Part shown: positions 1-64,000 of the stretch, in pieces
Layout of the letters: every line of letters begins with the position of its first letter
How positions within the stretch are numbered: position 1 is the first letter of the stretch
Assembly (NCBI GenBank): GCA_944326565.1
Contig: CALVEL010000002.1
Location: 186,001 to 250,000, forward strand
Length of the DNA stretch: 64,000 nt
Reading direction: 5' to 3'
Source: Candidatus Gastranaerophilales bacterium
GTDB lineage: Bacteria > Cyanobacteriota > Vampirovibrionia > Gastranaerophilales > Gastranaerophilaceae
Notes under the pieces: generated by a model
Seen by the model: the letters and a program-made list of their open reading frames with translations, nothing else
The model's database searches: none
What the model was told of the DNA's origin: nothing
Translations under genes and position numbers: made by a program

Positions 1-1304
1 CCTCCAGTTATCGGACTTAATTCAAGCAGTATAAGTCTTTGTAAAATATCATCCCGTTTAAAACATAGTGCTCTTGTACTAATCCCGATATAAGCATTAA
101 GATCAGCTTCATATACTTCTGAATCGGTGTAAAGCTTTCTTTTTTTTATTAGTCCGCCGGTTGCGTAAACTGCAAGTTTATCATTTAAGCCTTCTTTGTG
201 TGTATCAAGATTATCTATACCTAAAAAATGGGAATTTGCTACCAGTATATCTAAATCGTCAGGTTTGTTGGGCATTAATGCAACATTATGCTTTTCGCCG
301 TACAGAACTTTAGTGAATGCTTTAAGTAAAGTTGTTTTTGCACTTCCTTTTGTCCCTACAATTGTTAATATCGGTTTTGTATTCATAAATTCTGGCATGA
401 ATAAGGCTATAAAATATGCTTTAGCAAGAATTTTTTGTGTTGCGGAATCTAATGCAACTTCATTAAAATTACATAATGAAATCATTAGGTTGTTAATATA
501 ATCATTGTTATCAAGATTCTCAATATATTCAAATTCTTCAACATCTATCAAGTCTGAAAACAGCACGCCGTCAATTCCATTATCGCATTTAGTTACGGAA
601 TTTAAATCAATTTTCAATATTTGGTTTTTTCCGCATTTTATATACAAAATATTTTTATATTTATTATAATGTGCATACTTATACACAGATGTTTTTGTGC
701 CGTTTTCATAACAATGTACAGTTATTGCATGATATATAAAATCATATGCGGGCATTTTGAAATTAATTTTATATCTCATCATCAATTTTTTATAATTGTT
801 TTTTTCTTTTTTAAGAGAAAGAAGCTCCTTTTGTGAATTATCAAAATAATAGAATTCATCTAAGTCCGTTTTAATAAAGATCCCTTTTTGCTCTAAATCC
901 TTTATGATTAATGAGGCTATTTGGGTATTGCGTTCATTTGAATTCCCTTTATTGGAGAAAAGAAGTCTAGTAATTTTATTTATTGGTTTATTTTTATGGA
1001 GTGCGGGATTACGTTCAAAGTTTTTATATTTATGAATACTTTGTGCAATAGAGCGCACTTCAAATTCTTGAAGTGCGGGCTTGCAGGAGGTATTATTTAT
1101 ATTAATTAAAGCTTTGGTAAGAGATTCCAAACTTAGCCCTTGCCGCGATAAAGCTCCGCATATGCTTACTAATCTACTATGACGCTCTCCTTCGCAAATT
1201 TCTTCTATATCTTTGTTTGAATTATGCGCAGCTTGTGATACTTTTTCTGATACATTTTTAATAATAATTTGGAGCATTTTTGGATCAATATCTGCAATTT
1301 TCAT
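1..1304 (-). CDS. PriCT/D5-like helicase-primase, 3' part off the window
   Basis: The frame is open from ATG 1304 to the window edge (434 codons) with no stop, so the gene is partial. Residues about 38-92 resemble the primase C-terminal PriCT domain (GERHSRLVSICGALSRQGLS, then Pro-Ala-Leu before an EVRSI segment). A Walker A-like loop, GTKGSAKT, sits near residue 314, with Ala in place of the usual Gly before Lys. A GIDNLD segment further on could be Walker B. This suggests an SF3-type replicative helicase working with the Prim-Pol directly upstream. The Prim-Pol stop and this ATG are separated by one base, and a GGAAGGAG ribosome site lies inside the end of the Prim-Pol gene, so the two are cotranscribed. 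The fold call is from motifs only. Confidence 0.75.
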   Translation of the reverse strand, partial: MKIADIDPKMLQIIIKNVSEKVSQAAHNSNKDIEEICEGERHSRLVSICGALSRQGLSLESLTKALININNTSCKPALQEFEVRSIAQSIHKYKNFERNPALHKNKPINKITRLLFSNKGNSNERNTQIASLIIKDLEQKGIFIKTDLDEFYYFDNSQKELLSLKKEKNNYKKLMMRYKINFKMPAYDFIYHAITVHCYENGTKTSVYKYAHYNKYKNILYIKCGKNQILKIDLNSVTKCDNGIDGVLFSDLIDVEEFEYIENLDNNDYINNLMISLCNFNEVALDSATQKILAKAYFIALFMPEFMNTKPILTIVGTKGSAKTTLLKAFTKVLYGEKHNVALMPNKPDDLDILVANSHFLGIDNLDTHKEGLNDKLAVYATGGLIKKRKLYTDSEVYEADLNAYIGISTRALCFKRDDILQRLILLELSPITG

Positions 1305-1305
1305 T

Positions 1306-1806
1306 TTATTCTCCTTCCTCAATAATTGTGTAATATTCACCGGACTTATGTTTACTTGTTGGAGCTACAACAAATCCCCCATCCCCTCTAATATCAATCC
1401 CTTTTAACATGTTAGTACGGTTGCTTATATGTTGGTCGGTCTTATAATAGAAATGGTAGCCCCCTCCCCCTGTTTTAATTGTTAAGGTTAAAGGTAGTAA
1501 TTCTTTTATACTTTCAAGTGTTTCCAGTCCACCTGATTTTGCATCAACATCTATTACTACAAGTCCGCTTCCTGTAATGATTCCAAAGTTTGCATGTGGT
1601 TTTTTATCAATTAAATCTTCTAACTCTTGTTCTGTTCTTATGTAAGAATTTTTCCATTCTTTATGAACAGGATGTTTACCTGCTGAACTGCATTTTGTAC
1701 CTCTATAACAGGTACAGTATCCTTGATTGTTAATTCCATATAATTCTATAATTTTCAATCCTTGCCGAAGCATATCTTTTAAAACATTCTTCTTATTTTC
1801 TTTCAT
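1306..1806 (-). CDS. Bifunctional DNA primase/polymerase (Prim-Pol) domain protein
   Basis: This 166-residue stand-alone protein matches the N-terminal Prim-Pol domain family found in plasmids, phages and satellites. It has GKHPVHKEW (43-51), an acidic pair in VVIDVD (D86, D88), the GGGGYHFYY segment (113-121, likely catalytic His118) and GIDIRGDGGFVVAPTSKH (136-153). It would make primers, and possibly extend them, for replication of the excised element. Related proteins often carry the helicase domain on the same chain; here it is in the next gene. The start overlaps the 56-residue ORF upstream by 14 bases, with an AGAGGG site before it. Confidence 0.88.
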   Translation of the reverse strand: MKENKKNVLKDMLRQGLKIIELYGINNQGYCTCYRGTKCSSAGKHPVHKEWKNSYIRTEQELEDLIDKKPHANFGIITGSGLVVIDVDAKSGGLETLESIKELLPLTLTIKTGGGGYHFYYKTDQHISNRTNMLKGIDIRGDGGFVVAPTSKHKSGEYYTIIEEGE

Positions 1807-1963
1807 TTTTAGTCCCTCTTTTTAAGTTTAATTCCATTTGAATTTTTAAAAGAGCTTTTGCAAAATTAAGCAAGTTTTGGTCAATTTCGAAAAGATCATT
1901 TTTCGAAAGTTCTTCATTAGCATATTTTTGCCAAAAGATTTTTTCTTTTAAAAAATTCTTCAT
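1793..1963 (-). CDS. Small conserved-looking ORF of the element (56 aa)
   Basis: A short frame reads from ATG 1963 to TAA 1793 and overlaps the Prim-Pol start by 14 bases, which suggests translational coupling. The product is charged and probably helical, starting MKNFLKEKIFWQKYANEE, with a Leu-rich second half. No domain is recognised. There is no clear ribosome site upstream. It is supported mainly by its tight fit between the terminator near 2080 and the Prim-Pol gene, and by typical local codon use. Confidence 0.5.
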   Translation of the reverse strand: MKNFLKEKIFWQKYANEELSKNDLFEIDQNLLNFAKALLKIQMELNLKRGTKNERK

Positions 1964-2067
1964 ATTTTTATTCTATGGTTCACTTTAATTACAGAAAAGC
2001 TTTTGCCAAAAACTCGAGAATATTTTATTTGTAAATTTAGTTATTTATTCGATTTGCAGAAATAATA

Positions 2068-2092
2068 AAATCTTCACATTTGTGAAGATTTT
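2068..2092 (-). terminator. Rho-independent terminator
   Basis: A near-perfect inverted repeat (AAATCTTCAC / GTGAAGATTT) with a T run on either strand lies just after the stop of the 2106-3104 gene. Confidence 0.75.
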
Positions 2093-2105
2093 TTTTGTGA
2101 ATATT

Positions 2106-3104
2106 TTAAGATTCAGGATTTGTTAATTTATAAGTTTTATTTTTTTGATCATTTATAAAAAAGAGTCTATTTTTATTTATTACTATCGTTTTTAATTTTC
2201 TTCTTGCTTTTGAAATTCTTTTAGGAATATCTTTTTCATTTAGTGATAGAAATTTTGCAATATCTGCATATGAAAAATTAATATACGGACTTCTAAAAAA
2301 GTGTTTAAATATTTCAACTTCAATATTGTCACAGTGAAAGAATTTATTATCTTGCGCGGTATCTACAATACTATTTTCAAATAAGTGTAATGTTTCAAAA
2401 TTTACAATTTCTCTGTTTTGAGGGACATCTTTTTTTAAGGCTTTTTTACGGCTGTCGTTTCTAAAGTGGTCAAAAATGATGAGCGGATAACCGTTTTGGA
2501 ATCCTAATTCTGAAATCTGAATATTTTTTGATTGTTCAAGTTGGTATAAAAAATGAAAAAAGGCATATTTACTTTTGTTAGGTTCTGTTATGTAAGTTAA
2601 AAACCTATCAAAGCCAATTTTATAAGGTGCGGACATGCCTGCCATTGCCCATTCTTTTATTTTTTTTAAAATTTTTATATGTTTTTCTTTGTTATAAAAA
2701 TATAATTTCCGGCTTTCTAGAGATTTTTCAATATAATTATTAATGACTTTCTTTAAGTTTTGAGATTCGTTGTGGCTAAATTCACAATTTATAACGTCAG
2801 GTAATAATTTTTGAGTGATTAGAGAAATGTTATATAAATTTTTGTTTTCGATAAAATTAATTATTTCGGTTTTGTATTTCTCAATCATTTCTAATTTTTT
2901 AAAATCTAAGTCCGGCCTTATAGTATATTTTATTTTTATATTAATATCAAAGGTACTTAAAAATTTTAATTCTTGATCAATTTCAATGAAAGAGAGATTG
3001 TTATAAAGCATAGAAATTATAGGGATTTCTATGCAAGGATTTTTAGTCAAAGCGTACAAGATAAAAAATGTTCTGTCATCAATTTTTTCTATAACGTCTG
3101 GCAT
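2106..3104 (-). CDS. Unknown element protein with possible winged-helix C-terminus
   Basis: I do not recognise this 332-residue protein. It is Lys/Ile/Phe-rich with no signal peptide or membrane segment. The last 70 residues (YADIAKFLSLNEKDIPKRIS, then basic SKARRKLK, then short beta-like strands) look like a winged helix-turn-helix. Residues 35-160 are charged and helical. It is divergent from the serine integrase, the place where element regulators or directionality factors often sit. A DNA-binding regulator is therefore an inference from position and the C-terminal pattern. It ends at a strong terminator. Confidence 0.6.
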   Translation of the reverse strand: MPDVIEKIDDRTFFILYALTKNPCIEIPIISMLYNNLSFIEIDQELKFLSTFDINIKIKYTIRPDLDFKKLEMIEKYKTEIINFIENKNLYNISLITQKLLPDVINCEFSHNESQNLKKVINNYIEKSLESRKLYFYNKEKHIKILKKIKEWAMAGMSAPYKIGFDRFLTYITEPNKSKYAFFHFLYQLEQSKNIQISELGFQNGYPLIIFDHFRNDSRKKALKKDVPQNREIVNFETLHLFENSIVDTAQDNKFFHCDNIEVEIFKHFFRSPYINFSYADIAKFLSLNEKDIPKRISKARRKLKTIVINKNRLFFINDQKNKTYKLTNPES

Positions 3105-3208
3105 GGTAAAATCCTTTACTTAACTTCATGAAGTTCCTGAAATAATTTATTTATAAGACTAAAAAATTCATGTAGAATTATAATACAAACAAAAAGGAGT
3201 ATAGAATT

Positions 3209-4666
3209 TTGAAAAAAGCTGTTTTATACGCAAGAGTATCTTCAGATGAACAAGAAAGACAAGGGTTTTCGATACCTGCGCAAGTAAAGCTGTTACAAGA
3301 ATATGCGCGGAATAGTAATATTCAAATTGTGAAAGAGTTTACAGAGTCGGAAACTGCCAAAAAATCAGGGCGTAAAGAATTCAATGCAATGGTTAAATTT
3401 CTCAAACAATCTAAGGATGTAAAGACTATTCTTGTTGAAAAAACGGACAGGCTTTATAGAAATCCGTCAGATTATGGTTTGATTGATGAAGGCAATTTTG
3501 AACTTCATTTTGTAAAAGAACATGAAATTATTAATGATGAAGCTTCTTCTCATCAAAAATTTGTTCATGGTTTGAAGGTTTTAATGGCAAAGAATTTCAT
3601 AGATAATCTTAGAGAAGAAACCCGAAAAGGTCTTAAAGAAAAAGCAGAGGAAGGTATTTTTCCAAACCGTGCACCTTACGGTTATAAAAATGTTAGAAAC
3701 GAAAAAGGAAAAAGTATTATAGAAATTAATCCGGCTACGGCCCCTTTTATCAAGAGGGCTTTTGAAATATATTCAAGCGGTGAAATTTCTATAAAAGATA
3801 CCGCTGCGCAACTTTTAAATGAGGGATATGTTTACCGCCCTTACTCTCCTAAAATTACCTGCGGGGCTTTGGAGGATATGTTAAAAAACCCTTTTTACAT
3901 AGGCCTTTTTCGCTTTAGAGGGCAGTTAATGGATGGAATTCATGAGCCTATTATCTCGAATGAATTATTTTCAAAAGTACAGACGGCTTTTAAGAAAGAT
4001 AACAAACCGCTTTATCGCAAGCATAAATTTTTATTAGGAAATTTTATTACATGTGGCGATTGTGGTTGTTCTATTGTCGGAGAAATAAAGAAAGAAAAAT
4101 ATATTTATTACAGGTGTACTTGGGCACACGGCAAAGAAAAGTGTAGCAATCATAAATATTATAATGAAAAGCAGTTGTTGGAACAGCTTGGAGAAGCGGT
4201 AAAAGCTGTTCAGTTGGATGAGGATTTGTGTAATCGAATTTTAGAAGTTATAAAGGAGTTGAATAAACAAGAGGAGGGGTTTCAAAATGAAAGTCTTGCA
4301 AGATTAACTTTTGAAGCTGAAAAGCTCCGGCATGAAATTCATGCAATCTACCAAGATAAACTGGACGGAATTATTACAACAGACCAATGGCGAGAAGAAA
4401 ATGAACTTCGTCAAAAACGTTTGATCTTTGTAAAAACAAAAATTGAAGCATTAGATAATACTAAACAAAAATTCATGGATGAAGTGATTTCTACTTTAGA
4501 ACTCTTAAAAGACACTTATAGCAAATATTTGCAGGTGTCAGATGAAAATAAAGTGAATTTATTAAAATCACTACTTTCGAACTGTATGTTAAAAGACGGA
4601 AAACTAAGCTGGACATATAAAAAGCCCTTCTGCTACATAGCTGAAAAGGCTGATTCTGAAAAAATT

Positions 4667-4693
<27 letters not shown>
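3209..4693 (+). CDS. Large serine recombinase (element integrase)
   Basis: This 494-residue site-specific recombinase would integrate and excise the element. The N-terminal resolvase domain begins VLYARVSSDEQ, with Ser11 as probable nucleophile. It is followed by the recombinase domain (about 150-265, APYGYKN and FYIGLFRFRG), a zinc ribbon (C282, C285, C303, C312) and a long coiled coil (about 335-440). The start is TTG, with AAGGAG nine bases upstream. The last residues (KIYPGCDSNA) are encoded antisense to the 3' half of the tRNA-Arg gene, and the stop lies inside the tRNA. Integration at this tRNA would therefore set the enzyme's own C-terminus. Large serine recombinases using a tRNA gene are less usual than tyrosine integrases doing so. 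Confidence 0.93.
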
Positions 4694-4740
<47 letters not shown>

Positions 4741-4840
4741 TTGGATCCAGAGGGTCTAAACAGACATTTGGTTTCTTGGGGTATCCGTATATTCCCTCTA
4801 GAATTTATGTTATCATAAAAATTTTTTCATGCAATATATT

Positions 4841-5722
4841 TTAAAAATTCTCTTTTGTTTTTATTATAGGAATTAACCCAAATAATTTGTATATTTTTAT
4901 ATTTGGGTAATAATAAAATGTTTTTAATAAATTGATATTTAACAGTTTTATTCTTGATCTTTTAGCCATTTTATAACCCTGTAAAATATTTTCAAGATTA
5001 TGTATTTTAGCAAATTCTATCATAATTTTTTCTACTTCCTGACAATCAAGATTATTCTTTTCTTTTTTGCTGAGTCTTATTGAGCCTGGAGTTCGTCTGT
5101 AGTAATACTTACAATCAGGTACTGTAACAAGTCCTTTTAAATAATAAATTACCTGAATAGACCATGGAATATCTTCATAAGCTTTTCCTTTTATAAATTC
5201 AATACCTGTTTCAATAAGATTCTTGCGTTTGTAAATCTTATTCCAAACATAGCTACTTGATGGAATTCCTGCTGTTTTTAATTTATCTTCGTTGTCTGTT
5301 ATAAAATTTTCTTTTTCATATTTGAGTTTGTATTTTTCAATATCTTTTCCAACTCTTACAATACTTGCACAGGCTGTCTCACTTTGATATTTTTGAGCAG
5401 CATTGTACAACTTTTCATAAAAATCTAAATCAACCCAATCATCAGAATCTATATATCCTATATATTCTCCAGAGGCAATTTTTAATCCGTCATTTCTTGC
5501 AGCTGATAATCCTTCGTTTTCTTTTGAAATTATTTTTATACGATTATCTTTTGTCGCGTAATCTTTTAAAATTTTTAGGGAATTGTCTTTGGAACCGTCA
5601 TTTATGCAGATAATTTCTATCTCTTGTAATGTTTGGTGTATCAATGTGTCGAGACACTTGGAAAGATATTTTTCTGAATTATAAACAGGTACTATAATTG
5701 ATACTTTTGTTGTATTAAGCAT
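4841..5722 (-). CDS. Family 2 glycosyltransferase
   Basis: A 293-residue GT-A fold glycosyltransferase. The N-terminus has VSIIVPVYNSEKYL, the ICINDGSKDNS nucleotide-sugar segment and the IDSDDWVD metal-binding motif near residue 92. The C-terminal part has the YYYRRTPGS acceptor-side pattern common in capsule and LPS side-chain enzymes. The donor sugar cannot be told. The start overlaps the end of the upstream GT2 gene by 8 bases, so the pair is one operon. They are probably paralogues and add sugars to a surface glycan. The gene ends shortly before the tRNA-Arg gene. Confidence 0.9.
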   Translation of the reverse strand: MLNTTKVSIIVPVYNSEKYLSKCLDTLIHQTLQEIEIICINDGSKDNSLKILKDYATKDNRIKIISKENEGLSAARNDGLKIASGEYIGYIDSDDWVDLDFYEKLYNAAQKYQSETACASIVRVGKDIEKYKLKYEKENFITDNEDKLKTAGIPSSSYVWNKIYKRKNLIETGIEFIKGKAYEDIPWSIQVIYYLKGLVTVPDCKYYYRRTPGSIRLSKKEKNNLDCQEVEKIMIEFAKIHNLENILQGYKMAKRSRIKLLNINLLKTFYYYPNIKIYKLFGLIPIIKTKENF

Positions 5723-6704
5723 ATTGTCTATCCATTAAAATCCATATTACTTTTGAAAATATTATCTTTGCTTTTATAAAAAGATATCCGTCCTTTTTAT
5801 TTAATTTGAAATATTTCCACCATCCGTTAGGATATTTTGTATCAAGATAATCTTTTAATTTGTCTAAATTTTCATAAAAGTCATCTCTAAAATTTTTATC
5901 ACATTTGCCAAACCAAGAAAGAGTTTTACTAAAATATTTGTTAATTATTTGATTTATAAACTTTTCTTTTACAGATAAAGCATTTAAAAGATGTTCAGCA
6001 ATATAAAAATTTGAAATAGGTGAATCTGTTGTTTTTCTATAATTGTATGTTATTGAGCCTGTTCGATTTTTCGTGTAATAATAAAGGTTTTCGTCAATAA
6101 TATAGATGTTTCTTGCTGTCAATATGGTATGAAGATAGAAAATTTGATCTTCACCATTTCTTATTTCTTGAAATTTTATATTGTGAGTATCTAAAAATTC
6201 CTTTTTATATAATTTATTCCAAGCAGTCGGAGGAATGTAAAACAAATTATCTTCATAATCTTTAATAGTTAAAACTTTCTCTTTATATTTTTTAGGAATT
6301 TTATTGACACTATACATACCTTTTGAAAGTTTTGAATTTCTAACAGAATATGCCCCGTATACAACAACATCTGTGTTGTGTTTTTTAATACAATCTAAAG
6401 TCTTTTTAATAAGGTTTTTATCAATCCAGTCATCAGAATCTATAAATAAAATATATTTCCCAGTTGCATTTTTTAATCCGTTGTGTCTGGCTGCAAATAC
6501 TCCTTGATTAGTTTCTTTAATTATTTTTATTCGGGAATCTTTTTGGGCAAATTCATTTAAAATTTTTGAAGAATTATCAGTAGAACCGTCATCAACGCAT
6601 ATAATTTCAATATCTTGAAATGTTTGTTCTATAATACTTTTCAAACATTTTTCAAGATAATTTTCAACATTATATATAGGTACTATGATTGATACTTCTG
6701 CCAT
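5715..6704 (-). CDS. Family 2 glycosyltransferase
   Basis: A 329-residue GT2 enzyme, first gene of a two-gene operon. It has VSIIVPIYNVENYLEKCLKS, ICVDDGSTDNS and FIDSDDWID (about residue 92), then a C-terminal YYYTKNRTGSIT segment. It resembles its downstream neighbour and the GT2 gene at 25748, so three related transferases occur in this window. It is divergent from alaS with about 100 AT-rich bases between them. Role in surface polysaccharide synthesis is inferred; the substrate is unknown. Confidence 0.9.
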   Translation of the reverse strand: MAEVSIIVPIYNVENYLEKCLKSIIEQTFQDIEIICVDDGSTDNSSKILNEFAQKDSRIKIIKETNQGVFAARHNGLKNATGKYILFIDSDDWIDKNLIKKTLDCIKKHNTDVVVYGAYSVRNSKLSKGMYSVNKIPKKYKEKVLTIKDYEDNLFYIPPTAWNKLYKKEFLDTHNIKFQEIRNGEDQIFYLHTILTARNIYIIDENLYYYTKNRTGSITYNYRKTTDSPISNFYIAEHLLNALSVKEKFINQIINKYFSKTLSWFGKCDKNFRDDFYENLDKLKDYLDTKYPNGWWKYFKLNKKDGYLFIKAKIIFSKVIWILMDRQYA

Positions 6705-6813
6705 AACATCTCAATTTTATAATTAGCGAAAATTAAAGTCAATATTCACTTTTTCTATATTTTTTTTATAGTATAATTTTCTTATAATGAAAACAATTTA
6801 GAGGAATTAAATT

Positions 6814-9426
6814 ATGCTAACCGGAAACCAAATAAGAAAATTATATTTAGATTATTTCAAAGACAAACATCAACATACTATTGTAGAAAGTTCAAGTCTT
6901 GTGCCTGATAACCCGACAGTGCTTTTAACAACAGCAGGTATGTTACAATTTTTACCAATTTTTTTAGGAATAGTAAAATCACCTTACGATCCTGCACGTG
7001 CAACTTCATGTCAAAAATGTGCCAGAGCAGGTGGTAAGGATTCTGATATTGAAAATGTAGGTCGAACACCTCGACATCATACGTTTTTTGAAATGTTAGG
7101 GAATTTTTCTTTTGGTGATTATTATAAAAAAGAAATTATTCCTTGGGCTTGGGAATTTGTAACTGAAGTTTTAAAGCTTGATAAAGATCGACTTTGGATT
7201 ACTATTTTTGAAACTGATGATGAAGCTTACGAAATTTGGCGAAATGTCGGAGTGCCGGCGGAAAGAATTAAAAGAAAAGGTAAAAAAGACAATTTTTGGG
7301 GACCTCCGGGAGCATCTGGATCTTGCGGACCTTGTTCTGAAATACATTATGATTTAGGTGAACAATATAAATGTAGTGATCCTCGCGGATGTGGAATCGA
7401 TACTTGCGAATGTGACAGATGGGTTGAAATTTGGAATTTAGTATTCACTGAATTGTATCAAGATGAAGAGGGAAATCAATCTCCGCTTGAGAGCAAAAAT
7501 GTTGATACTGGCATGGGCCTAGAACGTATTACAATGGTATGTCAGGGTGTTGCCTCAACATTCGAAACTGATCTATTAAGGCCAATTTTGGACAAAGTAT
7601 CAGAAATGAGTGGGGTGCCTTATAAAAAATCAGACAAAACTGATATTTCTTTAAGAATTATTACTGACCACGCCAGATGTGTAACGTTTTTGATCTCAGA
7701 TGGTGTAATTCCAGGAAATGAAGGAAGAAGTTATGTATTAAGAATGATTTTGAGAAGAGCTTTACGTCATGGCAAGATTTTAGGAATGGATTTGCCGTTC
7801 TTGTATAAATTAGTTGATATAGTTATAGATAATTATGGAGAGGCTTATCCTGATTTAGTTAAGAATAAAGCGAAAATTGTAGATATAATCAAAAAAGAAG
7901 AAGAAAGATTTAACAAAACTCTTGATAGAGGTTACAAACTTCTTGATGAATTTATTTCAAACAAAAAAGATATAGATGGAGAAAGTGCTTTCAGATTATA
8001 CGATACATATGGTTTTCCATTGGAACTTACGAAAGAAATTGCAGAAGAAAACGACTTGAATGTTGATGAAGAAGGTTATAAAGTTTCTATGCAGGAACAA
8101 AAGGAACGTGCAAAAGCTGCAACAGCAAAACTTTCAGTAACAGGCGATATCAAATATGCAAAAATTGAAGATGAAGTTGGTTCTACTGAATTTGTCGGAT
8201 ATTCCGAAAACGAATCAGATGCAAAAATTCTTGCAACTGTAGAAGGTGATGGTTATGTTGATATCATATTGGATAAGACGCCATTCTATGCAGAATGTGG
8301 TGGACAAGTTGGTGACAGTGGTGTAATCGAAAATGATAATATGAAAGCAGAAGTGCTAACTACATTCAAAGTAAACAAACTTTTTGTCCACCGTTCAAAA
8401 GTTATTAACGGTGAAATCACAATTGGCGAAAGAGTAAAAGCATTGATAGATGTACAGCGCCGTGAAGAAATAAGACTTCACCATACATCAGCTCACTTGC
8501 TTCAAGCTGCTTTAATAAAAGTTCTTGGAGATGAAGTTCATCAAGCAGGTTCTCAAGTTGAAGAAAACAGAATGCGTTTTGACTTTACCTGCAACCGTGC
8601 AATGACTCCTGATGAAATTTTTAAAGTCGAAGATATAATGAACAGTTGGATTTCAAAAGGATACGAAGTGAAAACTGATATTATGGATATTGAACAAGCA
8701 AAGCTTACAGGTGCTACTGCCTTGTTTGGTGAAAAATATGATGATATCGTAAGGGTTGTCTCAATAACTGACGGTAAAACTTGTATTTCAAAAGAATTCT
8801 GTGCAGGTACTCATGCAAGGAATATTAGAGATCTTCGTCTTGTGAAGATTGTTTCTGAAGGTGCAATTGCTGCAGGAACAAGACGTATTGAATTGGTTGT
8901 TTCAAAATCAGCATTTGAGTTTATGAATGCAAAAGTTAAAGAAATGGACAAACTTTCTTTGATGTTCAAAACTCATTATGATGAAACTGTAGAGCGTGTT
9001 GAAAAGCTTTTGGAAGAAAATAAAGAATTGTCTAAAAAAATAGAAAAACTTGAAGAAGAAAATGCAAGGGCTAAATTTGCTACATTCGCTTCAAAAGCAC
9101 AGGATATTGATGGCGGTAAGTTGTTTATATCAAAAATTGAAGATGTAACGCCGCTTGCAGCAAAAGTCGGTATTGAGTTCTTATCTAACAAACTTGGAGA
9201 GAGTATTATTGTACTTGCAAATTCAAAGACAGTAATAGCAAAAATCTCTGATAGTTTTGTTAAAAAAGGCGTGAATGCAGGTAAAATAGTTGGTGAAATA
9301 TCTAGATTTACCGGTGCGAACGGTGGTGGCAGACCGAACTTTGCACAAGGCGGTATAAAAGACTGCTCAAAACTTGATGAAATTTTAAATAAAGTTGAAG
9401 ATGAATTGAAAATGGTTAAAGTATAG
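6814..9426 (+). CDS. alaS: Alanyl-tRNA synthetase
   Basis: This 870-residue class II synthetase charges tRNA-Ala and is full length for bacterial AlaRS. Motif 2 region HHTFFEMLGNFSFGDYYK is at 88-105, followed by the GCGIDTCECDRW insert seen in clostridial-type AlaRS. The editing domain has HHTSAHLLQAAL (about 556) and CAGTHARN (C663), which together form the zinc site that clears Ser- and Gly-tRNA-Ala. The C-terminus has a coiled coil and a DHHA1-type domain ending in the glycine-rich GGGRPNFAQGG. AGAGGA precedes the ATG. No T-box leader is visible. It is followed by a strong terminator. Confidence 0.98.
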   Translation: MLTGNQIRKLYLDYFKDKHQHTIVESSSLVPDNPTVLLTTAGMLQFLPIFLGIVKSPYDPARATSCQKCARAGGKDSDIENVGRTPRHHTFFEMLGNFSFGDYYKKEIIPWAWEFVTEVLKLDKDRLWITIFETDDEAYEIWRNVGVPAERIKRKGKKDNFWGPPGASGSCGPCSEIHYDLGEQYKCSDPRGCGIDTCECDRWVEIWNLVFTELYQDEEGNQSPLESKNVDTGMGLERITMVCQGVASTFETDLLRPILDKVSEMSGVPYKKSDKTDISLRIITDHARCVTFLISDGVIPGNEGRSYVLRMILRRALRHGKILGMDLPFLYKLVDIVIDNYGEAYPDLVKNKAKIVDIIKKEEERFNKTLDRGYKLLDEFISNKKDIDGESAFRLYDTYGFPLELTKEIAEENDLNVDEEGYKVSMQEQKERAKAATAKLSVTGDIKYAKIEDEVGSTEFVGYSENESDAKILATVEGDGYVDIILDKTPFYAECGGQVGDSGVIENDNMKAEVLTTFKVNKLFVHRSKVINGEITIGERVKALIDVQRREEIRLHHTSAHLLQAALIKVLGDEVHQAGSQVEENRMRFDFTCNRAMTPDEIFKVEDIMNSWISKGYEVKTDIMDIEQAKLTGATALFGEKYDDIVRVVSITDGKTCISKEFCAGTHARNIRDLRLVKIVSEGAIAAGTRRIELVVSKSAFEFMNAKVKEMDKLSLMFKTHYDETVERVEKLLEENKELSKKIEKLEEENARAKFATFASKAQDIDGGKLFISKIEDVTPLAAKVGIEFLSNKLGESIIVLANSKTVIAKISDSFVKKGVNAGKIVGEISRFTGANGGGRPNFAQGGIKDCSKLDEILNKVEDELKMVKV

Positions 9427-9451
9427 TTCATAATTTATTTTTAGCTATATT

Positions 9452-9486
9452 AAAAAAGTGTTTTATAAAAATAAAACACTTTTTTT
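9452..9486 (+). terminator. Rho-independent terminator after alaS
   Basis: AAAAAAGTGTTTTA pairs with TAAAACACTTTTTT around a short A-rich loop and runs into a T tract. Confidence 0.85.
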
Positions 9487-9551
9487 AATATTGATAATTT
9501 TTTAGTATAATAATATAATTGTGAAATAGATAGTTATTTTTAGGAATATTT

Positions 9552-10025
9552 ATGAAAAGAATAGAATCAATACAGGGTTTTGAACCGAATTTTGGAATGA
9601 GTGTTAAGTTTAAAAAAGGTGGGGAAAAATATTTCAACAAAGTTTTTGAAAAAAATCAAACCGCAGGGTATGAATTTATAAAAAGGCAAATGAATAACAA
9701 AACTTCTGATATTTATGTCTATGGATCAGGTGTCAAAGTCGGGATAAATTCTGCAAAATGGCGTGTTGTTGGGAGTATTTGGTCAAGAAGAAATAATTCA
9801 AAAATGATAGAAGAGATGTTCCTTTCAAGAAAAGCTGGATTATTTAGAAAACAAGCATTTAGGACTGTTATTCGTGAAGGTGCGCCACTGGCCGATAGTT
9901 ACGGTGTAAAAGGCAGAAAACTTGCAATTGCGGAAGAAATTGCAAATTATTTATCATATAGAAATGATAATAAAGCACCGTCTTTAATAGATAGAATAAA
10001 AGCTTTTTTTACAAATGACATATAA
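9552..10025 (+). CDS. Hypothetical basic protein, 157 aa
   Basis: Not recognised. A basic protein with no signal peptide or membrane span. The middle (about 40-110) alternates short strands and helices (SDIYVYGSGVKVG, SAKWRVVGSIWSRRNN), and a helical tail ends in a Phe-rich segment. It has its own promoter-like AT-rich region, a GGAA site before the ATG and its own terminator, so it is a single-gene unit. The N-terminal pattern (residues 4-16, ending in a FGM-like turn) vaguely recalls the short tags on two other lineage-specific proteins here. Confidence 0.7.
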   Translation: MKRIESIQGFEPNFGMSVKFKKGGEKYFNKVFEKNQTAGYEFIKRQMNNKTSDIYVYGSGVKVGINSAKWRVVGSIWSRRNNSKMIEEMFLSRKAGLFRKQAFRTVIREGAPLADSYGVKGRKLAIAEEIANYLSYRNDNKAPSLIDRIKAFFTNDI

Positions 10026-10055
10026 AAATAGCGGGATATATTCCCGCTATTTTTA
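10024..10055. terminator. Bidirectional terminator
   Basis: AAAAATAGCGGGA / TCCCGCTATTTTT hairpin between two convergent genes. It overlaps the stop codon of the minus-strand gene and has T runs on both strands. Confidence 0.85.
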
Positions 10056-10268
10056 TGCTGCAATTGGTACTAATTTAATATCTTTAAACTCAAGAGGAAT
10101 ATCCAAGATTTCTAAATTAATTTCAGGCAGATCCATTGAGATTTCTTTCAGCTCAAAAATCCCTTCATTAACATTTTTTCTTGAGTTGCATCCTATTTCA
10201 TAGGACAGACATTTCTCTAAAAATTCAATTACCTGCGTAATTGTAATGTTGGTTAAAATTTTACTCAT
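10053..10268 (-). CDS. Hypothetical protein, 71 aa
   Basis: A small acidic protein of unknown function. The N-terminus looks helical (TITQVIEFLEKCLSYEIGC) and the rest is Leu/Ile-Pro rich (LPEINLEILDIPLEFKDIKL). A good AAGAGGAG ribosome site lies before the ATG and the gene ends on a terminator, both of which support it over the plus-strand frame in the same place. Confidence 0.65.
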   Translation of the reverse strand: MSKILTNITITQVIEFLEKCLSYEIGCNSRKNVNEGIFELKEISMDLPEINLEILDIPLEFKDIKLVPIAA

Positions 10269-10409
10269 ACAAGACTCCTCTTCTTACTGGTATATATATA
10301 AAATATATAAAAAAGTTTGAATTTCATAAGAATGATTTTTTGTTACATAATTTAATAATTTTAAAAATAGAATGTTATGATTTATTATTTAGTAAAAGAG
10401 GAGATATAT

Positions 10410-10847
10410 ATGACAGTACTAAAAATAGAGAGATTGAAGCATAATAAGAATTTACCTGAATATAAGACGGAAGGTGCTGCAGGTATGGATTTGTGTGCAG
10501 CAGTTGATGAGCCTATAATTTTAAAGCCATTAGAAAGAGCCTTAGTGCCTACAGGTATTAAGATTGAACTTGAACATGGATATGAAGCTCAAATCAGACC
10601 GCGTTCAGGTCTTTCTATTAAACATGGAATTTCTTTGATTAATTGCGTAGGTACTATTGATGAAGATTATCGAGGTGAAGTGTGTGTACCTGTCGTAAAT
10701 CTTTCAAATGAAACTTATTCAATTCAGCCGCAGGAAAGGATTGCACAAATGATTATAGCTCGGGTTGAGCAGGCAAAAATTGAAGTTGTTACTCAATTGA
10801 CTGAGACAGTAAGGGGTGCAGGCGGATTCGGTTCTACGGGAAAATAA
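10410..10847 (+). CDS. dut: dUTP diphosphatase
   Basis: This 145-residue homotrimeric dUTPase hydrolyses dUTP to dUMP and pyrophosphate, limiting uracil in DNA and feeding thymidylate synthesis. All five motifs are present: AAGMDLCA, RPRSGLSIKHG, GTIDEDYRGE, QERIAQMI and the flexible C-terminal RGAGGFGSTG. I chose the ATG at 10410, not the in-frame ATG 33 bases upstream, because AAGAGGAG sits about seven bases before it and the protein then has the usual family length. It is a single gene between two small unknown genes and ends at a hairpin shared with its convergent neighbour. Confidence 0.97.
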   Translation: MTVLKIERLKHNKNLPEYKTEGAAGMDLCAAVDEPIILKPLERALVPTGIKIELEHGYEAQIRPRSGLSIKHGISLINCVGTIDEDYRGEVCVPVVNLSNETYSIQPQERIAQMIIARVEQAKIEVVTQLTETVRGAGGFGSTGK

Positions 10848-10850
10848 TTC

Positions 10851-10883
10851 AAAAAAATACTTCTTTTTAAAGAAGTATTTTTT
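10851..10883. terminator. Bidirectional terminator after dut
   Basis: AAATACTTCTTT / AAAGAAGTATTT stem with A and T runs on the two flanks, between convergent genes. Confidence 0.85.
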
Positions 10884-11070
10884 ATTTATCTTTTGATTTA
10901 AAAACAGAAATACTTTTCAGATTATCAATATCAAAGTTTGTTTTGATTAAATTGTCAAATAAATTATAATTCTCCTGTTTTTCAGTTTTATTTTTTTGAT
11001 TGTTCCAGTAATCTTTATCTAATTGAGGAGTGCCTTTATTATTTGAGTAATCTGAATACAAGTCTGTCAT
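10882..11070 (-). CDS. Hypothetical protein, 62 aa
   Basis: A small, very polar protein rich in Asn, Lys and Asp (SNNKGTPQLDKDYWNNQKNK), probably disordered in its first half. Not recognised. AAAGGA precedes the ATG at usable spacing and the gene ends on a terminator. Coding status is likely but not certain. Confidence 0.5.
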   Translation of the reverse strand: MTDLYSDYSNNKGTPQLDKDYWNNQKNKTEKQENYNLFDNLIKTNFDIDNLKSISVFKSKDK

Positions 11071-11160
11071 TTTTTTTCCTTTAATTTATATTTATTTCTT
11101 AACGGTTTAAAATTAAAAAACTTTATATTTTATGAAAAACTTTTTTACAAATTTTAATAA

Positions 11161-13392
11161 TTATTCCCGTTTAATACTCAATAACATATCATTTGGAATA
11201 AAGAAATCTTTAATGCCATAGTTTGCATTTACAAAACAAAATTCAACGGATTCTCCAAAATTTATATCCAAAAGCTCAAACGGAATGCTTAAATCTATTA
11301 CGTTTTCATAGACTGATTTAATATTTTTTGTACTTTGAAGTACCCACAAATTATTTGGGATTGATTTTATCAATCTTAGAAATTGAATTTGACCTTTTTG
11401 TATAGCGATTTGTATTTCGTTATGAAATTTTTCTTTTGAAATCGGTAATATATTTTCAGTTTTATTAATTAGCCTTACTGGAGATAGTGCATGTTTTCTG
11501 TCTGCATTTCTTAGGTATATATAAATTTGGAATGTTTTTTCGTTTAAATCAGGATTATTTTGAATATAATCATTTACATATAATCTAAAGTATAGATTAT
11601 TTTTATCATAACCAAAACAAATTCTGTCAAAGAATTTAGATTCACTCAAAAGCGGACCGTCAGGAATATCTATACACCCGGCATTGAGCCAAGAATCATC
11701 TTTACTGTCATTTCCGGTCATTCCAGGGGTAATTTCACCTTTTGGATAGCGTGAAGGTTTAGCTATCGCAGAAATTAAAGGAATATCAAGATATGCAGGG
11801 GACTCAAGCCCAAGTGATATATAGATATTCTTTAAGTGTTCTCTGAAAAGATAGTCAAAAATGTTATCACGTCCTGAATCGTTTGGTTCTCCATACCACC
11901 AAAACCAATCACTTCCTTCACAGATAAATAATTCTTTTCTGGCTGTTTCAATATTCGGATTAAGCGGGTTTTCTTTTACGAATTTCGAAAAGTCATCTCT
12001 TACTCTTTTCAAATATGCCCAGGCAAGATTTTTCAAAGGCTCATCAATCCATAGTTTAAAGTTTCTGTTAATCCACGAGCCTGCATATATTTTTTTTAAA
12101 GGTTTGTGATGTTTTTCTTGTTCTAAATAATCTGATATTAATACGGTCTCAAGACTCTTATCATCTTCTATAAGTTTATATAATGTCTTTATAAAAATAA
12201 AACCGTTTTGTGCATAATTCTCCCAGCAATTTTCACCATCCATTGCAATAGTCAAAAGATGGTTTTCGTCAGGTGAGGAAAGTAGTTTGCTCTGTGTAAC
12301 TTTAATTCTGTCATATAAATCATTTGCAGCTAATATTGCATCATGATTAGGATATTCAAAACTGATCAGATTCGGAATTACTGCATCTCGAAATATCATT
12401 TTCATACCGTTTTTATATTCATAAGATTTTAAAAGATGATATGGATCTTCTAAATATCCTTTGAAATCTCTTATAAATTCGAAATCTATGCTGTTTGATA
12501 ATACTCCCTCATCAGATATCGTCCATTCAATTCCAAGCGAATTAAGCATATCAAGTGTTTTGGAGCTGACACAGTGCTCGGAAGGCCAAATACCTTTAGG
12601 ACGTTTGCCAAAAATATCCTCAATTCTATCCAATGCAAATTCAGTTTGCAGTTTTGCATCCAGTCCCATTTTTAAATCAACAGGTAAATCATCTGTAAAT
12701 GTTTTTTTAATTCCGTTGATATCAATTAATATAGGTAAAATCGGATGATAATAAGGACTTGTGGTGATTTCAATTCGCCCTTTTTTCAAAAACTTCTTAT
12801 ACGTAGGAATAATTTTTCTTATAATATCCCTTTGAATTTCGATTATATTTTGTCTGTCTTCAAGAGTATAGTTTTTCCCTTTTTTAAAAAGTTTTTTTAG
12901 TAATGTATATTTATTTTTATAGGCAGAATCAAACCAAGCTAAATTAAATAAAGCCATAAGATCTGAGTATTCCTGGTTGCTGAATAAATTAAGTTTGCAA
13001 TCTGGATTTGAAACTCTTTTTTGATAAAGTCGGTTATATTCTTCAATCGGGAAAATCATATTTTGATAATTTGCATCAAAAAAATTATTTAATATAAATT
13101 CTTTATCATCATCACTTAATTCGCTGACATCTTTTATTGTAATTCTTGAATGGATATCGTGAAAACCTTTTTCTCCATAATCTATAAAAGCATCTAAAAG
13201 TACAGGTACGAGATTAAAGTTTAACTTAATTTTTTTAAACTTGTCAAGAATAGTGACCATTTCAAGATAATCTTTTATTGCGTGTAGTCTTACCCAAGGC
13301 ATAAGATAGTCACCGTCTGGAGTAAGCTGATATACAGGCTGGTGAAAATGCCAGTAGAATGCGACAGATAATTTTTTAGTTTGACTCATCAT
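11161..13392 (-). CDS. Glycoside hydrolase family 57 alpha-amylase-like enzyme
   Basis: This 743-residue GH57 enzyme probably acts on alpha-glucans such as glycogen or starch. The family signature HFHQP is at about 15-19. The nucleophile Glu lies in GIWPSEHCVSS (about 266-272) and the acid/base Asp in TIAMDGENCWENY (about 382-390). The C-terminal 250 residues form a beta-rich domain like that of amylopullulanase-type members. No signal peptide is visible, so it is probably cytoplasmic. With GH13 and two ROK kinases nearby, it fits storage or dietary glucan use. Either of the two leading Met codons could be the start. Confidence 0.92.
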   Translation of the reverse strand: MMSQTKKLSVAFYWHFHQPVYQLTPDGDYLMPWVRLHAIKDYLEMVTILDKFKKIKLNFNLVPVLLDAFIDYGEKGFHDIHSRITIKDVSELSDDDKEFILNNFFDANYQNMIFPIEEYNRLYQKRVSNPDCKLNLFSNQEYSDLMALFNLAWFDSAYKNKYTLLKKLFKKGKNYTLEDRQNIIEIQRDIIRKIIPTYKKFLKKGRIEITTSPYYHPILPILIDINGIKKTFTDDLPVDLKMGLDAKLQTEFALDRIEDIFGKRPKGIWPSEHCVSSKTLDMLNSLGIEWTISDEGVLSNSIDFEFIRDFKGYLEDPYHLLKSYEYKNGMKMIFRDAVIPNLISFEYPNHDAILAANDLYDRIKVTQSKLLSSPDENHLLTIAMDGENCWENYAQNGFIFIKTLYKLIEDDKSLETVLISDYLEQEKHHKPLKKIYAGSWINRNFKLWIDEPLKNLAWAYLKRVRDDFSKFVKENPLNPNIETARKELFICEGSDWFWWYGEPNDSGRDNIFDYLFREHLKNIYISLGLESPAYLDIPLISAIAKPSRYPKGEITPGMTGNDSKDDSWLNAGCIDIPDGPLLSESKFFDRICFGYDKNNLYFRLYVNDYIQNNPDLNEKTFQIYIYLRNADRKHALSPVRLINKTENILPISKEKFHNEIQIAIQKGQIQFLRLIKSIPNNLWVLQSTKNIKSVYENVIDLSIPFELLDINFGESVEFCFVNANYGIKDFFIPNDMLLSIKRE

Positions 13393-13440
13393 ACCTTAAC
13401 TTAACTCCGACTGTAAATTTATTATATCATTGTTTTCAAT

Positions 13441-13484
13441 AAAAACAACACCGATATTAAAAACGTGAATCGGTGCTGTTTTTG
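13441..13484 (-). terminator. Terminator of the ACT/symporter operon
   Basis: CACCGAT / ATCGGTG core extended by A/T-rich flanks, with T runs on both sides. It lies between the ACT gene and the GH57 gene, both on the minus strand. Confidence 0.75.
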
Positions 13485-13512
13485 TAATTAAGAAAGGTTG
13501 GTTTTAAGTTTT

Positions 13513-13791
13513 TTATAAATTGTGCATGTTATCAAAAATTTCTTTTCTCTGAACCCAAATTTCCATACCTAGTTCTTTGCCTATATTTAAAAGAGCTTCT
13601 TTGATTTCTTTGAATGAATATTTTGATTTTTCAATATTTCCCAGCATGAACATTACAAAATGTCCTTGCATAAGAGTTTGTTTTATATCTTCTATATTGA
13701 CTTCATATTCAGCCATTACTGTTGCTACTTTTGCAACAATTCCGACTTTATCAATTCCTGAAACGGTTATAATAATTTGTTGATCTGTCAT
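13513..13791 (-). CDS. ACT-domain protein
   Basis: A 92-residue single ACT domain of the UPF0237 type: IIITVSGIDKVGIVAKVATVMAEYEVNIEDIKQTLMQG followed by FVMFMLGNIEKS. ACT domains bind amino acids and modulate partners. The gene starts one base inside the stop of the upstream amino-acid symporter, so it is translationally coupled to it. An amino-acid sensing role next to the transporter is inferred. No enzyme domain is attached. Confidence 0.88.
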   Translation of the reverse strand: MTDQQIIITVSGIDKVGIVAKVATVMAEYEVNIEDIKQTLMQGHFVMFMLGNIEKSKYSFKEIKEALLNIGKELGMEIWVQRKEIFDNMHNL

Positions 13792-15371
13792 TATGAACCT
13801 TCTTCTGTTGTTGTAACAGTCGCTACAGCCGGAGCCGCTGTTGGCGTTACTGATTTAATCCAATCAGGCACGATGAATTTTCCGATATTATGATTTTTAC
13901 AATATAATTTTAAATCATTTTTGATTTCAGGAGCTAAGACATATAAAGCAATGATATTTGGTACTGACATTGCTATCATCATTGCATCAGTGATATTTAT
14001 AACAGATGCAACATTCATTGCAGATCCTATAACTATAAATACACAGTAGATAATATCAAAAGCAAGGTTACGTTTATGTCCTTCACCTACTAAGAATGTC
14101 CATGCTTTTTGTCCGTAATATGCCCAACTTATTAAAGTTGATAATGCAAATAAAATTACTACTATTGATAAAATATATGGGAAGAATGAAATTACAGATT
14201 CAAATGCAGAGCTTGCAAGTTCAATTCCTGAAATTTTACCTACCTGAGTTTGATCTAAAATTCCTGAGAATACAATCGCAAATGAAGTTAAAAGACATAA
14301 GATACCGGTCAAAAGAGTCTCTAAAAGAGCTACAAAACCTTGAGAGACAGGTTCATTTGTTTTAACAGTTGCATAAGCAATAGCCGCGGCACCAGTACCA
14401 GCTTCATTTGACTGGACTGAACGTCTGAGTCCTATGATAATAGTTCCGAATACACCGCCAGCGACAGCATGTGGTGAAAAAGCTTCACGAACAATAAGAG
14501 CTATAGCATGAGGTATGTGCATAAAGTTTGCAAGAATTACAATTAAACCTGCACCGATATATAAGAAACACATTGTAGGTACTAAAATTGTTGTAACTTT
14601 AGAAATACTTTTAATCCCATCAACAACAGCAAGCCACACAAGCACTGCAATTAACAATCCGAATACCCAAGTGTATCCGTGCATAAAACTGTGTTCTCCA
14701 CCGGTAATTAATAATAACTGATGCGCAGATTGATTTACCTGAATCATATTTCCGCCTGAAATTGCACCACCGATACAAAGCACTGCAAATATTGCAGAAA
14801 GAGGTTGACCAAGCCATCTCATTTTCTTTCTTGTAAGTCCATGAGCTATATAGTGCATTGGTCCGCCTGATACAGTACCGTCTAAATTAAATCTTCTGTA
14901 TTTGACAGCTAGTGAAGCTTCGACAAATTTTATAGACATACCTAAGATTGCACCTGCAAAAATCCAAAAAGCAGCACCCGGACCACCTATTGAAATTGAA
15001 ATTGCAACACCTGCAATACTTCCTATACCTATTGTACCAGATAGTGCGGTTGCAAGTGCCTGAAATGATGATACTTCACCGTTCCCGTCTGAAGATTTAT
15101 CAGATGGCTTTGCGACTACATCAATTGCATGTTTGAGTCCCCATATAGAAATTCCTCTGAAAAATATTGTAAAGAATATACCAGCAATTAATATCCAGAA
15201 TATAATTGCTGGAACACTCGAGCCACCTATTTTGACCGGAAAGAAAATTAAATTCGCAACCGCATCTGATATAGGTGCTATGTGTTTATCCATAAATTGA
15301 TCTACATTCATTGCGTTTGCATTTTGTACGTTAAATAAGAGTGTTAAAAGTACAATCAAAAATTTGTTCAT
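13791..15371 (-). CDS. Sodium:alanine/glycine symporter (AGCS family)
   Basis: A 526-residue inner-membrane symporter that imports alanine or glycine with sodium. The family core GTIGIGSIAGVAISISIGGPGAAFWIF and the VEASLAVKYR segment are clear, as is QSNEAGTGAAAIAYA further on. About ten or more hydrophobic spans are visible. An N-terminal signal-like segment (LIVLLTLLFNVQNANA) precedes the first usual span, which is longer than in many AGCS members. The tail is Ala/Thr/Val-rich. It is coupled to the ACT gene. I looked for a glycine riboswitch in the leader and saw none. Confidence 0.94.
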   Translation of the reverse strand: MNKFLIVLLTLLFNVQNANAMNVDQFMDKHIAPISDAVANLIFFPVKIGGSSVPAIIFWILIAGIFFTIFFRGISIWGLKHAIDVVAKPSDKSSDGNGEVSSFQALATALSGTIGIGSIAGVAISISIGGPGAAFWIFAGAILGMSIKFVEASLAVKYRRFNLDGTVSGGPMHYIAHGLTRKKMRWLGQPLSAIFAVLCIGGAISGGNMIQVNQSAHQLLLITGGEHSFMHGYTWVFGLLIAVLVWLAVVDGIKSISKVTTILVPTMCFLYIGAGLIVILANFMHIPHAIALIVREAFSPHAVAGGVFGTIIIGLRRSVQSNEAGTGAAAIAYATVKTNEPVSQGFVALLETLLTGILCLLTSFAIVFSGILDQTQVGKISGIELASSAFESVISFFPYILSIVVILFALSTLISWAYYGQKAWTFLVGEGHKRNLAFDIIYCVFIVIGSAMNVASVINITDAMMIAMSVPNIIALYVLAPEIKNDLKLYCKNHNIGKFIVPDWIKSVTPTAAPAVATVTTTEEGS

Positions 15372-15602
15372 TAAATTACTTCCTTTCGGTTTTTGTCTAA
15401 GGCTATAAGGGTAAACATACCATTAATTACCAACTTATTTATACTAGCAAAAACATGCTAAATTCATGTCAAATCGTTACGAAAACTTAAAAAAACGTTG
15501 CAAAACTTATTAGTATTAAATGGTGAAAACTATTGATAACAAATAGTTTTCTGGGGAAATTAATAAGTTTACATTTGATAAATATATTTTATGGTTATAT
15601 AT

Positions 15603-16249
15603 TTATTTAACCCAAGGATAGTCTTTGGGAATTTTCCAACCATTAGCTTGAATTAGTGCGGAACAAGAATTTCTTTGCTTAGGATTGTAACATAGAGATT
15701 TTTTCATTTTATAGCTTGAATGTTGCCAAAAAGTTTCAACCTGTTTAGTTTCAGGATTATATACAAAAGCAAAACCATTAATACCATCAAAAGAAATGTC
15801 TTTTGATGGATTGATAAGATAAAAAATAGTTAAAGTATTACTATTAGCGAGTAAAGCACTTCCAAATCCACTGCCATCATTAAATATATATTTTATATAA
15901 GTAGGATTAAGTTCTTTTTTTTCAATTGTAGATATATATTTTATAATGTATTCATCATACCATTTTATAAGATATTCTGAATTATCATTTGTTTCAAATG
16001 TTTTAAATGGTATATCCCCATGTTCTTCAACTGACCTAAGTAATGCCTGATTCATTATTGAATAAAATTTTGCTAAACGCGTTTCAATTATGTGTCTTTT
16101 ATAATTTAAAATTATAAGGGGTAGAGTCATTGAAATTACAATACCAATAATGCCGAGGGTTACTAATATCTCAGCAAGAGTAAAGCCAAAACTATATTTA
16201 AGCCCCCCCCCCCCCCTACTAAAACTCTCTCATAGTCTATATTTTGCAT
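15603..16249 (-). CDS. Prepilin-like protein, frame broken at a G14 tract (phase OFF)
   Basis: The true start is probably ATG 16249, with TAGGAGA seven bases upstream. It encodes MQNIDYERVLV, then 14 G, then a frame reading LKYSFGFTLAEILVTLGIIGIV and continuing to the stop at 15603. With 14 G the two parts are out of frame, and translation from 16249 would stop at a TAG soon after the tract. With 12 or 15 G the whole 215-residue protein is open. The mature part has a type IV pilin N-terminal helix, cleavage before FTLAE and a C-terminus GWKIPKDYPWVK, like the prepilin at 39150. A minor pilin or type II secretion-like pseudopilin role is inferred. Confidence 0.82.
16203..16216. repeat. Homopolymer tract: 14 C (G14 on the coding strand)
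   Basis: A run of 14 identical G:C pairs in AT-rich DNA, inside the leader-coding part of the 15603-16249 prepilin gene. Candidate slipped-strand switch; in frame only at 12 or 15. Confidence 0.9.
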
Positions 16250-16301
16250 ACTTTCTCCTATATACGTATACTATTTACTGGTGTATTTTATCAATTTTTT
16301 A

Positions 16302-17273
16302 TTAATAAGTCAATATTTGTATTTTTAGATTGCAAATTTTTTCATAAGAATTTTCAATACCATTTTTTAATTCAATATCTGTTTTAGCTTTTTGAGCCAA
16401 AGATTCAATTATAGTGATAGTTTCAGGCGTTGAATTTCTGTAAATAAACATATTTATTCCTGCTTTAATTCCCATAATGCAGGCATCTATTGCTCCGTAT
16501 GCTGCAACACCTTTCATAATCATATCATCAGAGATAATTATTCCATTATAGTCCAAATTATTTCTTAGATAAGAAAGAGCATTTTTGCTAAGTGATGAAG
16601 GGATGGGTGTCTCATCAAAACATTTACAATGGAGATGGGCTGCCATAATCATTTTTATTCCATTATTTATGGCTGATTTGAAAGGTGCTATATGAATTTT
16701 TTCCATAGTATCTATTGGCAAATCTATTACAGGTAGACTGAGATGACTGTCAGTATCGGCATCACCATGACCGGGAAAATGTTTTACGCAAGGCAAAATG
16801 CCGTTTTCTAAATAAGTTTTTGAAACTATCTTTTCAGCTTTAATTACATCAATGCTATTGTCAGAAAATGCTCTTTCTCCTATAATCGGGTTTTTAGGGT
16901 TTGTATTTACATCAATACAGGGAGCAAAATTTAAATTTATTCCAAAATCTTTTAGTTCTTTTGCAATTTCCTCAGTCTGTTTTTGCAAGAAGTCTTCGCC
17001 TTTAGCATAAGCAAATCTTGCTGATAGATATTTTTTACCGTTGTAAATATTTTCTGTTCTTTCAACCCGTCCTCCTTCTTGGTCTATTGAAAGAAAAAGT
17101 GGAGCGCTGGATTTATTTTTTATATCTTTTATAAATGTTTTGAATTGATCTTTTGATTGAATATCGTGTGTAAAAAATATAAGACCTCCGAGAGGATATG
17201 AAAGAGCTTTTTCATATCCCCCGCCTTCGGTTCCTAAAATAAACATTGAATATACTTTATCAATCAAATTCAT
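16302..17273 (-). CDS. nagZ: Beta-N-acetylhexosaminidase, GH3 (NagZ-like)
   Basis: A 323-residue GH3 enzyme that would remove N-acetylglucosamine from peptidoglycan fragments during cell-wall recycling. The NagZ-type signature KHFPGHGDADTDSH is present, with SIDQEGGRVER near residue 80 and IISDDMIMKG holding the nucleophile Asp. No signal peptide, so cytoplasmic as for NagZ. I chose the ATG at 17273, four bases after the upstream stop. A longer frame to 17312 would overlap the upstream gene by 35 bases and adds nothing family-like. It is in operon with the unknown gene upstream. Confidence 0.9.
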   Translation of the reverse strand: MNLIDKVYSMFILGTEGGGYEKALSYPLGGLIFFTHDIQSKDQFKTFIKDIKNKSSAPLFLSIDQEGGRVERTENIYNGKKYLSARFAYAKGEDFLQKQTEEIAKELKDFGINLNFAPCIDVNTNPKNPIIGERAFSDNSIDVIKAEKIVSKTYLENGILPCVKHFPGHGDADTDSHLSLPVIDLPIDTMEKIHIAPFKSAINNGIKMIMAAHLHCKCFDETPIPSSLSKNALSYLRNNLDYNGIIISDDMIMKGVAAYGAIDACIMGIKAGINMFIYRNSTPETITIIESLAQKAKTDIELKNGIENSYEKICNLKIQILTY

Positions 17274-17277
17274 AGTT

Positions 17278-17889
17278 TTATACACTTGCTGTTTGAGTAA
17301 ATAGTTTTTCATTTAAAGGATATAAAATTTTAAAATCGCCATTTTCAACTACTTCTGCAATTTTATCCAAAATAGTTTCTTTTTCTGTAGCTGTTAGTTT
17401 TTGTATTCCCAAATTTAATTCTATATCATTTGTATTTTGTACTTTTATAAATCCTTGATTTAATTTTAAAAACTCTTCATATTCATCAAGAACTCTTGGA
17501 ATAAAGTCGTTAATTTTATAATCTTGTCCCAAATAATATTTAACATCTTTTTTAAATTGTTCTAAATATTGTCTTATGAAATCAACTTCACCCGTAATTT
17601 CTTTTTCATCATATTCTCCGCCGTAGCAAAGATTATTCAATACAGGTTTATTTAAATCCTTAATACATGCAGCCCAGAGGATACAGCCAAGATAGAACCC
17701 TATGTATGTATCTATAAGATGTTGAATTTTATTGTAATACATTTTAAATTTCATCTTTTTTTGATTGAAATTTCTTACTCGTATTAAATCCTGATAAATA
17801 TTTTCTATACTTGGTACAAAAGCATTCAAATGTACTATAAACCCTGGATCAAATTGTGCACCGTCTGTAAAGTCAAATTTTTCTGTCAT
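17278..17889 (-). CDS. Hypothetical protein, 203 aa
   Basis: Not recognised. A soluble, helix-rich protein with no signal peptide. Features are a Tyr/Phe-rich segment (MYYNKIQHLIDTYIGFYLGC) and acidic stretches. It lies four bases upstream of the NagZ-like gene and about 40 bases after the secreted hydrolase-like gene, so the three probably form one transcript. Function cannot be inferred. Confidence 0.75.
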   Translation of the reverse strand: MTEKFDFTDGAQFDPGFIVHLNAFVPSIENIYQDLIRVRNFNQKKMKFKMYYNKIQHLIDTYIGFYLGCILWAACIKDLNKPVLNNLCYGGEYDEKEITGEVDFIRQYLEQFKKDVKYYLGQDYKINDFIPRVLDEYEEFLKLNQGFIKVQNTNDIELNLGIQKLTATEKETILDKIAEVVENGDFKILYPLNEKLFTQTASV

Positions 17890-17928
17890 GTTAAAGTTCC
17901 TCTTTTTATTTTTATAATGTATTTATTT

Positions 17929-19101
17929 TCAATTTTTTTCCATTAATTTTTGACGATACAAAGTATCATATTGATATCTGTATCCTTCTACAAAACTTTT
18001 TACAACTGCTTTAGAGAATTTTTTTCTTGCTGACCAATAGGAGGTATGAGCAAGGAAAAATGGTCTCCAGCTCCAAACACCAGAATTATCGTAAATAAAT
18101 CCTTTCGGGTCTGTAAAAGTAAGATTAATAATTTTTTCCATTTCTTGATAAGTAAGATTTCTTGATGAGGGAAAAGCGAGAGGATCTTCTCTGAAATTTA
18201 CGGTTAGCCAAAAAAGTCCTTTTTCCATCATATACTTTAGCATTAATTTATTATAATAAGTTTGTTCATAGTCAGGGTCTGCCAAATCGGAGTAAAACAG
18301 AACAAGCGGGCTTGCATAGTTTACAACACCTTTTACTGCTCCAACTGGAGAGCAGACATTTTCTGTTGATTTATCAATCTCAAGATAACGCTTTTTAAAA
18401 GAATCTTTATCAGTATTAAATACAAGTTTACCGCTAGAAGTAACTACACCTATACCGGCATCAGCAAGAGCAGAGATACAGGTATTTCTTCTTGGGTTGT
18501 TTTTTACAAATTCTTTAAAATCTTCTTCAGCTTTTAAATTGTTGAATAATTCTTCTAAATTGATATATGGTAAGGTATTTACAAGATATTCGTAAGTTAT
18601 GAAAGTACCTGCTGAATATCCGTATAAAATTGTTGATCTGCCTTGACTATACTCATCTTTTACCATGTCATTAAGATTTTTTACAATAGGAAGCATATGA
18701 TGAGTTTTTTGAACCCAGATAGCATCGTGCATGTATTGAGTTATGAGTCTTCTTACTTGAAATGCAACTGTTGGACTGAAATCTTTTGAAAGATCCAACT
18801 GTTTATTTACAAAATCCAAATCGGTTTTACTAAGATCACCCCAGAAAAAAATTTTAGGATCATCAATAATATTAAGCCCCTCATGACTTAGCATGAGCTG
18901 TTTTACTTGCTCGTTTGATTCGAATTGGTTAACCATTGCAGGGTGGAGTTTTTTTACTCCGTTTTCAAACCAGTTTTTCATTTTTTCATTATTGTTATTG
19001 GAACCGTTAATGTAAATAAAACTTACATCTGCAGCTTGTGAAAAATTTTGCAAACAAAGCACTAAGATTAAAGCTGTTATCCCCATAAATAATTTTTTCA
19101 T
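17929..19101 (-). CDS. Exported alpha/beta-hydrolase-like protein
   Basis: A 390-residue protein with a clear signal peptide (ITALILVLCLQNFSQAADV, cleavage after the AxA-like site near 23). A nucleophile-elbow pattern, LYGYSAGTF (G-x-S-x-G), sits near residue 163, and VSFIYINGSNNNN at the mature N-terminus resembles the first strand of such folds. This suggests a periplasmic esterase/lipase-like enzyme, but the Asp and His of a triad cannot be assigned with confidence. It is the first gene of the group with 17278 and 16302 and is divergent from 19219. Confidence 0.7.
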   Translation of the reverse strand: MKKLFMGITALILVLCLQNFSQAADVSFIYINGSNNNNEKMKNWFENGVKKLHPAMVNQFESNEQVKQLMLSHEGLNIIDDPKIFFWGDLSKTDLDFVNKQLDLSKDFSPTVAFQVRRLITQYMHDAIWVQKTHHMLPIVKNLNDMVKDEYSQGRSTILYGYSAGTFITYEYLVNTLPYINLEELFNNLKAEEDFKEFVKNNPRRNTCISALADAGIGVVTSSGKLVFNTDKDSFKKRYLEIDKSTENVCSPVGAVKGVVNYASPLVLFYSDLADPDYEQTYYNKLMLKYMMEKGLFWLTVNFREDPLAFPSSRNLTYQEMEKIINLTFTDPKGFIYDNSGVWSWRPFFLAHTSYWSARKKFSKAVVKSFVEGYRYQYDTLYRQKLMEKN

Positions 19102-19218
19102 AATTTTATAGTATCACAAACCCCAAGTTTAACAAATTATGAACAGTTGTAAATTTTTATTTGTATATGGCAAATTTTTCTTTTATGGGATTTATATTAG
19201 AAAGTAGAAAGTATAATT

Positions 19219-21201
19219 ATGAAGATATACCCTTTAAATAATCTAAAATCAATCTTTTACATTAATAACGCAAATAAAAATAAGGAAAACAATAATAAGT
19301 CTGATTTACCTCAAGTTGATAAATTGCCTGATACTTATCGCATGATTACTTTTGGCGGGGATGATATTTCAGGTTTTAAAAGCAGAATGTTATCGTTGGA
19401 TGATATTCATTGCCCTGCGTGCGGGCAAAAAATGTTGAGTAAAGAGAAAGCTCGAAAAATTATCAATGATGCTGTATATGTACGTTCAATTCCAGAATAT
19501 GCAAAGTTGTTGGAGAAAAATAAAGATTACCTACATCCTGAATACAGACCTTTTGTGACGTATGTAAACAAATTCTCTCAAATTAGACCAGATATGTCTT
19601 TTAATGAGTTGTTCAAGATAATAGATTCAGGTGCGATATCTATAATCCAAAATAAGTTGAATGATAATTCAAAATATCTGATGGATTTTGCAAATAGTGA
19701 AAATTTATCAGAGAGTGATCGGACAAAAATTATTGATTTGGCACATTTTTTTGAAATAGATGGACAAATACCTAAATATTCCGAATTGAAACAAAATTTG
19801 TCAAAAACTTTATCGAGTATAGATTCAGAAAAAAAATGGGAAGTTTATGAAAAAATAAAAAATGAACTTCATGATGTATATTGCTATAATTATGCATTAA
19901 GATGTAGAGATAATAAATCAATTGGTATGCCAATTCAAGCAATAGTATTACAAAACATGCTTAATGGTTCAGTAAGTAATCTTGTGGATATATATCCTAA
20001 TTCTAAGCCAGAAAAACGTTACAGTAAATTTTTACTCTGCGGAAGTTGTACTTTAGGATATAAACCTTCAATGGTTATAAATTCAAGTCAAAAAGCAGAA
20101 AAAAATTTAAAAGGGTATATAGAAGATATTTCTAATGCAATAGTAGATGGCAGAATTAATAAAGATAATTTATATTTATATGAATTTATTGGAGCTGCTA
20201 GAGCCTATACAAAAGGTAATTTAAATATTCAGAGATGTAAAGTTAACAGTATAGCAAAATCTCGGATTTTTACTGAAAATAAAAGTGAGTATATGTTTAG
20301 TAATTATGAGGGTATACCTTGTGCATGCTGCGGTACCGTAACTCTGACACATGAGCAAAAACAAAAATTATATAAACAAATTGATGAAAGTTCTAATTTG
20401 AATGAGTTGTTAAATATAGCAAGAGTAAACTCGGAATATATTAACCCTAAATATGAGAATATAATTTCAAGATTTTCAAATATTATCAATATGAATCCCG
20501 GTATTGATGAAGATGACGTTATGGATCTAATGGAAAAATTAAGTATTTCAGATCTTAGACATCAGATATTAAAAAATAAAAGAATGGTTTTAAGCTATGT
20601 TGTAAACAGAAAATTAAACTCTTTGGATAAAGCCTTTATAAAAGATTATTTTTGGGAGATAGAGCATAAATATAAAGACATGGATGATAAAAGCAACTTT
20701 AGATATGATGAATATCAAAGTATGATAGAAAGAACTTTAGGCAAGCTCGGTCCAATACACAGAAATGAACTTATAAAACTTGCTAATGAAAAAATAAAAA
20801 TTTTATATGTTAAAGATCTTGTTGTTAATCCTTTACCAGAACTTGTAGAAAAAACAGGTAGCAGAGCGAAGGTAATGTTTCAAAATATATTTAGAGCGTC
20901 TGTAATTACAGTAGACCATACTCAATCAAAAGACAGTGGCGGGGAAGATAAATATTATAATAAAGTAGGTTATTGCCGCGATTGTAATAGAGAAAAATCA
21001 AATATGAAATTTAGTGATTGGTATAAAATTCATCCTGAGCTCAGTGAGAATTTGCCAAAACATCTTAAAAAAGTAAGTGAAATAATTAAAAGAGAAAAAA
21101 TTAAAAAGATGTATGATTACCCTGAAAAAGCAGCAAGACTAGCAATGAAGCTGACTAAAGACAAACTTGTTATTCCTGATAAATATGATACTAAAGGTTA
21201 A
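19219..21201 (+). CDS. Large protein with duplicated zinc modules and a C-terminal HNH-like motif
   Basis: A 660-residue protein built of two related halves. Each begins with a Cys cluster (C65-x2-C68 in CPACGQKML; C368/C370/C371 in CACCGTVTL) followed by a similar helical stretch (YAKLLEKNKDYLHPEYRPF versus NIARVNSEYINPKYENI). The second half ends in an HNH-nuclease-like pattern: D566-H567, SGG, then C586-x2-C589-N590-x2-K. The first half ends in C274-x2-C277 without the DH pair, so it may be a degenerate copy. The N-terminal 48 residues are low complexity and end in ITFGG. The family is not one I can name. Nuclease activity is inference. Confidence 0.75.
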   Translation: MKIYPLNNLKSIFYINNANKNKENNNKSDLPQVDKLPDTYRMITFGGDDISGFKSRMLSLDDIHCPACGQKMLSKEKARKIINDAVYVRSIPEYAKLLEKNKDYLHPEYRPFVTYVNKFSQIRPDMSFNELFKIIDSGAISIIQNKLNDNSKYLMDFANSENLSESDRTKIIDLAHFFEIDGQIPKYSELKQNLSKTLSSIDSEKKWEVYEKIKNELHDVYCYNYALRCRDNKSIGMPIQAIVLQNMLNGSVSNLVDIYPNSKPEKRYSKFLLCGSCTLGYKPSMVINSSQKAEKNLKGYIEDISNAIVDGRINKDNLYLYEFIGAARAYTKGNLNIQRCKVNSIAKSRIFTENKSEYMFSNYEGIPCACCGTVTLTHEQKQKLYKQIDESSNLNELLNIARVNSEYINPKYENIISRFSNIINMNPGIDEDDVMDLMEKLSISDLRHQILKNKRMVLSYVVNRKLNSLDKAFIKDYFWEIEHKYKDMDDKSNFRYDEYQSMIERTLGKLGPIHRNELIKLANEKIKILYVKDLVVNPLPELVEKTGSRAKVMFQNIFRASVITVDHTQSKDSGGEDKYYNKVGYCRDCNREKSNMKFSDWYKIHPELSENLPKHLKKVSEIIKREKIKKMYDYPEKAARLAMKLTKDKLVIPDKYDTKG

Positions 21202-21203
21202 TT

Positions 21204-21842
21204 TTAATTTTTTTCTGGGGATATGTATTTGTATAAAAATGCAGCCGCAGCCCCTGCTGCGAGATTAGCAGCTATTGTTGCAAATACACTTTGCCAACAG
21301 GCAATGTTCATCATTCCGAGTGACATTGCAACAGCAGGATTAAAAGCTCCATAGCAAAGAACACTTCCTACCGTAAAAATACCGACAGTTACAGTTGAAC
21401 CTATTGCAAGACCAAAATAGGAATTGCCTTTAGTTTCTTGCGAGGTTGCTGTCATTAGAACTACATAGCAAAGTGCAAAAGTAAATAAAAACTCCCCAGT
21501 AATCATTGGCCACATGTTGAATGCACAGCCCTCAAAATTAGCAACATGTCCTGAAAAATGATTGACAATTAAAACAGCTAAAGTAGCTCCAATTAATTGT
21601 GATATTACGTATGGAATAAAATCATAAGCAGGAAGTGCTTTCCTTATGACTGCGGCAAGTGATACAGCAGGGTTATAATGACCACCGCTTATATAACCTC
21701 CGGCATAGACCATAATCATTAATGCAAATCCTATTGCAATCGCGTTTATGACACCGTCTCCGCCGAGTAAAAGTACACAACCTACTGTAAATACTAAAAA
21801 GAAAGTCCCGATAAATTCGACTATATAACTTCTAAAATTCAT
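21204..21842 (-). CDS. Aquaporin/MIP-family channel lacking the filter arginine
   Basis: A 212-residue six-span channel. Both half-helix motifs are present: HYNPAV (NPA at 57-59) and AFNPAV (NPA at 168-170). In water and glycerol channels the second NPA is normally followed by Arg, which forms the aromatic/arginine selectivity filter; here it is Val. The pore may therefore pass something other than, or as well as, water. I chose the ATG at 21842 because AAGGAG lies just upstream; the frame continues 14 codons further without support. It stops three bases from the convergent 19219 gene. Confidence 0.92.
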   Translation of the reverse strand: MNFRSYIVEFIGTFFLVFTVGCVLLLGGDGVINAIAIGFALMIMVYAGGYISGGHYNPAVSLAAVIRKALPAYDFIPYVISQLIGATLAVLIVNHFSGHVANFEGCAFNMWPMITGEFLFTFALCYVVLMTATSQETKGNSYFGLAIGSTVTVGIFTVGSVLCYGAFNPAVAMSLGMMNIACWQSVFATIAANLAAGAAAAFLYKYISPEKN

Positions 21843-21931
21843 TTTTATCTCCTTATTAAATTCTATTTTTTGTAAAAGTATCATGTATTCTCAAATCTTA
21901 CTATTGTATAGTTGGATTAAAGTTTTTGGTA

Positions 21932-21937
21932 TATAAT
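21932..21937 (+). promoter_or_regulatory. -10 box six bases before ATG (leaderless pattern)
   Basis: TATAAT, then 6 nt, then the ATG at 21944. No ribosome site is present. Confidence 0.55.
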
Positions 21938-21943
21938 ACATTT

Positions 21944-22681
21944 ATGTTTTATTTTGAAAAAATAAATAATAAATCAGTAATGAAATCGGATTTACTGTCC
22001 GGAGTAGAACATTTTTTTACAACAAGAGAAAGCATTATTAAAACAAAAGAAGATAATTTCTTAAAATTAGCAGAAACGAATAAAAAAATGTTCTGTGAAA
22101 TTCTTAATGTAAAGAAGGAAAATTTTATAAACCCTTCTCAGACGCATTCAACAAATATTGAAATCGCAAAAGCAGGCAAAAAGGATTACCCTGAATGTGA
22201 CGGTTTGATATTGGATAATCCTTTGCAGGCTGTGTTTCTTAATTTTGCGGACTGTACCCCTGTAATTTTATATGATGAAAAATTAAATATAGGAGCTGTC
22301 TCTCATGCGGGCTGGAGAGGGACAGCAGGAAAAATAGCTGTTTTGACTGTGCAAAAGATGATAAAAGATTACAGATCTGATGTTAAAAATATAAAAGCAG
22401 TAATAGGTCCAGCAATTTCTTTATGTTGTTATAATGTCGGTGAAGATGTATTAGATAAACTGACTTCAACAATAAAAAATTCCAGTGGAACTTTTGAAAA
22501 GAGAAATGATGAATTTTTTGTTGATTTAAAAGAAATAAATAAAAGGCAATTGAACGAAATCGGTATAAAAGATGTAGATGTATGTCCTTATTGTACAGTA
22601 TGCGATAATGATATGTTTTTCTCGTACAGAAAAGAGCATGCAACAACAAACAGACATAGTGCAATTTTAAGATTAAAATAA
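21944..22681 (+). CDS. pgeF: Laccase-domain protein (YfiH/PgeF family)
   Basis: A 245-residue protein of the YfiH/LACC1 family, known for purine nucleoside phosphorylase/adenosine deaminase activity or peptidoglycan-precursor quality control. The metal-site His and Cys are in PSQTHSTNIE, NFADCTPVILYD, SHAGWRGTAGKI and CCYNVG, and the C-terminus has RKEHATTNRHSAI. A TTG start at 21926 is possible, but the ATG at 21944 lies six bases after a TATAAT box with no ribosome site, so a leaderless start there is more likely. The next gene follows after 63 bases with its own -10 and ribosome site. Confidence 0.93.
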   Translation: MFYFEKINNKSVMKSDLLSGVEHFFTTRESIIKTKEDNFLKLAETNKKMFCEILNVKKENFINPSQTHSTNIEIAKAGKKDYPECDGLILDNPLQAVFLNFADCTPVILYDEKLNIGAVSHAGWRGTAGKIAVLTVQKMIKDYRSDVKNIKAVIGPAISLCCYNVGEDVLDKLTSTIKNSSGTFEKRNDEFFVDLKEINKRQLNEIGIKDVDVCPYCTVCDNDMFFSYRKEHATTNRHSAILRLK

Positions 22682-22744
22682 AATATTTAAAAAATATGAT
22701 ATACTACTCCTAATAAATGTAGTTTTGGAATTTGAAAGGAAAAT

Positions 22745-23932
22745 ATGAAATCATCAATTTTTATAATAAGTTTTATATTGGCTATAACAATTTTAATGAT
22801 ATATTCTTTTTGGAAAAAAACTCCGGCAAGTGCTGAAGATATAAATAAAAATCTTGATAATTCAATTTTGCTTGCAATACAATACTTGTCACAAAATACA
22901 CTTCCTAGCGGGAGGTTTGTATACAATACAAATGTAAATCCTGATATTAAATACAATAATGTCAGATACAATGCTCTAAGACATGCGGGGACACTATATT
23001 CAATGTATTTGTGTGAAAAATATTTAAATAATTTTTCATTAAAAGAAAAACGTTACTTAGCTTCTGAATACTTTGTAAAAAGATATGTGAAAGAAATTTT
23101 ACCTAATAAATATGCTGTAGTCTCTGATATGAAAGAAGAAAAAATGACGTCAGAACAAGCAAAACTCGGAGGCAGCGGGCTTGCATTGATAGGACTTTCC
23201 AATTTATACCCTGAGGGTAAAATTGATTTGAAAATTCTAAGAGGGCTTGGAGATTTTATAATTTACATGCAAAAACCGGATGGAAGTTTTTATTCAAAAT
23301 ATTTGGTAACTAAAGTTAAAAAAGATGATGAGTTTGTTTCACTATATTACCCAGGTGAAGCTTGTTTAGGTCTTTTATATTTAAATGAAGTTGACCCTCA
23401 GGCAAAATGGGTTAAAGCATCTAAAAAAGGACTTTTGTATCTTGCAGACTTGAGAAAAGATAAAGGTAAAAAAGTCCCTTTTGACCACTGGGCAATGCTT
23501 GCGACAAGAAAGCTTTTTGAAAATCCTGATAACGGTCTCACTGTTGGCGAAAAATTACTTTTGCAAAAACATGCTGAGCAGATGGCAAACTCTATTTTAG
23601 ATAAACAAATTACCGATCCGAAAAACAAATATCAAGGTGCATTTGAACAAAATATAAGACTTTGCAGTATCGGTACAATTATGGAGGGGTTAGTTGCAAT
23701 ATATTATTGTACTGATGATGAGCAATTAAAAAGCAAAATATTAAACGCTTTAAATCTAGGTACTGCTTTTTTGAGCAGATATCAAGTAAAAGATGGTCTT
23801 AGAAAAGGTGGCATCCCGACAAATGCTTCTTGGAATTTAGCAGAAACTGAAGATAAATCCAGAGTAATAAGAATTGATAATGTACAACATGTACTTTCTG
23901 CTTGGATAACTTACCTGCAAATCCAAAAATAA
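22745..23932 (+). CDS. Membrane-anchored alpha/alpha-toroid protein
   Basis: A 395-residue protein with one N-terminal membrane anchor (about 5-22) and a large helical domain outside the cytoplasm. Repeating Gly-rich turns between helices (HAGTLYSMYLCEK, GGSGLALIGLSN, YYPGEACLGLLYL, TIMEGLVAIYYC) suggest an alpha/alpha six-hairpin or prenyltransferase-like toroid, as in several sugar-active enzymes. KPDGSFYSKY and PFDHWAM could line a site. The family and substrate are not recognised. AAAGGA precedes the ATG. Confidence 0.7.
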   Translation: MKSSIFIISFILAITILMIYSFWKKTPASAEDINKNLDNSILLAIQYLSQNTLPSGRFVYNTNVNPDIKYNNVRYNALRHAGTLYSMYLCEKYLNNFSLKEKRYLASEYFVKRYVKEILPNKYAVVSDMKEEKMTSEQAKLGGSGLALIGLSNLYPEGKIDLKILRGLGDFIIYMQKPDGSFYSKYLVTKVKKDDEFVSLYYPGEACLGLLYLNEVDPQAKWVKASKKGLLYLADLRKDKGKKVPFDHWAMLATRKLFENPDNGLTVGEKLLLQKHAEQMANSILDKQITDPKNKYQGAFEQNIRLCSIGTIMEGLVAIYYCTDDEQLKSKILNALNLGTAFLSRYQVKDGLRKGGIPTNASWNLAETEDKSRVIRIDNVQHVLSAWITYLQIQK

Positions 23933-23954
23933 ATTTCAAATTCTCATATTTCAA

Positions 23955-24614
23955 TTATAAAGATGAGCTTGTAATAATTTGATTTCTACCTTGAGCTTTA
24001 GCAAGATATAGAGCTTTATCAGCATTGTCGATCATTTCATCAGGAGCTGAAATATTTTCATTAAACCCTTCTACGCCGATGCTTACGGTTATTTTGAGAT
24101 CATTGCCATCATAGTAAAATGGGTATTCTTCAATCGATTTCCTTAGTCTTTCAATAGGAATTAGTGCTTTTTCAATAGAGGTCTCAGTTAATATAATAAT
24201 AAATTCTTCTCCGCCGTATCTGAATACCATATCGGTTTTTCTGAAATTTTGCATTGTAAGATATGCAATTTCTCTCAAAACGTAATCACCGCAAAGATGT
24301 CCAAATGTATCGTTGATTTTTTTAAATAAATCGACATCTAAAATTGCAATGCTCAAATCACTTTTATATCTTTGAGCTCGCAAAAATTCTCGTTCTATTG
24401 TACTTTCAAAGTGCCTGCGGTTATAAAGCCCTGTAAGCGGATCAGTAACAGACATATATTTGGTATGGGAATACATAAAATTAATCTTTTTAATTACATC
24501 AATTTTGTTGCATTCTGCTATAGGAAAACTCTTTATGATTTCTTCAATATTTGCTTGAATTTCATCAAGTAACTCAGGCGATAAATCAAAATCATTCCCC
24601 TTTTTACTGTCCAT
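23955..24614 (-). CDS. GGDEF diguanylate cyclase
   Basis: A 219-residue protein with an N-terminal helical region (about 60 residues) and a GGDEF domain. DPLTGLYNRRHFE starts the domain, the metal site is in ILDVDLFKKINDTFGH, and the active-site loop is YGGEEF, an active variant. It would make cyclic di-GMP from two GTP. No inhibitory RxxD motif is obvious. There is no membrane span, so it is soluble. It lies convergent to 22745 and divergent from the HD protein at 24689. Confidence 0.92.
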   Translation of the reverse strand: MDSKKGNDFDLSPELLDEIQANIEEIIKSFPIAECNKIDVIKKINFMYSHTKYMSVTDPLTGLYNRRHFESTIEREFLRAQRYKSDLSIAILDVDLFKKINDTFGHLCGDYVLREIAYLTMQNFRKTDMVFRYGGEEFIIILTETSIEKALIPIERLRKSIEEYPFYYDGNDLKITVSIGVEGFNENISAPDEMIDNADKALYLAKAQGRNQIITSSSL

Positions 24615-24653
24615 AATCTCAACCTCTTATTTAAAAATATTATAACATAAAAA

Positions 24654-24682
24654 TTGAAATATAAGGTTTTTTTTGCTAATGT
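24654..24682 (+). promoter_or_regulatory. Promoter ending six bases before ATG (leaderless pattern)
   Basis: TTGAAA, 17-base spacer, TAATGT, then 6 nt to the ATG at 24689. No ribosome site. Confidence 0.55.
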
Positions 24683-24688
24683 TTTTGT

Positions 24689-25279
24689 ATGAAATTATCA
24701 GCAGAAGAATTATTAAAAAAGTATTCAAATGACTCTTCGCATCCTTTGGAAGTAAGAAGACTGGCAATGATGATTTTTGATGAAGTATCAGAAAAAGTTT
24801 GTGAGATGCCAGAAAAATACAGAAAACTTTTAGAAAACGCAGCTGTCCTGCATGACATAGGCTATTATGTAGATAGCAAAAGCCATAATAAACACAGCCA
24901 AAATATGGTGTTAGAAAATGGTATTTTAGGTTTTGACGGGAAAGAAACAGCTTTTATCGCATGTATTTGTCGTTTCCATAGAGGCAGTCTGCCGGATAAA
25001 GAGAAACATGAAATTTATTGTGAATGTGATAAAAAAGAACGAAAAATGATAAAACGTCTAGCAGGTATTTTGCGTCTTGCAGATGGACTGGATAGAGCTC
25101 ATCTTGCTCTGATTAAAAAAATTTCTTTGCACTATGATGAAGATAATAATATAGTAGAATTTATTCTTACACCGAACACTCCTGATTATTATCCTGATCT
25201 TACATCCGCATTGCGAAAAAGAGATCTTTTCGAAATTGGTTTTAAAACACAAGCTGTATTAAAATTTGCTCATTACTAG
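24689..25279 (+). CDS. Stand-alone HD domain protein, Ppx/GppA C-terminal type
   Basis: A 196-residue metal-dependent HD protein. Conserved residues are in AAVLHDIGYY (HD at about 54-55), HNKHSQNMV and RFHRG, and RLAGILRLADGLDRAH is typical of the C-terminal half of exopolyphosphatase/guanosine pentaphosphatase. The N-terminal ASKHA phosphatase half is absent, so it may act on a nucleotide or phosphate ester alone or with a separate partner. The start has no ribosome site but a good promoter ends six bases before it. The 3' end overlaps the convergent XRE gene by four bases. Confidence 0.85.
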   Translation: MKLSAEELLKKYSNDSSHPLEVRRLAMMIFDEVSEKVCEMPEKYRKLLENAAVLHDIGYYVDSKSHNKHSQNMVLENGILGFDGKETAFIACICRFHRGSLPDKEKHEIYCECDKKERKMIKRLAGILRLADGLDRAHLALIKKISLHYDEDNNIVEFILTPNTPDYYPDLTSALRKRDLFEIGFKTQAVLKFAHY

Positions 25280-25608
25280 TTCAAGAAGGTCATATCTTTT
25301 GCAATTTTAATTAATAATTTAAGCTTTTCCTCGTCTAAAAAAGGTAAAAGATTCTTCAATCTGTTTTCCAAATCATCTCTGGTGATTTGATCCTCAAAAA
25401 TGAAAAACTCAGATACGTTAACATTCATAACTGTTGCTAATTTTTCAATTAAATCACAAGATGGGAAATTTTTAGCATTTTCAAGTAAGGAAATATATCT
25501 GAAATCAACACCTACATTTTCAGCAAGCTGTTCCTGAGTCATTTTTCTTGATTTTCTGATTCTTTTTAAATTGTCAGCGAATTTTTGTTTTAAATTTTTA
25601 TTTTCCAT
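25276..25608 (-). CDS. XRE-family regulator
   Basis: A 110-residue DNA-binding protein. An XRE/Cro-type helix-turn-helix spans about 11-65 (RIRKSRKMTQEQLAENVGVD, then FRYISLLENAKNFPS). The C-terminal 45 residues are acidic and helical and may dimerise. It faces the 25748 GT2 gene divergently, so it could regulate that gene or itself. Ligand and targets are unknown. Confidence 0.88.
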   Translation of the reverse strand: MENKNLKQKFADNLKRIRKSRKMTQEQLAENVGVDFRYISLLENAKNFPSCDLIEKLATVMNVNVSEFFIFEDQITRDDLENRLKNLLPFLDEEKLKLLIKIAKDMTFLN

Positions 25609-25747
25609 AACAATAGTTTAAAGATAAAAGATATAAATATTTACTTACCATATTGATGAAAAATATTGACAATTTTCTAATTAATATATAGAATTACCAT
25701 GTTTAACAACGAATAATATATATTTTTTCTATATAAAGGTTAGAATA

Positions 25748-26602
25748 TTGTCAAAAGTTAGTGTAATCATACCAGTTTATAATAGAGAAAAATTTTTGGG
25801 ACGATGTCTTGGTAGTGTAATCAACCAGAGCTTAAAAGATATAGAAATAATATGCATTGATGATGGCTCAACAGATAAAAGCCTAGAAATTTTGAAAACA
25901 TATGCACAAAAAGATAATCGTATAAAAATTCTTACACAAAAAAATTCAGGTCCTTCAATATCTCGTAATATAGGACTGAAAATAGCGCAGAGTGAATATG
26001 TAAGCTTTGTAGATTCTGATGATTGGATTGATTTGGAATTTTTGGAAAAACTCTATTCAACTGCAAAAAAATATAATGCCGATATAGTCTGTGCTGGGAT
26101 AAAAAGACTAAGAAGCTACAAGTGGAAATACCATTTAAAATTTGAAAAAGAAGAGTTTACAGAAAATATCGATAGAAAATTTCAGCTTTGTGATGTTCCT
26201 GAAAAATGTTATCCAGTTAATAAGATTTATAAACTATCGGAGCTAAAAAAACATAATATATATTTTGAGCCAGGTGTCCTATATGAAGACAGATGTTTTA
26301 CCTGTGAAACTTTAGTAAAATTGAAAAGATTAGTTGTAATTCCTGATGTCTATTACAATTATTGGACAAACCCTAATTCAATAGTTAAAACAAAATCTGA
26401 AAAAAATTCAAAAGATAATTTATATACTTATAAAAAAATGATGGATTATTTGAAAGAGAATAATATTAATTTGGATCATTATGTGAAAGACTTTAAAAGG
26501 TATAGTTTTTGTGGATTTACAATATTAAAAATTAAGACTTATAAAAACAGAAAAGAATATAGGCTGTTTAATATCTTAAAGTATGTCAGGAAGCTTAAAT
26601 AA
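25748..26602 (+). CDS. Family 2 glycosyltransferase
   Basis: A 284-residue GT2 enzyme with VSVIIPVYNREKFLGRCL, ICIDDGSTDKS and FVDSDDWIDLEF, followed by a C-terminal YYNYWTNPNS segment. It is similar to the two GT2 genes at 4841 and 5715. The start is TTG with AAAGG about eight bases upstream. It probably works on a surface glycan; substrate unknown. Confidence 0.88.
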   Translation: MSKVSVIIPVYNREKFLGRCLGSVINQSLKDIEIICIDDGSTDKSLEILKTYAQKDNRIKILTQKNSGPSISRNIGLKIAQSEYVSFVDSDDWIDLEFLEKLYSTAKKYNADIVCAGIKRLRSYKWKYHLKFEKEEFTENIDRKFQLCDVPEKCYPVNKIYKLSELKKHNIYFEPGVLYEDRCFTCETLVKLKRLVVIPDVYYNYWTNPNSIVKTKSEKNSKDNLYTYKKMMDYLKENNINLDHYVKDFKRYSFCGFTILKIKTYKNRKEYRLFNILKYVRKLK

Positions 26603-26701
26603 CGGTTTGTTAAAAATTGTAACGAAAATTCTAAAAATTGTAACATTTCTTCATGAAAAATACTTTATATATATAAGGGAAAAATAAAAAGGAAAAATGT
26701 T

Positions 26702-26986
26702 ATGAGTTTCGATGCAAATGTACTGAGCGTAAAGCCTGTAATCAGAGAAGCTGCAAACATGAACAATGATGGCGGCGGCGGAAACCTTGGTTATATGCAG
26801 CGCGGCAAAAAAGAGGAAGAAAAAGAAAAGAAATTCTTTTCTGATGAAAGTATTTTTGATAAAAAAAATAAAACGGATTTATTTGTAAGCAGTAAAGAAA
26901 TAGAAATTCCAGAAGAATACAAATTCAGCCTGAAAAAGTTAATTTTTAAATATATAGCAAAAATTAAAAGGGTGTTAAAGCATTAG
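26702..26986 (+). CDS. Hypothetical protein, 94 aa
   Basis: A charged, probably disordered protein with a glycine patch (NNDGGGGNLGYM), a Lys/Glu-rich middle and a basic amphipathic C-terminal helix (KLIFKYIAKIKRVLKH) that could touch a membrane or nucleic acid. Its glycines use mixed codons, not a homopolymer. AAAAGGAAAAATGTT precedes the ATG. Not recognised. Confidence 0.6.
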   Translation: MSFDANVLSVKPVIREAANMNNDGGGGNLGYMQRGKKEEEKEKKFFSDESIFDKKNKTDLFVSSKEIEIPEEYKFSLKKLIFKYIAKIKRVLKH

Positions 26987-26989
26987 GAT

Positions 26990-27017
26990 TTGATTTTCTG
27001 AAAATATATACCATAAT
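26990..27017 (+). promoter_or_regulatory. Promoter ending seven bases before ATG (leaderless pattern)
   Basis: TTGATT, 16-base spacer, CATAAT, then 7 nt to the ATG at 27025. No ribosome site. Confidence 0.5.
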
Positions 27018-27024
27018 ATAGTTA

Positions 27025-27738
27025 ATGGAGAGATTTTTTACAAAAACGGAAGATGACATCAAAATAGCATTTAATTATTACAGAACTGGTCATGAAGAAG
27101 TTGTAATAATATGTCCGGGATGGTTTATGACTAAAGATAGCAAAGCTTTTTCGAGTCTTGCGGAAGATTTATCAACTAAACTTGATGTAATATCTATGGA
27201 TTTTAGAGGACATGGCGAAAGTGAGGGGTATTTTACATTCACATCAAAAGAAATTCTTGACCTTGAAGCTGTAATTAAATATGCAAAAAAATATTATAAA
27301 AGAATTTACTTAATGGGTTTTTCACTTGGTGGGGCTTTGGTGTTGATTGAAGGTGCTCTACATAATAAAGTTGATAAAATTATTTCAATATCAGCTCCGA
27401 CTGATTTTTACAGAATAGAAAATAAAATGTGGCATCCGAATGCTTGGATTCCAACATTAAAAAAGTTTGAGCCTAAACGCTGGCTATCAGTAAGACCTTC
27501 TTTAGTAATTCATAAGAAAATTAAACCCATAGATATTGTTGATAAAATAACAGCTCCGACACTTTTTATAGCTGGAGCAAAAGATGTCACAGTCTGTCCC
27601 TGGCATACAGAAATGCTGTATCAAAAAGCTCAATGTAAAAAAGCATTTGAATTTTTTGAAAATGGTATTCATGCAGAAGATATTTTTATTAATGAACGAG
27701 AAAGATTTCTGAATATTTGCCTGCAATGGCTAAGTTAA
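27025..27738 (+). CDS. Alpha/beta hydrolase
   Basis: A 237-residue cytoplasmic hydrolase. The nucleophile Ser is in LMGFSLGGAL (about 97), the oxyanion-side motif is VIICPGWFMT, the acid is probably in AGAKDVTVCP and the His in ENGIHAEDIF. MDFRGHGESEG is typical of esterase or acylglycerol-type members. Substrate unknown. It lies just upstream of hom but has its own promoter-like box. Confidence 0.87.
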   Translation: MERFFTKTEDDIKIAFNYYRTGHEEVVIICPGWFMTKDSKAFSSLAEDLSTKLDVISMDFRGHGESEGYFTFTSKEILDLEAVIKYAKKYYKRIYLMGFSLGGALVLIEGALHNKVDKIISISAPTDFYRIENKMWHPNAWIPTLKKFEPKRWLSVRPSLVIHKKIKPIDIVDKITAPTLFIAGAKDVTVCPWHTEMLYQKAQCKKAFEFFENGIHAEDIFINERERFLNICLQWLS

Positions 27739-27752
27739 ATCAATAAATGATT

Positions 27753-27780
27753 TTGCTTAAAAAGTTTTTTATGCTACACT
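27753..27780 (+). promoter_or_regulatory. Promoter ending six bases before hom ATG (leaderless pattern)
   Basis: TTGCTT, 16-base spacer, TACACT, then 6 nt to the ATG at 27787. No ribosome site and no threonine attenuator. Confidence 0.5.
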
Positions 27781-27786
27781 CTGTAT

Positions 27787-29064
27787 ATGGAAAAGAAAAA
27801 AATTAAAATCGGATTAATCGGGTTAGGCACAGTCGGAACAGGTGTGTATAAGACTTTAGAACCTTATGAGGATATAGAAATAACTAAAATCGGGGTGAAG
27901 AATATAAACAAGCCTCGTAATATTGAAAATTTGAATAAGTCAATTTTGACAGAAGACAGCTACGAAGTTGCGACAGACCCTGAAATTGATATTGTATGTG
28001 AATTAATAGGCGGAGTTCAGCCGGCGTTTGATTTGATAAAAACAGCGATAAAAAATGGTAAACATATAGTTACTGCAAATAAAGAACTTCTTGCAAAACA
28101 TGGTGAAGAACTTTTTAATTATGCTGAAAAATATAATAAAGTTGTTCTTTATGAAGCAGCGATTGCAGGCGGAATTCCTTTGATTATGCCAATCAAAACG
28201 ATTATGGCAGGCAATAAAATTAACAAGATTGAGGCTATTTTAAATGGAACAACCAATTATATTTTGACAAAGATGGATGTACAGGGTGCATCTTACGAAT
28301 CTGTTTTAAAAGAAGCTCAAGAATTGGGTTATGCCGAAACTGATCCGACAGGAGATGTAGAAGGATTTGATGCTGCATACAAAATTACAACCCTTGCAAC
28401 AATCGCATTTAGAAAACGGATTAAACTGGATAATGTATATCGTGAGGGTATTACCAAAATTCGAGCTCAAGATATGCATGCTGCAAACGACTTGGGTTAT
28501 AAAATAAAACTTATAGCTTCAGCTACATTAAACGAAGATGGAAAAGCTGATGTAAGAGTTCATCCTATGTTGATTTCTAAAAAATCAACTCTGGCGCATA
28601 TTGATTATGTAACGAATGCCGTAAGTCTTTCAGGTCATCCGATAGGTGATATTACACTATCAGGTCCCGGAGCTGGAGAATTCCCGACAGCAAGCTCTGT
28701 TGTTGGTGATATCCTTGCAATAGTTGCAGAACTTGGCAAAACGGATTATCTGCTTCCGATGATGAGATGCAGGCATGATGAAATGGCTGATTGTATAAAT
28801 ATTAAAGATACAATGAACAAATATTATCTTTCAATAAATGCCAAAAATAATAAAGGTGTAATCGGTACGATCGGCAAAATTTGTGCGGATAACGATATAA
28901 GCCTTCAAAGCATTGTCCAACGTGGTGTAGATGAGGATAACACGGCAAATATTACCGTGATTACGGAATTAGCACTTGAAAAGAATATGAGAAGAGCAGT
29001 CGATGCCTTTGAAAAAGATAAATTTATCAACAAAGTTAACAGCCTGATTAGAGTTCAGGTATAG
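27787..29064 (+). CDS. hom: Homoserine dehydrogenase
   Basis: A 425-residue enzyme that reduces aspartate semialdehyde to homoserine for threonine and methionine synthesis. The NAD(P) site is GLIGLGTVGTGVYK at the N-terminus, TANKELLAKHG and EAAIAGGIPLI follow, and the catalytic region has NGTTNYILTKM. A C-terminal ACT domain (about 348-425, GVIGTIGKICADNDISLQSI) is the usual feedback-control module. It is not fused to aspartokinase. thrC follows after 12 bases in the same operon. Confidence 0.97.
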   Translation: MEKKKIKIGLIGLGTVGTGVYKTLEPYEDIEITKIGVKNINKPRNIENLNKSILTEDSYEVATDPEIDIVCELIGGVQPAFDLIKTAIKNGKHIVTANKELLAKHGEELFNYAEKYNKVVLYEAAIAGGIPLIMPIKTIMAGNKINKIEAILNGTTNYILTKMDVQGASYESVLKEAQELGYAETDPTGDVEGFDAAYKITTLATIAFRKRIKLDNVYREGITKIRAQDMHAANDLGYKIKLIASATLNEDGKADVRVHPMLISKKSTLAHIDYVTNAVSLSGHPIGDITLSGPGAGEFPTASSVVGDILAIVAELGKTDYLLPMMRCRHDEMADCINIKDTMNKYYLSINAKNNKGVIGTIGKICADNDISLQSIVQRGVDEDNTANITVITELALEKNMRRAVDAFEKDKFINKVNSLIRVQV

Positions 29065-29076
29065 AGGATTAAAAAT

Positions 29077-30144
29077 ATGATGACCGAAAAAAAATACTAT
29101 CAAGGATTAATCAATACATTTAGAGAATACTTACCCGTAAGTGACAAAACTCCTGTTGTTACGTTGAATGAAGGGAATACTCCGTTAATAAAGGCTGATA
29201 ATTTGGCTAAAAAAATCGGACTTAATGCTGAAATTTATTTAAAATTTGAAGGCTGTAACCCGACAGGAAGCTTTAAAGACCGCGGTATGACAATGGCAGT
29301 TTCAAAAGCAAAAGAGGATGGAGCAGGTGCAATAATTTGCGCATCAACAGGAAACACCTCAGCTTCAGCTGCTGCATACGGCGCAAAGGCAGGCATGAGA
29401 ACTTTTGTTTTAATTCCTGACGGTTATATTGCTTTAGGAAAATTATCTCAGGCGATGATGTACGGTGCTGAAATTATCGCAATTCAGGGAAATTTTGATG
29501 AAGCACTTGAATTGGTCAGAAAAATTGCTGATGAATATCCTATTACTTTGGTAAATTCTGTGAACCCGTACAGAATAGAAGGTCAAAAGACAGGTGCGTT
29601 TGAGATTATAAATTCTTTAGGTCAAGCACCTGATTATCACTTTATTCCTGTCGGAAATGCAGGAAACATAACCGCTTATTGGAAAGGTTATAAAGAATGG
29701 TACAATTTAGGTAAAATACCATCACTTCCTAAGATGATGGGATTTGAAGCTGAAGGAGCTGCTGCAATAGTTAAGGGCGAAAGGATTTTGAAACCTGAAA
29801 CTTTGGCAACTGCAATCAGAATAGGTAATCCTGCAAGCTGGAAATTTGCAGAAGCTGCTCGTGACGAAAGCAATGGAATGATTAACTTTGTAACTGATGA
29901 AGAAATCGTAAAAGCATACAAGCTTATTGCCTCAACCGAGGGCGTATTGGCAGAACCAGCAAGTGCCGCTTCTGTTGCTGGGCTAATCAAGGTTAAAGAT
30001 CAAATTAAAGAAGGTTCTAAAATCGTTTGTATTTTAACAGGGAACGGTTTGAAAGATCCAGATAATGCGATTAAATATTCAAATGCTGATGTGAAAAAGA
30101 CAACATCAAATATGACTGATATTTTAAGAGCTATGAATATATAG
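29077..30144 (+). CDS. thrC: Threonine synthase
   Basis: A 355-residue PLP enzyme making threonine from O-phosphohomoserine. The Schiff-base Lys is in [11 protein letters not shown] (about 67), [19 protein letters not shown] binds the cofactor phosphate side, and [14 protein letters not shown] is also typical. It is the short bacterial type. AGAGGA precedes the ATG; of the two leading Met codons the first is taken. It ends the hom-thrC operon at a terminator. Confidence 0.97.
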
Positions 30145-30172
30145 TTTGGTTTTAAATAATCAAATAGAACCT

Positions 30173-30201
30173 AAAGAGCCCTTTGTTTTAAGGGCTTTTT
30201 T
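30173..30201 (+). terminator. Terminator of hom-thrC
   Basis: AAAGAGCCC / GGGCTTTTTT hairpin with T run; it touches the stop codon of the XRE remnant on the other strand. Confidence 0.8.
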
Positions 30202-30340
30202 AGTCCTCAAAATTAAGTAATTCTTTCGGTTCAACCCCAAGAACATCAGCAATAATTTTTAATTTAGATAAGGTGATATCTGTTTTTGCAGTTTCTACCA
30301 TGGCAATTGTGGATTTAGAAATCCCGTTAATTACAAGAAA
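30200..30340 (-). pseudogene. 3' remnant of an XRE-type regulator
   Basis: On the minus strand a frame reads FLVINGISKSTIAMVETAKT, then DITLSKLKIIADVLGVEPKE, and ends LLNFED at TAA 30200. This is the second half of an XRE helix-turn-helix domain. The first half is missing, and an in-frame TAG lies just upstream. The break is close to the start of the pilin remnant on the other strand, so one rearrangement may have cut both. Confidence 0.7.
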
Positions 30341-30391
30341 ATTGTTCTATTTAAAAAGGATTATCTCTCATGTAAATAAATTTAAATATGG

Positions 30392-30601
30392 TTTGTTGTT
30401 ATACGTACCGAAGATAAAGACTTGTCAAAATCAAAAAGGATTGATTTTGAGACATATTGCAATAAAAACACAGCGTGGGGAGCAGGTATAGGTAACTATT
30501 TGAGTGGTAGCGGATGTACAGCTTGGGCATTGTATAAGGAGAATCAAGAGTATTTACATTGCGCCGGTCTGAGCTGGAAAGGTAAAGATAAATGTAAGTA
30601 A
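30392..30601 (+). pseudogene. 3' remnant of a prepilin gene
   Basis: The frame reads from about 30392 through DFETYCNKNTAWGAGIGNYL to CK and TAA 30601, and matches the C-terminal third of the prepilin at 56950. From about 30506 to 30601 the two DNA sequences are identical over 96 bases except one C/T difference. There is no start, leader or FTLAE helix here. It is either decay of a full gene or a silent cassette that could exchange with the expressed copy. The stretch 30602-30675 holds nothing I recognise. Confidence 0.85.
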
Positions 30602-30675
30602 GTAGAATTGTTTAACATATCAATAAAACTTCAAAATTTGAATAAATTTATAACTTTCACGAACATTATAAATTC

Positions 30676-30703
30676 TTGACTAAGCCTTTTCAGCACGTAC
30701 AAT
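30676..30703 (+). promoter_or_regulatory. Strong promoter with overlapping palindrome
   Basis: TTGACT, 16-base spacer, TACAAT. The -10 overlaps an inverted repeat TACAA-N5-TTGTA that could be an operator. It drives the NifU-like/GGGtGRT pair. Confidence 0.65.
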
Positions 30704-30735
30704 ATTCTTGTATATAACCGAAGGGAGTATAGAAA

Positions 30736-31440
30736 ATGTTGGATCGTATACAACTTACACACGAAGTAGAAGAAATGTGCTGCGTAAAACGCGGTGTAAA
30801 AGGCGAACCTGCTCCGATACCTCAAGAAGGTGAATGGACAAAGGTTAAAAAAATTGAAGAAATTTCAGGTTTAACTCACGGTTGCGGATGCTGTGCACCA
30901 CAACAAGGAACTTGCAAATTAACTCTTAATGTAAAAGACGGTATTATCCAAGAAGCTTTGGTAGAAACACTTGGATGTTCAGGTATGACACACTCAGCTG
31001 CAATGGCTGCTGAAATTTTGCCTGGCAAAACTCTTTTAGAAGCATTGAATACTGACCTTGTATGTGACGCAATTAACGTTGCAATGAGAGAATTGTTCTT
31101 GCAAATCGTCTACGGCAGAACTCAAACATCTTTTTCAGAAGGCGGATTGCCAGTAGGTGCTGGACTTGAAGATTTAGGAAAAGGTCTTCGTTCTCAAGTA
31201 GGTACAATCTTCTCAACTAAACAAAAAGGACCAAGATACCTTGAAGTTGCAGAAGGTTATGTTCTTGAACTAGGTTTGGACAAAAACGATGAAGTTATCG
31301 GCTACAAATTTGTTCACCTTGGAAAATTCATGGATGCAGTTAAAAAAGGCGTTGATCCGAAAGAAGCTTTGGAAAAATTCACAGGAACTTACGGAAGATT
31401 TGCTGATGCTGTGAAGAAAATCGACCCGAGAGTTGAGTAA
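30736..31440 (+). CDS. NifU-like iron-sulfur scaffold-type protein
   Basis: A 234-residue protein usually annotated as an iron-sulfur cluster assembly scaffold. It is Cys-rich at the N-terminus (C20-C21, then HGCGCCAPQQGTC at about 49-61) and has LGCSGMTHSAAMAAEIL, matching the Cys-containing NifU/IscU-like segment. It is paired with the GGGtGRT gene 50 bases downstream, a pairing I know from anaerobes with unknown function. A good ribosome site (GAAGGGAG) and strong promoter suggest high expression. Confidence 0.8.
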   Translation: MLDRIQLTHEVEEMCCVKRGVKGEPAPIPQEGEWTKVKKIEEISGLTHGCGCCAPQQGTCKLTLNVKDGIIQEALVETLGCSGMTHSAAMAAEILPGKTLLEALNTDLVCDAINVAMRELFLQIVYGRTQTSFSEGGLPVGAGLEDLGKGLRSQVGTIFSTKQKGPRYLEVAEGYVLELGLDKNDEVIGYKFVHLGKFMDAVKKGVDPKEALEKFTGTYGRFADAVKKIDPRVE

Positions 31441-31490
31441 TAAACAGTCAGTTAATATTTAAAAGTAAATTAAATTAAGAGGAAATAAAA

Positions 31491-32492
31491 ATGACAGTAA
31501 AATTTGAAGGACAAGACAGACGTCAAGCCAGATTAAACAAAGTTTTACCTGAATATGGTTTCAAATCATTGGAAGAAGCACGTGAACTTTGTCTGTCAAA
31601 AGGCATTGATGTTGATAAAATTGTTAAAGGCATTCAGCCTATCGCATTTGAAAATGCTGTATGGGCATACACTTTAGGATGCGCTATAGCATTGAAAAAA
31701 GGAACAAAAACAGCAGCAGAAGCTGCAGAAGCAATCGGTGAAGGCTTACAAGCATTTGCAGTACCGGGCTCAGTAGGTGATACAAGAAAAGTAGGCCTTG
31801 GTCACGGTAACTTGGCTGCTATGTTGTTGAGAGAAGAAACAAAATGTTTCTGTTTCTTAGCAGGTCATGAATCATTTGCAGCTGCTGAAGGTGCTATCGG
31901 TATTGCAAGAAATGCTAATAAAGTAAGAAAAGAACCTTTAAGAGTAATCTTGAACGGTCTTGGAAAAGATGCAGCTTACATTATTTCAAGAATCAACGGT
32001 TTCACATCAGTTGAGACAAAATACGATTATAAAACAGGCGAATTAAAAATCGTAAAAGAACAACCATTCTCAGACGGAGAAAGAGCAAAAGTTAAATGCT
32101 ACGGCGCAGATGATGTATCAGAAGGTGTTGCAATCATGATTCACGAAGGCGTTGACGTATCAATTACAGGTAACTCAACTAACCCGACTCGTTTCCAACA
32201 CCCTGTAGCAGGTACTTACAAGAAATGGTGCTATGAAAACGGAAGAAAATATTTCTCAGTAGCATCAGGCGGTGGTACAGGAAGAACACTTCACCCTGAT
32301 AACGTTGCAGCTGGTCCTGCATCTTACGGTATGACCGATACTATGGGCAGAATGCACGGTGATGCTCAATTTGCAGGTTCATCATCAGTTCCGGCTCACG
32401 TTGAAATGATGGGTGTAATCGGTATGGGTAACAATCCGATGGTAGGTGCTACAGTTGCTGTTGCAGTTGCTGTTGAAGGTGCTTTGAAGTAA
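31491..32492 (+). CDS. GGGtGRT family protein
   Basis: A 333-residue protein of the family named for its signature, here GGGTGRT at 260-266. Other conserved parts are the FAVPGSVGDTRKVGLGHGNL segment and a Gly/Ala/Val-rich end (NNPMVGATVAVAVAVEGALK). The family function is not established. Consistent pairing with the NifU-like gene suggests a shared, possibly redox or sulfur-related role. AGAGGA precedes the ATG, and a terminator follows. Confidence 0.9.
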   Translation: MTVKFEGQDRRQARLNKVLPEYGFKSLEEARELCLSKGIDVDKIVKGIQPIAFENAVWAYTLGCAIALKKGTKTAAEAAEAIGEGLQAFAVPGSVGDTRKVGLGHGNLAAMLLREETKCFCFLAGHESFAAAEGAIGIARNANKVRKEPLRVILNGLGKDAAYIISRINGFTSVETKYDYKTGELKIVKEQPFSDGERAKVKCYGADDVSEGVAIMIHEGVDVSITGNSTNPTRFQHPVAGTYKKWCYENGRKYFSVASGGGTGRTLHPDNVAAGPASYGMTDTMGRMHGDAQFAGSSSVPAHVEMMGVIGMGNNPMVGATVAVAVAVEGALK

Positions 32493-32516
32493 TTGCTAAA
32501 GTAAAATTAAAATCAA

Positions 32517-32547
32517 AAGAGAAGGCGGTTTATCTGCCTTCTTTTTG
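32517..32547 (+). terminator. Terminator after the GGGtGRT gene
   Basis: AGAAGGC / GCCTTCT stem followed by TTTTT. Confidence 0.85.
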
Positions 32548-32627
32548 TATGGAGTTTTGTAAGAATAAAAAATGAAAATAGCAAAAAAATATGTTAGTGA
32601 TTATATGAAAGTGTGAGAAAAAGGAGT

Positions 32628-32840
32628 GACTATGAGTATATCAGCTATTTAAACAAATTACATTAACAGAATTATTCTCAGATTTTAAATAATGAATTGG
32701 AAAAGGATTTTAAAACAGCAAACGAATTACAGACAGCGGAAAAAGAGCATATTGAAAAATTTGGAGTATGTCAGCAAGATTTAGATGATGAAAAATTAAC
32801 ATCTATAGTTGAAAAAAAAATAGAGAAATTGATAAGTTAA
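32628..32840 (+). pseudogene. Decayed small coding sequence
   Basis: One frame reads DYEYISYLNKLH, a TAA at 32664, then QNYSQILNNELEKDFKTANE and onward to IEKLIS and TAA at 32840. The amino-acid character stays protein-like across the stop. A GGAG site and ATG just before are in another frame. It looks like a small helical protein broken by a stop or frameshift. A real short gene in the second part, from a non-ATG start, is possible. Confidence 0.35.
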
Positions 32841-32841
32841 T

Positions 32842-32870
32842 AAAAAAGCAGCTAAGTAGCTGCTTTTTTA
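32842..32870. terminator. Bidirectional terminator
   Basis: AAAAAAGCAGCTA / TAGCTGCTTTTTT, overlapping the stop region of the His-rich gene. Confidence 0.85.
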
Positions 32871-33197
32871 TTGATGATTTCTTGCTTCAAAAATCAAATT
32901 TTTTATTGCCGTTTCTAAAGCTTCAGTTTCTGTTATGTTATGCTCTATTGCATAATCTTTAATTCTTTGGATCGCATCTTCGCTTAATCTTCTGTTGAAG
33001 GGTATTCTTTTTCCTTCGCACTTTCTGCCTGCACCGTCACGTTTACCGCCCCAGCCGCAACCTTTACCCTGACTATTATGGCAATGTCCATCACCATGTC
33101 CGTGACAATTGTGTCCGCCTTCGCAGTGATGCCCTTCGTTGTGACAGCCTTCGCCTCCATGGCAGTTTCCATGTTCGTGGTTACAATGTTCGTTCAT
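32868..33197 (-). CDS. His/Cys-rich metal-binding protein with ribbon-helix-helix-like domain
   Basis: A 109-residue protein in two parts. Residues 1-41 contain 12 His and 6 Cys in GH-, CH- and HGH-type repeats, an obvious metal-binding tail. After a GGKRDGAGRK linker, residues 64-105 (KRIPFNRRLSEDAIQRIKDY, then AIEHNITETEALETAI) have the strand-helix-helix pattern of ribbon-helix-helix regulators. This suggests a nickel-, zinc- or copper-responsive DNA-binding protein or a metal store. NikR has a different layout with metal sites in a C-terminal ACT-like domain. A good GGAGG site precedes the ATG. No transporter lies beside it. Confidence 0.75.
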   Translation of the reverse strand: MNEHCNHEHGNCHGGEGCHNEGHHCEGGHNCHGHGDGHCHNSQGKGCGWGGKRDGAGRKCEGKRIPFNRRLSEDAIQRIKDYAIEHNITETEALETAIKNLIFEARNHQ

Positions 33198-33333
33198 TTT
33201 GTTTGCCTCCTTATAGATTCATGATAACTCTTTTCTTGAATTTGTCAATACATAATCAAAAATAATTTTAGTTTTCAAAAAAATATGTTTGTCATAAAAT
33301 AAAAATATAACTTTATTTAAGGGGAGAAAAGAA

Positions 33334-34287
33334 ATGGCAAAAAACAGAATTGGTATTGATGTTGGTGGTACGAATGTAAAAATAGCGCTTGTGGATGCAA
33401 AAGGTAAAATAGTTTATTCGAACTCTGTTCCGACACGTGCAGAGATGGGGTATGAATATACAGTAAATAATATCAAGCAGGCGATTTATGATTTATTAAA
33501 AGAAACAAAATTAACAACAAAAGATATAGAAGGAATTGGATTTGGTTTCCCCGGACAAGTTGATTATAAGGCCGGAATTGTAAGAAATGCTCCGAATATT
33601 CCAGGCTGGGTAGAGGTACCTATTGCGAAGTTGATTGAAGATGAGTTTAAAATTCCGACTCGTGTAGATAACGATGTAAGATGTGCGGCATTAGGTGAAT
33701 TGAATTATGGTGCAGGTAAAGGTTGTGAAAATATGATTTGTATTACAGTCGGCACAGGTATCGGATCTGGTCTGATTATCAACGGAAAACTTGTTAGAGG
33801 AGCATCAAATGCAGCAGGTGAAATCGGTCATATCAAACTTCAGATGAATGGCGGACCGATTTGCGGTTGTGGCGATACCGGTTGCTTGGAAGCGTTCGCA
33901 TCAGGTCCTTCAATTGTTGCGATGGCTGAAGAATACATTAAAGGCGGAAAATCTACAAAGTTTAGAGAAATGGCAAACGGCGGACAAATCACACCTTATA
34001 TTGTATGTGAGGCAGCAAAGGCAGGTGATCCTGTCGCTCAAAGGATTTTCAATATTATGGGAGAATACATTGGTATAGGTCTTTCAAGTGTTGTAAACCT
34101 TCTTAATCCTGAAAAAATTATCATAGGCGGTGGTGTTGCAGATGCAGGAGATTTGCTTTTAGCGCCTTTAACTGAGACTTTGAAAAAACGTGCTATGAAA
34201 ATTGCAGGTTCAGCTGTTGAAGTTGTACCGGCACAATTAGGTAATACAGCAGGTGTCATCGGCGCAAGTCTTTTAATTGAAAGTTAA
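33334..34287 (+). CDS. ROK-family glucokinase
   Basis: A 317-residue sugar kinase with ATP loop GIDVGGTNVKIALVD, substrate region NAAGEIGHIKL and the ROK zinc site CGCGDTGCLEAFASG. The length and motifs fit glucokinase of the GlcK type, which feeds glucose into glycolysis after GH57/GH13 action. A second ROK gene is at 51962. GGGGAG precedes the ATG and a terminator follows. Confidence 0.92.
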   Translation: MAKNRIGIDVGGTNVKIALVDAKGKIVYSNSVPTRAEMGYEYTVNNIKQAIYDLLKETKLTTKDIEGIGFGFPGQVDYKAGIVRNAPNIPGWVEVPIAKLIEDEFKIPTRVDNDVRCAALGELNYGAGKGCENMICITVGTGIGSGLIINGKLVRGASNAAGEIGHIKLQMNGGPICGCGDTGCLEAFASGPSIVAMAEEYIKGGKSTKFREMANGGQITPYIVCEAAKAGDPVAQRIFNIMGEYIGIGLSSVVNLLNPEKIIIGGGVADAGDLLLAPLTETLKKRAMKIAGSAVEVVPAQLGNTAGVIGASLLIES

Positions 34288-34312
34288 AAATTAGAATAAT
34301 AAAATAATTATC

Positions 34313-34343
34313 AAAAAGCCTCTTTTTTATAAGAGGCTTTTTT
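34313..34343 (+). terminator. Terminator after the ROK kinase
   Basis: AAAAAGCCTCTT / AAGAGGCTTTTTT hairpin. Confidence 0.88.
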
Positions 34344-34388
34344 GAATTGCAAATTGTATCGATGTCAATTTTATGTTAATAATTAATT

Positions 34389-35345
34389 ATGGCAGTATAT
34401 TTTTTCTACGGCGATGAAGATTTTAATATAGAAAAAGAGATTGAAAAACTAAAGTCGGGCTTGGATAAGAATTTTCTCGAAATGAGTTACAAGGCTTATG
34501 ACAATCCGAAGTTTCCCGATTTAATTTCTATTTTACGCTCTCAGCCGATGATGTTCGGCAAAATGCTTGTTGTCATAAACTGTCTTGAATATTTTACGAA
34601 AACTTTTGATGACAAACAGATTAAAGAAATAGAAACATCAATAGAAGGGAATAATGAAAACCTTGATATTGTCTTTGTTGCAGCTCTTCCAAGAGACGGT
34701 AGTAAAAAACTCGACAGCAGAAAAAAGTTATTTAAAATTCTTGCAAAACACAATGCAAAAGAATGTGCTTCAATTCCGACTTATAAAACAGCAGATTTAG
34801 AAGATTGGGTGAAAAAATCAGCAAAGACAAAATCTTTAAAGATTAATCCGGATGCTGTGACAGCTTTAATCATGCAGGTAGGAAATAATTTAAGACAGCT
34901 TGACGGGGAGCTTGAAAAGTTGAAGTTGATGTGCTACCCAGATAGTGTTGCTACAAAAGAAATGGTAAAAGATATTTGTATTTCAAATGAAGATATTTTT
35001 GCGTTTTCTGATTTTTTGATGACAGGTGAGAAAGATAAAGCGCTTTTAGAATATAGAAAATTGTTAGAAAAAAAATATCCGCTTGAAATTTTATCAACTT
35101 TACAGACAATGCTCAGACGCTGGATTGTTATTAAGGCTAAATCATCAGAGATGACACCTTTTGAGCTCGGTAAGTTGACAGGTCAGCATGAATATGTTGT
35201 AAAACTTTCAATCCAAAAACTTAAAAAGACAAACTTGAAAGATCTTGTCAAATTAAAGAAAAATTTAACCGAGGCTGAATTTAAAATAAAATCAGGTCAA
35301 TCCTTTGATGTTGAAAGAGAGGTAGAAGATGCTTTCCTCAAGTAA
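34389..35345 (+). CDS. holA: DNA polymerase III subunit delta
   Basis: A 318-residue clamp-loader subunit that opens the beta clamp. It begins VYFFYGDEDFNIEKEIEKLK, typical of HolA, has LRSQPMMFGKMLVVIN and a middle QVGNNLRQLDGELEKL helix, and ends in the collar domain. The next gene, holB, overlaps by 17 bases, so both clamp-loader subunits are coupled. No ribosome site is seen; a TTAATA box 7 nt before the ATG suggests leaderless translation. Confidence 0.92.
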   Translation: MAVYFFYGDEDFNIEKEIEKLKSGLDKNFLEMSYKAYDNPKFPDLISILRSQPMMFGKMLVVINCLEYFTKTFDDKQIKEIETSIEGNNENLDIVFVAALPRDGSKKLDSRKKLFKILAKHNAKECASIPTYKTADLEDWVKKSAKTKSLKINPDAVTALIMQVGNNLRQLDGELEKLKLMCYPDSVATKEMVKDICISNEDIFAFSDFLMTGEKDKALLEYRKLLEKKYPLEILSTLQTMLRRWIVIKAKSSEMTPFELGKLTGQHEYVVKLSIQKLKKTNLKDLVKLKKNLTEAEFKIKSGQSFDVEREVEDAFLK

Positions 35346-36198
35346 TATCAGAGAAAATTATCCGAAACTTATTGAATATTTTGAAAAAGGGATAAATAAT
35401 CCTCAAAAAAATATTGCTCATTGTATTTTGTTATATGGGAATGATTTGAATTCACAATATGAAATAGCTCTTGAAGTAGCTCGTATGTTAAATTGTAAAG
35501 GGACGCATACTCCTGATTGTGATTGTCTGAATTGCCGCTGGATTAGAGAAAATAATCACCCTGAAGTGAGAACGATTTCAAAAATTGATAATAAACCCTC
35601 AGATGATGATGCAAAAACGGTAATTTCTATTGCTCAGGCTAGAATGATTAAAAATGATCTTCTTGTTACATCAGAATATCATCGGGTATTTATATTTTGT
35701 GACAAAGATAAAGATGGCAATATTGCGCCGTTAAATGAAATTAACTTCCCAGAAGCTGCCGCAAATGCTCTTTTGAAAACTTTTGAGGAACCGCCTTCTG
35801 GTACTACATTTTTCTTTTTAACGAAAGATAAGTCTGATGTAATTACGACTGTTCTTTCTCGTGCACAAAGCTTTTTTGTACCATCCAAGCTTTCTGAGGA
35901 TAGAGATTTTTCTATAGTTAAAGATTTGATGGATTTCTTTTTGGAAATTGAGCGCTCTCAAGTGCTGGAGTTTAATGAAAAATTAGTCTTACTTTCAGAA
36001 GAAAATAATCCTTTAATAATTCTTACTCAAATGCAAAACTATCTATCAGAAGTAATTTCACAAGGAAGTTTAACCAGAACAAAACAGTATGAGTTTATAA
36101 AACATATGAAAAATATTGAAAAAGCAAAACAAGAAATTTCTGTAAATATGAATTTGCTCACAGTATTTGAAAATCTTTCGTTTAATTTGGTTTTGTAA
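35329..36198 (+). CDS. holB: DNA polymerase III subunit delta' (HolB-like)
   Basis: A 289-residue AAA+-fold clamp-loader protein. The Cys quartet of the zinc module (NCKGTHTPDCDCLNCRW) and the arginine-finger region (NALLKTFEEPPSGTTFFFLT then VLSRAQ) are clear. The nucleotide loop is altered to LLYGNDLNSQYE, without a Walker A Lys, as expected for delta'. AGAGG precedes the start within holA. The C-terminal domain is short compared with E. coli HolB. Confidence 0.9.
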   Translation: MLSSSNIRENYPKLIEYFEKGINNPQKNIAHCILLYGNDLNSQYEIALEVARMLNCKGTHTPDCDCLNCRWIRENNHPEVRTISKIDNKPSDDDAKTVISIAQARMIKNDLLVTSEYHRVFIFCDKDKDGNIAPLNEINFPEAAANALLKTFEEPPSGTTFFFLTKDKSDVITTVLSRAQSFFVPSKLSEDRDFSIVKDLMDFFLEIERSQVLEFNEKLVLLSEENNPLIILTQMQNYLSEVISQGSLTRTKQYEFIKHMKNIEKAKQEISVNMNLLTVFENLSFNLVL

Positions 36199-36209
36199 TT
36201 TTTAACAAA

Positions 36210-36238
36210 TTGATTATCATGCATTTATTATTTATAAT
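36210..36238 (+). promoter_or_regulatory. Promoter ending six bases before ATG (leaderless pattern)
   Basis: TTGATT, 17-base spacer, TATAAT, then 6 nt to the ATG at 36245. The best example of the pattern in the window. Confidence 0.65.
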
Positions 36239-36244
36239 TTAGTC

Positions 36245-37903
36245 ATGAAAAAGTTTGATATATTTAACCGTTTTAGGGATGCGGTAATTATTGTCAATAA
36301 TAACAAAGAAGTTATTTATAAAAATAATAAATTTAAAAGATGTTTTGCTGACTTTGTAGATCTCAAAAAATTTTCGCATAATGCTAATTTTGATATCTGT
36401 CCGCTCGAAAGTGAAAATGTTGAAAACTATTCTCCTATTTACAATTCACTGATTTCAAAAGAAGATTTTTCTGCAAGAATTTCTTATCAAAATTCTAGTG
36501 GAAAACTTCAGTACTACGATTTTTATGCAACAAAACGATTGAAATATACTCTTATGTTTTTTTCAGATATTAGTGCTGAGGCAGAGTTGAATTCGGTTGA
36601 GAAACAAAACGAAAAATTGAAAGAAAAAATAAAATATCTTGAAATTCAAAATAATGATTTAATGAAAATTAAACAAAAAGCTCAGTCTCAGGCTATCCGA
36701 ATTGCGCTGATAAACAAAGTTTCGAACATAATAAGAGGTTCTATGGATTTGTCTGTTATTTTGGAATCTGCCCTGAAAGAATTATCAATTATGTTTGGGA
36801 CTTTTAAAACTTATTATGCGTCTTACCATGATTCTGAGTTTTTAATAGAAGAAGTCTATCCCTCTAAAAACTTTAATAAGAAAAATAAATTTCAATTTGA
36901 AGAAGATATAATGAAAACTATTCTCACAGGCGAAATTTCAGTTCAGCATACTATGAAAGAATATATAAATGCATCTTCATTTAAACAACCTGTAATGCGA
37001 ATAATTGTCCCGGTGTTTCATATTCAAAACCTAATGGGAGTAATAGTTTTACTTAGTTATCAAAGAAGAGAATTAAATGAGGAATTGGAAATTTTAGAGG
37101 CAATTTCAGCCCAGTTAGGCAATGCAATAATAAGAGCAGAACTATATAACAAAAATATCCAAACAGTTCATCAATTACAAAATGCTCTAAAAGAGTTAAA
37201 AGAAACGCAACTGCATTTGATAAATTCAGAAAAAATGGCATCTTTGGGGCAATTAGTAGCAGGAGTCGCACATGAAATTAATACACCAGTCGCTTCTATA
37301 AAATCAAATAATGCAATTTTAGCCAAATTTATTCCTCAAATAAATGATGAAGAAGTAGCTTCAATACTTTCTGATATCAACGATACTGACCGCGAAGCAA
37401 TTCAACGAATTAGCAATATAGTAACTTCTCTTAAAAAGTTTGTAAGGTTAGATGAAGCTGAACTGCAAGAAGCTGATATTAATAAAGAGCTGGATCTAAC
37501 TCTGGACTTGATTAGACACGAAACTAAAAATAGGATTGATATCCAAAAAAATTACGGAAATATTCCGCTTATAAAGTGCTATCCAAATATGCTAAATCAA
37601 GTTTTTACCAATGTTTTGGTCAATGCATGTCAGGCAATAGAAGGTAAAGGAAAGATAGAAATTACCACTTCTTATGTGCCCAAAACTTTGACTGTGTCTA
37701 TAAAAGACAGCGGAAAAGGAATTGAAAAATCTGAAATTAATAAAATTTTCACAGCTGGATATACTACAAAAGGAGTAGGTGTCGGAACAGGTTTAGGTTT
37801 AGCTATTTCTGCGAAAATTATTGAAAAGCATAAAGGCGAAATTATTGTAAACAGTGAAGTTGGCAAGGGTAGCGAATTTGTTATTACTATTCATAGTGAG
37901 TAG
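36245..37903 (+). CDS. Soluble sensor histidine kinase
   Basis: A 552-residue kinase without membrane spans. The N-terminal about 110 residues look PAS-like, a coiled coil follows (115-150), then a GAF-like domain (about 160-300). The phosphoacceptor His is in QLVAGVAHEINTPVAS (about 346), and the ATPase domain has NVLVNACQAIEG, DSGKGIEKSEINKIF and GVGTGLGLAIS. It would sense a cytoplasmic signal and phosphorylate a response regulator, but none is adjacent, so it is an orphan. Confidence 0.93.
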   Translation: MKKFDIFNRFRDAVIIVNNNKEVIYKNNKFKRCFADFVDLKKFSHNANFDICPLESENVENYSPIYNSLISKEDFSARISYQNSSGKLQYYDFYATKRLKYTLMFFSDISAEAELNSVEKQNEKLKEKIKYLEIQNNDLMKIKQKAQSQAIRIALINKVSNIIRGSMDLSVILESALKELSIMFGTFKTYYASYHDSEFLIEEVYPSKNFNKKNKFQFEEDIMKTILTGEISVQHTMKEYINASSFKQPVMRIIVPVFHIQNLMGVIVLLSYQRRELNEELEILEAISAQLGNAIIRAELYNKNIQTVHQLQNALKELKETQLHLINSEKMASLGQLVAGVAHEINTPVASIKSNNAILAKFIPQINDEEVASILSDINDTDREAIQRISNIVTSLKKFVRLDEAELQEADINKELDLTLDLIRHETKNRIDIQKNYGNIPLIKCYPNMLNQVFTNVLVNACQAIEGKGKIEITTSYVPKTLTVSIKDSGKGIEKSEINKIFTAGYTTKGVGVGTGLGLAISAKIIEKHKGEIIVNSEVGKGSEFVITIHSE

Positions 37904-38203
37904 TATATATTAAAAAATGTTACAAAGTTGATTTTATTATAATTGAATTTCATCTAATATTAAAAAAACAATCATTGAATTTGAGCAAATAATATAAATG
38001 ATTAGTGACAGAATTGAAAAAATAGTTTATATTTATAATATAAAGTGTGATGATTACCCTTTATGAAAAATCACAAATTTCACAGTAAAAGATTTGATTG
38101 TAAATAATTTTTAATAAAAGTAGGTAAAAAAGGCAATAATATTCTAACGAAATTTTTTATAGAAATATAAGTGTGTAGAATATTTTTGTAGTGTCGGAGG
38201 AAA
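37904..38203. other. AT-rich intergenic region, nothing definite
   Basis: About 300 bases between the histidine kinase and the HEAT-repeat gene. No open frame of note, no strong hairpin and no recognised RNA. It ends with a TCGGAGG ribosome site for the downstream gene and presumably holds its promoter. Confidence 0.5.
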
Positions 38204-39064
38204 ATGATGACAATTAGTGTGAACAGCAAGAAAAAACAAGTAAAGAAAACTTTTGATGAATTGTTGATGGATTTAAGAACAAGTAATTCGGAAAAAGTTA
38301 GATATAATGCTGCGCGTGTTTTAGGCGAGATGGGTGATTCAAAAGCTGTTGAACCATTAATCGAAGTTTTAAAACATGATAAAAACGGCTCCGTAAGATT
38401 ATATGCAGCTCGTGCATTAGGCGAACTTGGCGATTCAAAAGCAACAACTCACTTGATTGAATCTTTACGTGAAGACAGAAATGTAGATGTAAGAGTTCGT
38501 GCTGCTAGAGCATTGGGTAGATTAGGCGGTGCAATTGTAGTGGAACCGCTTGTTGAAGCATTAAATGATGAAAATCCTCAAGTATGTATCACAGCAACTG
38601 ATGCATTAATTGAAATTGGTGATGTTGCAACTGATGCTTTGATTGCATCATTGGATCATGAAAAAGTTAATGTTCGTTGTGATGCAACAAGAGCTTTAGG
38701 TGAAATCGGTAACAAAAAAGCAGTTGATAAAGTAATCAACATGTTATATGACGAATGGGTTAACGTAAGAATTTATGCAGTAACTTCTTTAGGAAAATTA
38801 AATGATACAAAAGCAGTTCCTGCATTAATTGATGTAATGAAAAACAGAAATGAAAATGAATTAGTAAGAGCCGGTGCAGCTGCTGCATTAGGGGTACTTC
38901 GTGACCAACGTGCGTTGCTTCCTTTGAGAGAATTGATTATGGAAGCAGAAGAGTTAGGTGAATTAGAAGATACAGCTCTTAAATCATTCAAAAAAATTAT
39001 GGCAGCTAACTGGCAATCTATACCTGGTGCAACTGCTCAGAAAAAACCTGTTGCTACTTTCTAA
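38204..39064 (+). CDS. HEAT-repeat (PBS lyase-type) protein
   Basis: A 286-residue solenoid of about seven HEAT repeats of roughly 31 residues, with the pattern VRxxAAxALGELGDSKAVEPL. Such repeats bind partner proteins; in cyanobacteria related repeats attach bilins to phycobiliproteins, but the repeats alone do not show this. No signal peptide. A basic N-terminal tail (SKKKQVKKT) precedes the repeats. A strong GGAGG site and terminator mark a single, well-expressed gene. Confidence 0.92.
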   Translation: MMTISVNSKKKQVKKTFDELLMDLRTSNSEKVRYNAARVLGEMGDSKAVEPLIEVLKHDKNGSVRLYAARALGELGDSKATTHLIESLREDRNVDVRVRAARALGRLGGAIVVEPLVEALNDENPQVCITATDALIEIGDVATDALIASLDHEKVNVRCDATRALGEIGNKKAVDKVINMLYDEWVNVRIYAVTSLGKLNDTKAVPALIDVMKNRNENELVRAGAAAALGVLRDQRALLPLRELIMEAEELGELEDTALKSFKKIMAANWQSIPGATAQKKPVATF

Positions 39065-39101
39065 TTTACTAATTAATATAATTCTCAAAAATCAATATGT
39101 A

Positions 39102-39131
39102 CAAAAAGACCGCGGACTAGGCGGTCTTTTT
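39102..39131. terminator. Terminator after the HEAT gene
   Basis: AAAAAGACCGC / GCGGTCTTTTT hairpin between convergent genes. Confidence 0.88.
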
Positions 39132-39149
39132 ATTTAGTAAAATATTAAA

Positions 39150-39830
39150 TTACCAGGGATAATCTTTTTTTATTTCCCATCCATCGAATTCAATTACTTT
39201 TGAACAGTAGCATCCTGGACCTAAAATTCCTCCTTGTGCATTTGGATTGCATTGACCGCTAGTTCCTTGTGATATCAGAGCTGTTCTTGTCCAATTACGA
39301 CCTTTGTATTGGTCATAGGTTTGAAATTGGTTGTTTACTATACTAAAAACAAACAAGTCCCGTCCTATTTTATTAGGTGATTTGTTTCCATTAATATCAA
39401 CTGCGATATGGAAAGGGTTATTGTATGCTTTTACTATAATTATAAAAATATATGTACCATCTTCTAATACCAGTGTTGGTCTTTTCTGGGTGTGTTCTTT
39501 TGCGCTCAGATCAGTATATTCGTATGTATTAGATTCTTTATTTATTATGGTTCTAAGATATGGAGCATAATATGTTTGTAAAAAAGTATTTTCATCCAAA
39601 TTGTAATCCCAATCTTCTACGTTTCCGTATTTGTATTTTGCAAATTCTGTTGCTTGTTTTAATGTAGAATATACTTTTTTTAACTGAGTTGTAGTTTGTT
39701 TTTTTTGATAATGGCTAATGATTAACGGTAACGTCATTGCAATTACAATTCCGAGTATGCCAAGTGTAATAAGGACTTCGGCCATTGTAAATGCTGATTT
39801 TTTAGTATTAATTAATTTTGGCTCTTGCAT
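39150..39830 (-). CDS. Prepilin-like protein without G tract
   Basis: A 226-residue class III-type prepilin or pseudopilin. A short leader (MQEPKLINTKKSA) precedes FTMAEVLITLGILGIVIAMT; Ala replaces the usual Gly at the cleavage site. The C-terminal domain has paired Cys and ends FDGWEIKKDYPW, close to the end of the 15603 gene. It would be processed and assembled into a type IV pilus or secretion pseudopilus encoded elsewhere. Unlike the other three prepilin genes here it has no homopolymer in its leader, so it serves as a constitutive comparator. Confidence 0.9.
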   Translation of the reverse strand: MQEPKLINTKKSAFTMAEVLITLGILGIVIAMTLPLIISHYQKKQTTTQLKKVYSTLKQATEFAKYKYGNVEDWDYNLDENTFLQTYYAPYLRTIINKESNTYEYTDLSAKEHTQKRPTLVLEDGTYIFIIIVKAYNNPFHIAVDINGNKSPNKIGRDLFVFSIVNNQFQTYDQYKGRNWTRTALISQGTSGQCNPNAQGGILGPGCYCSKVIEFDGWEIKKDYPW

Positions 39831-39951
39831 ATAAGCCCTTTCAAATTATTTGTATAAATGAATTTTTTAATAAAATAGTGCATTAATTAATAACATAGTA
39901 CATTATATAGTGTATTATGTCAATTTATTTTCGTAATAATTCATTAAATAG

Positions 39952-39957
39952 TATGAT
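39952..39957 (+). promoter_or_regulatory. -10 box six bases before ATG (leaderless pattern)
   Basis: TATGAT, then 6 nt, then the ATG at 39964; the -35 is weak. Confidence 0.45.
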
Positions 39958-39963
39958 TGTACA

Positions 39964-40203
39964 ATGAATAGTGAATATAGATTGGATTTGGACAATTTAA
40001 AAGAACAAATAAAATACCTTGCAGCTGTGCAAGGCATAACTATGAACCGATTAAAGCAGGAAGTAAATGCCAAATACAATAAAACGGATAGTGTAAGAAA
40101 TTTAGGTAATAAGCTTAGAAATAAAACTTTTAGAGTATCTGAACTTGCAGAAATCGCAGAAGTTTTGGGATATGAACTTTATTTACATAGAAAAACAAAT
40201 TAA
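39964..40203 (+). CDS. Small XRE/Cro-like DNA-binding protein
   Basis: A 79-residue protein that is a single helix-turn-helix domain: QIKYLAAVQGITMNRLKQEV, then a longer-than-usual turn with NKTDSVRNLGNKLRN, then FRVSELAEIAEVLGYELYLH. This matches a small Cro-like family common in Firmicutes, often misnamed in databases. Target unknown. No ribosome site; the -10 box position suggests a leaderless message. It lies between a prepilin gene (divergent) and ispD (convergent). Confidence 0.8.
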   Translation: MNSEYRLDLDNLKEQIKYLAAVQGITMNRLKQEVNAKYNKTDSVRNLGNKLRNKTFRVSELAEIAEVLGYELYLHRKTN

Positions 40204-40211
40204 TAGAATTT

Positions 40212-40874
40212 TTAATTGCTAGAATAATTTTGTAAAAATATTTTTGCAATTTCTATATCAGTTTGAGTCGTAATTTTAATATTTTTATAACTTCCATCTA
40301 ATATATATACAGTTTGTCCCAGAGTTTCAAGCATTCCTGCATCATCTGTAAAATTTTGTTCTATCAATTTTTCATGAGCTTTTTTTATAAGATTATATTC
40401 AAAAGCTTGAGGGGTTTGTGTGTTATATAACTTTGCTCTGTCAATTGTTTTGATAATTTTACCATGCTCGACTTCTTTTATTGTATCTATTGTTTTTGTT
40501 GCAACGGTGAGAGCTTTTACATCTTTTACCATTTCAATGCAATGGTTGATTATGTCAGTAGAAATCATTGGTCGTGCACCGTCATGGATTACCACATAGT
40601 CACAAATATCGTATAAAAGTCCATTATAGACAGATTGTTGGCGGGTGGCTCCTCCTTCTGTTATTTTGACTTTGTTGTAATCTTTAAACATCTCTTTTAG
40701 CTCGTCTATTATTGATAGATGTGAGCAAATAATAATTTCATCTACATTTGATTTGTCAAATGCATCAATAGTGTATCTGATTATTTCTTTATCATAAACT
40801 TTTTCAAGCAGTTTATTCTTAGTTCCAAATCTCGAGCCTGTACCTCCAGCTGTGATTATTGCATTTATTTTCAT
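40212..40874 (-). CDS. ispD: 2-C-methyl-D-erythritol 4-phosphate cytidylyltransferase
   Basis: A 220-residue CTP-dependent nucleotidyltransferase of the MEP isoprenoid pathway. It has AIITAGGTGSRFGT with KNKL, VVIHDGARPMIS, VATKTIDTIKEV and QTPQAF. The related TarI (ribitol-phosphate cytidylyltransferase) is an alternative, but no wall-teichoic genes are near. I chose the ATG at 40874, which has AAGGGA upstream, over an in-frame ATG 33 bases earlier. Confidence 0.9.
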   Translation of the reverse strand: MKINAIITAGGTGSRFGTKNKLLEKVYDKEIIRYTIDAFDKSNVDEIIICSHLSIIDELKEMFKDYNKVKITEGGATRQQSVYNGLLYDICDYVVIHDGARPMISTDIINHCIEMVKDVKALTVATKTIDTIKEVEHGKIIKTIDRAKLYNTQTPQAFEYNLIKKAHEKLIEQNFTDDAGMLETLGQTVYILDGSYKNIKITTQTDIEIAKIFLQNYSSN

Positions 40875-41011
40875 TTTTATATATCCCTTAAAAACTGTCT
40901 TTTTCATAATTCTATCATAAAAATCGTAATTAAATTTAACATGGCACTTGATTTATTAGATTTTTAATAATAATATAGAATTACACAACTAGCTAGAAAA
41001 GGAAATTTATT

Positions 41012-41203
41012 ATGTCTAAAAAATGTGATGTATGTGGTAAAGCACCGATAAAAGCAGCGAAATTAACTTTTTCGCATAAACAAATTGTTCACCGTCAATT
41101 ACCAAACTTGCAATCAGTAAAGGTTTGTGTAAACGGTCAAACAAAAAGAATTAATGTTTGTACATCTTGTCTAAGAGCAGGAAAAGTTCAAAAAGCTGTT
41201 TAA
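41012..41203 (+). CDS. rpmB: Ribosomal protein bL28
   Basis: A 63-residue large-subunit ribosomal protein. It keeps the four zinc-binding Cys (CDVCGKAP and CTSCLRAG) and has the family HRQLPNLQ-V segment. GGAAA sits before the ATG. A strong terminator follows, so it is a single-gene unit. Confidence 0.96.
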   Translation: MSKKCDVCGKAPIKAAKLTFSHKQIVHRQLPNLQSVKVCVNGQTKRINVCTSCLRAGKVQKAV

Positions 41204-41230
41204 TTCGTGATTATTTACTAAAAAATTATT

Positions 41231-41262
41231 AAAAGAGTCTTGATTTATTCAAGACTCTTTTC
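41231..41262. terminator. Bidirectional terminator after rpmB
   Basis: AAAAGAGTCTTGA / TCAAGACTCTTTT hairpin between convergent genes; it overlaps the end of the 41245 gene. Confidence 0.88.
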
Positions 41263-41781
41263 TAATTCATTAGGATTTATAAATTTTTTTCCTGTTGGCT
41301 TTTGTTGTTTTGAAGTGGGTTTTTCTGATTGCATTAGTTTGTTAAAATCAAAATTCATCAAATTTGAATCAAGTTCTAAAAGCATTTTTATCAATTTTAT
41401 AATTCCTAAATCCATGTTTAATATTAAACATTCACTTTCAGTTTCGTCAAAACTGTGAGCCGGAAAAGGTGCAGATTTTTTTACAGCTGATAATACTCGG
41501 TTATCATAGTCTTTGTTACCTGATTCTTGAATAATTTCTAAATTACTTAATTTACCTTTTTGGTCAATTTTAAATTTTACTATCGTAGAATAATTTTCAT
41601 TTGTGTCAGGTAGTTCAAAATTTGAAATAATTTTTTTACCTACAGGAATTAAATATTGTTGCATTTCTGAAGATGTATTAATACCAACAATGTCATAAGG
41701 ATTGTTTTGAATATCAAAAGCACAAGATGGCAGAGCTAATGTTATAATAAATGCAATTGTTAAAAATATTTTTTTAGTCAT
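41245..41781 (-). CDS. Exported TonB-C-like protein
   Basis: A 178-residue protein with a signal peptide (FLTIAFIITLALPSCAF; the Cys after LPS could be a lipidation site). Residues about 45-125 match the TonB C-terminal pattern: FKIDQKGKLSNLEIIQESGN, then YDNRVLSAVKKSAPFP. A Lys/Gln/Pro-rich tail follows. The last of three tandem genes of the same type. Without an N-terminal anchor and proline spacer it is not a complete TonB. Confidence 0.8.
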   Translation of the reverse strand: MTKKIFLTIAFIITLALPSCAFDIQNNPYDIVGINTSSEMQQYLIPVGKKIISNFELPDTNENYSTIVKFKIDQKGKLSNLEIIQESGNKDYDNRVLSAVKKSAPFPAHSFDETESECLILNMDLGIIKLIKMLLELDSNLMNFDFNKLMQSEKPTSKQQKPTGKKFINPNELEKSLE

Positions 41782-41789
41782 ATAAAAAT

Positions 41790-42551
41790 CTATTTTTTAT
41801 TTACATCCAGTACATAATAATCAAATGTCATCAAAATATTTATATCTTTTAAGTTTTTATCAATGTTTTCTGGAAATTTATCAAAAGGTTCAGTTGACTT
41901 AACTGCATTTAAAGCACTTTCATCATTGAGTTTATCACCTGAGGATTGCTTAATTTCACAAGAGACCAGTTTACCCTCCCGATTAATTTTAAATTGTACC
42001 TTTGCAACACCTCCGTTGTTTGTTACAGGTAATTTCCAATTTCCTCGAATTTTTTGTTCTACAGCAGTTATATAATCCTTTGTTCCAGGGTATTTTTCGC
42101 TGTATTTTTTTATAAGTTCTTTATTATTACTAATTGCGTTTTGTTTTCTTAACTGACGTGTAGCTGTTAGTTTTTGTACCATTTCATCATCTTTTACAAA
42201 TGTATTTATATTATTTAAAAAAGAATCTTCACTGACTTTTTTCATAAATGCAAATGTATTTTCCCAGATTTGCGGGGACATATATTGATCTTTGTTATAG
42301 TCTTTAGATTTTATAATGCCAATTTTATCCTCGTTTATATCGTATTTAATATAGACCACTTTTTCTGTATCATTTCTTCCTTGGTAGCGTATAACGTAAA
42401 ATAGACTGTTTTCATTTTTGGATATAGAATCATGGTCAAGGTAGATGTATTTAGATGTATTTGTAATATTAAGTCTAATCCAATCAGCTGCAAATACAGC
42501 TGAATTTAGAGACAAAAGTATTATAAATATAAGAACTGCTTTTTTTATCAT
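41790..42551 (-). CDS. Exported TonB-C-like protein
   Basis: A 253-residue exported protein (signal KAVLIFIILLSLNSAVFAAD). The N-terminal domain reports-like beta strands (IRLNITNTSKYIYLDHDSI, VVYIKYDINEDKIGIIKSKD) is shared with the next gene upstream. The C-terminal part has the TonB-C pattern KIRGNWKLPVTN, VQFKINREGKLVSCEIKQSS and LNAVKSTEPFDKFPE. It lies 8 bases upstream of the 41245 gene. Probably periplasmic; role unknown. Confidence 0.82.
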   Translation of the reverse strand: MIKKAVLIFIILLSLNSAVFAADWIRLNITNTSKYIYLDHDSISKNENSLFYVIRYQGRNDTEKVVYIKYDINEDKIGIIKSKDYNKDQYMSPQIWENTFAFMKKVSEDSFLNNINTFVKDDEMVQKLTATRQLRKQNAISNNKELIKKYSEKYPGTKDYITAVEQKIRGNWKLPVTNNGGVAKVQFKINREGKLVSCEIKQSSGDKLNDESALNAVKSTEPFDKFPENIDKNLKDINILMTFDYYVLDVNKK

Positions 42552-42576
42552 TTAGTATCCTCATAAAATTAAACTT

Positions 42577-42614
42577 AAAAAGGGAATCAACAAATTTATA
42601 AGCTGATTCCCGAA
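42577..42614 (-). terminator. Terminator within the TonB-C cluster
   Basis: GGGAATCA / TGATTCCC stem with T run on the minus strand after the 42622 gene. Confidence 0.7.
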
Positions 42615-42621
42615 AGAAAAA

Positions 42622-43386
42622 TTATTTTACGAATTTTTTAATAAGTTTTTGTTCAAAAGTTATAGGTAAATTAAGAATGTTATTACCTTCATTCCCTTCA
42701 GGGAAAGATGCAAAAGGTGCGGTTAAATTAACAGCTGCAATAGCAGATCTTTTAGCAGCTTCATTGTTTGAAGATTGCAGAATTCTGTATCCGTTGTAAC
42801 TTCCGTCAGAATTGATGCTGATAATTAAAGTAACTTTTGTATTTACTGTATTAATATTTGTTCTCCAATTGCTAAGAATAGATGATTTGATATTATTAAC
42901 ATATGCTTGATATTCTTCTTCTGTGAAACCGAAACGACTGCTGCTTGGTAAATGATTTGATACATCTTTTATATTTGTAATATTCATACTAATATCAGAG
43001 TCGGTGTTTTTTTCATGATACATTGCTAATGCAAAATTGTGCGCACTTCGAAGAATCGCATTTGAATTAATATCTTTCATAAATGCTCTCGGATGCTTGC
43101 TGTAATATCCAGGATCATATTCATCCGGTTCAAAATCTTCAACTCTTATAATCCCTACTTTGTCTTTAGAATAATTTGATATAGCATAGACGATTTTAGT
43201 TGGTTTTTGTCCCTTTTTATATATCAAAGCATAAGTGCAGGTGTCAGTAGATAGATATTTGACAGATTCACTGTCAATAAATAGTTGAATATCAGGATTT
43301 CCGCTGTCTACCGCAACCCAAGTCGCTGCATTTGCTGATAGTGCACCAAACAGACACATTGCTAAAATTAATAATTTCTTTTTCAT
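42622..43386 (-). CDS. Exported TonB-C-like protein
   Basis: A 254-residue exported protein (signal LLILAMCLFGALSANAATW). It matches the 41790 protein along its length: an N-terminal domain with IQLFIDSESVKYLS and KDKVGIIRVEDFEPDEYDP, and a C-terminal TonB-C-like domain (SSILSNWRTNIN, SDGSYNGYRILQSSN, AAVNLTAPFASFPEG). The first of three tandem paralogues, with a partial terminator after it. Related proteins occur as repeated families in this kind of genome; function unknown. Confidence 0.82.
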   Translation of the reverse strand: MKKKLLILAMCLFGALSANAATWVAVDSGNPDIQLFIDSESVKYLSTDTCTYALIYKKGQKPTKIVYAISNYSKDKVGIIRVEDFEPDEYDPGYYSKHPRAFMKDINSNAILRSAHNFALAMYHEKNTDSDISMNITNIKDVSNHLPSSSRFGFTEEEYQAYVNNIKSSILSNWRTNINTVNTKVTLIISINSDGSYNGYRILQSSNNEAAKRSAIAAVNLTAPFASFPEGNEGNNILNLPITFEQKLIKKFVK

Positions 43387-43557
43387 ATCTAACCCTCATC
43401 TTTTTTATTACATTATAATAGTAAACATATATCTTGTGCAAGTTTTTTAAGTAATCTTGATTTATTATTAAGGGATGTTACAAGATTGCGAAATTATTTG
43501 TTTTTTTTTCTTAAATAAAATAAAATATTATTGGGAAATTTGAGGGATAAAATTAAT

Positions 43558-44064
43558 ATGTTAAAAGAAGAGGTTAAAGAAAAAACTTTATCACCGCAGC
43601 AAGTGCGAGCAATTTTGAATGCTGATAATAAAGAAATAGTTGAATTATGTAAACGTGCTGCAATATTGCCAAAGAAAAACGCTAAAGGTCAGACATATTT
43701 TTCATATGACGAGGTACGTCATTTAAGAAAATTGCAAGCTAAAAAGAGTATGTCCAATCCGATTGCAATTTCAGCGCCTGCACTTCCTCAAAAAGAAGTC
43801 TCTATGATGAAAAATCTTTTAGGTTCCTTAAAAGAAATGGAAACTAATCTAAGTGACAGAATTGCTAAAGTTATAGATGAAAAACTTGAAGGCATGGATG
43901 AGGTTGTAGTAGAACTTATTCGTTGCAAAACTGATAATGAGACTCTGCGTCAGAAAATTATAGACTTAAATAAAGAAATTTATCAGCTTAAAAATGATCT
44001 TAACAGCTATAAACCTATAGGTTTTGGTATGTATAGAAAAAAAGAAAGAAGTATTTGGGAATAA
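43558..44064 (+). CDS. MerR-like helix-turn-helix protein with coiled coil
   Basis: A 168-residue protein. Residues about 10-60 (LSPQQVRAILNADNKEIVEL, then KNAKGQTYFSYDEVRHLRKL) resemble the winged helix-turn-helix of MerR/HTH_17 proteins. A long coiled coil (about 85-155) follows and the C-terminus is basic. It may be a DNA-binding dimer or chromosome-associated factor. I chose ATG 43558, with GAGGG upstream, over a TTG 27 bases earlier. It sits about 110 bases before recA on the same strand. Confidence 0.75.
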   Translation: MLKEEVKEKTLSPQQVRAILNADNKEIVELCKRAAILPKKNAKGQTYFSYDEVRHLRKLQAKKSMSNPIAISAPALPQKEVSMMKNLLGSLKEMETNLSDRIAKVIDEKLEGMDEVVVELIRCKTDNETLRQKIIDLNKEIYQLKNDLNSYKPIGFGMYRKKERSIWE

Positions 44065-44172
44065 TACTTTCTGAATATCAGTTTTTATCATGATTTTAGG
44101 TTATTTTGAGTTGAATGACAAAATGATTTAAAATCATGTTTTTTATAATAATAATTTGAAAAGGGATAGAAA

Positions 44173-45198
44173 ATGGCGACAAAAGAAAAAGAGATTGAAA
44201 CAACGTCAGCAACTGATGAAAGAGCAAAAGCTTTAAAACTTGCTATTGAAAAAATTGAAAAAGACTTTGGAAAAGGGTCTATTATGAAATTGGGAGATAA
44301 AGCTTCAGTGAATGTAGAAGCAATTCCAACTGGATCTTTGGCACTTGATTTAGCTTTAGGTATAGGTGGTGTGCCAAGAGGTCGTATAATTGAAATATAT
44401 GGACCGGAAAGCTCTGGTAAAACGACCTTAGCACAGCATATAGTCGCAGAATGCCAAAAAAGAGGCGGTATTGCTGCATTTGTTGATGCTGAGCATGCTC
44501 TTGATCCTGAGTATGCAAGAAATTTAGGTGTAAAAGTTGATGATTTGTTAATTTCACAGCCGGATACAGGTGAACAAGCGCTTGATATTACAGAAGAACT
44601 TGTAAGATCAGGTGCAGTCGATGTTGTAGTAGTCGACTCAGTTGCAGCACTTGTTCCAAAAGCTGAAATTGAAGGGTCTATGGAAGACCAACAAATGGGT
44701 CTGCAAGCTCGTTTGATGAGTAAGGCATTGAGAAAATTAACTGGTGTTATAGGAAAGACTAATACCACAGTAATCTTTATCAACCAATTAAGAATGAAAA
44801 TAGGTGTAATGTATGGCAATCCTGAAACTACGACCGGTGGTAATGCTTTGAAATATTACGCATCTGTTCGTATGGAAATTAAAAGAACAGAAGGTGTAAA
44901 AGGCGAAGATGGTGATGTCGGAAACCATGTAAGAGTGCGTGTTTTGAAAAATAAAGTAGCACCGCCATTTAGAACAGCAGAGTTTGATATTATTTTTGGA
45001 AAAGGTATCTGCAAAGTCGGAAATATTTTAGATGTTGCAGTAAATTTAGATATTGTCAAAAAAGCTGGTTCTTGGTTCAGTTTCAATGATGAAAAATTAG
45101 GACAAGGCAGAGATAAAGCAAGGGACTTCTTGACAGAAAATCCAGATATTTTAAGTCAAATAGAAACACTTGTAAGAGAAAAGCTCGCACAACAGTAA
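44173..45198 (+). CDS. recA: Recombinase A
   Basis: A 341-residue RecA that drives homologous recombination and the SOS response. Walker A GPESSGKT is at 77-84, followed by [18 protein letters not shown], the [18 protein letters not shown] Walker B region, loop L1 ([20 protein letters not shown]) and the L2 region ([20 protein letters not shown]). The C-terminus lacks the very acidic tail seen in E. coli. No obvious SOS box was identified upstream. It ends at a strong terminator. Confidence 0.98.
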
Positions 45199-45217
45199 TT
45201 CATATTTAAAAAGTGGA

Positions 45218-45248
45218 CAAAAAGACCGAGTTTCTCGGTCTTTTTTTA
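45218..45248 (+). terminator. Terminator after recA
   Basis: AAAAAGACCGAG / CTCGGTCTTTTTTT hairpin. Confidence 0.92.
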
Positions 45249-45349
45249 TCTAATCAATGCTAAGATATATTAAGATTAGTTATATTAACTAGCAAAAAAA
45301 AATCTTTCGGGCTTTAATATGATTACAAATTACTTAAACGGAGGCTATT

Positions 45350-46333
45350 ATGCGTATTAGTTCAATAAATTCTTTTATGAATAATTCTGTTATTTTTCAA
45401 GGAAATGAAAAGAAACAAAATTCATTGAGAAAAGTAGCAAATGCAACTATGCTTGCAACAGCTTTATCAGCAGCGGTGCCGATGTATCAAAGTTGTGATA
45501 AGTTAACACAAGATATTGTCCATAATCATTATCTTAAACTTCCAGTTGATACATTTACAAAAGAAGAAATGAAACCGGTTCCTGTACCTCCTCAAATAAT
45601 CTTTATTGAAAAAGAAGTGCCAGGTAAAACTGATACAATTATAAAACATGATACAATTGCTCTACCTGGAGATACTATTTATAAACATGATACAACATAT
45701 ATTGAAAAACCTCCGATAATAAAACATGATACGTTATATTTGCCTGGAGATTCTGTTTTTATAAAAGAGGAATGGACTTCTCCTGTACCGCCTAAGCAAG
45801 AAGAAATTTATGATGATTTGGGAATCCATCCTAATGGAAATGGAAAATTCTTTATATCCGAATCTTATTATGATGAAAAAAATAATGAGTTTGTACAAAG
45901 ACGTCTTCATGGTCAAGGTAGTTCACGTGATGGTAAAATCCTTGTATATAACGTAGTCAAGACAAAATGGGATGATGAAGCTGAGGGTGTTGTACTTGGT
46001 AAAAATGAAACTTTTGAAAAACATTTGGTATATTTATCAGAAGATGGTATGGATTTGGGTGTAAAAGTAATGAAACCTAAAGTAGATATCAGAGTGTCAA
46101 ATGATGATAAAAAGTCAAATTGGCAGGTATTCTCAAAAGGTACATTGTCAACTCCTGATGCATGGCAAGATCAAGAGTCTTTCTTTATGCAAAACAAAGG
46201 CGGAGTAATTGATATTACCAATGGATTTAATTTGAAAAAAGGCTTGAAAGATCAATCTGTTACAATTACAAACCCTTATGACAGTCAATGGGAGCTCTCA
46301 GAATGGAATGTAATAAAAGGTGATCCTGATTAA
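45350..46333 (+). CDS. Lineage-specific protein with HDT/LPGD repeats
   Basis: A 327-residue protein of unknown function. A 20-residue tag ends VIFQGN, then a hydrophobic segment (NATMLATALSAAVPMYQSC, with Cys near 49) could be a signal or lipoprotein-like anchor, though it is not at the very N-terminus. Residues about 90-140 hold imperfect repeats of the type KHDT-x(4)-PGDT. The C-terminal 170 residues are beta-rich. GGAGG precedes the ATG. It may be exported, but this is uncertain. Confidence 0.65.
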   Translation: MRISSINSFMNNSVIFQGNEKKQNSLRKVANATMLATALSAAVPMYQSCDKLTQDIVHNHYLKLPVDTFTKEEMKPVPVPPQIIFIEKEVPGKTDTIIKHDTIALPGDTIYKHDTTYIEKPPIIKHDTLYLPGDSVFIKEEWTSPVPPKQEEIYDDLGIHPNGNGKFFISESYYDEKNNEFVQRRLHGQGSSRDGKILVYNVVKTKWDDEAEGVVLGKNETFEKHLVYLSEDGMDLGVKVMKPKVDIRVSNDDKKSNWQVFSKGTLSTPDAWQDQESFFMQNKGGVIDITNGFNLKKGLKDQSVTITNPYDSQWELSEWNVIKGDPD

Positions 46334-46350
46334 AAACAATAAAGATATTA

Positions 46351-46395
46351 AACAAAAAACTCTTTTGAAAAGAATTTTTTTAAAAGAGTTTTTTT
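46351..46395 (+). terminator. Terminator
   Basis: AAAAAACTCTTTT / AAAAGAGTTTTTTT hairpin with an A/T-rich loop; the -10 box of the next gene begins just after it. Confidence 0.8.
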
Positions 46396-46398
46396 ATG

Positions 46399-46404
46399 TA
46401 TAAT
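46399..46404 (+). promoter_or_regulatory. -10 box six bases before ATG (leaderless pattern)
   Basis: TATAAT, then 6 nt, then the ATG at 46411. Confidence 0.5.
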
Positions 46405-46410
46405 ATTCTT

Positions 46411-46812
46411 ATGAAAACATTAGCAAGATTTGTACAGGAAAGACGTGAACAGGTTGGGTTGTCTGTAAGTGGATTAGCTAAAAAATCCAATGTAGCACCT
46501 GAAATTATAGAAGAAATTGAAAGCGGAAAAGAACTTTTTCTGCCTGTGACTATAAGGCAGAATTTAGCTAAAGGATTAAAATGTCTTCCTGAGGATATAA
46601 AAAAATATGAAAAAGATTTTTCAAATGATTTTGTTTCATTGGAAGTTATAAATAGTTTAAAAGAGCTTATTTTGAATGGTGCAGGAGGACTAAAATGTCC
46701 TAAATGCGGAGCTAGGTTAATTACAAAAATTGAAAAAATGTATGATTTAGAAGATAATTTGGTGTTGCATCCTAAAGCTCATTGTGAAAAATGTGTTTTT
46801 CAAATTCATTAG
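46411..46812 (+). CDS. XRE helix-turn-helix plus zinc-ribbon protein
   Basis: A 133-residue protein. The N-terminal XRE-type domain is LARFVQERREQVGLSVSGLA, then KKSNVAPEIIEEIESGKELF. The C-terminal 45 residues form a zinc ribbon with C-x2-C (LKCPKCGARL) and C-x2-C (HCEKCVF). I chose ATG 46411, not an in-frame ATG 15 bases earlier, because a TATAAT box lies exactly six bases before it. Such a fusion could be a metal- or redox-responsive regulator. It is convergent with the TPR gene. Confidence 0.75.
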   Translation: MKTLARFVQERREQVGLSVSGLAKKSNVAPEIIEEIESGKELFLPVTIRQNLAKGLKCLPEDIKKYEKDFSNDFVSLEVINSLKELILNGAGGLKCPKCGARLITKIEKMYDLEDNLVLHPKAHCEKCVFQIH

Positions 46813-46815
46813 AGA

Positions 46816-47373
46816 TTATAAATTTTCCTGAACTAAATCTTTTATATGTAATTTGATGGCAGGAGTAATCAATAAGTCAGGCTCTATATATATAAATTCA
46901 TCAAGAGTAGTGATAGCTTTGTCAATTTGTCCGGTTTTTTCATAGATTATCCCACGCATAACAAGATTTAGTGGATTTGAATTTGAGTGAGTCTCTTTAA
47001 GTTTTTGATCGGTAATTTTCAATGCCACATAACAGTCAGCGAGATTTTGATAGTATTTTAGATTCAGACTATATTGCAAAATGGCTTTTTCAAAACAATC
47101 GATTGCCATGTCAGGGTAACCTAGTTTCATATATGTCTCGCCAAGATTGTTGTAATATACCGCAGTTGCTTGGGTATTCGGATTCAAACTGATTGCAATT
47201 TTAAATTCCTGTATAGCTGGATAATATAAATTATCTTTTAGATAATTTAGACCTTTATTATTATGGATGTATGCGTTTCTGACAGCATCAATTACATATA
47301 CATCAGGTTTTTTATACCCTGATGTAAAAATTGATAGTAACAATAATACTGATATTACAATCTTTTTTTTCAT
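46816..47373 (-). CDS. Exported TPR protein
   Basis: A 185-residue protein with an N-terminal hydrophobic signal segment (VISVLLLLSIFTSGYKK) and about four tetratricopeptide repeats (YYNNLGETYMKLGYPDMAID, YQNLADCYVALKITDQKLKE, MRGIIYEKTGQIDKAITTLD). It would act as a protein-protein adaptor outside the cytoplasm. Last gene of the five-gene minus-strand operon; five bases after the MBL gene. Confidence 0.85.
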   Translation of the reverse strand: MKKKIVISVLLLLSIFTSGYKKPDVYVIDAVRNAYIHNNKGLNYLKDNLYYPAIQEFKIAISLNPNTQATAVYYNNLGETYMKLGYPDMAIDCFEKAILQYSLNLKYYQNLADCYVALKITDQKLKETHSNSNPLNLVMRGIIYEKTGQIDKAITTLDEFIYIEPDLLITPAIKLHIKDLVQENL

Positions 47374-47378
47374 AATAA

Positions 47379-48311
47379 CTAAATTAATTTAATTTCTAGC
47401 CCTTCATAAGCGAGTATAATTTTTTCATTAGATTTTTCATATATTTTTTTAATGGAATTTAATTTTTTGTCATCATATCCTGGATCAAAATGATAAAATA
47501 TTAATTTTTTAGCACCTGTTTGTTTTGCGCATTCTACAGCCATGTCAAAGGTCGAATGTCCATATCCTTGTTTTGGTACAAAATTATTTAAATAATCTTC
47601 AGTTGTATATTGTGCATCATGGATTAATACGTCACAATCTCTTGCAAAATTTGCTAGTTTTGTATCTCCGCCCAAATAACTTTCTTTATCTGTTGCATAG
47701 ACAAGGGTTTTTTCTCTGTATTTAATTTTATAGATAAGAACACCCTCCTGTGGATGAGCGTATGATCGATAAAATGTTATTAATACATCATCTTTTCCGA
47801 TTTTTTCATCATCTGATGTGTTAATTCTTTTTATAACAGGAGGAGAATTTTTCTTTAATAAAATTCCTTCGCTTTCATTTAAATCGTTTATGTTAAGATT
47901 GCCTGCTATATCTCCTAAGTCAAGCGGGAATGACTTTCCGAATAACAGATTTGCGAGTTCATCGGAAAGGCTTTCTTCATAATTAGCATTACCGTATACA
48001 TTTATGATTGTGGAGGAAATATGCAGGGGTCTGAAGAACGTAAACCCTTGAATATGATCTTGGTGAATATGTGATATTAAAACGGTTGCTTGTATAGGAG
48101 TTCTTTCTTGCGGAGTTAAGCCTGATGTAATATATTTTTCCATTAATTCATTTCCACAATCAATCAGACCTGTACCGGCATCTAAGATTATAAGATGACC
48201 TCCGACATTAACTTCAACACAAGATGTGTTCCCGCCATATTCCAAAAAGTCCTTTTTAGCAACAGGATAGCTCCCTCTTACACCTCTGAATTTTATTTTG
48301 AATTCACTCAT
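47379..48311 (-). CDS. Metallo-beta-lactamase-fold hydrolase
   Basis: A 310-residue cytoplasmic MBL-fold enzyme. The dinuclear metal site is HIHQDH (about 81-86) in VLISHIHQDHIQGFTFF, with a later IHDAQYT segment and a YGHSTFDMAVE segment holding further ligands, and a C-terminal HFDPGYDD. The N-terminus IKFRGVRGSYPVAKKDFLEY matches PhnP-like/phosphodiesterase members that pair with signalling modules. Substrate unknown, a cyclic nucleotide or phosphodiester possible. Operon member between the TPR and phosphoesterase genes. Confidence 0.88.
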   Translation of the reverse strand: MSEFKIKFRGVRGSYPVAKKDFLEYGGNTSCVEVNVGGHLIILDAGTGLIDCGNELMEKYITSGLTPQERTPIQATVLISHIHQDHIQGFTFFRPLHISSTIINVYGNANYEESLSDELANLLFGKSFPLDLGDIAGNLNINDLNESEGILLKKNSPPVIKRINTSDDEKIGKDDVLITFYRSYAHPQEGVLIYKIKYREKTLVYATDKESYLGGDTKLANFARDCDVLIHDAQYTTEDYLNNFVPKQGYGHSTFDMAVECAKQTGAKKLIFYHFDPGYDDKKLNSIKKIYEKSNEKIILAYEGLEIKLI

Positions 48312-48337
48312 ATATCCTCCAGTTGTTATTTATTTAT

Positions 48338-49363
48338 TTATTTTTTCTCAATTTCAAAAACTCCAGATTGGTCTTTTTCTTCACCTGTATATAAGTTTGA
48401 GGCAAAGACCATAATTTTTGCAAGTTTTTGAATATTTTTTAAATTGGTTTCCTTAAACTCTATGTTAAAAACAACTTTATTTTTATGATTTGTGACAGTA
48501 ATCATTCTGAATGCATTAGGATAAGACACAAGAGACGGAGTACTTACATATAGAATATTGTCAAATTGTTTTATCATAGTTGCATGGTAATGTCCTTGAA
48601 ATACAGCAATAGGATTTTTGTGAGTTTCTATTACAGTTCTTACCTCATCGGCATTTAATAATCGGTGTCCTGCGCTGGCAAAAGGTTCCACAACCGGTAC
48701 ATGCATAAAAATAAGTACAGTATCTTTTTCTGAATTATCAAGTTCATTTTTCAGCCAGCTAAGTTGCTCTTCTCCAATTTTTCCGTTGCTGGTAAGTCTG
48801 TCTCGAATTATTGTGTCTAATACGATTACCTTATAGCCTTTTTTAGGGATGAAAGAATAATATGGTTTTTTAAAATTGAAATCAGGGTTTGCATCATGTA
48901 CCATTGAAAGGTAGACTTCAGGAGTTAAATATCCTCCGATACAAGTATCATGATTTCCAAAAGTTATGTACCAGGGATATTTAAGATTTTGAGCGTGTGG
49001 CAAGAAAGCTCTCAATTCTTTTTCAAATGATTTGTCAATTTGGTCGCCGGTGAACATAACGAAATTTACCCCAGGGGTTTCGTTGACTTGTGTAATGGCA
49101 TCATCCAATAGTTTATCTGATTCTGCTCGAAGTTTATAAGAGGTATTATCTTCACCTGTATAAAAGTGAGCATCACTTATTTGTGCAAATTTCAAAGTCT
49201 GAGAATTGTTGGTGAATAAACTGTTGATAAATCCTCCATTTGAGGATGTCGCACTGTAACATTGCAGACCGTAAGCCATTATACCGGCAAGTACAATTGT
49301 AAAAATTGCATTCATAAGTCTGAATAATATTGAATCTTTCTTTTTCTTACTTCTTTTACTCAT
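48338..49363 (-). CDS. Membrane-anchored calcineurin-like phosphoesterase
   Basis: A 341-residue metallophosphoesterase with a basic start (SKRSKKKK), one membrane span (about 18-36) and a large outside domain. Metal-site motifs run in order: FAQISDAHF, FTGDQIDKS, YITFGNHDTCI, IFMHVPVVEP and FQGHYHATM. It would hydrolyse a phosphoester outside the cytoplasm; the substrate cannot be told. It starts exactly at the end of the TPR gene upstream. Confidence 0.9.
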   Translation of the reverse strand: MSKRSKKKKDSILFRLMNAIFTIVLAGIMAYGLQCYSATSSNGGFINSLFTNNSQTLKFAQISDAHFYTGEDNTSYKLRAESDKLLDDAITQVNETPGVNFVMFTGDQIDKSFEKELRAFLPHAQNLKYPWYITFGNHDTCIGGYLTPEVYLSMVHDANPDFNFKKPYYSFIPKKGYKVIVLDTIIRDRLTSNGKIGEEQLSWLKNELDNSEKDTVLIFMHVPVVEPFASAGHRLLNADEVRTVIETHKNPIAVFQGHYHATMIKQFDNILYVSTPSLVSYPNAFRMITVTNHKNKVVFNIEFKETNLKNIQKLAKIMVFASNLYTGEEKDQSGVFEIEKK

Positions 49364-50278
49364 TTATTTTTGAACCTGATTGATTACTTTAGCTTTGATT
49401 TCATTATATTTTGCTTGTAATTCTTTATCATCATTTGATAATAGTATTGCTTTATCAAAATTAATTAAAGCATTATTTAAATCTCCTGTAGCATAATAGC
49501 TAAGACCAAGAAATTTATATATATCAGAGGTTTGAATTTCATTAGCTATTTTTTCAAGAGTTGTCTGTGCTTTTTTATAATTTCCTCTTTTAAATAAAAT
49601 AAGTCCTTCCAAATACCTGTATTCAATAGATTCTTCAAGTGCTAGAGCCGTTATTATATCTGTTTCAGCATCATTGTATCTGCCAAGTTCTGTAAGGACT
49701 CTTGCTCGCATTGCGTAAGCATAGCTCTCTTGTTGGTTATAGGCAATAAATCTGGTTAATATAGGAAATGCCTCATTATAATTTTTCATCTCATAATAGC
49801 AGATGCCTAAATATAAAAGAGGTGTAGAAAATTGTGTTGTTGCATTAAGAGCATTTTGGTAATATTGTATAGCTTTAGAATATTGTTTTGATTTTCTGTA
49901 AAAATCTCCTGCAAACATATTTGCCCAGTATCCGCCGCTATTTGCCGCCTGAGTCAAGTATTGACCTTCGGCTGTTTTATTGCCTGCAAGTTTTGCATTT
50001 TGAGCCTGTGAAATATTTTTGTTCTCAACTGCCATTGGTGATGGCATAGTTCCATTTTGCATATTTTTCAGAGTATTTTTCAAAGATGCAATATCTTTGT
50101 TTGCAGGCTCTAAAGAAAGAATTTTATCTAAATAATCCATTGCTGAAGCATAGTTCCCTGATACTGCATAGCTTGTTGCAATATCAAGGTAATCTTCTAT
50201 AATCTCATTTGCAAATACAGTTATTGGATTTGCGATTATTAAAAAAGTAATTATTAAAGATAAAATATATTTTCTCAT
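49364..50278 (-). CDS. Exported TPR protein
   Basis: A 304-residue exported protein (signal LIITFLIIANPITVFANE) with about six TPRs. Examples are YAVSGNYASAMDYLDKILSL, YQNALNATTQFSTPLLYLGI and FLGLSYYATGDLNNALINFD, separated by an Asn/Gln-rich loop. An SEL1-like stretch (YWANMFAGDFYRKSKQYSKA) is also seen. A scaffold role in the envelope is likely. It lies between amylase and phosphoesterase genes, three bases after the former. Confidence 0.87.
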   Translation of the reverse strand: MRKYILSLIITFLIIANPITVFANEIIEDYLDIATSYAVSGNYASAMDYLDKILSLEPANKDIASLKNTLKNMQNGTMPSPMAVENKNISQAQNAKLAGNKTAEGQYLTQAANSGGYWANMFAGDFYRKSKQYSKAIQYYQNALNATTQFSTPLLYLGICYYEMKNYNEAFPILTRFIAYNQQESYAYAMRARVLTELGRYNDAETDIITALALEESIEYRYLEGLILFKRGNYKKAQTTLEKIANEIQTSDIYKFLGLSYYATGDLNNALINFDKAILLSNDDKELQAKYNEIKAKVINQVQK

Positions 50279-50281
50279 TTT

Positions 50282-51832
50282 TTATATGCTAAATCCTTCC
50301 ACAAGAAGTACGATAATCTCTCCAGGTTCCATTTTTATATTAAATTTATTATTTTTGAATACTGGAATACTTTTAATTTTAATTGGTACTGTCATTAAGT
50401 TTTCGTTGTATTTAGGAACTTTTACTTTGCATTCGCTTATGTCTGAAAAATTTAAATTTCCAAATACAAGAACCGTTTTTTCATTATGGCTCATCGCATA
50501 TGCAAAGACTTTGGGGTTGTCTGATTTGAGTATGGTTAATTTTCCGTTTGCAAGAAGTGGTGCGGTTATTTGTCTTAATTTTGTAGACATAAGAAAGTTT
50601 TCGTATAAATCGTAATTTGCAGCACCCGGTTTTCTTGAAAAATTAAAGATATCAATTTTACCTCTATGTATAAAGTAATAATCGTCATCAGTATATGTTT
50701 TTGGAGCTTTTTTATTTGCCCAAAAATATATGTAATTGTCTCCTGTCGGGAATCCGTCCACAAAATATGCATTCAATGGCAATGTCGCGTTGAGCCATGT
50801 AATCATTTCACTAAATTTATTTCCGTTTATTAATATCGGGCTCATCTCGTCATGGGTTGTAAAACTTCCTATTACAGATTTTTTGTCTTTATATTTAGAA
50901 AGTAATTCTTGGTTAAATTTTATATGTTTGTATAATTCATCAGCGGTTTTCCAATTTTTTATATTAAACCAGCTTCCATAATATCCGTCAAAACCCGCTT
51001 CAAGGAGTTTGTTATAAGGCGTGTATACACCATAAGTTGATATAGGAGCTGTCCAGCTGTCGGATGTTTCAGCCAGCCACATAAATTGAGGATCGCGTTT
51101 TCTTGAATATTCAATCAATTCCTTCCAAAATTTTGCAGGTTTTAAAGGTGCTACATCTGCTCTTATGCCGTCAGCACCAAGTTCCAGGACCATATCTACA
51201 AAACTTTTGTATAGATTGTAGACATCTCGGTTAATATTTTCTTCAGTCCCGCTGTTTAAAAGTCTAACGTCAGTCCAATCTGCAGGTATAACTGGCTGAC
51301 CGTTTTTATCTTTTATAAAAAGTTCAGGCTGCTGCATATAAAGATCGTATGACCCGCAGGCTGGCAAATCAATTATGACACGTATATTTCTTTTATGAGC
51401 CTCATCAATGAATTTTTTAGCTTGATCTTCAATAGATAAGGCAGATTTAGAGCTTTTTAACTGAGGATTCAGACTGTCAAATCCTGAGGCTGAATATAAA
51501 GATCCTGCTGTACCTAGTGCTTTTGTTTTTCCTATTGGTGTAATCGGCTGTACATGGATAGCATTTATATTTGCATTTTTTAGTTCATCGAGCCTGTCAA
51601 TTGCATTTATAAAATTTCCGCTCTCTTCTCCCAAATCAAAATCAATAATACCATTGCCGTTTTTATCATTTGCGTTAAATGTTCTTATATTAAGTTCATA
51701 TATGTTTGCTGCATTTGCCAAAAATAATTTTCTTAAATCATTTACCCAAGGCTGATCAGCAGCATAAACTTTTGTAGATACCGAAAATGTTATTAAAAGA
51801 GTCAGTAATAAAATCTTTAATCTGTTAAGCAT
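50282..51832 (-). CDS. Exported GH13 alpha-amylase-family enzyme
   Basis: A 516-residue GH13 enzyme with signal peptide (ILLLTLLITFSVSTKVYAADQ). The barrel motifs are INAIHVQPITPIG, the nucleophile region DGIRADVAPLK (Asp), the acid/base WLAETSDSW (Glu) and the transition-state stabiliser SFTTHDEM (His-Asp). ANDKNGNGIIDFDLGEESGN may bind calcium. It would cleave alpha-glucans in the periplasm or outside. I chose ATG 51832 because GGGAGAGAGG precedes it and the signal peptide begins there. First gene of the five-gene operon. Confidence 0.92.
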   Translation of the reverse strand: MLNRLKILLLTLLITFSVSTKVYAADQPWVNDLRKLFLANAANIYELNIRTFNANDKNGNGIIDFDLGEESGNFINAIDRLDELKNANINAIHVQPITPIGKTKALGTAGSLYSASGFDSLNPQLKSSKSALSIEDQAKKFIDEAHKRNIRVIIDLPACGSYDLYMQQPELFIKDKNGQPVIPADWTDVRLLNSGTEENINRDVYNLYKSFVDMVLELGADGIRADVAPLKPAKFWKELIEYSRKRDPQFMWLAETSDSWTAPISTYGVYTPYNKLLEAGFDGYYGSWFNIKNWKTADELYKHIKFNQELLSKYKDKKSVIGSFTTHDEMSPILINGNKFSEMITWLNATLPLNAYFVDGFPTGDNYIYFWANKKAPKTYTDDDYYFIHRGKIDIFNFSRKPGAANYDLYENFLMSTKLRQITAPLLANGKLTILKSDNPKVFAYAMSHNEKTVLVFGNLNFSDISECKVKVPKYNENLMTVPIKIKSIPVFKNNKFNIKMEPGEIIVLLVEGFSI

Positions 51833-51923
51833 ACCTCTCTCCCTAATCTTTTTGTATGTTTTATATAACAAAATTTTATCAGATTTAAGTTTATATTGCA
51901 ACAATTCCTAACCAAATTTCAGT

Positions 51924-51952
51924 TTGCCAAATAAGTTATTTTAATATATAAT
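51924..51952 (+). promoter_or_regulatory. Promoter nine bases before ATG (near-leaderless)
   Basis: TTGCCA, 17-base spacer, TATAAT, then 9 nt to the ATG at 51962. No ribosome site. Confidence 0.55.
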
Positions 51953-51961
51953 TCCATTACT

Positions 51962-52921
51962 ATGAAAAAATATTCTGTAGGAATTGATTTAGGCGGAACT
52001 AAGATATTAATTGCTCTTATAAACAAAGAGACAGGAGAAGTAATAGGGTCGGTTAAGAAAAAAACCAAAAAAGATAAAGGCCCTAAAAACATCATCAGAA
52101 AAATGATAGAAGGAATTCAAGAGCTTCTTGATGAAACCGAATTTACTCGGGATGAAATTTCATCAATAGGTATCGGAGCTGCAGGGCAAGTAGATCGAGA
52201 AAACGGGATATTGATAGGTGCTCCTAATCTTGATTGCTATGATTTAAATATAAAGGAATTAATTTCCAGCCATTTTGATATCCCTGTATTTTTGGGCAAT
52301 GATGTTGAAATTGCAACTATTGGTGAAATGAAATTTGGTGCAGCAAAAGGCTGTGATGATTTTGTATGCGTTTTTGTAGGTACAGGAGTCGGTTCTGCTG
52401 TTGTAAAAAACGGTAAAATAATTCATGGAGCAACCGGGACAGCAGGAGAAATAGGACATATAATTGTAGATTTGAATGGTCGACCATGTGCTTGCGGGGC
52501 ACATGGATGTCTTGAAGCTTATGCTTCTCGTTCGGCTATAGAAAGAAGAATTGAGGGGGCTCTTAAAAAAGGTCGTCATTCTGTTATTTTGGATTATCTT
52601 GAGAGCGGTAAATCAATTACATCAAGCATGATTCAAAAATCAATAGAAAAAGATGACGAGCTTGTAAAAGCTTGTGTAGATGAAGCCAGTGAATATCTTT
52701 CTGGCGGGCTTGCAAGTATAGTTAATTTTATCAATCCCAAGTTAATTGTATTGGGCGGCGGATTAATTGAAGCTGTTGATTATTTCTATAAAAATACTAT
52801 AAAAAAAGCACGTGCAAAGTCTCTTCCTGTGCCAGCAAGCAAGATAGAATTTAAGAAAGCTGCTTTAGGTGATTTTTCAGGAGTGATAGGCGCAGCGTTT
52901 TTAGAAGACGGAAAGTTGTAA
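51962..52921 (+). CDS. ROK-family sugar kinase
   Basis: A 319-residue kinase with GIDLGGTKILIALIN, TGTAGEIGHIIVDL and the zinc site CACGAHGCLEAYASR. It is a paralogue of the gene at 33334. Glucose, N-acetylmannosamine or N-acetylglucosamine are possible substrates. It is divergent from the amylase operon and is followed three bases later by the GT9 gene, which suggests a link to sugar use for envelope glycans. Confidence 0.92.
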   Translation: MKKYSVGIDLGGTKILIALINKETGEVIGSVKKKTKKDKGPKNIIRKMIEGIQELLDETEFTRDEISSIGIGAAGQVDRENGILIGAPNLDCYDLNIKELISSHFDIPVFLGNDVEIATIGEMKFGAAKGCDDFVCVFVGTGVGSAVVKNGKIIHGATGTAGEIGHIIVDLNGRPCACGAHGCLEAYASRSAIERRIEGALKKGRHSVILDYLESGKSITSSMIQKSIEKDDELVKACVDEASEYLSGGLASIVNFINPKLIVLGGGLIEAVDYFYKNTIKKARAKSLPVPASKIEFKKAALGDFSGVIGAAFLEDGKL

Positions 52922-52924
52922 AAA

Positions 52925-53962
52925 ATGAAAAAAGTTTTAATTGTCAGATTATCTTCAATGGGTGATATTATTTTTCACATTCCTCTTGCTAATCTTTTCA
53001 AAAATCAAGGTTATCAAGTCGGATGGGTAGTATCTGAAAAAGGTTATGAATTGATAAAAGATAATCCTTGTGTAGATAATGTCTATTTTGTACCAGCTAG
53101 AAAATGGAAGCAAAGAGGCTGGTTGCATCCAAAAAACTTTTTTGAGTTTATATCTATATTGAAATCGATACGAAAAGAAAAGTATGACATAGCAATCGAT
53201 TGTCAAAGAATGTTTAAGAGCATGTACTGGATGCTTTTGAGCGGAGCAAAACGCAGAATAATATCACAGGATACAAGAGAATATGCGCAATTGGGCGCAA
53301 ATGAAGTTATTCCAAAACATCTCACAAACCGAGACAGGCATGTCCTTTTAAATAGTTATGAATTTGCAAAATATTTAGGATTAAATACTGACGAAGTAAA
53401 ATTTACTCTGCCTGAGACTTCAAGTGATGTAAAAAAGTATGTTGATAACTTATTGGAAGGGATAGACAATACAAAACCGCTTGTTGTAATTGCACCTGCG
53501 ACTACAAGAGATTTGAAACATTGGGATAGAGATAATTGGAAAAAACTTGTAAAAGGTATTCAGGATGATTGTACTCTTATTTATACAGGAGTAGAGGCTG
53601 ATCGTGAATTACTTTCTGATATAGGAGCAAATGAGCATATAAATCTTTGCGGGAAAACTAATCTTGAGAGTTTACGAGAATTATTTTCAAGAGTTGATTT
53701 GGTAATTTCACCAGATAGCGGCAGTGCACATCTAGCTTGGGCAAGCGGGAAACCTGCTGTTATTGCTATTTTTACATGCACACCACCGAAAATGTATGGA
53801 CCTTTTGGTAATGATGAAAAGTATATTGCGATTAATGGCGGATTACCTTGTCAACCTTGCTGGGATACCAAAGTTTGTCCTTTAGCTGGTGATAAAAATA
53901 AGCTCTGTACAAAATTACCTTCCGCTGATAAAATAATAAATATTGTAAAAAAAAATCCTTAA
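52925..53962 (+). CDS. Family 9 glycosyltransferase (heptosyltransferase-like)
   Basis: A 345-residue GT-B enzyme related to LPS heptosyltransferases. The N-terminus is VLIVRLSSMGDIIFHIPLAN; the C-terminal donor domain has VVIAPATTRDLKHWDRDNWK, LCGKTNLESLRELFSRVDLV and SPDSGSAHLAWASGKPAVI. A Cys-rich end (CQPCWDTKVCPLAGDKNKLC) is also common in this family. It supports an outer membrane with lipid A-linked core sugar. Cotranscribed with the ROK kinase. Confidence 0.9.
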   Translation: MKKVLIVRLSSMGDIIFHIPLANLFKNQGYQVGWVVSEKGYELIKDNPCVDNVYFVPARKWKQRGWLHPKNFFEFISILKSIRKEKYDIAIDCQRMFKSMYWMLLSGAKRRIISQDTREYAQLGANEVIPKHLTNRDRHVLLNSYEFAKYLGLNTDEVKFTLPETSSDVKKYVDNLLEGIDNTKPLVVIAPATTRDLKHWDRDNWKKLVKGIQDDCTLIYTGVEADRELLSDIGANEHINLCGKTNLESLRELFSRVDLVISPDSGSAHLAWASGKPAVIAIFTCTPPKMYGPFGNDEKYIAINGGLPCQPCWDTKVCPLAGDKNKLCTKLPSADKIINIVKKNP

Positions 53963-54031
53963 AACTCACACACCAAGTGAATAATATTATATAATGCAAG
54001 TGTATTTCATTTAATTTTATATAGGGGAATA

Positions 54032-55936
54032 ATGAACTTTTTTGATAAATTAAAAGAATACAAAAAGACTTTAGCTGATATTGAAAACAGTGTCTATGGC
54101 AATAAGCAGGATTACTTGGAGATATATGAGCGAAACCTTGAGTTGGAAAAAGAAATAGCCGCAAGGACTCAAGAGCTGAATATTGCAAATAAAAGAATGC
54201 TTACTCTTCAGCATATATGGGAAATGATGAATTCATCCCGTCCACTTGAGAGTGTTTTAGAAACTATAGTAAACAGCCTTCAGGGAGAATTAGGATATCT
54301 TCACAGTACAATTTTGAGAAAACAAACTGATGAAAAAGGTGACTATATGTCTGTAATTGCAGAGGCAGATAATTCGGTTATCAAAAGAGTAAATACAATA
54401 ATTCAAATCCCCATGCAAATGCGCAGATTGAATTATTTTAAAGACAGTTTTTATGCAAAAGCTTTAGATGAAAAGAAAATTGTAACTATTAAAGATATAG
54501 ATGAAGCTTTAAAAAGTATCATACCTGATATACGTGAAGATATTTTTAATAAAGTTATGAGCGGGATGCGCAGTAAATTGCTTATTGTAATTCCTTTGTA
54601 TACTAGAAATAAACCTTTTGGTCTTTTCTGCGTGTTTTCATCAAGAGACGAATTAGCTGATAGTGAAACTGATTTTTTAACAATTTTTGCGCAACAAATA
54701 GAAATGGCGATAACTATTGCAGATTTATTCCAGGCTGTTAGAGAGCAGGCAATTACAGACGGTCTTACAGGATTGTATAACCGCAGATATTTTGAAGAAT
54801 ATATTTCAAAAGAAGTTACAAGATCATTGAGACAAAACCAGCCTTTTAGTGTAATTGGAATTGATTTGGACTTTTTGAAGAAAATAAACGATGAGCATGG
54901 ACACGCATATGGTGATCTTGCAATTAAAACTGTAGCAGATGTTTTAAAGAATAATGCAAGATCAGTTGATATTGCTGCAAGAATGGGTGGAGAAGAATTC
55001 AACATTCTACTTCCTGGTATCGACTCTCAAGGTGCAATGACTGCGGCGGAAAGAATTAGAAAAGCTATAGAAGAAAAAGAATTGGATACAATTGGTCATA
55101 TCACAGCAAGTGTAGGTGTAGCAACTTTTCTTGAACATTCGGATAATTTGGAAGATTTATTGGAATTGACAGATCAGGCAATGTATCAATCCAAACGTAA
55201 TGGCAGAAATCAGGTTACAATGGCAAAACCGATTACAGAGACAAGCTGGCAGGAAGTTGCAGTAAATACTTTCTTGGATATTTTGTCAAAGCATAATGTA
55301 CCTATTGAAAATAATTTGCTTGAAGATTTGACAGGAAGACTTACAACAATCAAAGAACAAGCTGAAATGCCAAAAGAAATTCTTTATTCTGTAGCGGATA
55401 TGCTCATAAAAACTTACAATCCTTTGCATGAATCAGGCGGTGTAAAGTCAAAAGTTTTACTTGCATCTTCTCTTGCAAAGCGTTTTGACCTGCCAAAGGA
55501 TGAAGTTGATAAATTAAGAATAGCGGTTTTATTATATGATATTGGAAATATTATGCTGCCGAAAGAAATTTTGCAAAAATCTTCTCCATTAACAGAAGAA
55601 GAAAAATTGCATATTCAAAAACATCCGATTATTGCAGCAAGAGAAATTCTAAAACCCATATCATATGTTCAGGATATAATCCCTATAGTTGAACATCACC
55701 ATGAAAACTGGGATGGCAGTGGATATCCTGGTAAAATCGCTAAAGATGAAATTCCGCTTACATCTCAAATTATTTTGATAGTAGATGCCTATTTTGCCCT
55801 TACGGAGCATCGTCCTTATCGGGCTAAACTCTCTCCTGTAGAAGCCTTAATTGAAATTAAAAAGGATACAGGTAAAAAATGGAGTGAGGCACTTGTCCAG
55901 GAATTTGTTACACTTATCGAGCATGATTTGAATTAA
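54032..55936 (+). CDS. GAF-GGDEF protein with degenerate HD-GYP domain
   Basis: A 634-residue soluble cyclic di-GMP protein. A coiled coil (1-55) is followed by a GAF-like domain (about 65-235), a GGDEF domain with LYNRRYFEEY and an intact GGEEF (319-323), and a C-terminal HD-GYP domain. In the last, the normal HD pair is Y502-D503 (LLYDIGNIMLP), while HHHENWDGSGYPG (555-567) is kept. The cyclase half looks active; the phosphodiesterase half lacks a metal His and may be sensory only. AGGGGA precedes the ATG. Confidence 0.93.
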   Translation: MNFFDKLKEYKKTLADIENSVYGNKQDYLEIYERNLELEKEIAARTQELNIANKRMLTLQHIWEMMNSSRPLESVLETIVNSLQGELGYLHSTILRKQTDEKGDYMSVIAEADNSVIKRVNTIIQIPMQMRRLNYFKDSFYAKALDEKKIVTIKDIDEALKSIIPDIREDIFNKVMSGMRSKLLIVIPLYTRNKPFGLFCVFSSRDELADSETDFLTIFAQQIEMAITIADLFQAVREQAITDGLTGLYNRRYFEEYISKEVTRSLRQNQPFSVIGIDLDFLKKINDEHGHAYGDLAIKTVADVLKNNARSVDIAARMGGEEFNILLPGIDSQGAMTAAERIRKAIEEKELDTIGHITASVGVATFLEHSDNLEDLLELTDQAMYQSKRNGRNQVTMAKPITETSWQEVAVNTFLDILSKHNVPIENNLLEDLTGRLTTIKEQAEMPKEILYSVADMLIKTYNPLHESGGVKSKVLLASSLAKRFDLPKDEVDKLRIAVLLYDIGNIMLPKEILQKSSPLTEEEKLHIQKHPIIAAREILKPISYVQDIIPIVEHHHENWDGSGYPGKIAKDEIPLTSQIILIVDAYFALTEHRPYRAKLSPVEALIEIKKDTGKKWSEALVQEFVTLIEHDLN

Positions 55937-55952
55937 TCAAATGTAGGCTGGG

Positions 55953-56864
55953 ATGATGAGAGAAAAAGAATTTATTGAGATAATTAAAAACACACTTAAT
56001 TCAAATTATATCGGGGATGATTGTGCTTATTTGAAAGATTTGGGAATTGTTATTTCTCAAGATAATTTGGTTGAAGATGTGCATTTTTCACTCAAATATT
56101 CAAATCCATATCAATTGGGCTGGAAATCTGCTATGGTAAATATTTCTGATATTTGTGCAAGCGGAGCAGAGCCAAAATATTTAACTGTCGGGCTTTCTTT
56201 GCCAGCTTCTGTTGATAATGATTTTGTAGAAAATTTTTATAAAGGACTTAAAAGTGCTTCTAAAAATATTGAGATTGTCGGCGGGGATATTACAGGTTCA
56301 GACAAAGTTTTCATATCATTTGCAGCAATAGGAAAAACAGAAGGACGGAAAATTTCTTCAAGAAAAAATGCAAAATCCGGTTATAAAATAATTGTCTCAG
56401 GTCAACATGGCTCAAGTGGAGCTGGACTAAGACTTTTAGTTCAAGGTAAAAAAGGTCCTGAAAAATTTATTAAAGCACATCTTATGCCATATGCTCAGAT
56501 TGATTTTTCAAAACAAATTGCTGAAAAAGTAAAGGAAGACTATGCAATGATGGATACTTCAGACGGACTAATGGATTCATTATCACAAATAGCAGAAGCA
56601 AGTGGTGTAAATTTGGAAGTAGATTTTGACAAAATTCCTTATGACAAAGATTTAGAAAAGTTTTCAGATTTTAAAGATTTGATTTTATATGGAGGTGAAG
56701 ACTATCAAATTGTAGCTGTTGTACCTGAATATATTGCCAAAAATCATACAGTAATAGGTCAGGTCAAAACAGGTTCAGGTGTATCAATTATTCAGAATAA
56801 TACGGTGCAAAACTTTTCTAAATACGATATTGAAAAAAAGATTTTCAACCATTTCGGAAAATAG
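55953..56864 (+). CDS. thiL: Thiamine-monophosphate kinase
   Basis: A 303-residue ATP-dependent kinase making thiamine diphosphate. The N-terminal YIGDDCAYL and MVNISDICASGAEPKYLTVGL segments and the later VGGDITGSD, MDTSDGLMDSL and YGGEDYQIV segments are the PurM/ThiL-family metal and nucleotide sites. No TPP riboswitch is seen upstream; it follows the cyclic di-GMP gene by 16 bases. Either of two leading ATG codons could start. Confidence 0.94.
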   Translation: MMREKEFIEIIKNTLNSNYIGDDCAYLKDLGIVISQDNLVEDVHFSLKYSNPYQLGWKSAMVNISDICASGAEPKYLTVGLSLPASVDNDFVENFYKGLKSASKNIEIVGGDITGSDKVFISFAAIGKTEGRKISSRKNAKSGYKIIVSGQHGSSGAGLRLLVQGKKGPEKFIKAHLMPYAQIDFSKQIAEKVKEDYAMMDTSDGLMDSLSQIAEASGVNLEVDFDKIPYDKDLEKFSDFKDLILYGGEDYQIVAVVPEYIAKNHTVIGQVKTGSGVSIIQNNTVQNFSKYDIEKKIFNHFGK

Positions 56865-56949
56865 TTTTTCTTAAATCCCAACCTTGAATTATATAAAAAT
56901 ATATGCTAGAATAAACGAGTAATAAAAAAAAACAGAGAAGGAGCTGGAA

Positions 56950-57747
56950 ATGCAGACTATGATTGAAAACCGGGGGGGGGGGGCACCCGAAAATAAGCTC
57001 CTAGCAGGTAAAAAAACAGGATTTACATTAGCAGAGGTCTTGATAACCCTTGGCATATTGGGTGTAGTAATGGCAATGACCCTGCCGTCAATAATAGGGA
57101 GATATAACGAAAAAGCGCGTGTAACCCAGCTTAAAAAGAGTTATACATTGCTTTCACAAACTTTTAATCGAATAGTAAGTGAGACAGAAGCATCTCCAAA
57201 GGAATGGGGATTAGGTGGTATGTATGATGCAAATACACATATTACACTGGCAAATAAATTTGTGCCATATTTTAAAGTACTTCAAAATTGTGTAGGCAAA
57301 GATAAAAATTATACAAGAAAACATTGTACTGAAAATGATTACTATTCAGAACCTAATTATTATGCAAGTGTAAGGTTAGTAGATGGAACAACCTTAATTT
57401 TTAGAAATTGGAATAATGACTGTAGTTATAATTTTGGTAATAGTAAATTTCTACAGAATATATGCGGAACAATAATTGTAGATGTAAACGGTCAAAAAAA
57501 TCCTAATCTTCTAGGTAATGATATATTTACGTTTTATTTAACAAATTGGGGTATATTTCCTACAGGGACGGAATTTGAGAATGTATTAACTTTTGAGACA
57601 TATTGCAATAAAAATACATCTTGGGGAATATTTATAGGTAATTATATGAACGGTAGCGGATGTACAGCTTGGGCATTGTATAAGGAGAATCAAGAGTATT
57701 TACATTGTGCCGGTCTGAGCTGGAAAGGTAAAGATAAATGTAAGTAA
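56950..57747 (+). CDS. Prepilin-like protein with in-frame G12 leader tract (phase ON)
   Basis: A 265-residue prepilin. The leader MQTMIENRGGGAPENKLLAG-KKTG is followed by FTLAEVLITLGILGVVMAMT; cleavage would follow Gly24. The 12 G encode part of Arg plus glycines, in frame, so the gene is open as assembled. The pilin domain has Cys pairs and ends CAGLSWKGKDKCK. AAGGAG sits seven bases before the ATG. Its 3' end shares 96 bases with one mismatch with the remnant at 30392-30601. It ends directly against the convergent methyltransferase gene. Confidence 0.92.
   Translation: MQTMIENRGGGAPENKLLAGKKTGFTLAEVLITLGILGVVMAMTLPSIIGRYNEKARVTQLKKSYTLLSQTFNRIVSETEASPKEWGLGGMYDANTHITLANKFVPYFKVLQNCVGKDKNYTRKHCTENDYYSEPNYYASVRLVDGTTLIFRNWNNDCSYNFGNSKFLQNICGTIIVDVNGQKNPNLLGNDIFTFYLTNWGIFPTGTEFENVLTFETYCNKNTSWGIFIGNYMNGSGCTAWALYKENQEYLHCAGLSWKGKDKCK
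56972..56983. repeat. Homopolymer tract: 12 G
   Basis: Twelve consecutive G in the leader-coding part of the 56950 prepilin gene, in frame with the pilin domain. Candidate phase switch. Confidence 0.92.
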
Positions 57748-58317
57748 CTATTTTAATTTTCTTGCAAGTGATAATCCGGCAGGTAGTTTTAATACTACAT
57801 TTTGGTAGTCAGGATGTGATGAAATAGTATCAATATAAGGTTTTACTTTTGCTTCATGTGAAAGTACGTTATCTACTGCTAAAATCCCTCCAGCAAGAAG
57901 ATGTGGATGAATAAGTTCAAAATATTTTAAAGTTTCACTTTTGTTTGCATCAATAAATACGAAATCAAATTTTTCGTCCTCTGGCAGGTATTCTAAAATC
58001 TTTATAGCAGAACCTTCAAGAGTTGTAATGATATCAAGCACTCCACATTTTTCAAAATTTTCTCTGGCAGGTTTGATTCTTTTTTCATAAAACTCAATTG
58101 TGGTAAGCTTTCCGCCTGTTTCTTTTAGAGCTTTTCCTATCCAAATACTTGAATATCCGTTTGATGTCCCAAGTTCTAAGACTTTTTGAGAATTATTCTC
58201 TCTTATCAATAAATTTAAAAATTCACCGGTAACTCGTGAAATATTCCAAAATTGTCTTTGTGTTTTTTCAAGTTCTAAAAGGGTATTTTGTGTTATTTTA
58301 TCAAATTCTTCTATCAT
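57748..58317 (-). CDS. SAM-dependent O-methyltransferase
   Basis: A 189-residue class I methyltransferase of the O-methyltransferase 3/caffeoyl-CoA type. The SAM loop is LELGTSNGYSSIWIGKAL, with TIEFYEKRIKPARENFEKCG and FDFVFIDANKSETLKYFELI for metal and acceptor. It overlaps the beta-propeller gene upstream by four bases (ATGA). Substrate unknown. Confidence 0.88.
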   Translation of the reverse strand: MIEEFDKITQNTLLELEKTQRQFWNISRVTGEFLNLLIRENNSQKVLELGTSNGYSSIWIGKALKETGGKLTTIEFYEKRIKPARENFEKCGVLDIITTLEGSAIKILEYLPEDEKFDFVFIDANKSETLKYFELIHPHLLAGGILAVDNVLSHEAKVKPYIDTISSHPDYQNVVLKLPAGLSLARKLK

Positions 58318-59747
58318 TTGTTTATCTTTTTCACTTTATTAACTACTACTACTGAGTTAATTGGGATTTCTACAAAGTTGTTTTTAATAACTTTTTTCAT
58401 ACCTAAATCAATGATTGAATATTTTTTAGCTTTTGAATCTGTAACAATTGCAATATTTGTATCATCTATTCTGAAAATTTTTGTAGAAAATCCATCTGTA
58501 CCTAATTCTATAATATCGGTTAGCTGGTCAGTTGTTGTATCAATTACACAAATTTCATTATTGATTGCGCCTAATACGTATAATTTGTCGTTAAAGACAA
58601 GCATATCAATCGGTTTTTCGGTAATTAAGGTCTCTCCTACAAGTCCGATTGTTTTGTAATCAATTATTGCAAGTCGATTTTTGGTACGGCTTGTTATATA
58701 AATTTTGTTATTTGCGTAGGCAATTTTAGATGTATTCGGAAATCTTCCTATTTCACGCAAAAGATAGCCGTTATCAAGTTCTACCACCCAAATTTCATTT
58801 GTTTTCTTATCAACATAGAAAAGTTTTGAGCCATCTTCACTAAGAGTAAGTTTTTCGCACATTCCGTTTAATTTCAGTTGTTTTTTTAAAGTCATATTTT
58901 CAAGACTCAAAATATAGATACTGGAATCTTCTGGACTTGCAATATATGCAATTTTGTTTTTGCTGTCAATAATTATTTCATCAGGCTGTGTTTTGAGGTT
59001 TATTTGCTTAATAATCTGCTCATCAGCTAGTGAAATAACATCTATAGATTTTTTATTGTATGAAGTTACCAGTAAAAATTCTCCATCATATCCTTTCATT
59101 GAAATAGGAATGTTTTCTTGCGAAAGTGCATATTCAGGCGTTTGTTTTGACGGATTTAATACTTGAATATTCTTTGTAAAATTCGTTGTCGCATAAATAG
59201 TTTTGTTTTTTAATTGAGGAATTTCAGAAAGTGAATTCACTAATGAATTTTCGTTTTTATTTGAGGGCAAAATCACTTTTAAAGTAGGCTCATTAATCGT
59301 AGAGATTTCTAAATTCCCGATAATTCCCTTTAAATTTTCAGGAATCATAAGTCCATGAGGTACAAGCATGTCCTGAGGTAAAAGTCCTGACTTTAATTGA
59401 TGCGGAGGTGTCTGCAATTTTGTAATACTTTTTTTACCCTCTTTATCTTCAAGAACTTTTAAAAGTACATAATCATTATTAAAAATGATTACATCAGGTT
59501 TTTGTGCAAGAGTCTTTCCTGCAGGAATTGTTGAAGAAACTTTAATTTCTTCTGGATTTATAATTCTAGCTGGAATTACAGGAAGATAAATTGTATTGTC
59601 AGGCAGTATAACTACCCCGTCAAAACGGAAATTTGTTTGAGGAAACTCATTGCTTACAATACTTTTGATTTCCTTGGGAAGTTCAGAAGCATATGCACAG
59701 CCTGTGACTGCCAATAATAAAGCCAATACAATTATTATTTTTCTCAT
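58314..59747 (-). CDS. Exported YncE-like beta-propeller, probable lipoprotein
   Basis: A 477-residue exported protein. The signal IIIVLALLLAVTGCAYAS contains a lipobox-like VTGC, so it may be a lipoprotein. The C-terminal 290 residues form a YVTN/YncE-type propeller with repeats such as DVISLADEQIIKQINLKTQP, NKIYITSRTKNRLAIIDYKT and NEICVIDTTTDQLTDIIELG. The N-terminal 180 residues are a separate strand-rich domain. It is coupled to dnaJ upstream (one-base overlap) and the methyltransferase downstream. Confidence 0.85.
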   Translation of the reverse strand: MRKIIIVLALLLAVTGCAYASELPKEIKSIVSNEFPQTNFRFDGVVILPDNTIYLPVIPARIINPEEIKVSSTIPAGKTLAQKPDVIIFNNDYVLLKVLEDKEGKKSITKLQTPPHQLKSGLLPQDMLVPHGLMIPENLKGIIGNLEISTINEPTLKVILPSNKNENSLVNSLSEIPQLKNKTIYATTNFTKNIQVLNPSKQTPEYALSQENIPISMKGYDGEFLLVTSYNKKSIDVISLADEQIIKQINLKTQPDEIIIDSKNKIAYIASPEDSSIYILSLENMTLKKQLKLNGMCEKLTLSEDGSKLFYVDKKTNEIWVVELDNGYLLREIGRFPNTSKIAYANNKIYITSRTKNRLAIIDYKTIGLVGETLITEKPIDMLVFNDKLYVLGAINNEICVIDTTTDQLTDIIELGTDGFSTKIFRIDDTNIAIVTDSKAKKYSIIDLGMKKVIKNNFVEIPINSVVVVNKVKKINK

Positions 59748-60874
59748 TACTGAAAAACTCCTTTAACTTTATGTAAAAGCGAAGGCTCTTGTGCTTTTTT
59801 ACCGCTTTTGAGTTCATAAAGTTTTTTATATAATTGTTTCTCTTCTTCTGTTGGTTGAGTTGGTATTACTACATTAACTATTATAACATGGTCTCCTCTT
59901 TGAGAAGGTCTTGATATTATCGGAACGCCTGCGCCTTTGATTTTAACGGTATTACCGCTTTGTACACCGGGTTGTATTTTTATCGCTTTTATACCGTCAA
60001 GAGTTTCAATTTCTATTTCGTCACCCAAAACAGCTTGAGCAGGTGATATATCAATTTTAGTATATACATCAATTCCGTCACGTTTGAAGTAGTCTGAGGC
60101 CTTTACATGCAATACAACAAACAAATCTCCGGCAGGTCCGCCATTTGATCCTGCATCCCCTTCGCCTGATACTCTTATTTTTGATAAATTGTCAACGCCT
60201 GCGGGGATTTTAATTTCTATTTTCTTTTCTTTTTCTATTTTTCCGTAACCTTTGCAATTTTTACAAGGAGTTCCGATTTTTTGCCCTGTACCATGACAAT
60301 CAGGACATATTGTAATTTGAGAAATTGCACCTAGTGGTGTTCTTGTAACTTTTTGAATCTGTCCTGTACCATGACAAGTTGGACATGTAATGGGTTTTGT
60401 CCCCTTTTCAGCACCGGTACCGTTACATTCAGGACAAATTTCAAGGTGATTAAATTTGATTTCTTTTTTGGTTCCAAAAATCGCTTCTTTAAAATCTATT
60501 TCAACATCATACCTCAAATCATCGCCACGTTGAGGTGCGTTAGGATCTGCTCCTCCACCGAATCCAAAACCTCCGAATCCGCCGAAAAATGAGTTAAATA
60601 TATCATTCAAGTCGCCAAAACCTCCGGCAAAAGGACCGTTTGTATCAAAACCGGCGTTTTTCAATCCGTCTTCGCCATAGCGGTCATATGTAGCACGCTT
60701 GTTATCATCCATTAATGTCTCATATGCTTTACCAAGTTCTTTAAACTTTTCTTCAGCATCGGGGGCTTTATTTACGTCAGGATGCAGTGTTCTTGCTTTC
60801 TTTCTGAAAGCTGATTTTATTTCTTCTTTTGTCGCATCCTGTGATACTTCTAATATCTCATAATAATTTGTCAT
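59747..60874 (-). CDS. dnaJ: Chaperone DnaJ
   Basis: A 375-residue type I J-protein, cochaperone of DnaK. The J domain has YYEILEVSQDATKEEIKSAF and HPD (LHPDVNKA); a Gly/Phe region follows (GGFGGFGFGGGAD); the zinc domain has four CxxCxGxG-type motifs (CPECNGTG, CPTCHGTG, CPDCHGTG, CKNCKGYG). The C-terminal substrate domains are complete. It follows grpE by 43 bases. No dnaK lies here and no CIRCE element was seen. Confidence 0.97.
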   Translation of the reverse strand: MTNYYEILEVSQDATKEEIKSAFRKKARTLHPDVNKAPDAEEKFKELGKAYETLMDDNKRATYDRYGEDGLKNAGFDTNGPFAGGFGDLNDIFNSFFGGFGGFGFGGGADPNAPQRGDDLRYDVEIDFKEAIFGTKKEIKFNHLEICPECNGTGAEKGTKPITCPTCHGTGQIQKVTRTPLGAISQITICPDCHGTGQKIGTPCKNCKGYGKIEKEKKIEIKIPAGVDNLSKIRVSGEGDAGSNGGPAGDLFVVLHVKASDYFKRDGIDVYTKIDISPAQAVLGDEIEIETLDGIKAIKIQPGVQSGNTVKIKGAGVPIISRPSQRGDHVIIVNVVIPTQPTEEEKQLYKKLYELKSGKKAQEPSLLHKVKGVFQ

Positions 60875-60917
60875 CTTTTATTCTAACTTCCCTAACCTTC
60901 TGTATGTTTCTTTTTTA

Positions 60918-61499
60918 TTATTCGGCTGTTGCGACATTTACAAGTGATGGTCTTAAAACCTTATCACCCATTTTATAACCTTTTTGAAGTTCATTAATTA
61001 TTGTATGTTCCGGATGTTCGGAAGTAGGTGTCTGCATAACAGCTTCGTGAAAATTCGGATCAAAAGTTTGTCCTTCAGCTTCAATTATTTCAAGTCCGAG
61101 TTTTGATAATGTATCCCAAACTTGTTTGTGTACAAGATTAAAGCTTTCTTTACATTTTAGGCAATCTTCAACGTTTTCAAGAGCTTTTTCTCCTCTTTCA
61201 AAGTTATCAAGTACCTCAAGTAACTTTTTAAGAGCATTTTCTGTACCATATTTTAAAAGACTTTCTTTTTCTGATTCTTGACGTTTTCTGTAATTGTCAA
61301 AATCAGCAGCTAATCTTAAATATTGATTGTTTAATTCATCATATTTTTCCTGAAGTTTTGAAAGCTCATCATTATTTTCATTTTCTTGAGATTTTTTTTC
61401 TTCGTTATTTTCTGAGTTTTCTGTTTCCTGATTAAGCTCATCAAGATTTATTTCTTTATCTGAATGATTTTTAAAAGGATTGTTATGTTTGTGTGTCAT
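60918..61499 (-). CDS. grpE: Nucleotide exchange factor GrpE
   Basis: A 193-residue exchange factor for DnaK. A charged, disordered N-terminus (Asn/Glu/Lys-rich) leads into the long coiled coil with YLRLAADFDNYRKRQESEKE. The beta-wing domain has EGQTFDPNFHEAVMQTPT, then GYKMGDKVLRPSLVNVA. Complete. First gene of the grpE-dnaJ-propeller-methyltransferase transcript. Confidence 0.96.
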   Translation of the reverse strand: MTHKHNNPFKNHSDKEINLDELNQETENSENNEEKKSQENENNDELSKLQEKYDELNNQYLRLAADFDNYRKRQESEKESLLKYGTENALKKLLEVLDNFERGEKALENVEDCLKCKESFNLVHKQVWDTLSKLGLEIIEAEGQTFDPNFHEAVMQTPTSEHPEHTIINELQKGYKMGDKVLRPSLVNVATAE

Positions 61500-61695
61500 A
61501 TCTCTACCTCTACAATATAATATAACTTAATTATAATTTATCAAGTCGAATAAAGAGTGAAAATTTATTATTTTTTAATAATTGGAATTTTATATTTTCT
61601 TTACATTATTTAACTTATTTACTTATCAAAAAATTGTTGTATTATCATATATGTAGTAAAGGATTATTGTATAAGATTTTCTTTTCGGAGGAAAA

Positions 61696-63015
61696 GTGAC
61701 TGAAAAGTTCTATATAAAAGGTGGAACACCCCTAAAAGGTGAAGTTAAAATTGGCGGGGCAAAGAACTCTGTATTAAAGCTAATGGCAGCAGCTTTGCTA
61801 GCCAAGGGTAAGACAAAAATTTATAATGTTCCTGATTTGACTGATGTTGAGATTATGCTCAATGTAATTGCGCAATTAGGAGCAAAAACTTCATATGATA
61901 AGCAGGAAAAGTCTGTGGTGATTGATGCCACAGATATTACAAGTGTTACTGCGAAATATGAACTTGTAAGTAAAATGAGAGCATCGTTTATAGTTCTTGG
62001 AGCACTCGTTTCCCGCTGTAAAGAAGCAATAGTTGCATTACCAGGAGGCTGTGCAATAGGAGAACGCCGTGTAGACTTCCATATTAGAGGTCTTGAGGCG
62101 CTCGGTGCGAAAATTAAGATAGAAAACGGTTATGTGCATGCAAAAGCAAGTCGCTTGTCCGGTGCTGATATTTACCTTGATATTCCTTCTGTAGGGGCTA
62201 CAGAAAATCTTATGCTGGCAGGTGTATTAGCTGAAGGTGCTACTAGAATTCAAAACGCAGCACAGGAGCCCGAAATTGTTGATTTGGCTAACTTTTTAAA
62301 TTCAATGGGTGCTGATATAAACGGTGCCGGTACTTCTGAAATTGTAATCAATGGAGTTAAACAAGAAAATTTACATCCAATTGAATATACTACAATTCCT
62401 GATAGAATTGAGGCAGGTACTTTTATGACAGCTGTTATCGCTACTCGCGGTAAAGCAATAATAAAAGATGTATTTCCGGCTCATTTGACTTTTTACACTG
62501 ATAAATTGATTAAAATGGGTGCAAATATAAAATTAATTGAGCCAAATTCATTAGAGGTTAGCTGTAAAAATAAATTAAGTTCTATAAACTTTATAACTCA
62601 GCCATATCCTGGATTTCCGACAGATTTGCAGTCAATGGCAATGACTTTATTGACTACGGCAAATGGAGTTGGGATTATTACTGAAAGTCTTTATGAAAAC
62701 AGATTTATGCAGGTGCCTGAATTACGCCGTATGGGAGCTGACATTCACCAAGACAGAAATCATGCTATCATCAAAGGTGTAAAAAAACTTACAGGAACAA
62801 CTCTTGCAGCAAGTGATTTGAGAGCAGGAGCTTCGCTTGTTGTTGCAGCATTGATGGCTGAAGGTAATTCTGTTATTGAAAACTTACATCATATAGATAG
62901 AGGATACGAAAATTTTGAAACTAAGCTAAGATTGTTAGGAGGCAAGATAGAAAGAAAAAATGATACATTGCCTGTTAACCTAACGGAGGATACACATAAT
63001 GAGTCCTACTTATAA
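61696..63015 (+). CDS. murA: UDP-N-acetylglucosamine 1-carboxyvinyltransferase
   Basis: A 439-residue enzyme for the first committed peptidoglycan step, transferring enolpyruvate from PEP to UDP-GlcNAc. The N-terminus has GGAKNSVLKLMAAALLA; the catalytic Cys, target of fosfomycin in the family, is in LPGGCAIGERRVDFHI and is present, not Asp. Later motifs are TIPDRIEAGTFM, YPGFPTDLQSM and DLRAGASLV. The start is GTG with GGAGGA upstream. The next gene overlaps its end by 17 bases. Confidence 0.97.
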   Translation: MTEKFYIKGGTPLKGEVKIGGAKNSVLKLMAAALLAKGKTKIYNVPDLTDVEIMLNVIAQLGAKTSYDKQEKSVVIDATDITSVTAKYELVSKMRASFIVLGALVSRCKEAIVALPGGCAIGERRVDFHIRGLEALGAKIKIENGYVHAKASRLSGADIYLDIPSVGATENLMLAGVLAEGATRIQNAAQEPEIVDLANFLNSMGADINGAGTSEIVINGVKQENLHPIEYTTIPDRIEAGTFMTAVIATRGKAIIKDVFPAHLTFYTDKLIKMGANIKLIEPNSLEVSCKNKLSSINFITQPYPGFPTDLQSMAMTLLTTANGVGIITESLYENRFMQVPELRRMGADIHQDRNHAIIKGVKKLTGTTLAASDLRAGASLVVAALMAEGNSVIENLHHIDRGYENFETKLRLLGGKIERKNDTLPVNLTEDTHNESYL

Positions 63016-63337
63016 ACGTTGGTATGACCACGATCCGCTATTATTGGAAGTAATAGAGCTTTTGCGTAATTATCAAAAAGAATTGAGAGCGCAAGCTGAA
63101 ATATTTCTTTCAAAAATAGAAGAGAAAGTTTCAAAAGAGACCATTGAAAAGTTTTATCAAATGACAAAAGATGCCAATGCGAATAACCGTTGGTATGATA
63201 AAGATCCTGTCATTTCAAGAACTGTTGAATTGTTAAGGATTGTTCCTCCTGAAGCACAAAAAATTTGTGCAGAGAACTTTATAAGAACTTTAAATGAAAT
63301 GGGTATTGAATACGAAAGCCCGAATAAAGATAAATAA
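62999..63337 (+). CDS. Small protein with two RWYD-x-DP repeats
   Basis: A 112-residue soluble, mostly helical protein with an internal duplication: RWYDHDPLLLEVIELLR (7-23) and RWYDKDPVISRTVELLR (64-80), joined by a charged helix. Not a family I can name, though cyanobacteria-related genomes seem to carry such proteins. It overlaps murA by 17 bases, with ACGGAGGA upstream, so it is coupled to cell-wall synthesis gene expression. Function unknown. Confidence 0.8.
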   Translation: MSPTYKRWYDHDPLLLEVIELLRNYQKELRAQAEIFLSKIEEKVSKETIEKFYQMTKDANANNRWYDKDPVISRTVELLRIVPPEAQKICAENFIRTLNEMGIEYESPNKDK

Positions 63338-63342
63338 GTTTT

Positions 63343-63370
63343 GAATCCGTCTAAAAAGGGCGGATTTTTT
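63343..63370 (+). terminator. Terminator after murA operon
   Basis: AATCCGTC / GGCGGATT stem (one G-T) followed by T run. Confidence 0.75.
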
Positions 63371-63466
63371 AATTGTTTTTATCAAATGTTGAAAATTTCT
63401 TGCAAACAAAAGGGAAAAATGTTAAACTAAATTAGTTCTTTATTTGGGAAATAAGAGGAGCTTAAA

Positions 63467-64000
63467 ATGGCTAAAAAGCAGACTATGATTGAAATTCGCG
63501 GGGGGGGGGGCAACCCGTAAAACAGGCTCCTGTTGTGATATAGCGATTAGTCATTCCGGACCTGAGCCGGAATCTATTAATGTTAATATAAATAGACTCC
63601 GGATCGGAGGCCGGAGTGACGAAGGACGCCGGACTCCACATATCCCGTCGCGTCACTCTGACGAAAGTCAGAATCTATTAATTTTGTTAAAAAATATTTG
63701 GCAATTTTGGTGTCAAAAGCGTAAAAAAGCCGCCTTTACGCTTGCGGAAGTCCTTATAACCCTTGGCATAATCGGGATAGTTGCTGCAATGACACTGCCG
63801 TCGTTGATACAGCATAAACAAGAAAAAGTAACAGTCACCCGTCTTAAAAAAGCATATTCGGTATTATCTCAAACATACGACCGCCTATTTTATGAAAATG
63901 GTTCTGACCCCACAGGCTGGGGACTGGGGGATATGTATGATCAGCAAAGTCATGTAATTCTGGCAAACAAATTTCTCCCCTATTTGAATGTAATCCAGAA
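63467..64000 (+). CDS. Prepilin-like protein, frame broken at a G10 tract (phase OFF), partial
   Basis: AAGAGGAG precedes ATG 63467, which encodes MAKKQTMIEIR, then a 10-G tract. As assembled the start frame stops at a TAG at 63548. The pilin frame (KKAAFTLAEVLITLGIIGIV and on) is one base out and is joined if the tract is 9 or 12 G. In that case the frame is open from ATG to the window edge. The leader then includes an unusual insert of about 70 residues, coded by palindromic repeats. The leader start shares KQTMIE with the 56950 gene. Cleavage site has Ala, not Gly, before Phe. The 3' end is off the window. Confidence 0.85.
63500..63509. repeat. Homopolymer tract: 10 G
   Basis: Ten consecutive G in the leader-coding part of the 63467 prepilin gene. 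Out of frame at 10; in frame at 9 or 12. Confidence 0.9.
63550..63680. repeat. Cluster of three palindromic repeat units
   Basis: Unit 1 (63550-63580) is GTCATTCCGG, a loop, CCGG and AATCTATTAA. Unit 2 (63591-63620) is the same type in reverse, ending CCGGAGTGAC. Unit 3 (63652-63680) is GTCACTCTGACGAAAGTCAG and AATCTATTA. The local GC is far above its surroundings. It lies within the prepilin gene between leader start and FTLAE and stays open in the pilin frame. Confidence 0.8.

Follow-up and report, generated by a model that had tools for sequence, protein, structure and literature searches.

A G-tract prepilin gene of a gut Gastranaerophilales bacterium, probably one of about 32 slippage-switched pilin-like loci

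The gene described here lies on the minus strand of a 64,000-nucleotide window (the whole stretch of DNA that was analysed) from a gut bacterium that is a non-photosynthetic relative of cyanobacteria. It is probably one of about 32 type IV pilin-like contingency loci that are switched by replication slippage, are mostly OFF and typically lie one base from ON. A preliminary description of this DNA had called it a prepilin gene, placed the control of its frame in a run of G and judged it OFF in the assembly. The present analysis supports all three points, and the sequence features are those of a phase-variable-type G-tract prepilin gene in its OFF state. The gene is an ordinary member of a large and apparently undescribed set of G-tract pilin genes.

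On the minus strand, the Shine-Dalgarno (SD) sequence AGGAGA (16254-16259, read directly) is followed by an ATG at 16249, from which a 33-nucleotide leader encoding MQNIDYERVLV (16217-16249) leads to a tract of exactly 14 G (16216-16203, counted in the window sequence). Translation from this ATG yields MQNIDYERVLVGGGGGLNIVLALLLLRY and terminates at a directly read TAG (16165-16163). The prepilin frame, LKYSFGFTLAEILVTLGIIGIV..., is open from 16202 over 199 codons and closes with the stop at 15605-15603, and this body (15603-16202) contains the N-methylation motif GFTLAEILVTLGI and a DUF6613-like part. On the 5′ side of the tract, the prepilin frame is blocked by a TGA. The predicted product has 214 aa with 12 G and 215 aa with 15 G. 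The tract of 14 is thus two over or one short, with 15 and 12 as its nearest in-frame lengths; this frame class is rare within its own genome and lies off the genome's usual one-over position. The preliminary description had given the start, SD site, tract and TAG, with the pilin in another frame, correctly to the base; it had also recognized the TGA that closes the pilin frame and the two tract lengths that restore it. Its expectation that a gene caller would start at the internal Met at 16130 is borne out by the list of open reading frames, which begins the gene there (175 aa).

A σ70-like promoter, TTGACT-17-TAAAAT (16285-16313), has its −10 element 41 nt 5′ of the ATG. A promoter scan of this region alone did not rise above chance, and the support comes from a position that is repeated across the tract genes: a TATAAT-like hexamer is found in 28 of the 32, at a median of about 40 nt 5′ of the start. 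The upstream neighbour (16302-17312) looks like a glycoside-hydrolase-3-type gene and the other neighbour (13791-15371) like an amino-acid-carrier-like gene, both names having been taken from the translations by eye.

By its sequence, the product is a pilin or pseudopilin. Pfam matches were obtained to N_methyl (PF07963; 22.2 bits, cut-off 21.2) and to DUF6613 (26.8 bits, cut-off 24.3), and the features of a class III signal are present, with G or A before FTLAE and a hydrophobic helix. At each of the 235 loci counted, the −1 residue was G or A. Across 17 aligned homologues, the FTLAE motif and a C-terminal region around ALIQ-NGWKIPKDYPW are kept. The AlphaFold model (pLDDT 81) places a long N-terminal helix at residues 9-61, followed by β-sheet. 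The seven best rows in a VIA-align comparison were six type IV pilins and one Xcp pseudopilus model (Z 3.5-4.9), and a Foldseek search of the model against the PDB gave no significant match. From this model, the product probably has a pilin fold. The genome also encodes a prepilin peptidase (PF01478 at C1:385674-386063) and has 73 N_methyl matches in total.

The same design recurs throughout the genome. Its 1.87 Mb contain 33 G-runs of at least 8, of which 32 have an SD-backed start on one side and, on the other, an open frame that carries a prepilin motif; the sole run without a downstream prepilin is L040 (C9:36119). G8 is matched 16 times in the window alone, where dinucleotide shuffles predict 0.09 matches. 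The tract genes carry runs of 10-14 G shortly 3′ of the start codon and are mostly out of frame. The module AAGGAGCTGGAAATGCAGACTATGATTGAAATTAT-G12-CACCCGAAAATAAGCTCCT is common to most of them; the reported gene has a different one, which it shares with L031 (C3:197191). Two further tract prepilin genes lie on the plus strand of the window. One (56950-57747) has a 22-nt leader and G12 at 56972-56983 and is ON in the assembly; the other (63467-64000, extending past the window) has G11 at 63500-63510 and is one base over, and thus OFF. A dispersed repeat, ...HSGPEPES...HSDESQNL..., occurs between tract and motif in L025 (window 63510-63735) and in many loci of genome G003 (for example, L228-L267), where the leader is longer by tens of residues and the pilin frame is still open.

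In 197 of 236 loci, the segment that separates tract and motif offers no ATG, GTG or TTG in the pilin frame, so translation has to pass through the tract, and re-initiation past the stop was rejected on the same count. A TTG inside ATGATTGAA, in the pilin frame of many genes of the window's genus (g1), was also considered as a start and rejected, since it has no SD sequence and is missing from other leader types.

Homologues were compared using one genome per species. In a comparison of 500 nt, the close homologues L172 and L173, each from a different species, share 99.2% identity; their differences fall in the tract and at its borders, the tract having 12 G (ON) in one and 13 G (OFF) in the other. 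The pairs L096/L342 and L092/L287 likewise differ in tract length and ON/OFF state. Between L239 and L241, a base at the border of the tract is substituted with no change in total length, and paralogues in genome G054 with similar flanks have runs of 9, 10 and 11 G, which cover all three frames. Strain-level tract variation was sought in viral contigs, with no matches. Homologues without the leader start would, by the preliminary description, count against its reading, and such homologues bear against it in part: those closest to the reported pilin body (L169, L170, L182 and L196, at about 50% identity) lack a tract and start right at the motif. However, the leader-plus-tract module itself recurs on other pilin bodies, L031 among them. 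Together, these two observations suggest from sequence that 5′ modules and pilin bodies get exchanged.

Frames were counted at 269 loci in which an SD-backed start is followed downstream by a long frame: 44 were in frame, 140 one base over and 85 one short. The in-frame share differs from one third (p = 5e-10), in a test that, like the other frame tests, counts loci as independent, many of them being paralogues. Because the same design is in frame at these 44 loci of relatives and paralogues, the earlier wording that the gene is ‘locked’ OFF is unsupported. In the window's genus (five genomes), 68 of the 84 loci were one over, 10 in frame and 6 one short, which departs from the near-random frame states expected under neutrality. 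Removal of loci with identical 12-nt flanks left 50 one over, 8 in frame and 6 one short. Tract length follows leader length: a chi-square test of the binned lengths gives p = 8e-19, and permutation within genomes gives p < 2e-4 for both G000 and G003. Leaders needing 12 G have a modal length of 13 (14 of 21), those needing 11 G a modal length of 12 (48 of 53) and those needing 10 G a modal length of 11 (5 of 10). In genera g7 and g22, 16 of 19 loci were one base short, at 10 G; frames were mixed in G054, MOYE and JAMPIJ, and some lineages look random. The non-random frame argues for selection or for slippage at another level, not against frame switching itself.

The reading that we favour is as follows. 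Each locus has its own promoter, SD sequence, short leader and run of 10-14 G, followed by the prepilin cleavage motif; a repeat tract inside the coding region sets the frame by its length, as is characteristic of contingency loci. Gain or loss of G by replication slippage would bring the start codon into the frame of the pilin body or take it out of that frame. In the in-frame state, a prepilin with a Gly-rich leader would be made, which prepilin peptidase could remove; because the Gly run lies within this leader, slips of three bases would be silent in the mature pilin, as judged from the motif. In the out-of-frame state, the ribosome would mostly halt a few codons past the tract. Slippage would be heritable and fast, ON cells would assemble pili, and selection would favour OFF. 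Populations would then be largely OFF, and each cell would display a small, randomly drawn set of pilins. If ON is disfavoured in bulk and slippage is biased towards the in-frame length, loci would gather one step away. MutS was found in 279 of 288 family genomes, this one included, and loss of mismatch repair was rejected on that basis. With MutS present there is no sign of hypermutability, and nothing requires the tracts to be particularly unstable. In the window's genus, the frames are too uniform for neutral switching (68/10/6) and total length is kept in L239/L241, so slippage is slow or else meets strong counter-selection.

A second reading is possible but clearly less probable: that the family uses programmed slippage, at the level of RNA or the ribosome, in dozens of pilin genes that are not mainly heritable switches. 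The DNA tract would then be stable at one base off, and RNA polymerase or the ribosome would slip on the G-run at a fixed frequency, which would give all cells a constant, low level of pilin. The offset of the slippery site is conserved across members within genera, +1 in g1 and −1 in g7 and g22, and such a conserved offset, as seen in assembled genomes, would fit DNA switching and programmed RNA or ribosomal slippage equally. The compensation of leader length by tract length and the presence of MutS are also in keeping with programmed slippage. In OFF loci, the ATG frame meets a stop at a median of 2 codons past the tract, compared with 6 in the other wrong frame, and the SD region can pair with sequence that lies soon after the tract (complementarity 14.8, versus 12.1 for shuffled sequences, 13.6 for a between-locus swap and 14.1 for a within-genome swap). 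Because this complementarity exceeds all three controls, a hairpin with the tract in its loop could mask the SD sequence, and an SD/anti-SD hairpin of this kind might act as a modulator of programmed slippage. In L013, AGGAGCT 5′ of the start is complementary to AGCTCCT past the tract, and the complementarity is partly locus-specific. Against programmed slippage, 44 loci are already in frame in the DNA, frames are mixed in several genomes (G054, JAMPIJ and MOYE), the sign of the offset is opposite between related genera, and the known bacterial precedent for a pilus G-tract is DNA slippage (PMC9187656).

Errors of sequencing or assembly, by which short reads would add or drop one G in tracts that are truly in frame, are a very improbable source of the pattern. 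The length of a G-tract is difficult to determine, the annotated length in Bifidobacterium breve differed from the majority length (PMC9187656), and contig ends lie near some tracts. However, bins that by their naming style come from the same study (BRZ) give opposite offsets by genus, +1 in G003, G006 and G008 versus −1 in G210 and G034, so platform bias fails to explain the sign; moreover, genomes from other studies share the offset of their relatives. The contig ends, often less than about 100 bp from a tract (the ends of G006:C1 and G006:C8, the start of G006:C14 and several contig starts in G007 and G130), may stem from repeated flanks or from tracts of differing length within the population. 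It is just as improbable that the loci are decaying pseudogenes whose frames are simply broken. Most loci are OFF in the assembly and the reported gene is two G over or one short, as decay would allow, but the pilin bodies keep their full length, with conservation through their last residues, promoter, SD sequence and leader are retained, and the break sits at the G-run, whose length tracks the frame.

Within the genus, 13 of 14 genomes have runs of G9 or longer. In the family, 76 of 288 genomes, spread over 16 of 41 genera, have a G9 run placed 15-45 nt 5′ of a prepilin motif, which is absent from the sampled genomes of the phylum outside that family; in the samples examined, the arrangement is limited to one Gastranaerophilales family. 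When about 85,000 species were scanned, the taxon-named records among the matches listed were Gastranaerophilales, Melainabacteria, Scatousia or Cyanobacteria metagenome-assembled genomes, with two exceptions labelled Fusobacterium (CAG:439 and NALB_7963_5; L067, L079, L080 and L144 in FR900469-FR900479, and L051 and L074 in JAMPIJ01). These Fusobacterium-labelled records look like misnamed Gastranaerophilales. The four genomes richest in G9 runs of any context have 176, 115, 112 and 91; when about 15 loci were sampled in each, a prepilin motif lay directly 3′ in 8-11. Some of the remaining sampled loci were variant-motif prepilins, poly-C-sense prepilins on the other strand or other open reading frames. 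Relatives probably hold many more tract prepilins than the 32 counted here. In G210, L339 and others, a sense-strand poly-C (a Pro run) apparently replaces poly-G in prepilins, and in G210, G022 and G130 (L341, L315, L317 and L312) G-runs precede frames of 390-500 aa without a recognized prepilin motif. A literature search, with most subscription journals and preprints outside its scope, found no paper linking Gastranaerophilales or Melainabacteria to phase variation or pilin homopolymers.

Poly-G switching is known from pilC of Neisseria, whose large phasome and poly-G-switched pilus functions resemble the system described here. The neisserial repertoire of 115 confirmed phase-variable genes (PMC5084427) mixes repeat types and functions, whereas here dozens of paralogous pilin subunits have one G-tract each. 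In Campylobacter, PhasomeIt analysis gives 18-39 phase-variable genes per C. jejuni genome, and coding poly-G, there mostly of 9-10, toggles the frames of surface genes as it would here (PMC6321876). In contrast to the varied functions and near-neutral-drift ON fraction of that draft-genome set (PMC6321876), essentially one family and a non-random frame are seen here. The closest precedent is the set of G-tract switches of sortase pili in B. breve UCC2003 (bbr_0113 and bbr_1889), which are OFF by default, with a productive slip of mainly −1 G, as shown by maximum-depth DNA sequencing (PMC9187656). Both cases concern a gut commensal with a pilus G-tract within the gene and a usual state of OFF. 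In B. breve, G10-G12 in the first gene of a pilus cluster splits its open reading frame in two (PMC9187656), and there are one or two sortase-pilus clusters per genome; here, the genes encode type IV-type prepilins, number 32 in the genome and carry the tract within the leader that is cleaved off. Programmed transcriptional slippage in bacteria, described for A/T runs (PMC1088944), shares with the present loci the restoration of frame via a homopolymer, which here is G. What is new here is the scale, the placement of the tract and the conserved one-base offset.

If the favoured reading is true, an uncultured gut family holds some of the largest single-family homopolymer-switched surface-gene sets known, with tens to possibly more than 100 switched pilins per genome. 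It would also account for gene callers truncating or missing prepilins in this family, and, through the conserved one-base offset, the hitherto vague idea that contingency loci are tuned to a default state would become countable in existing metagenome reads.
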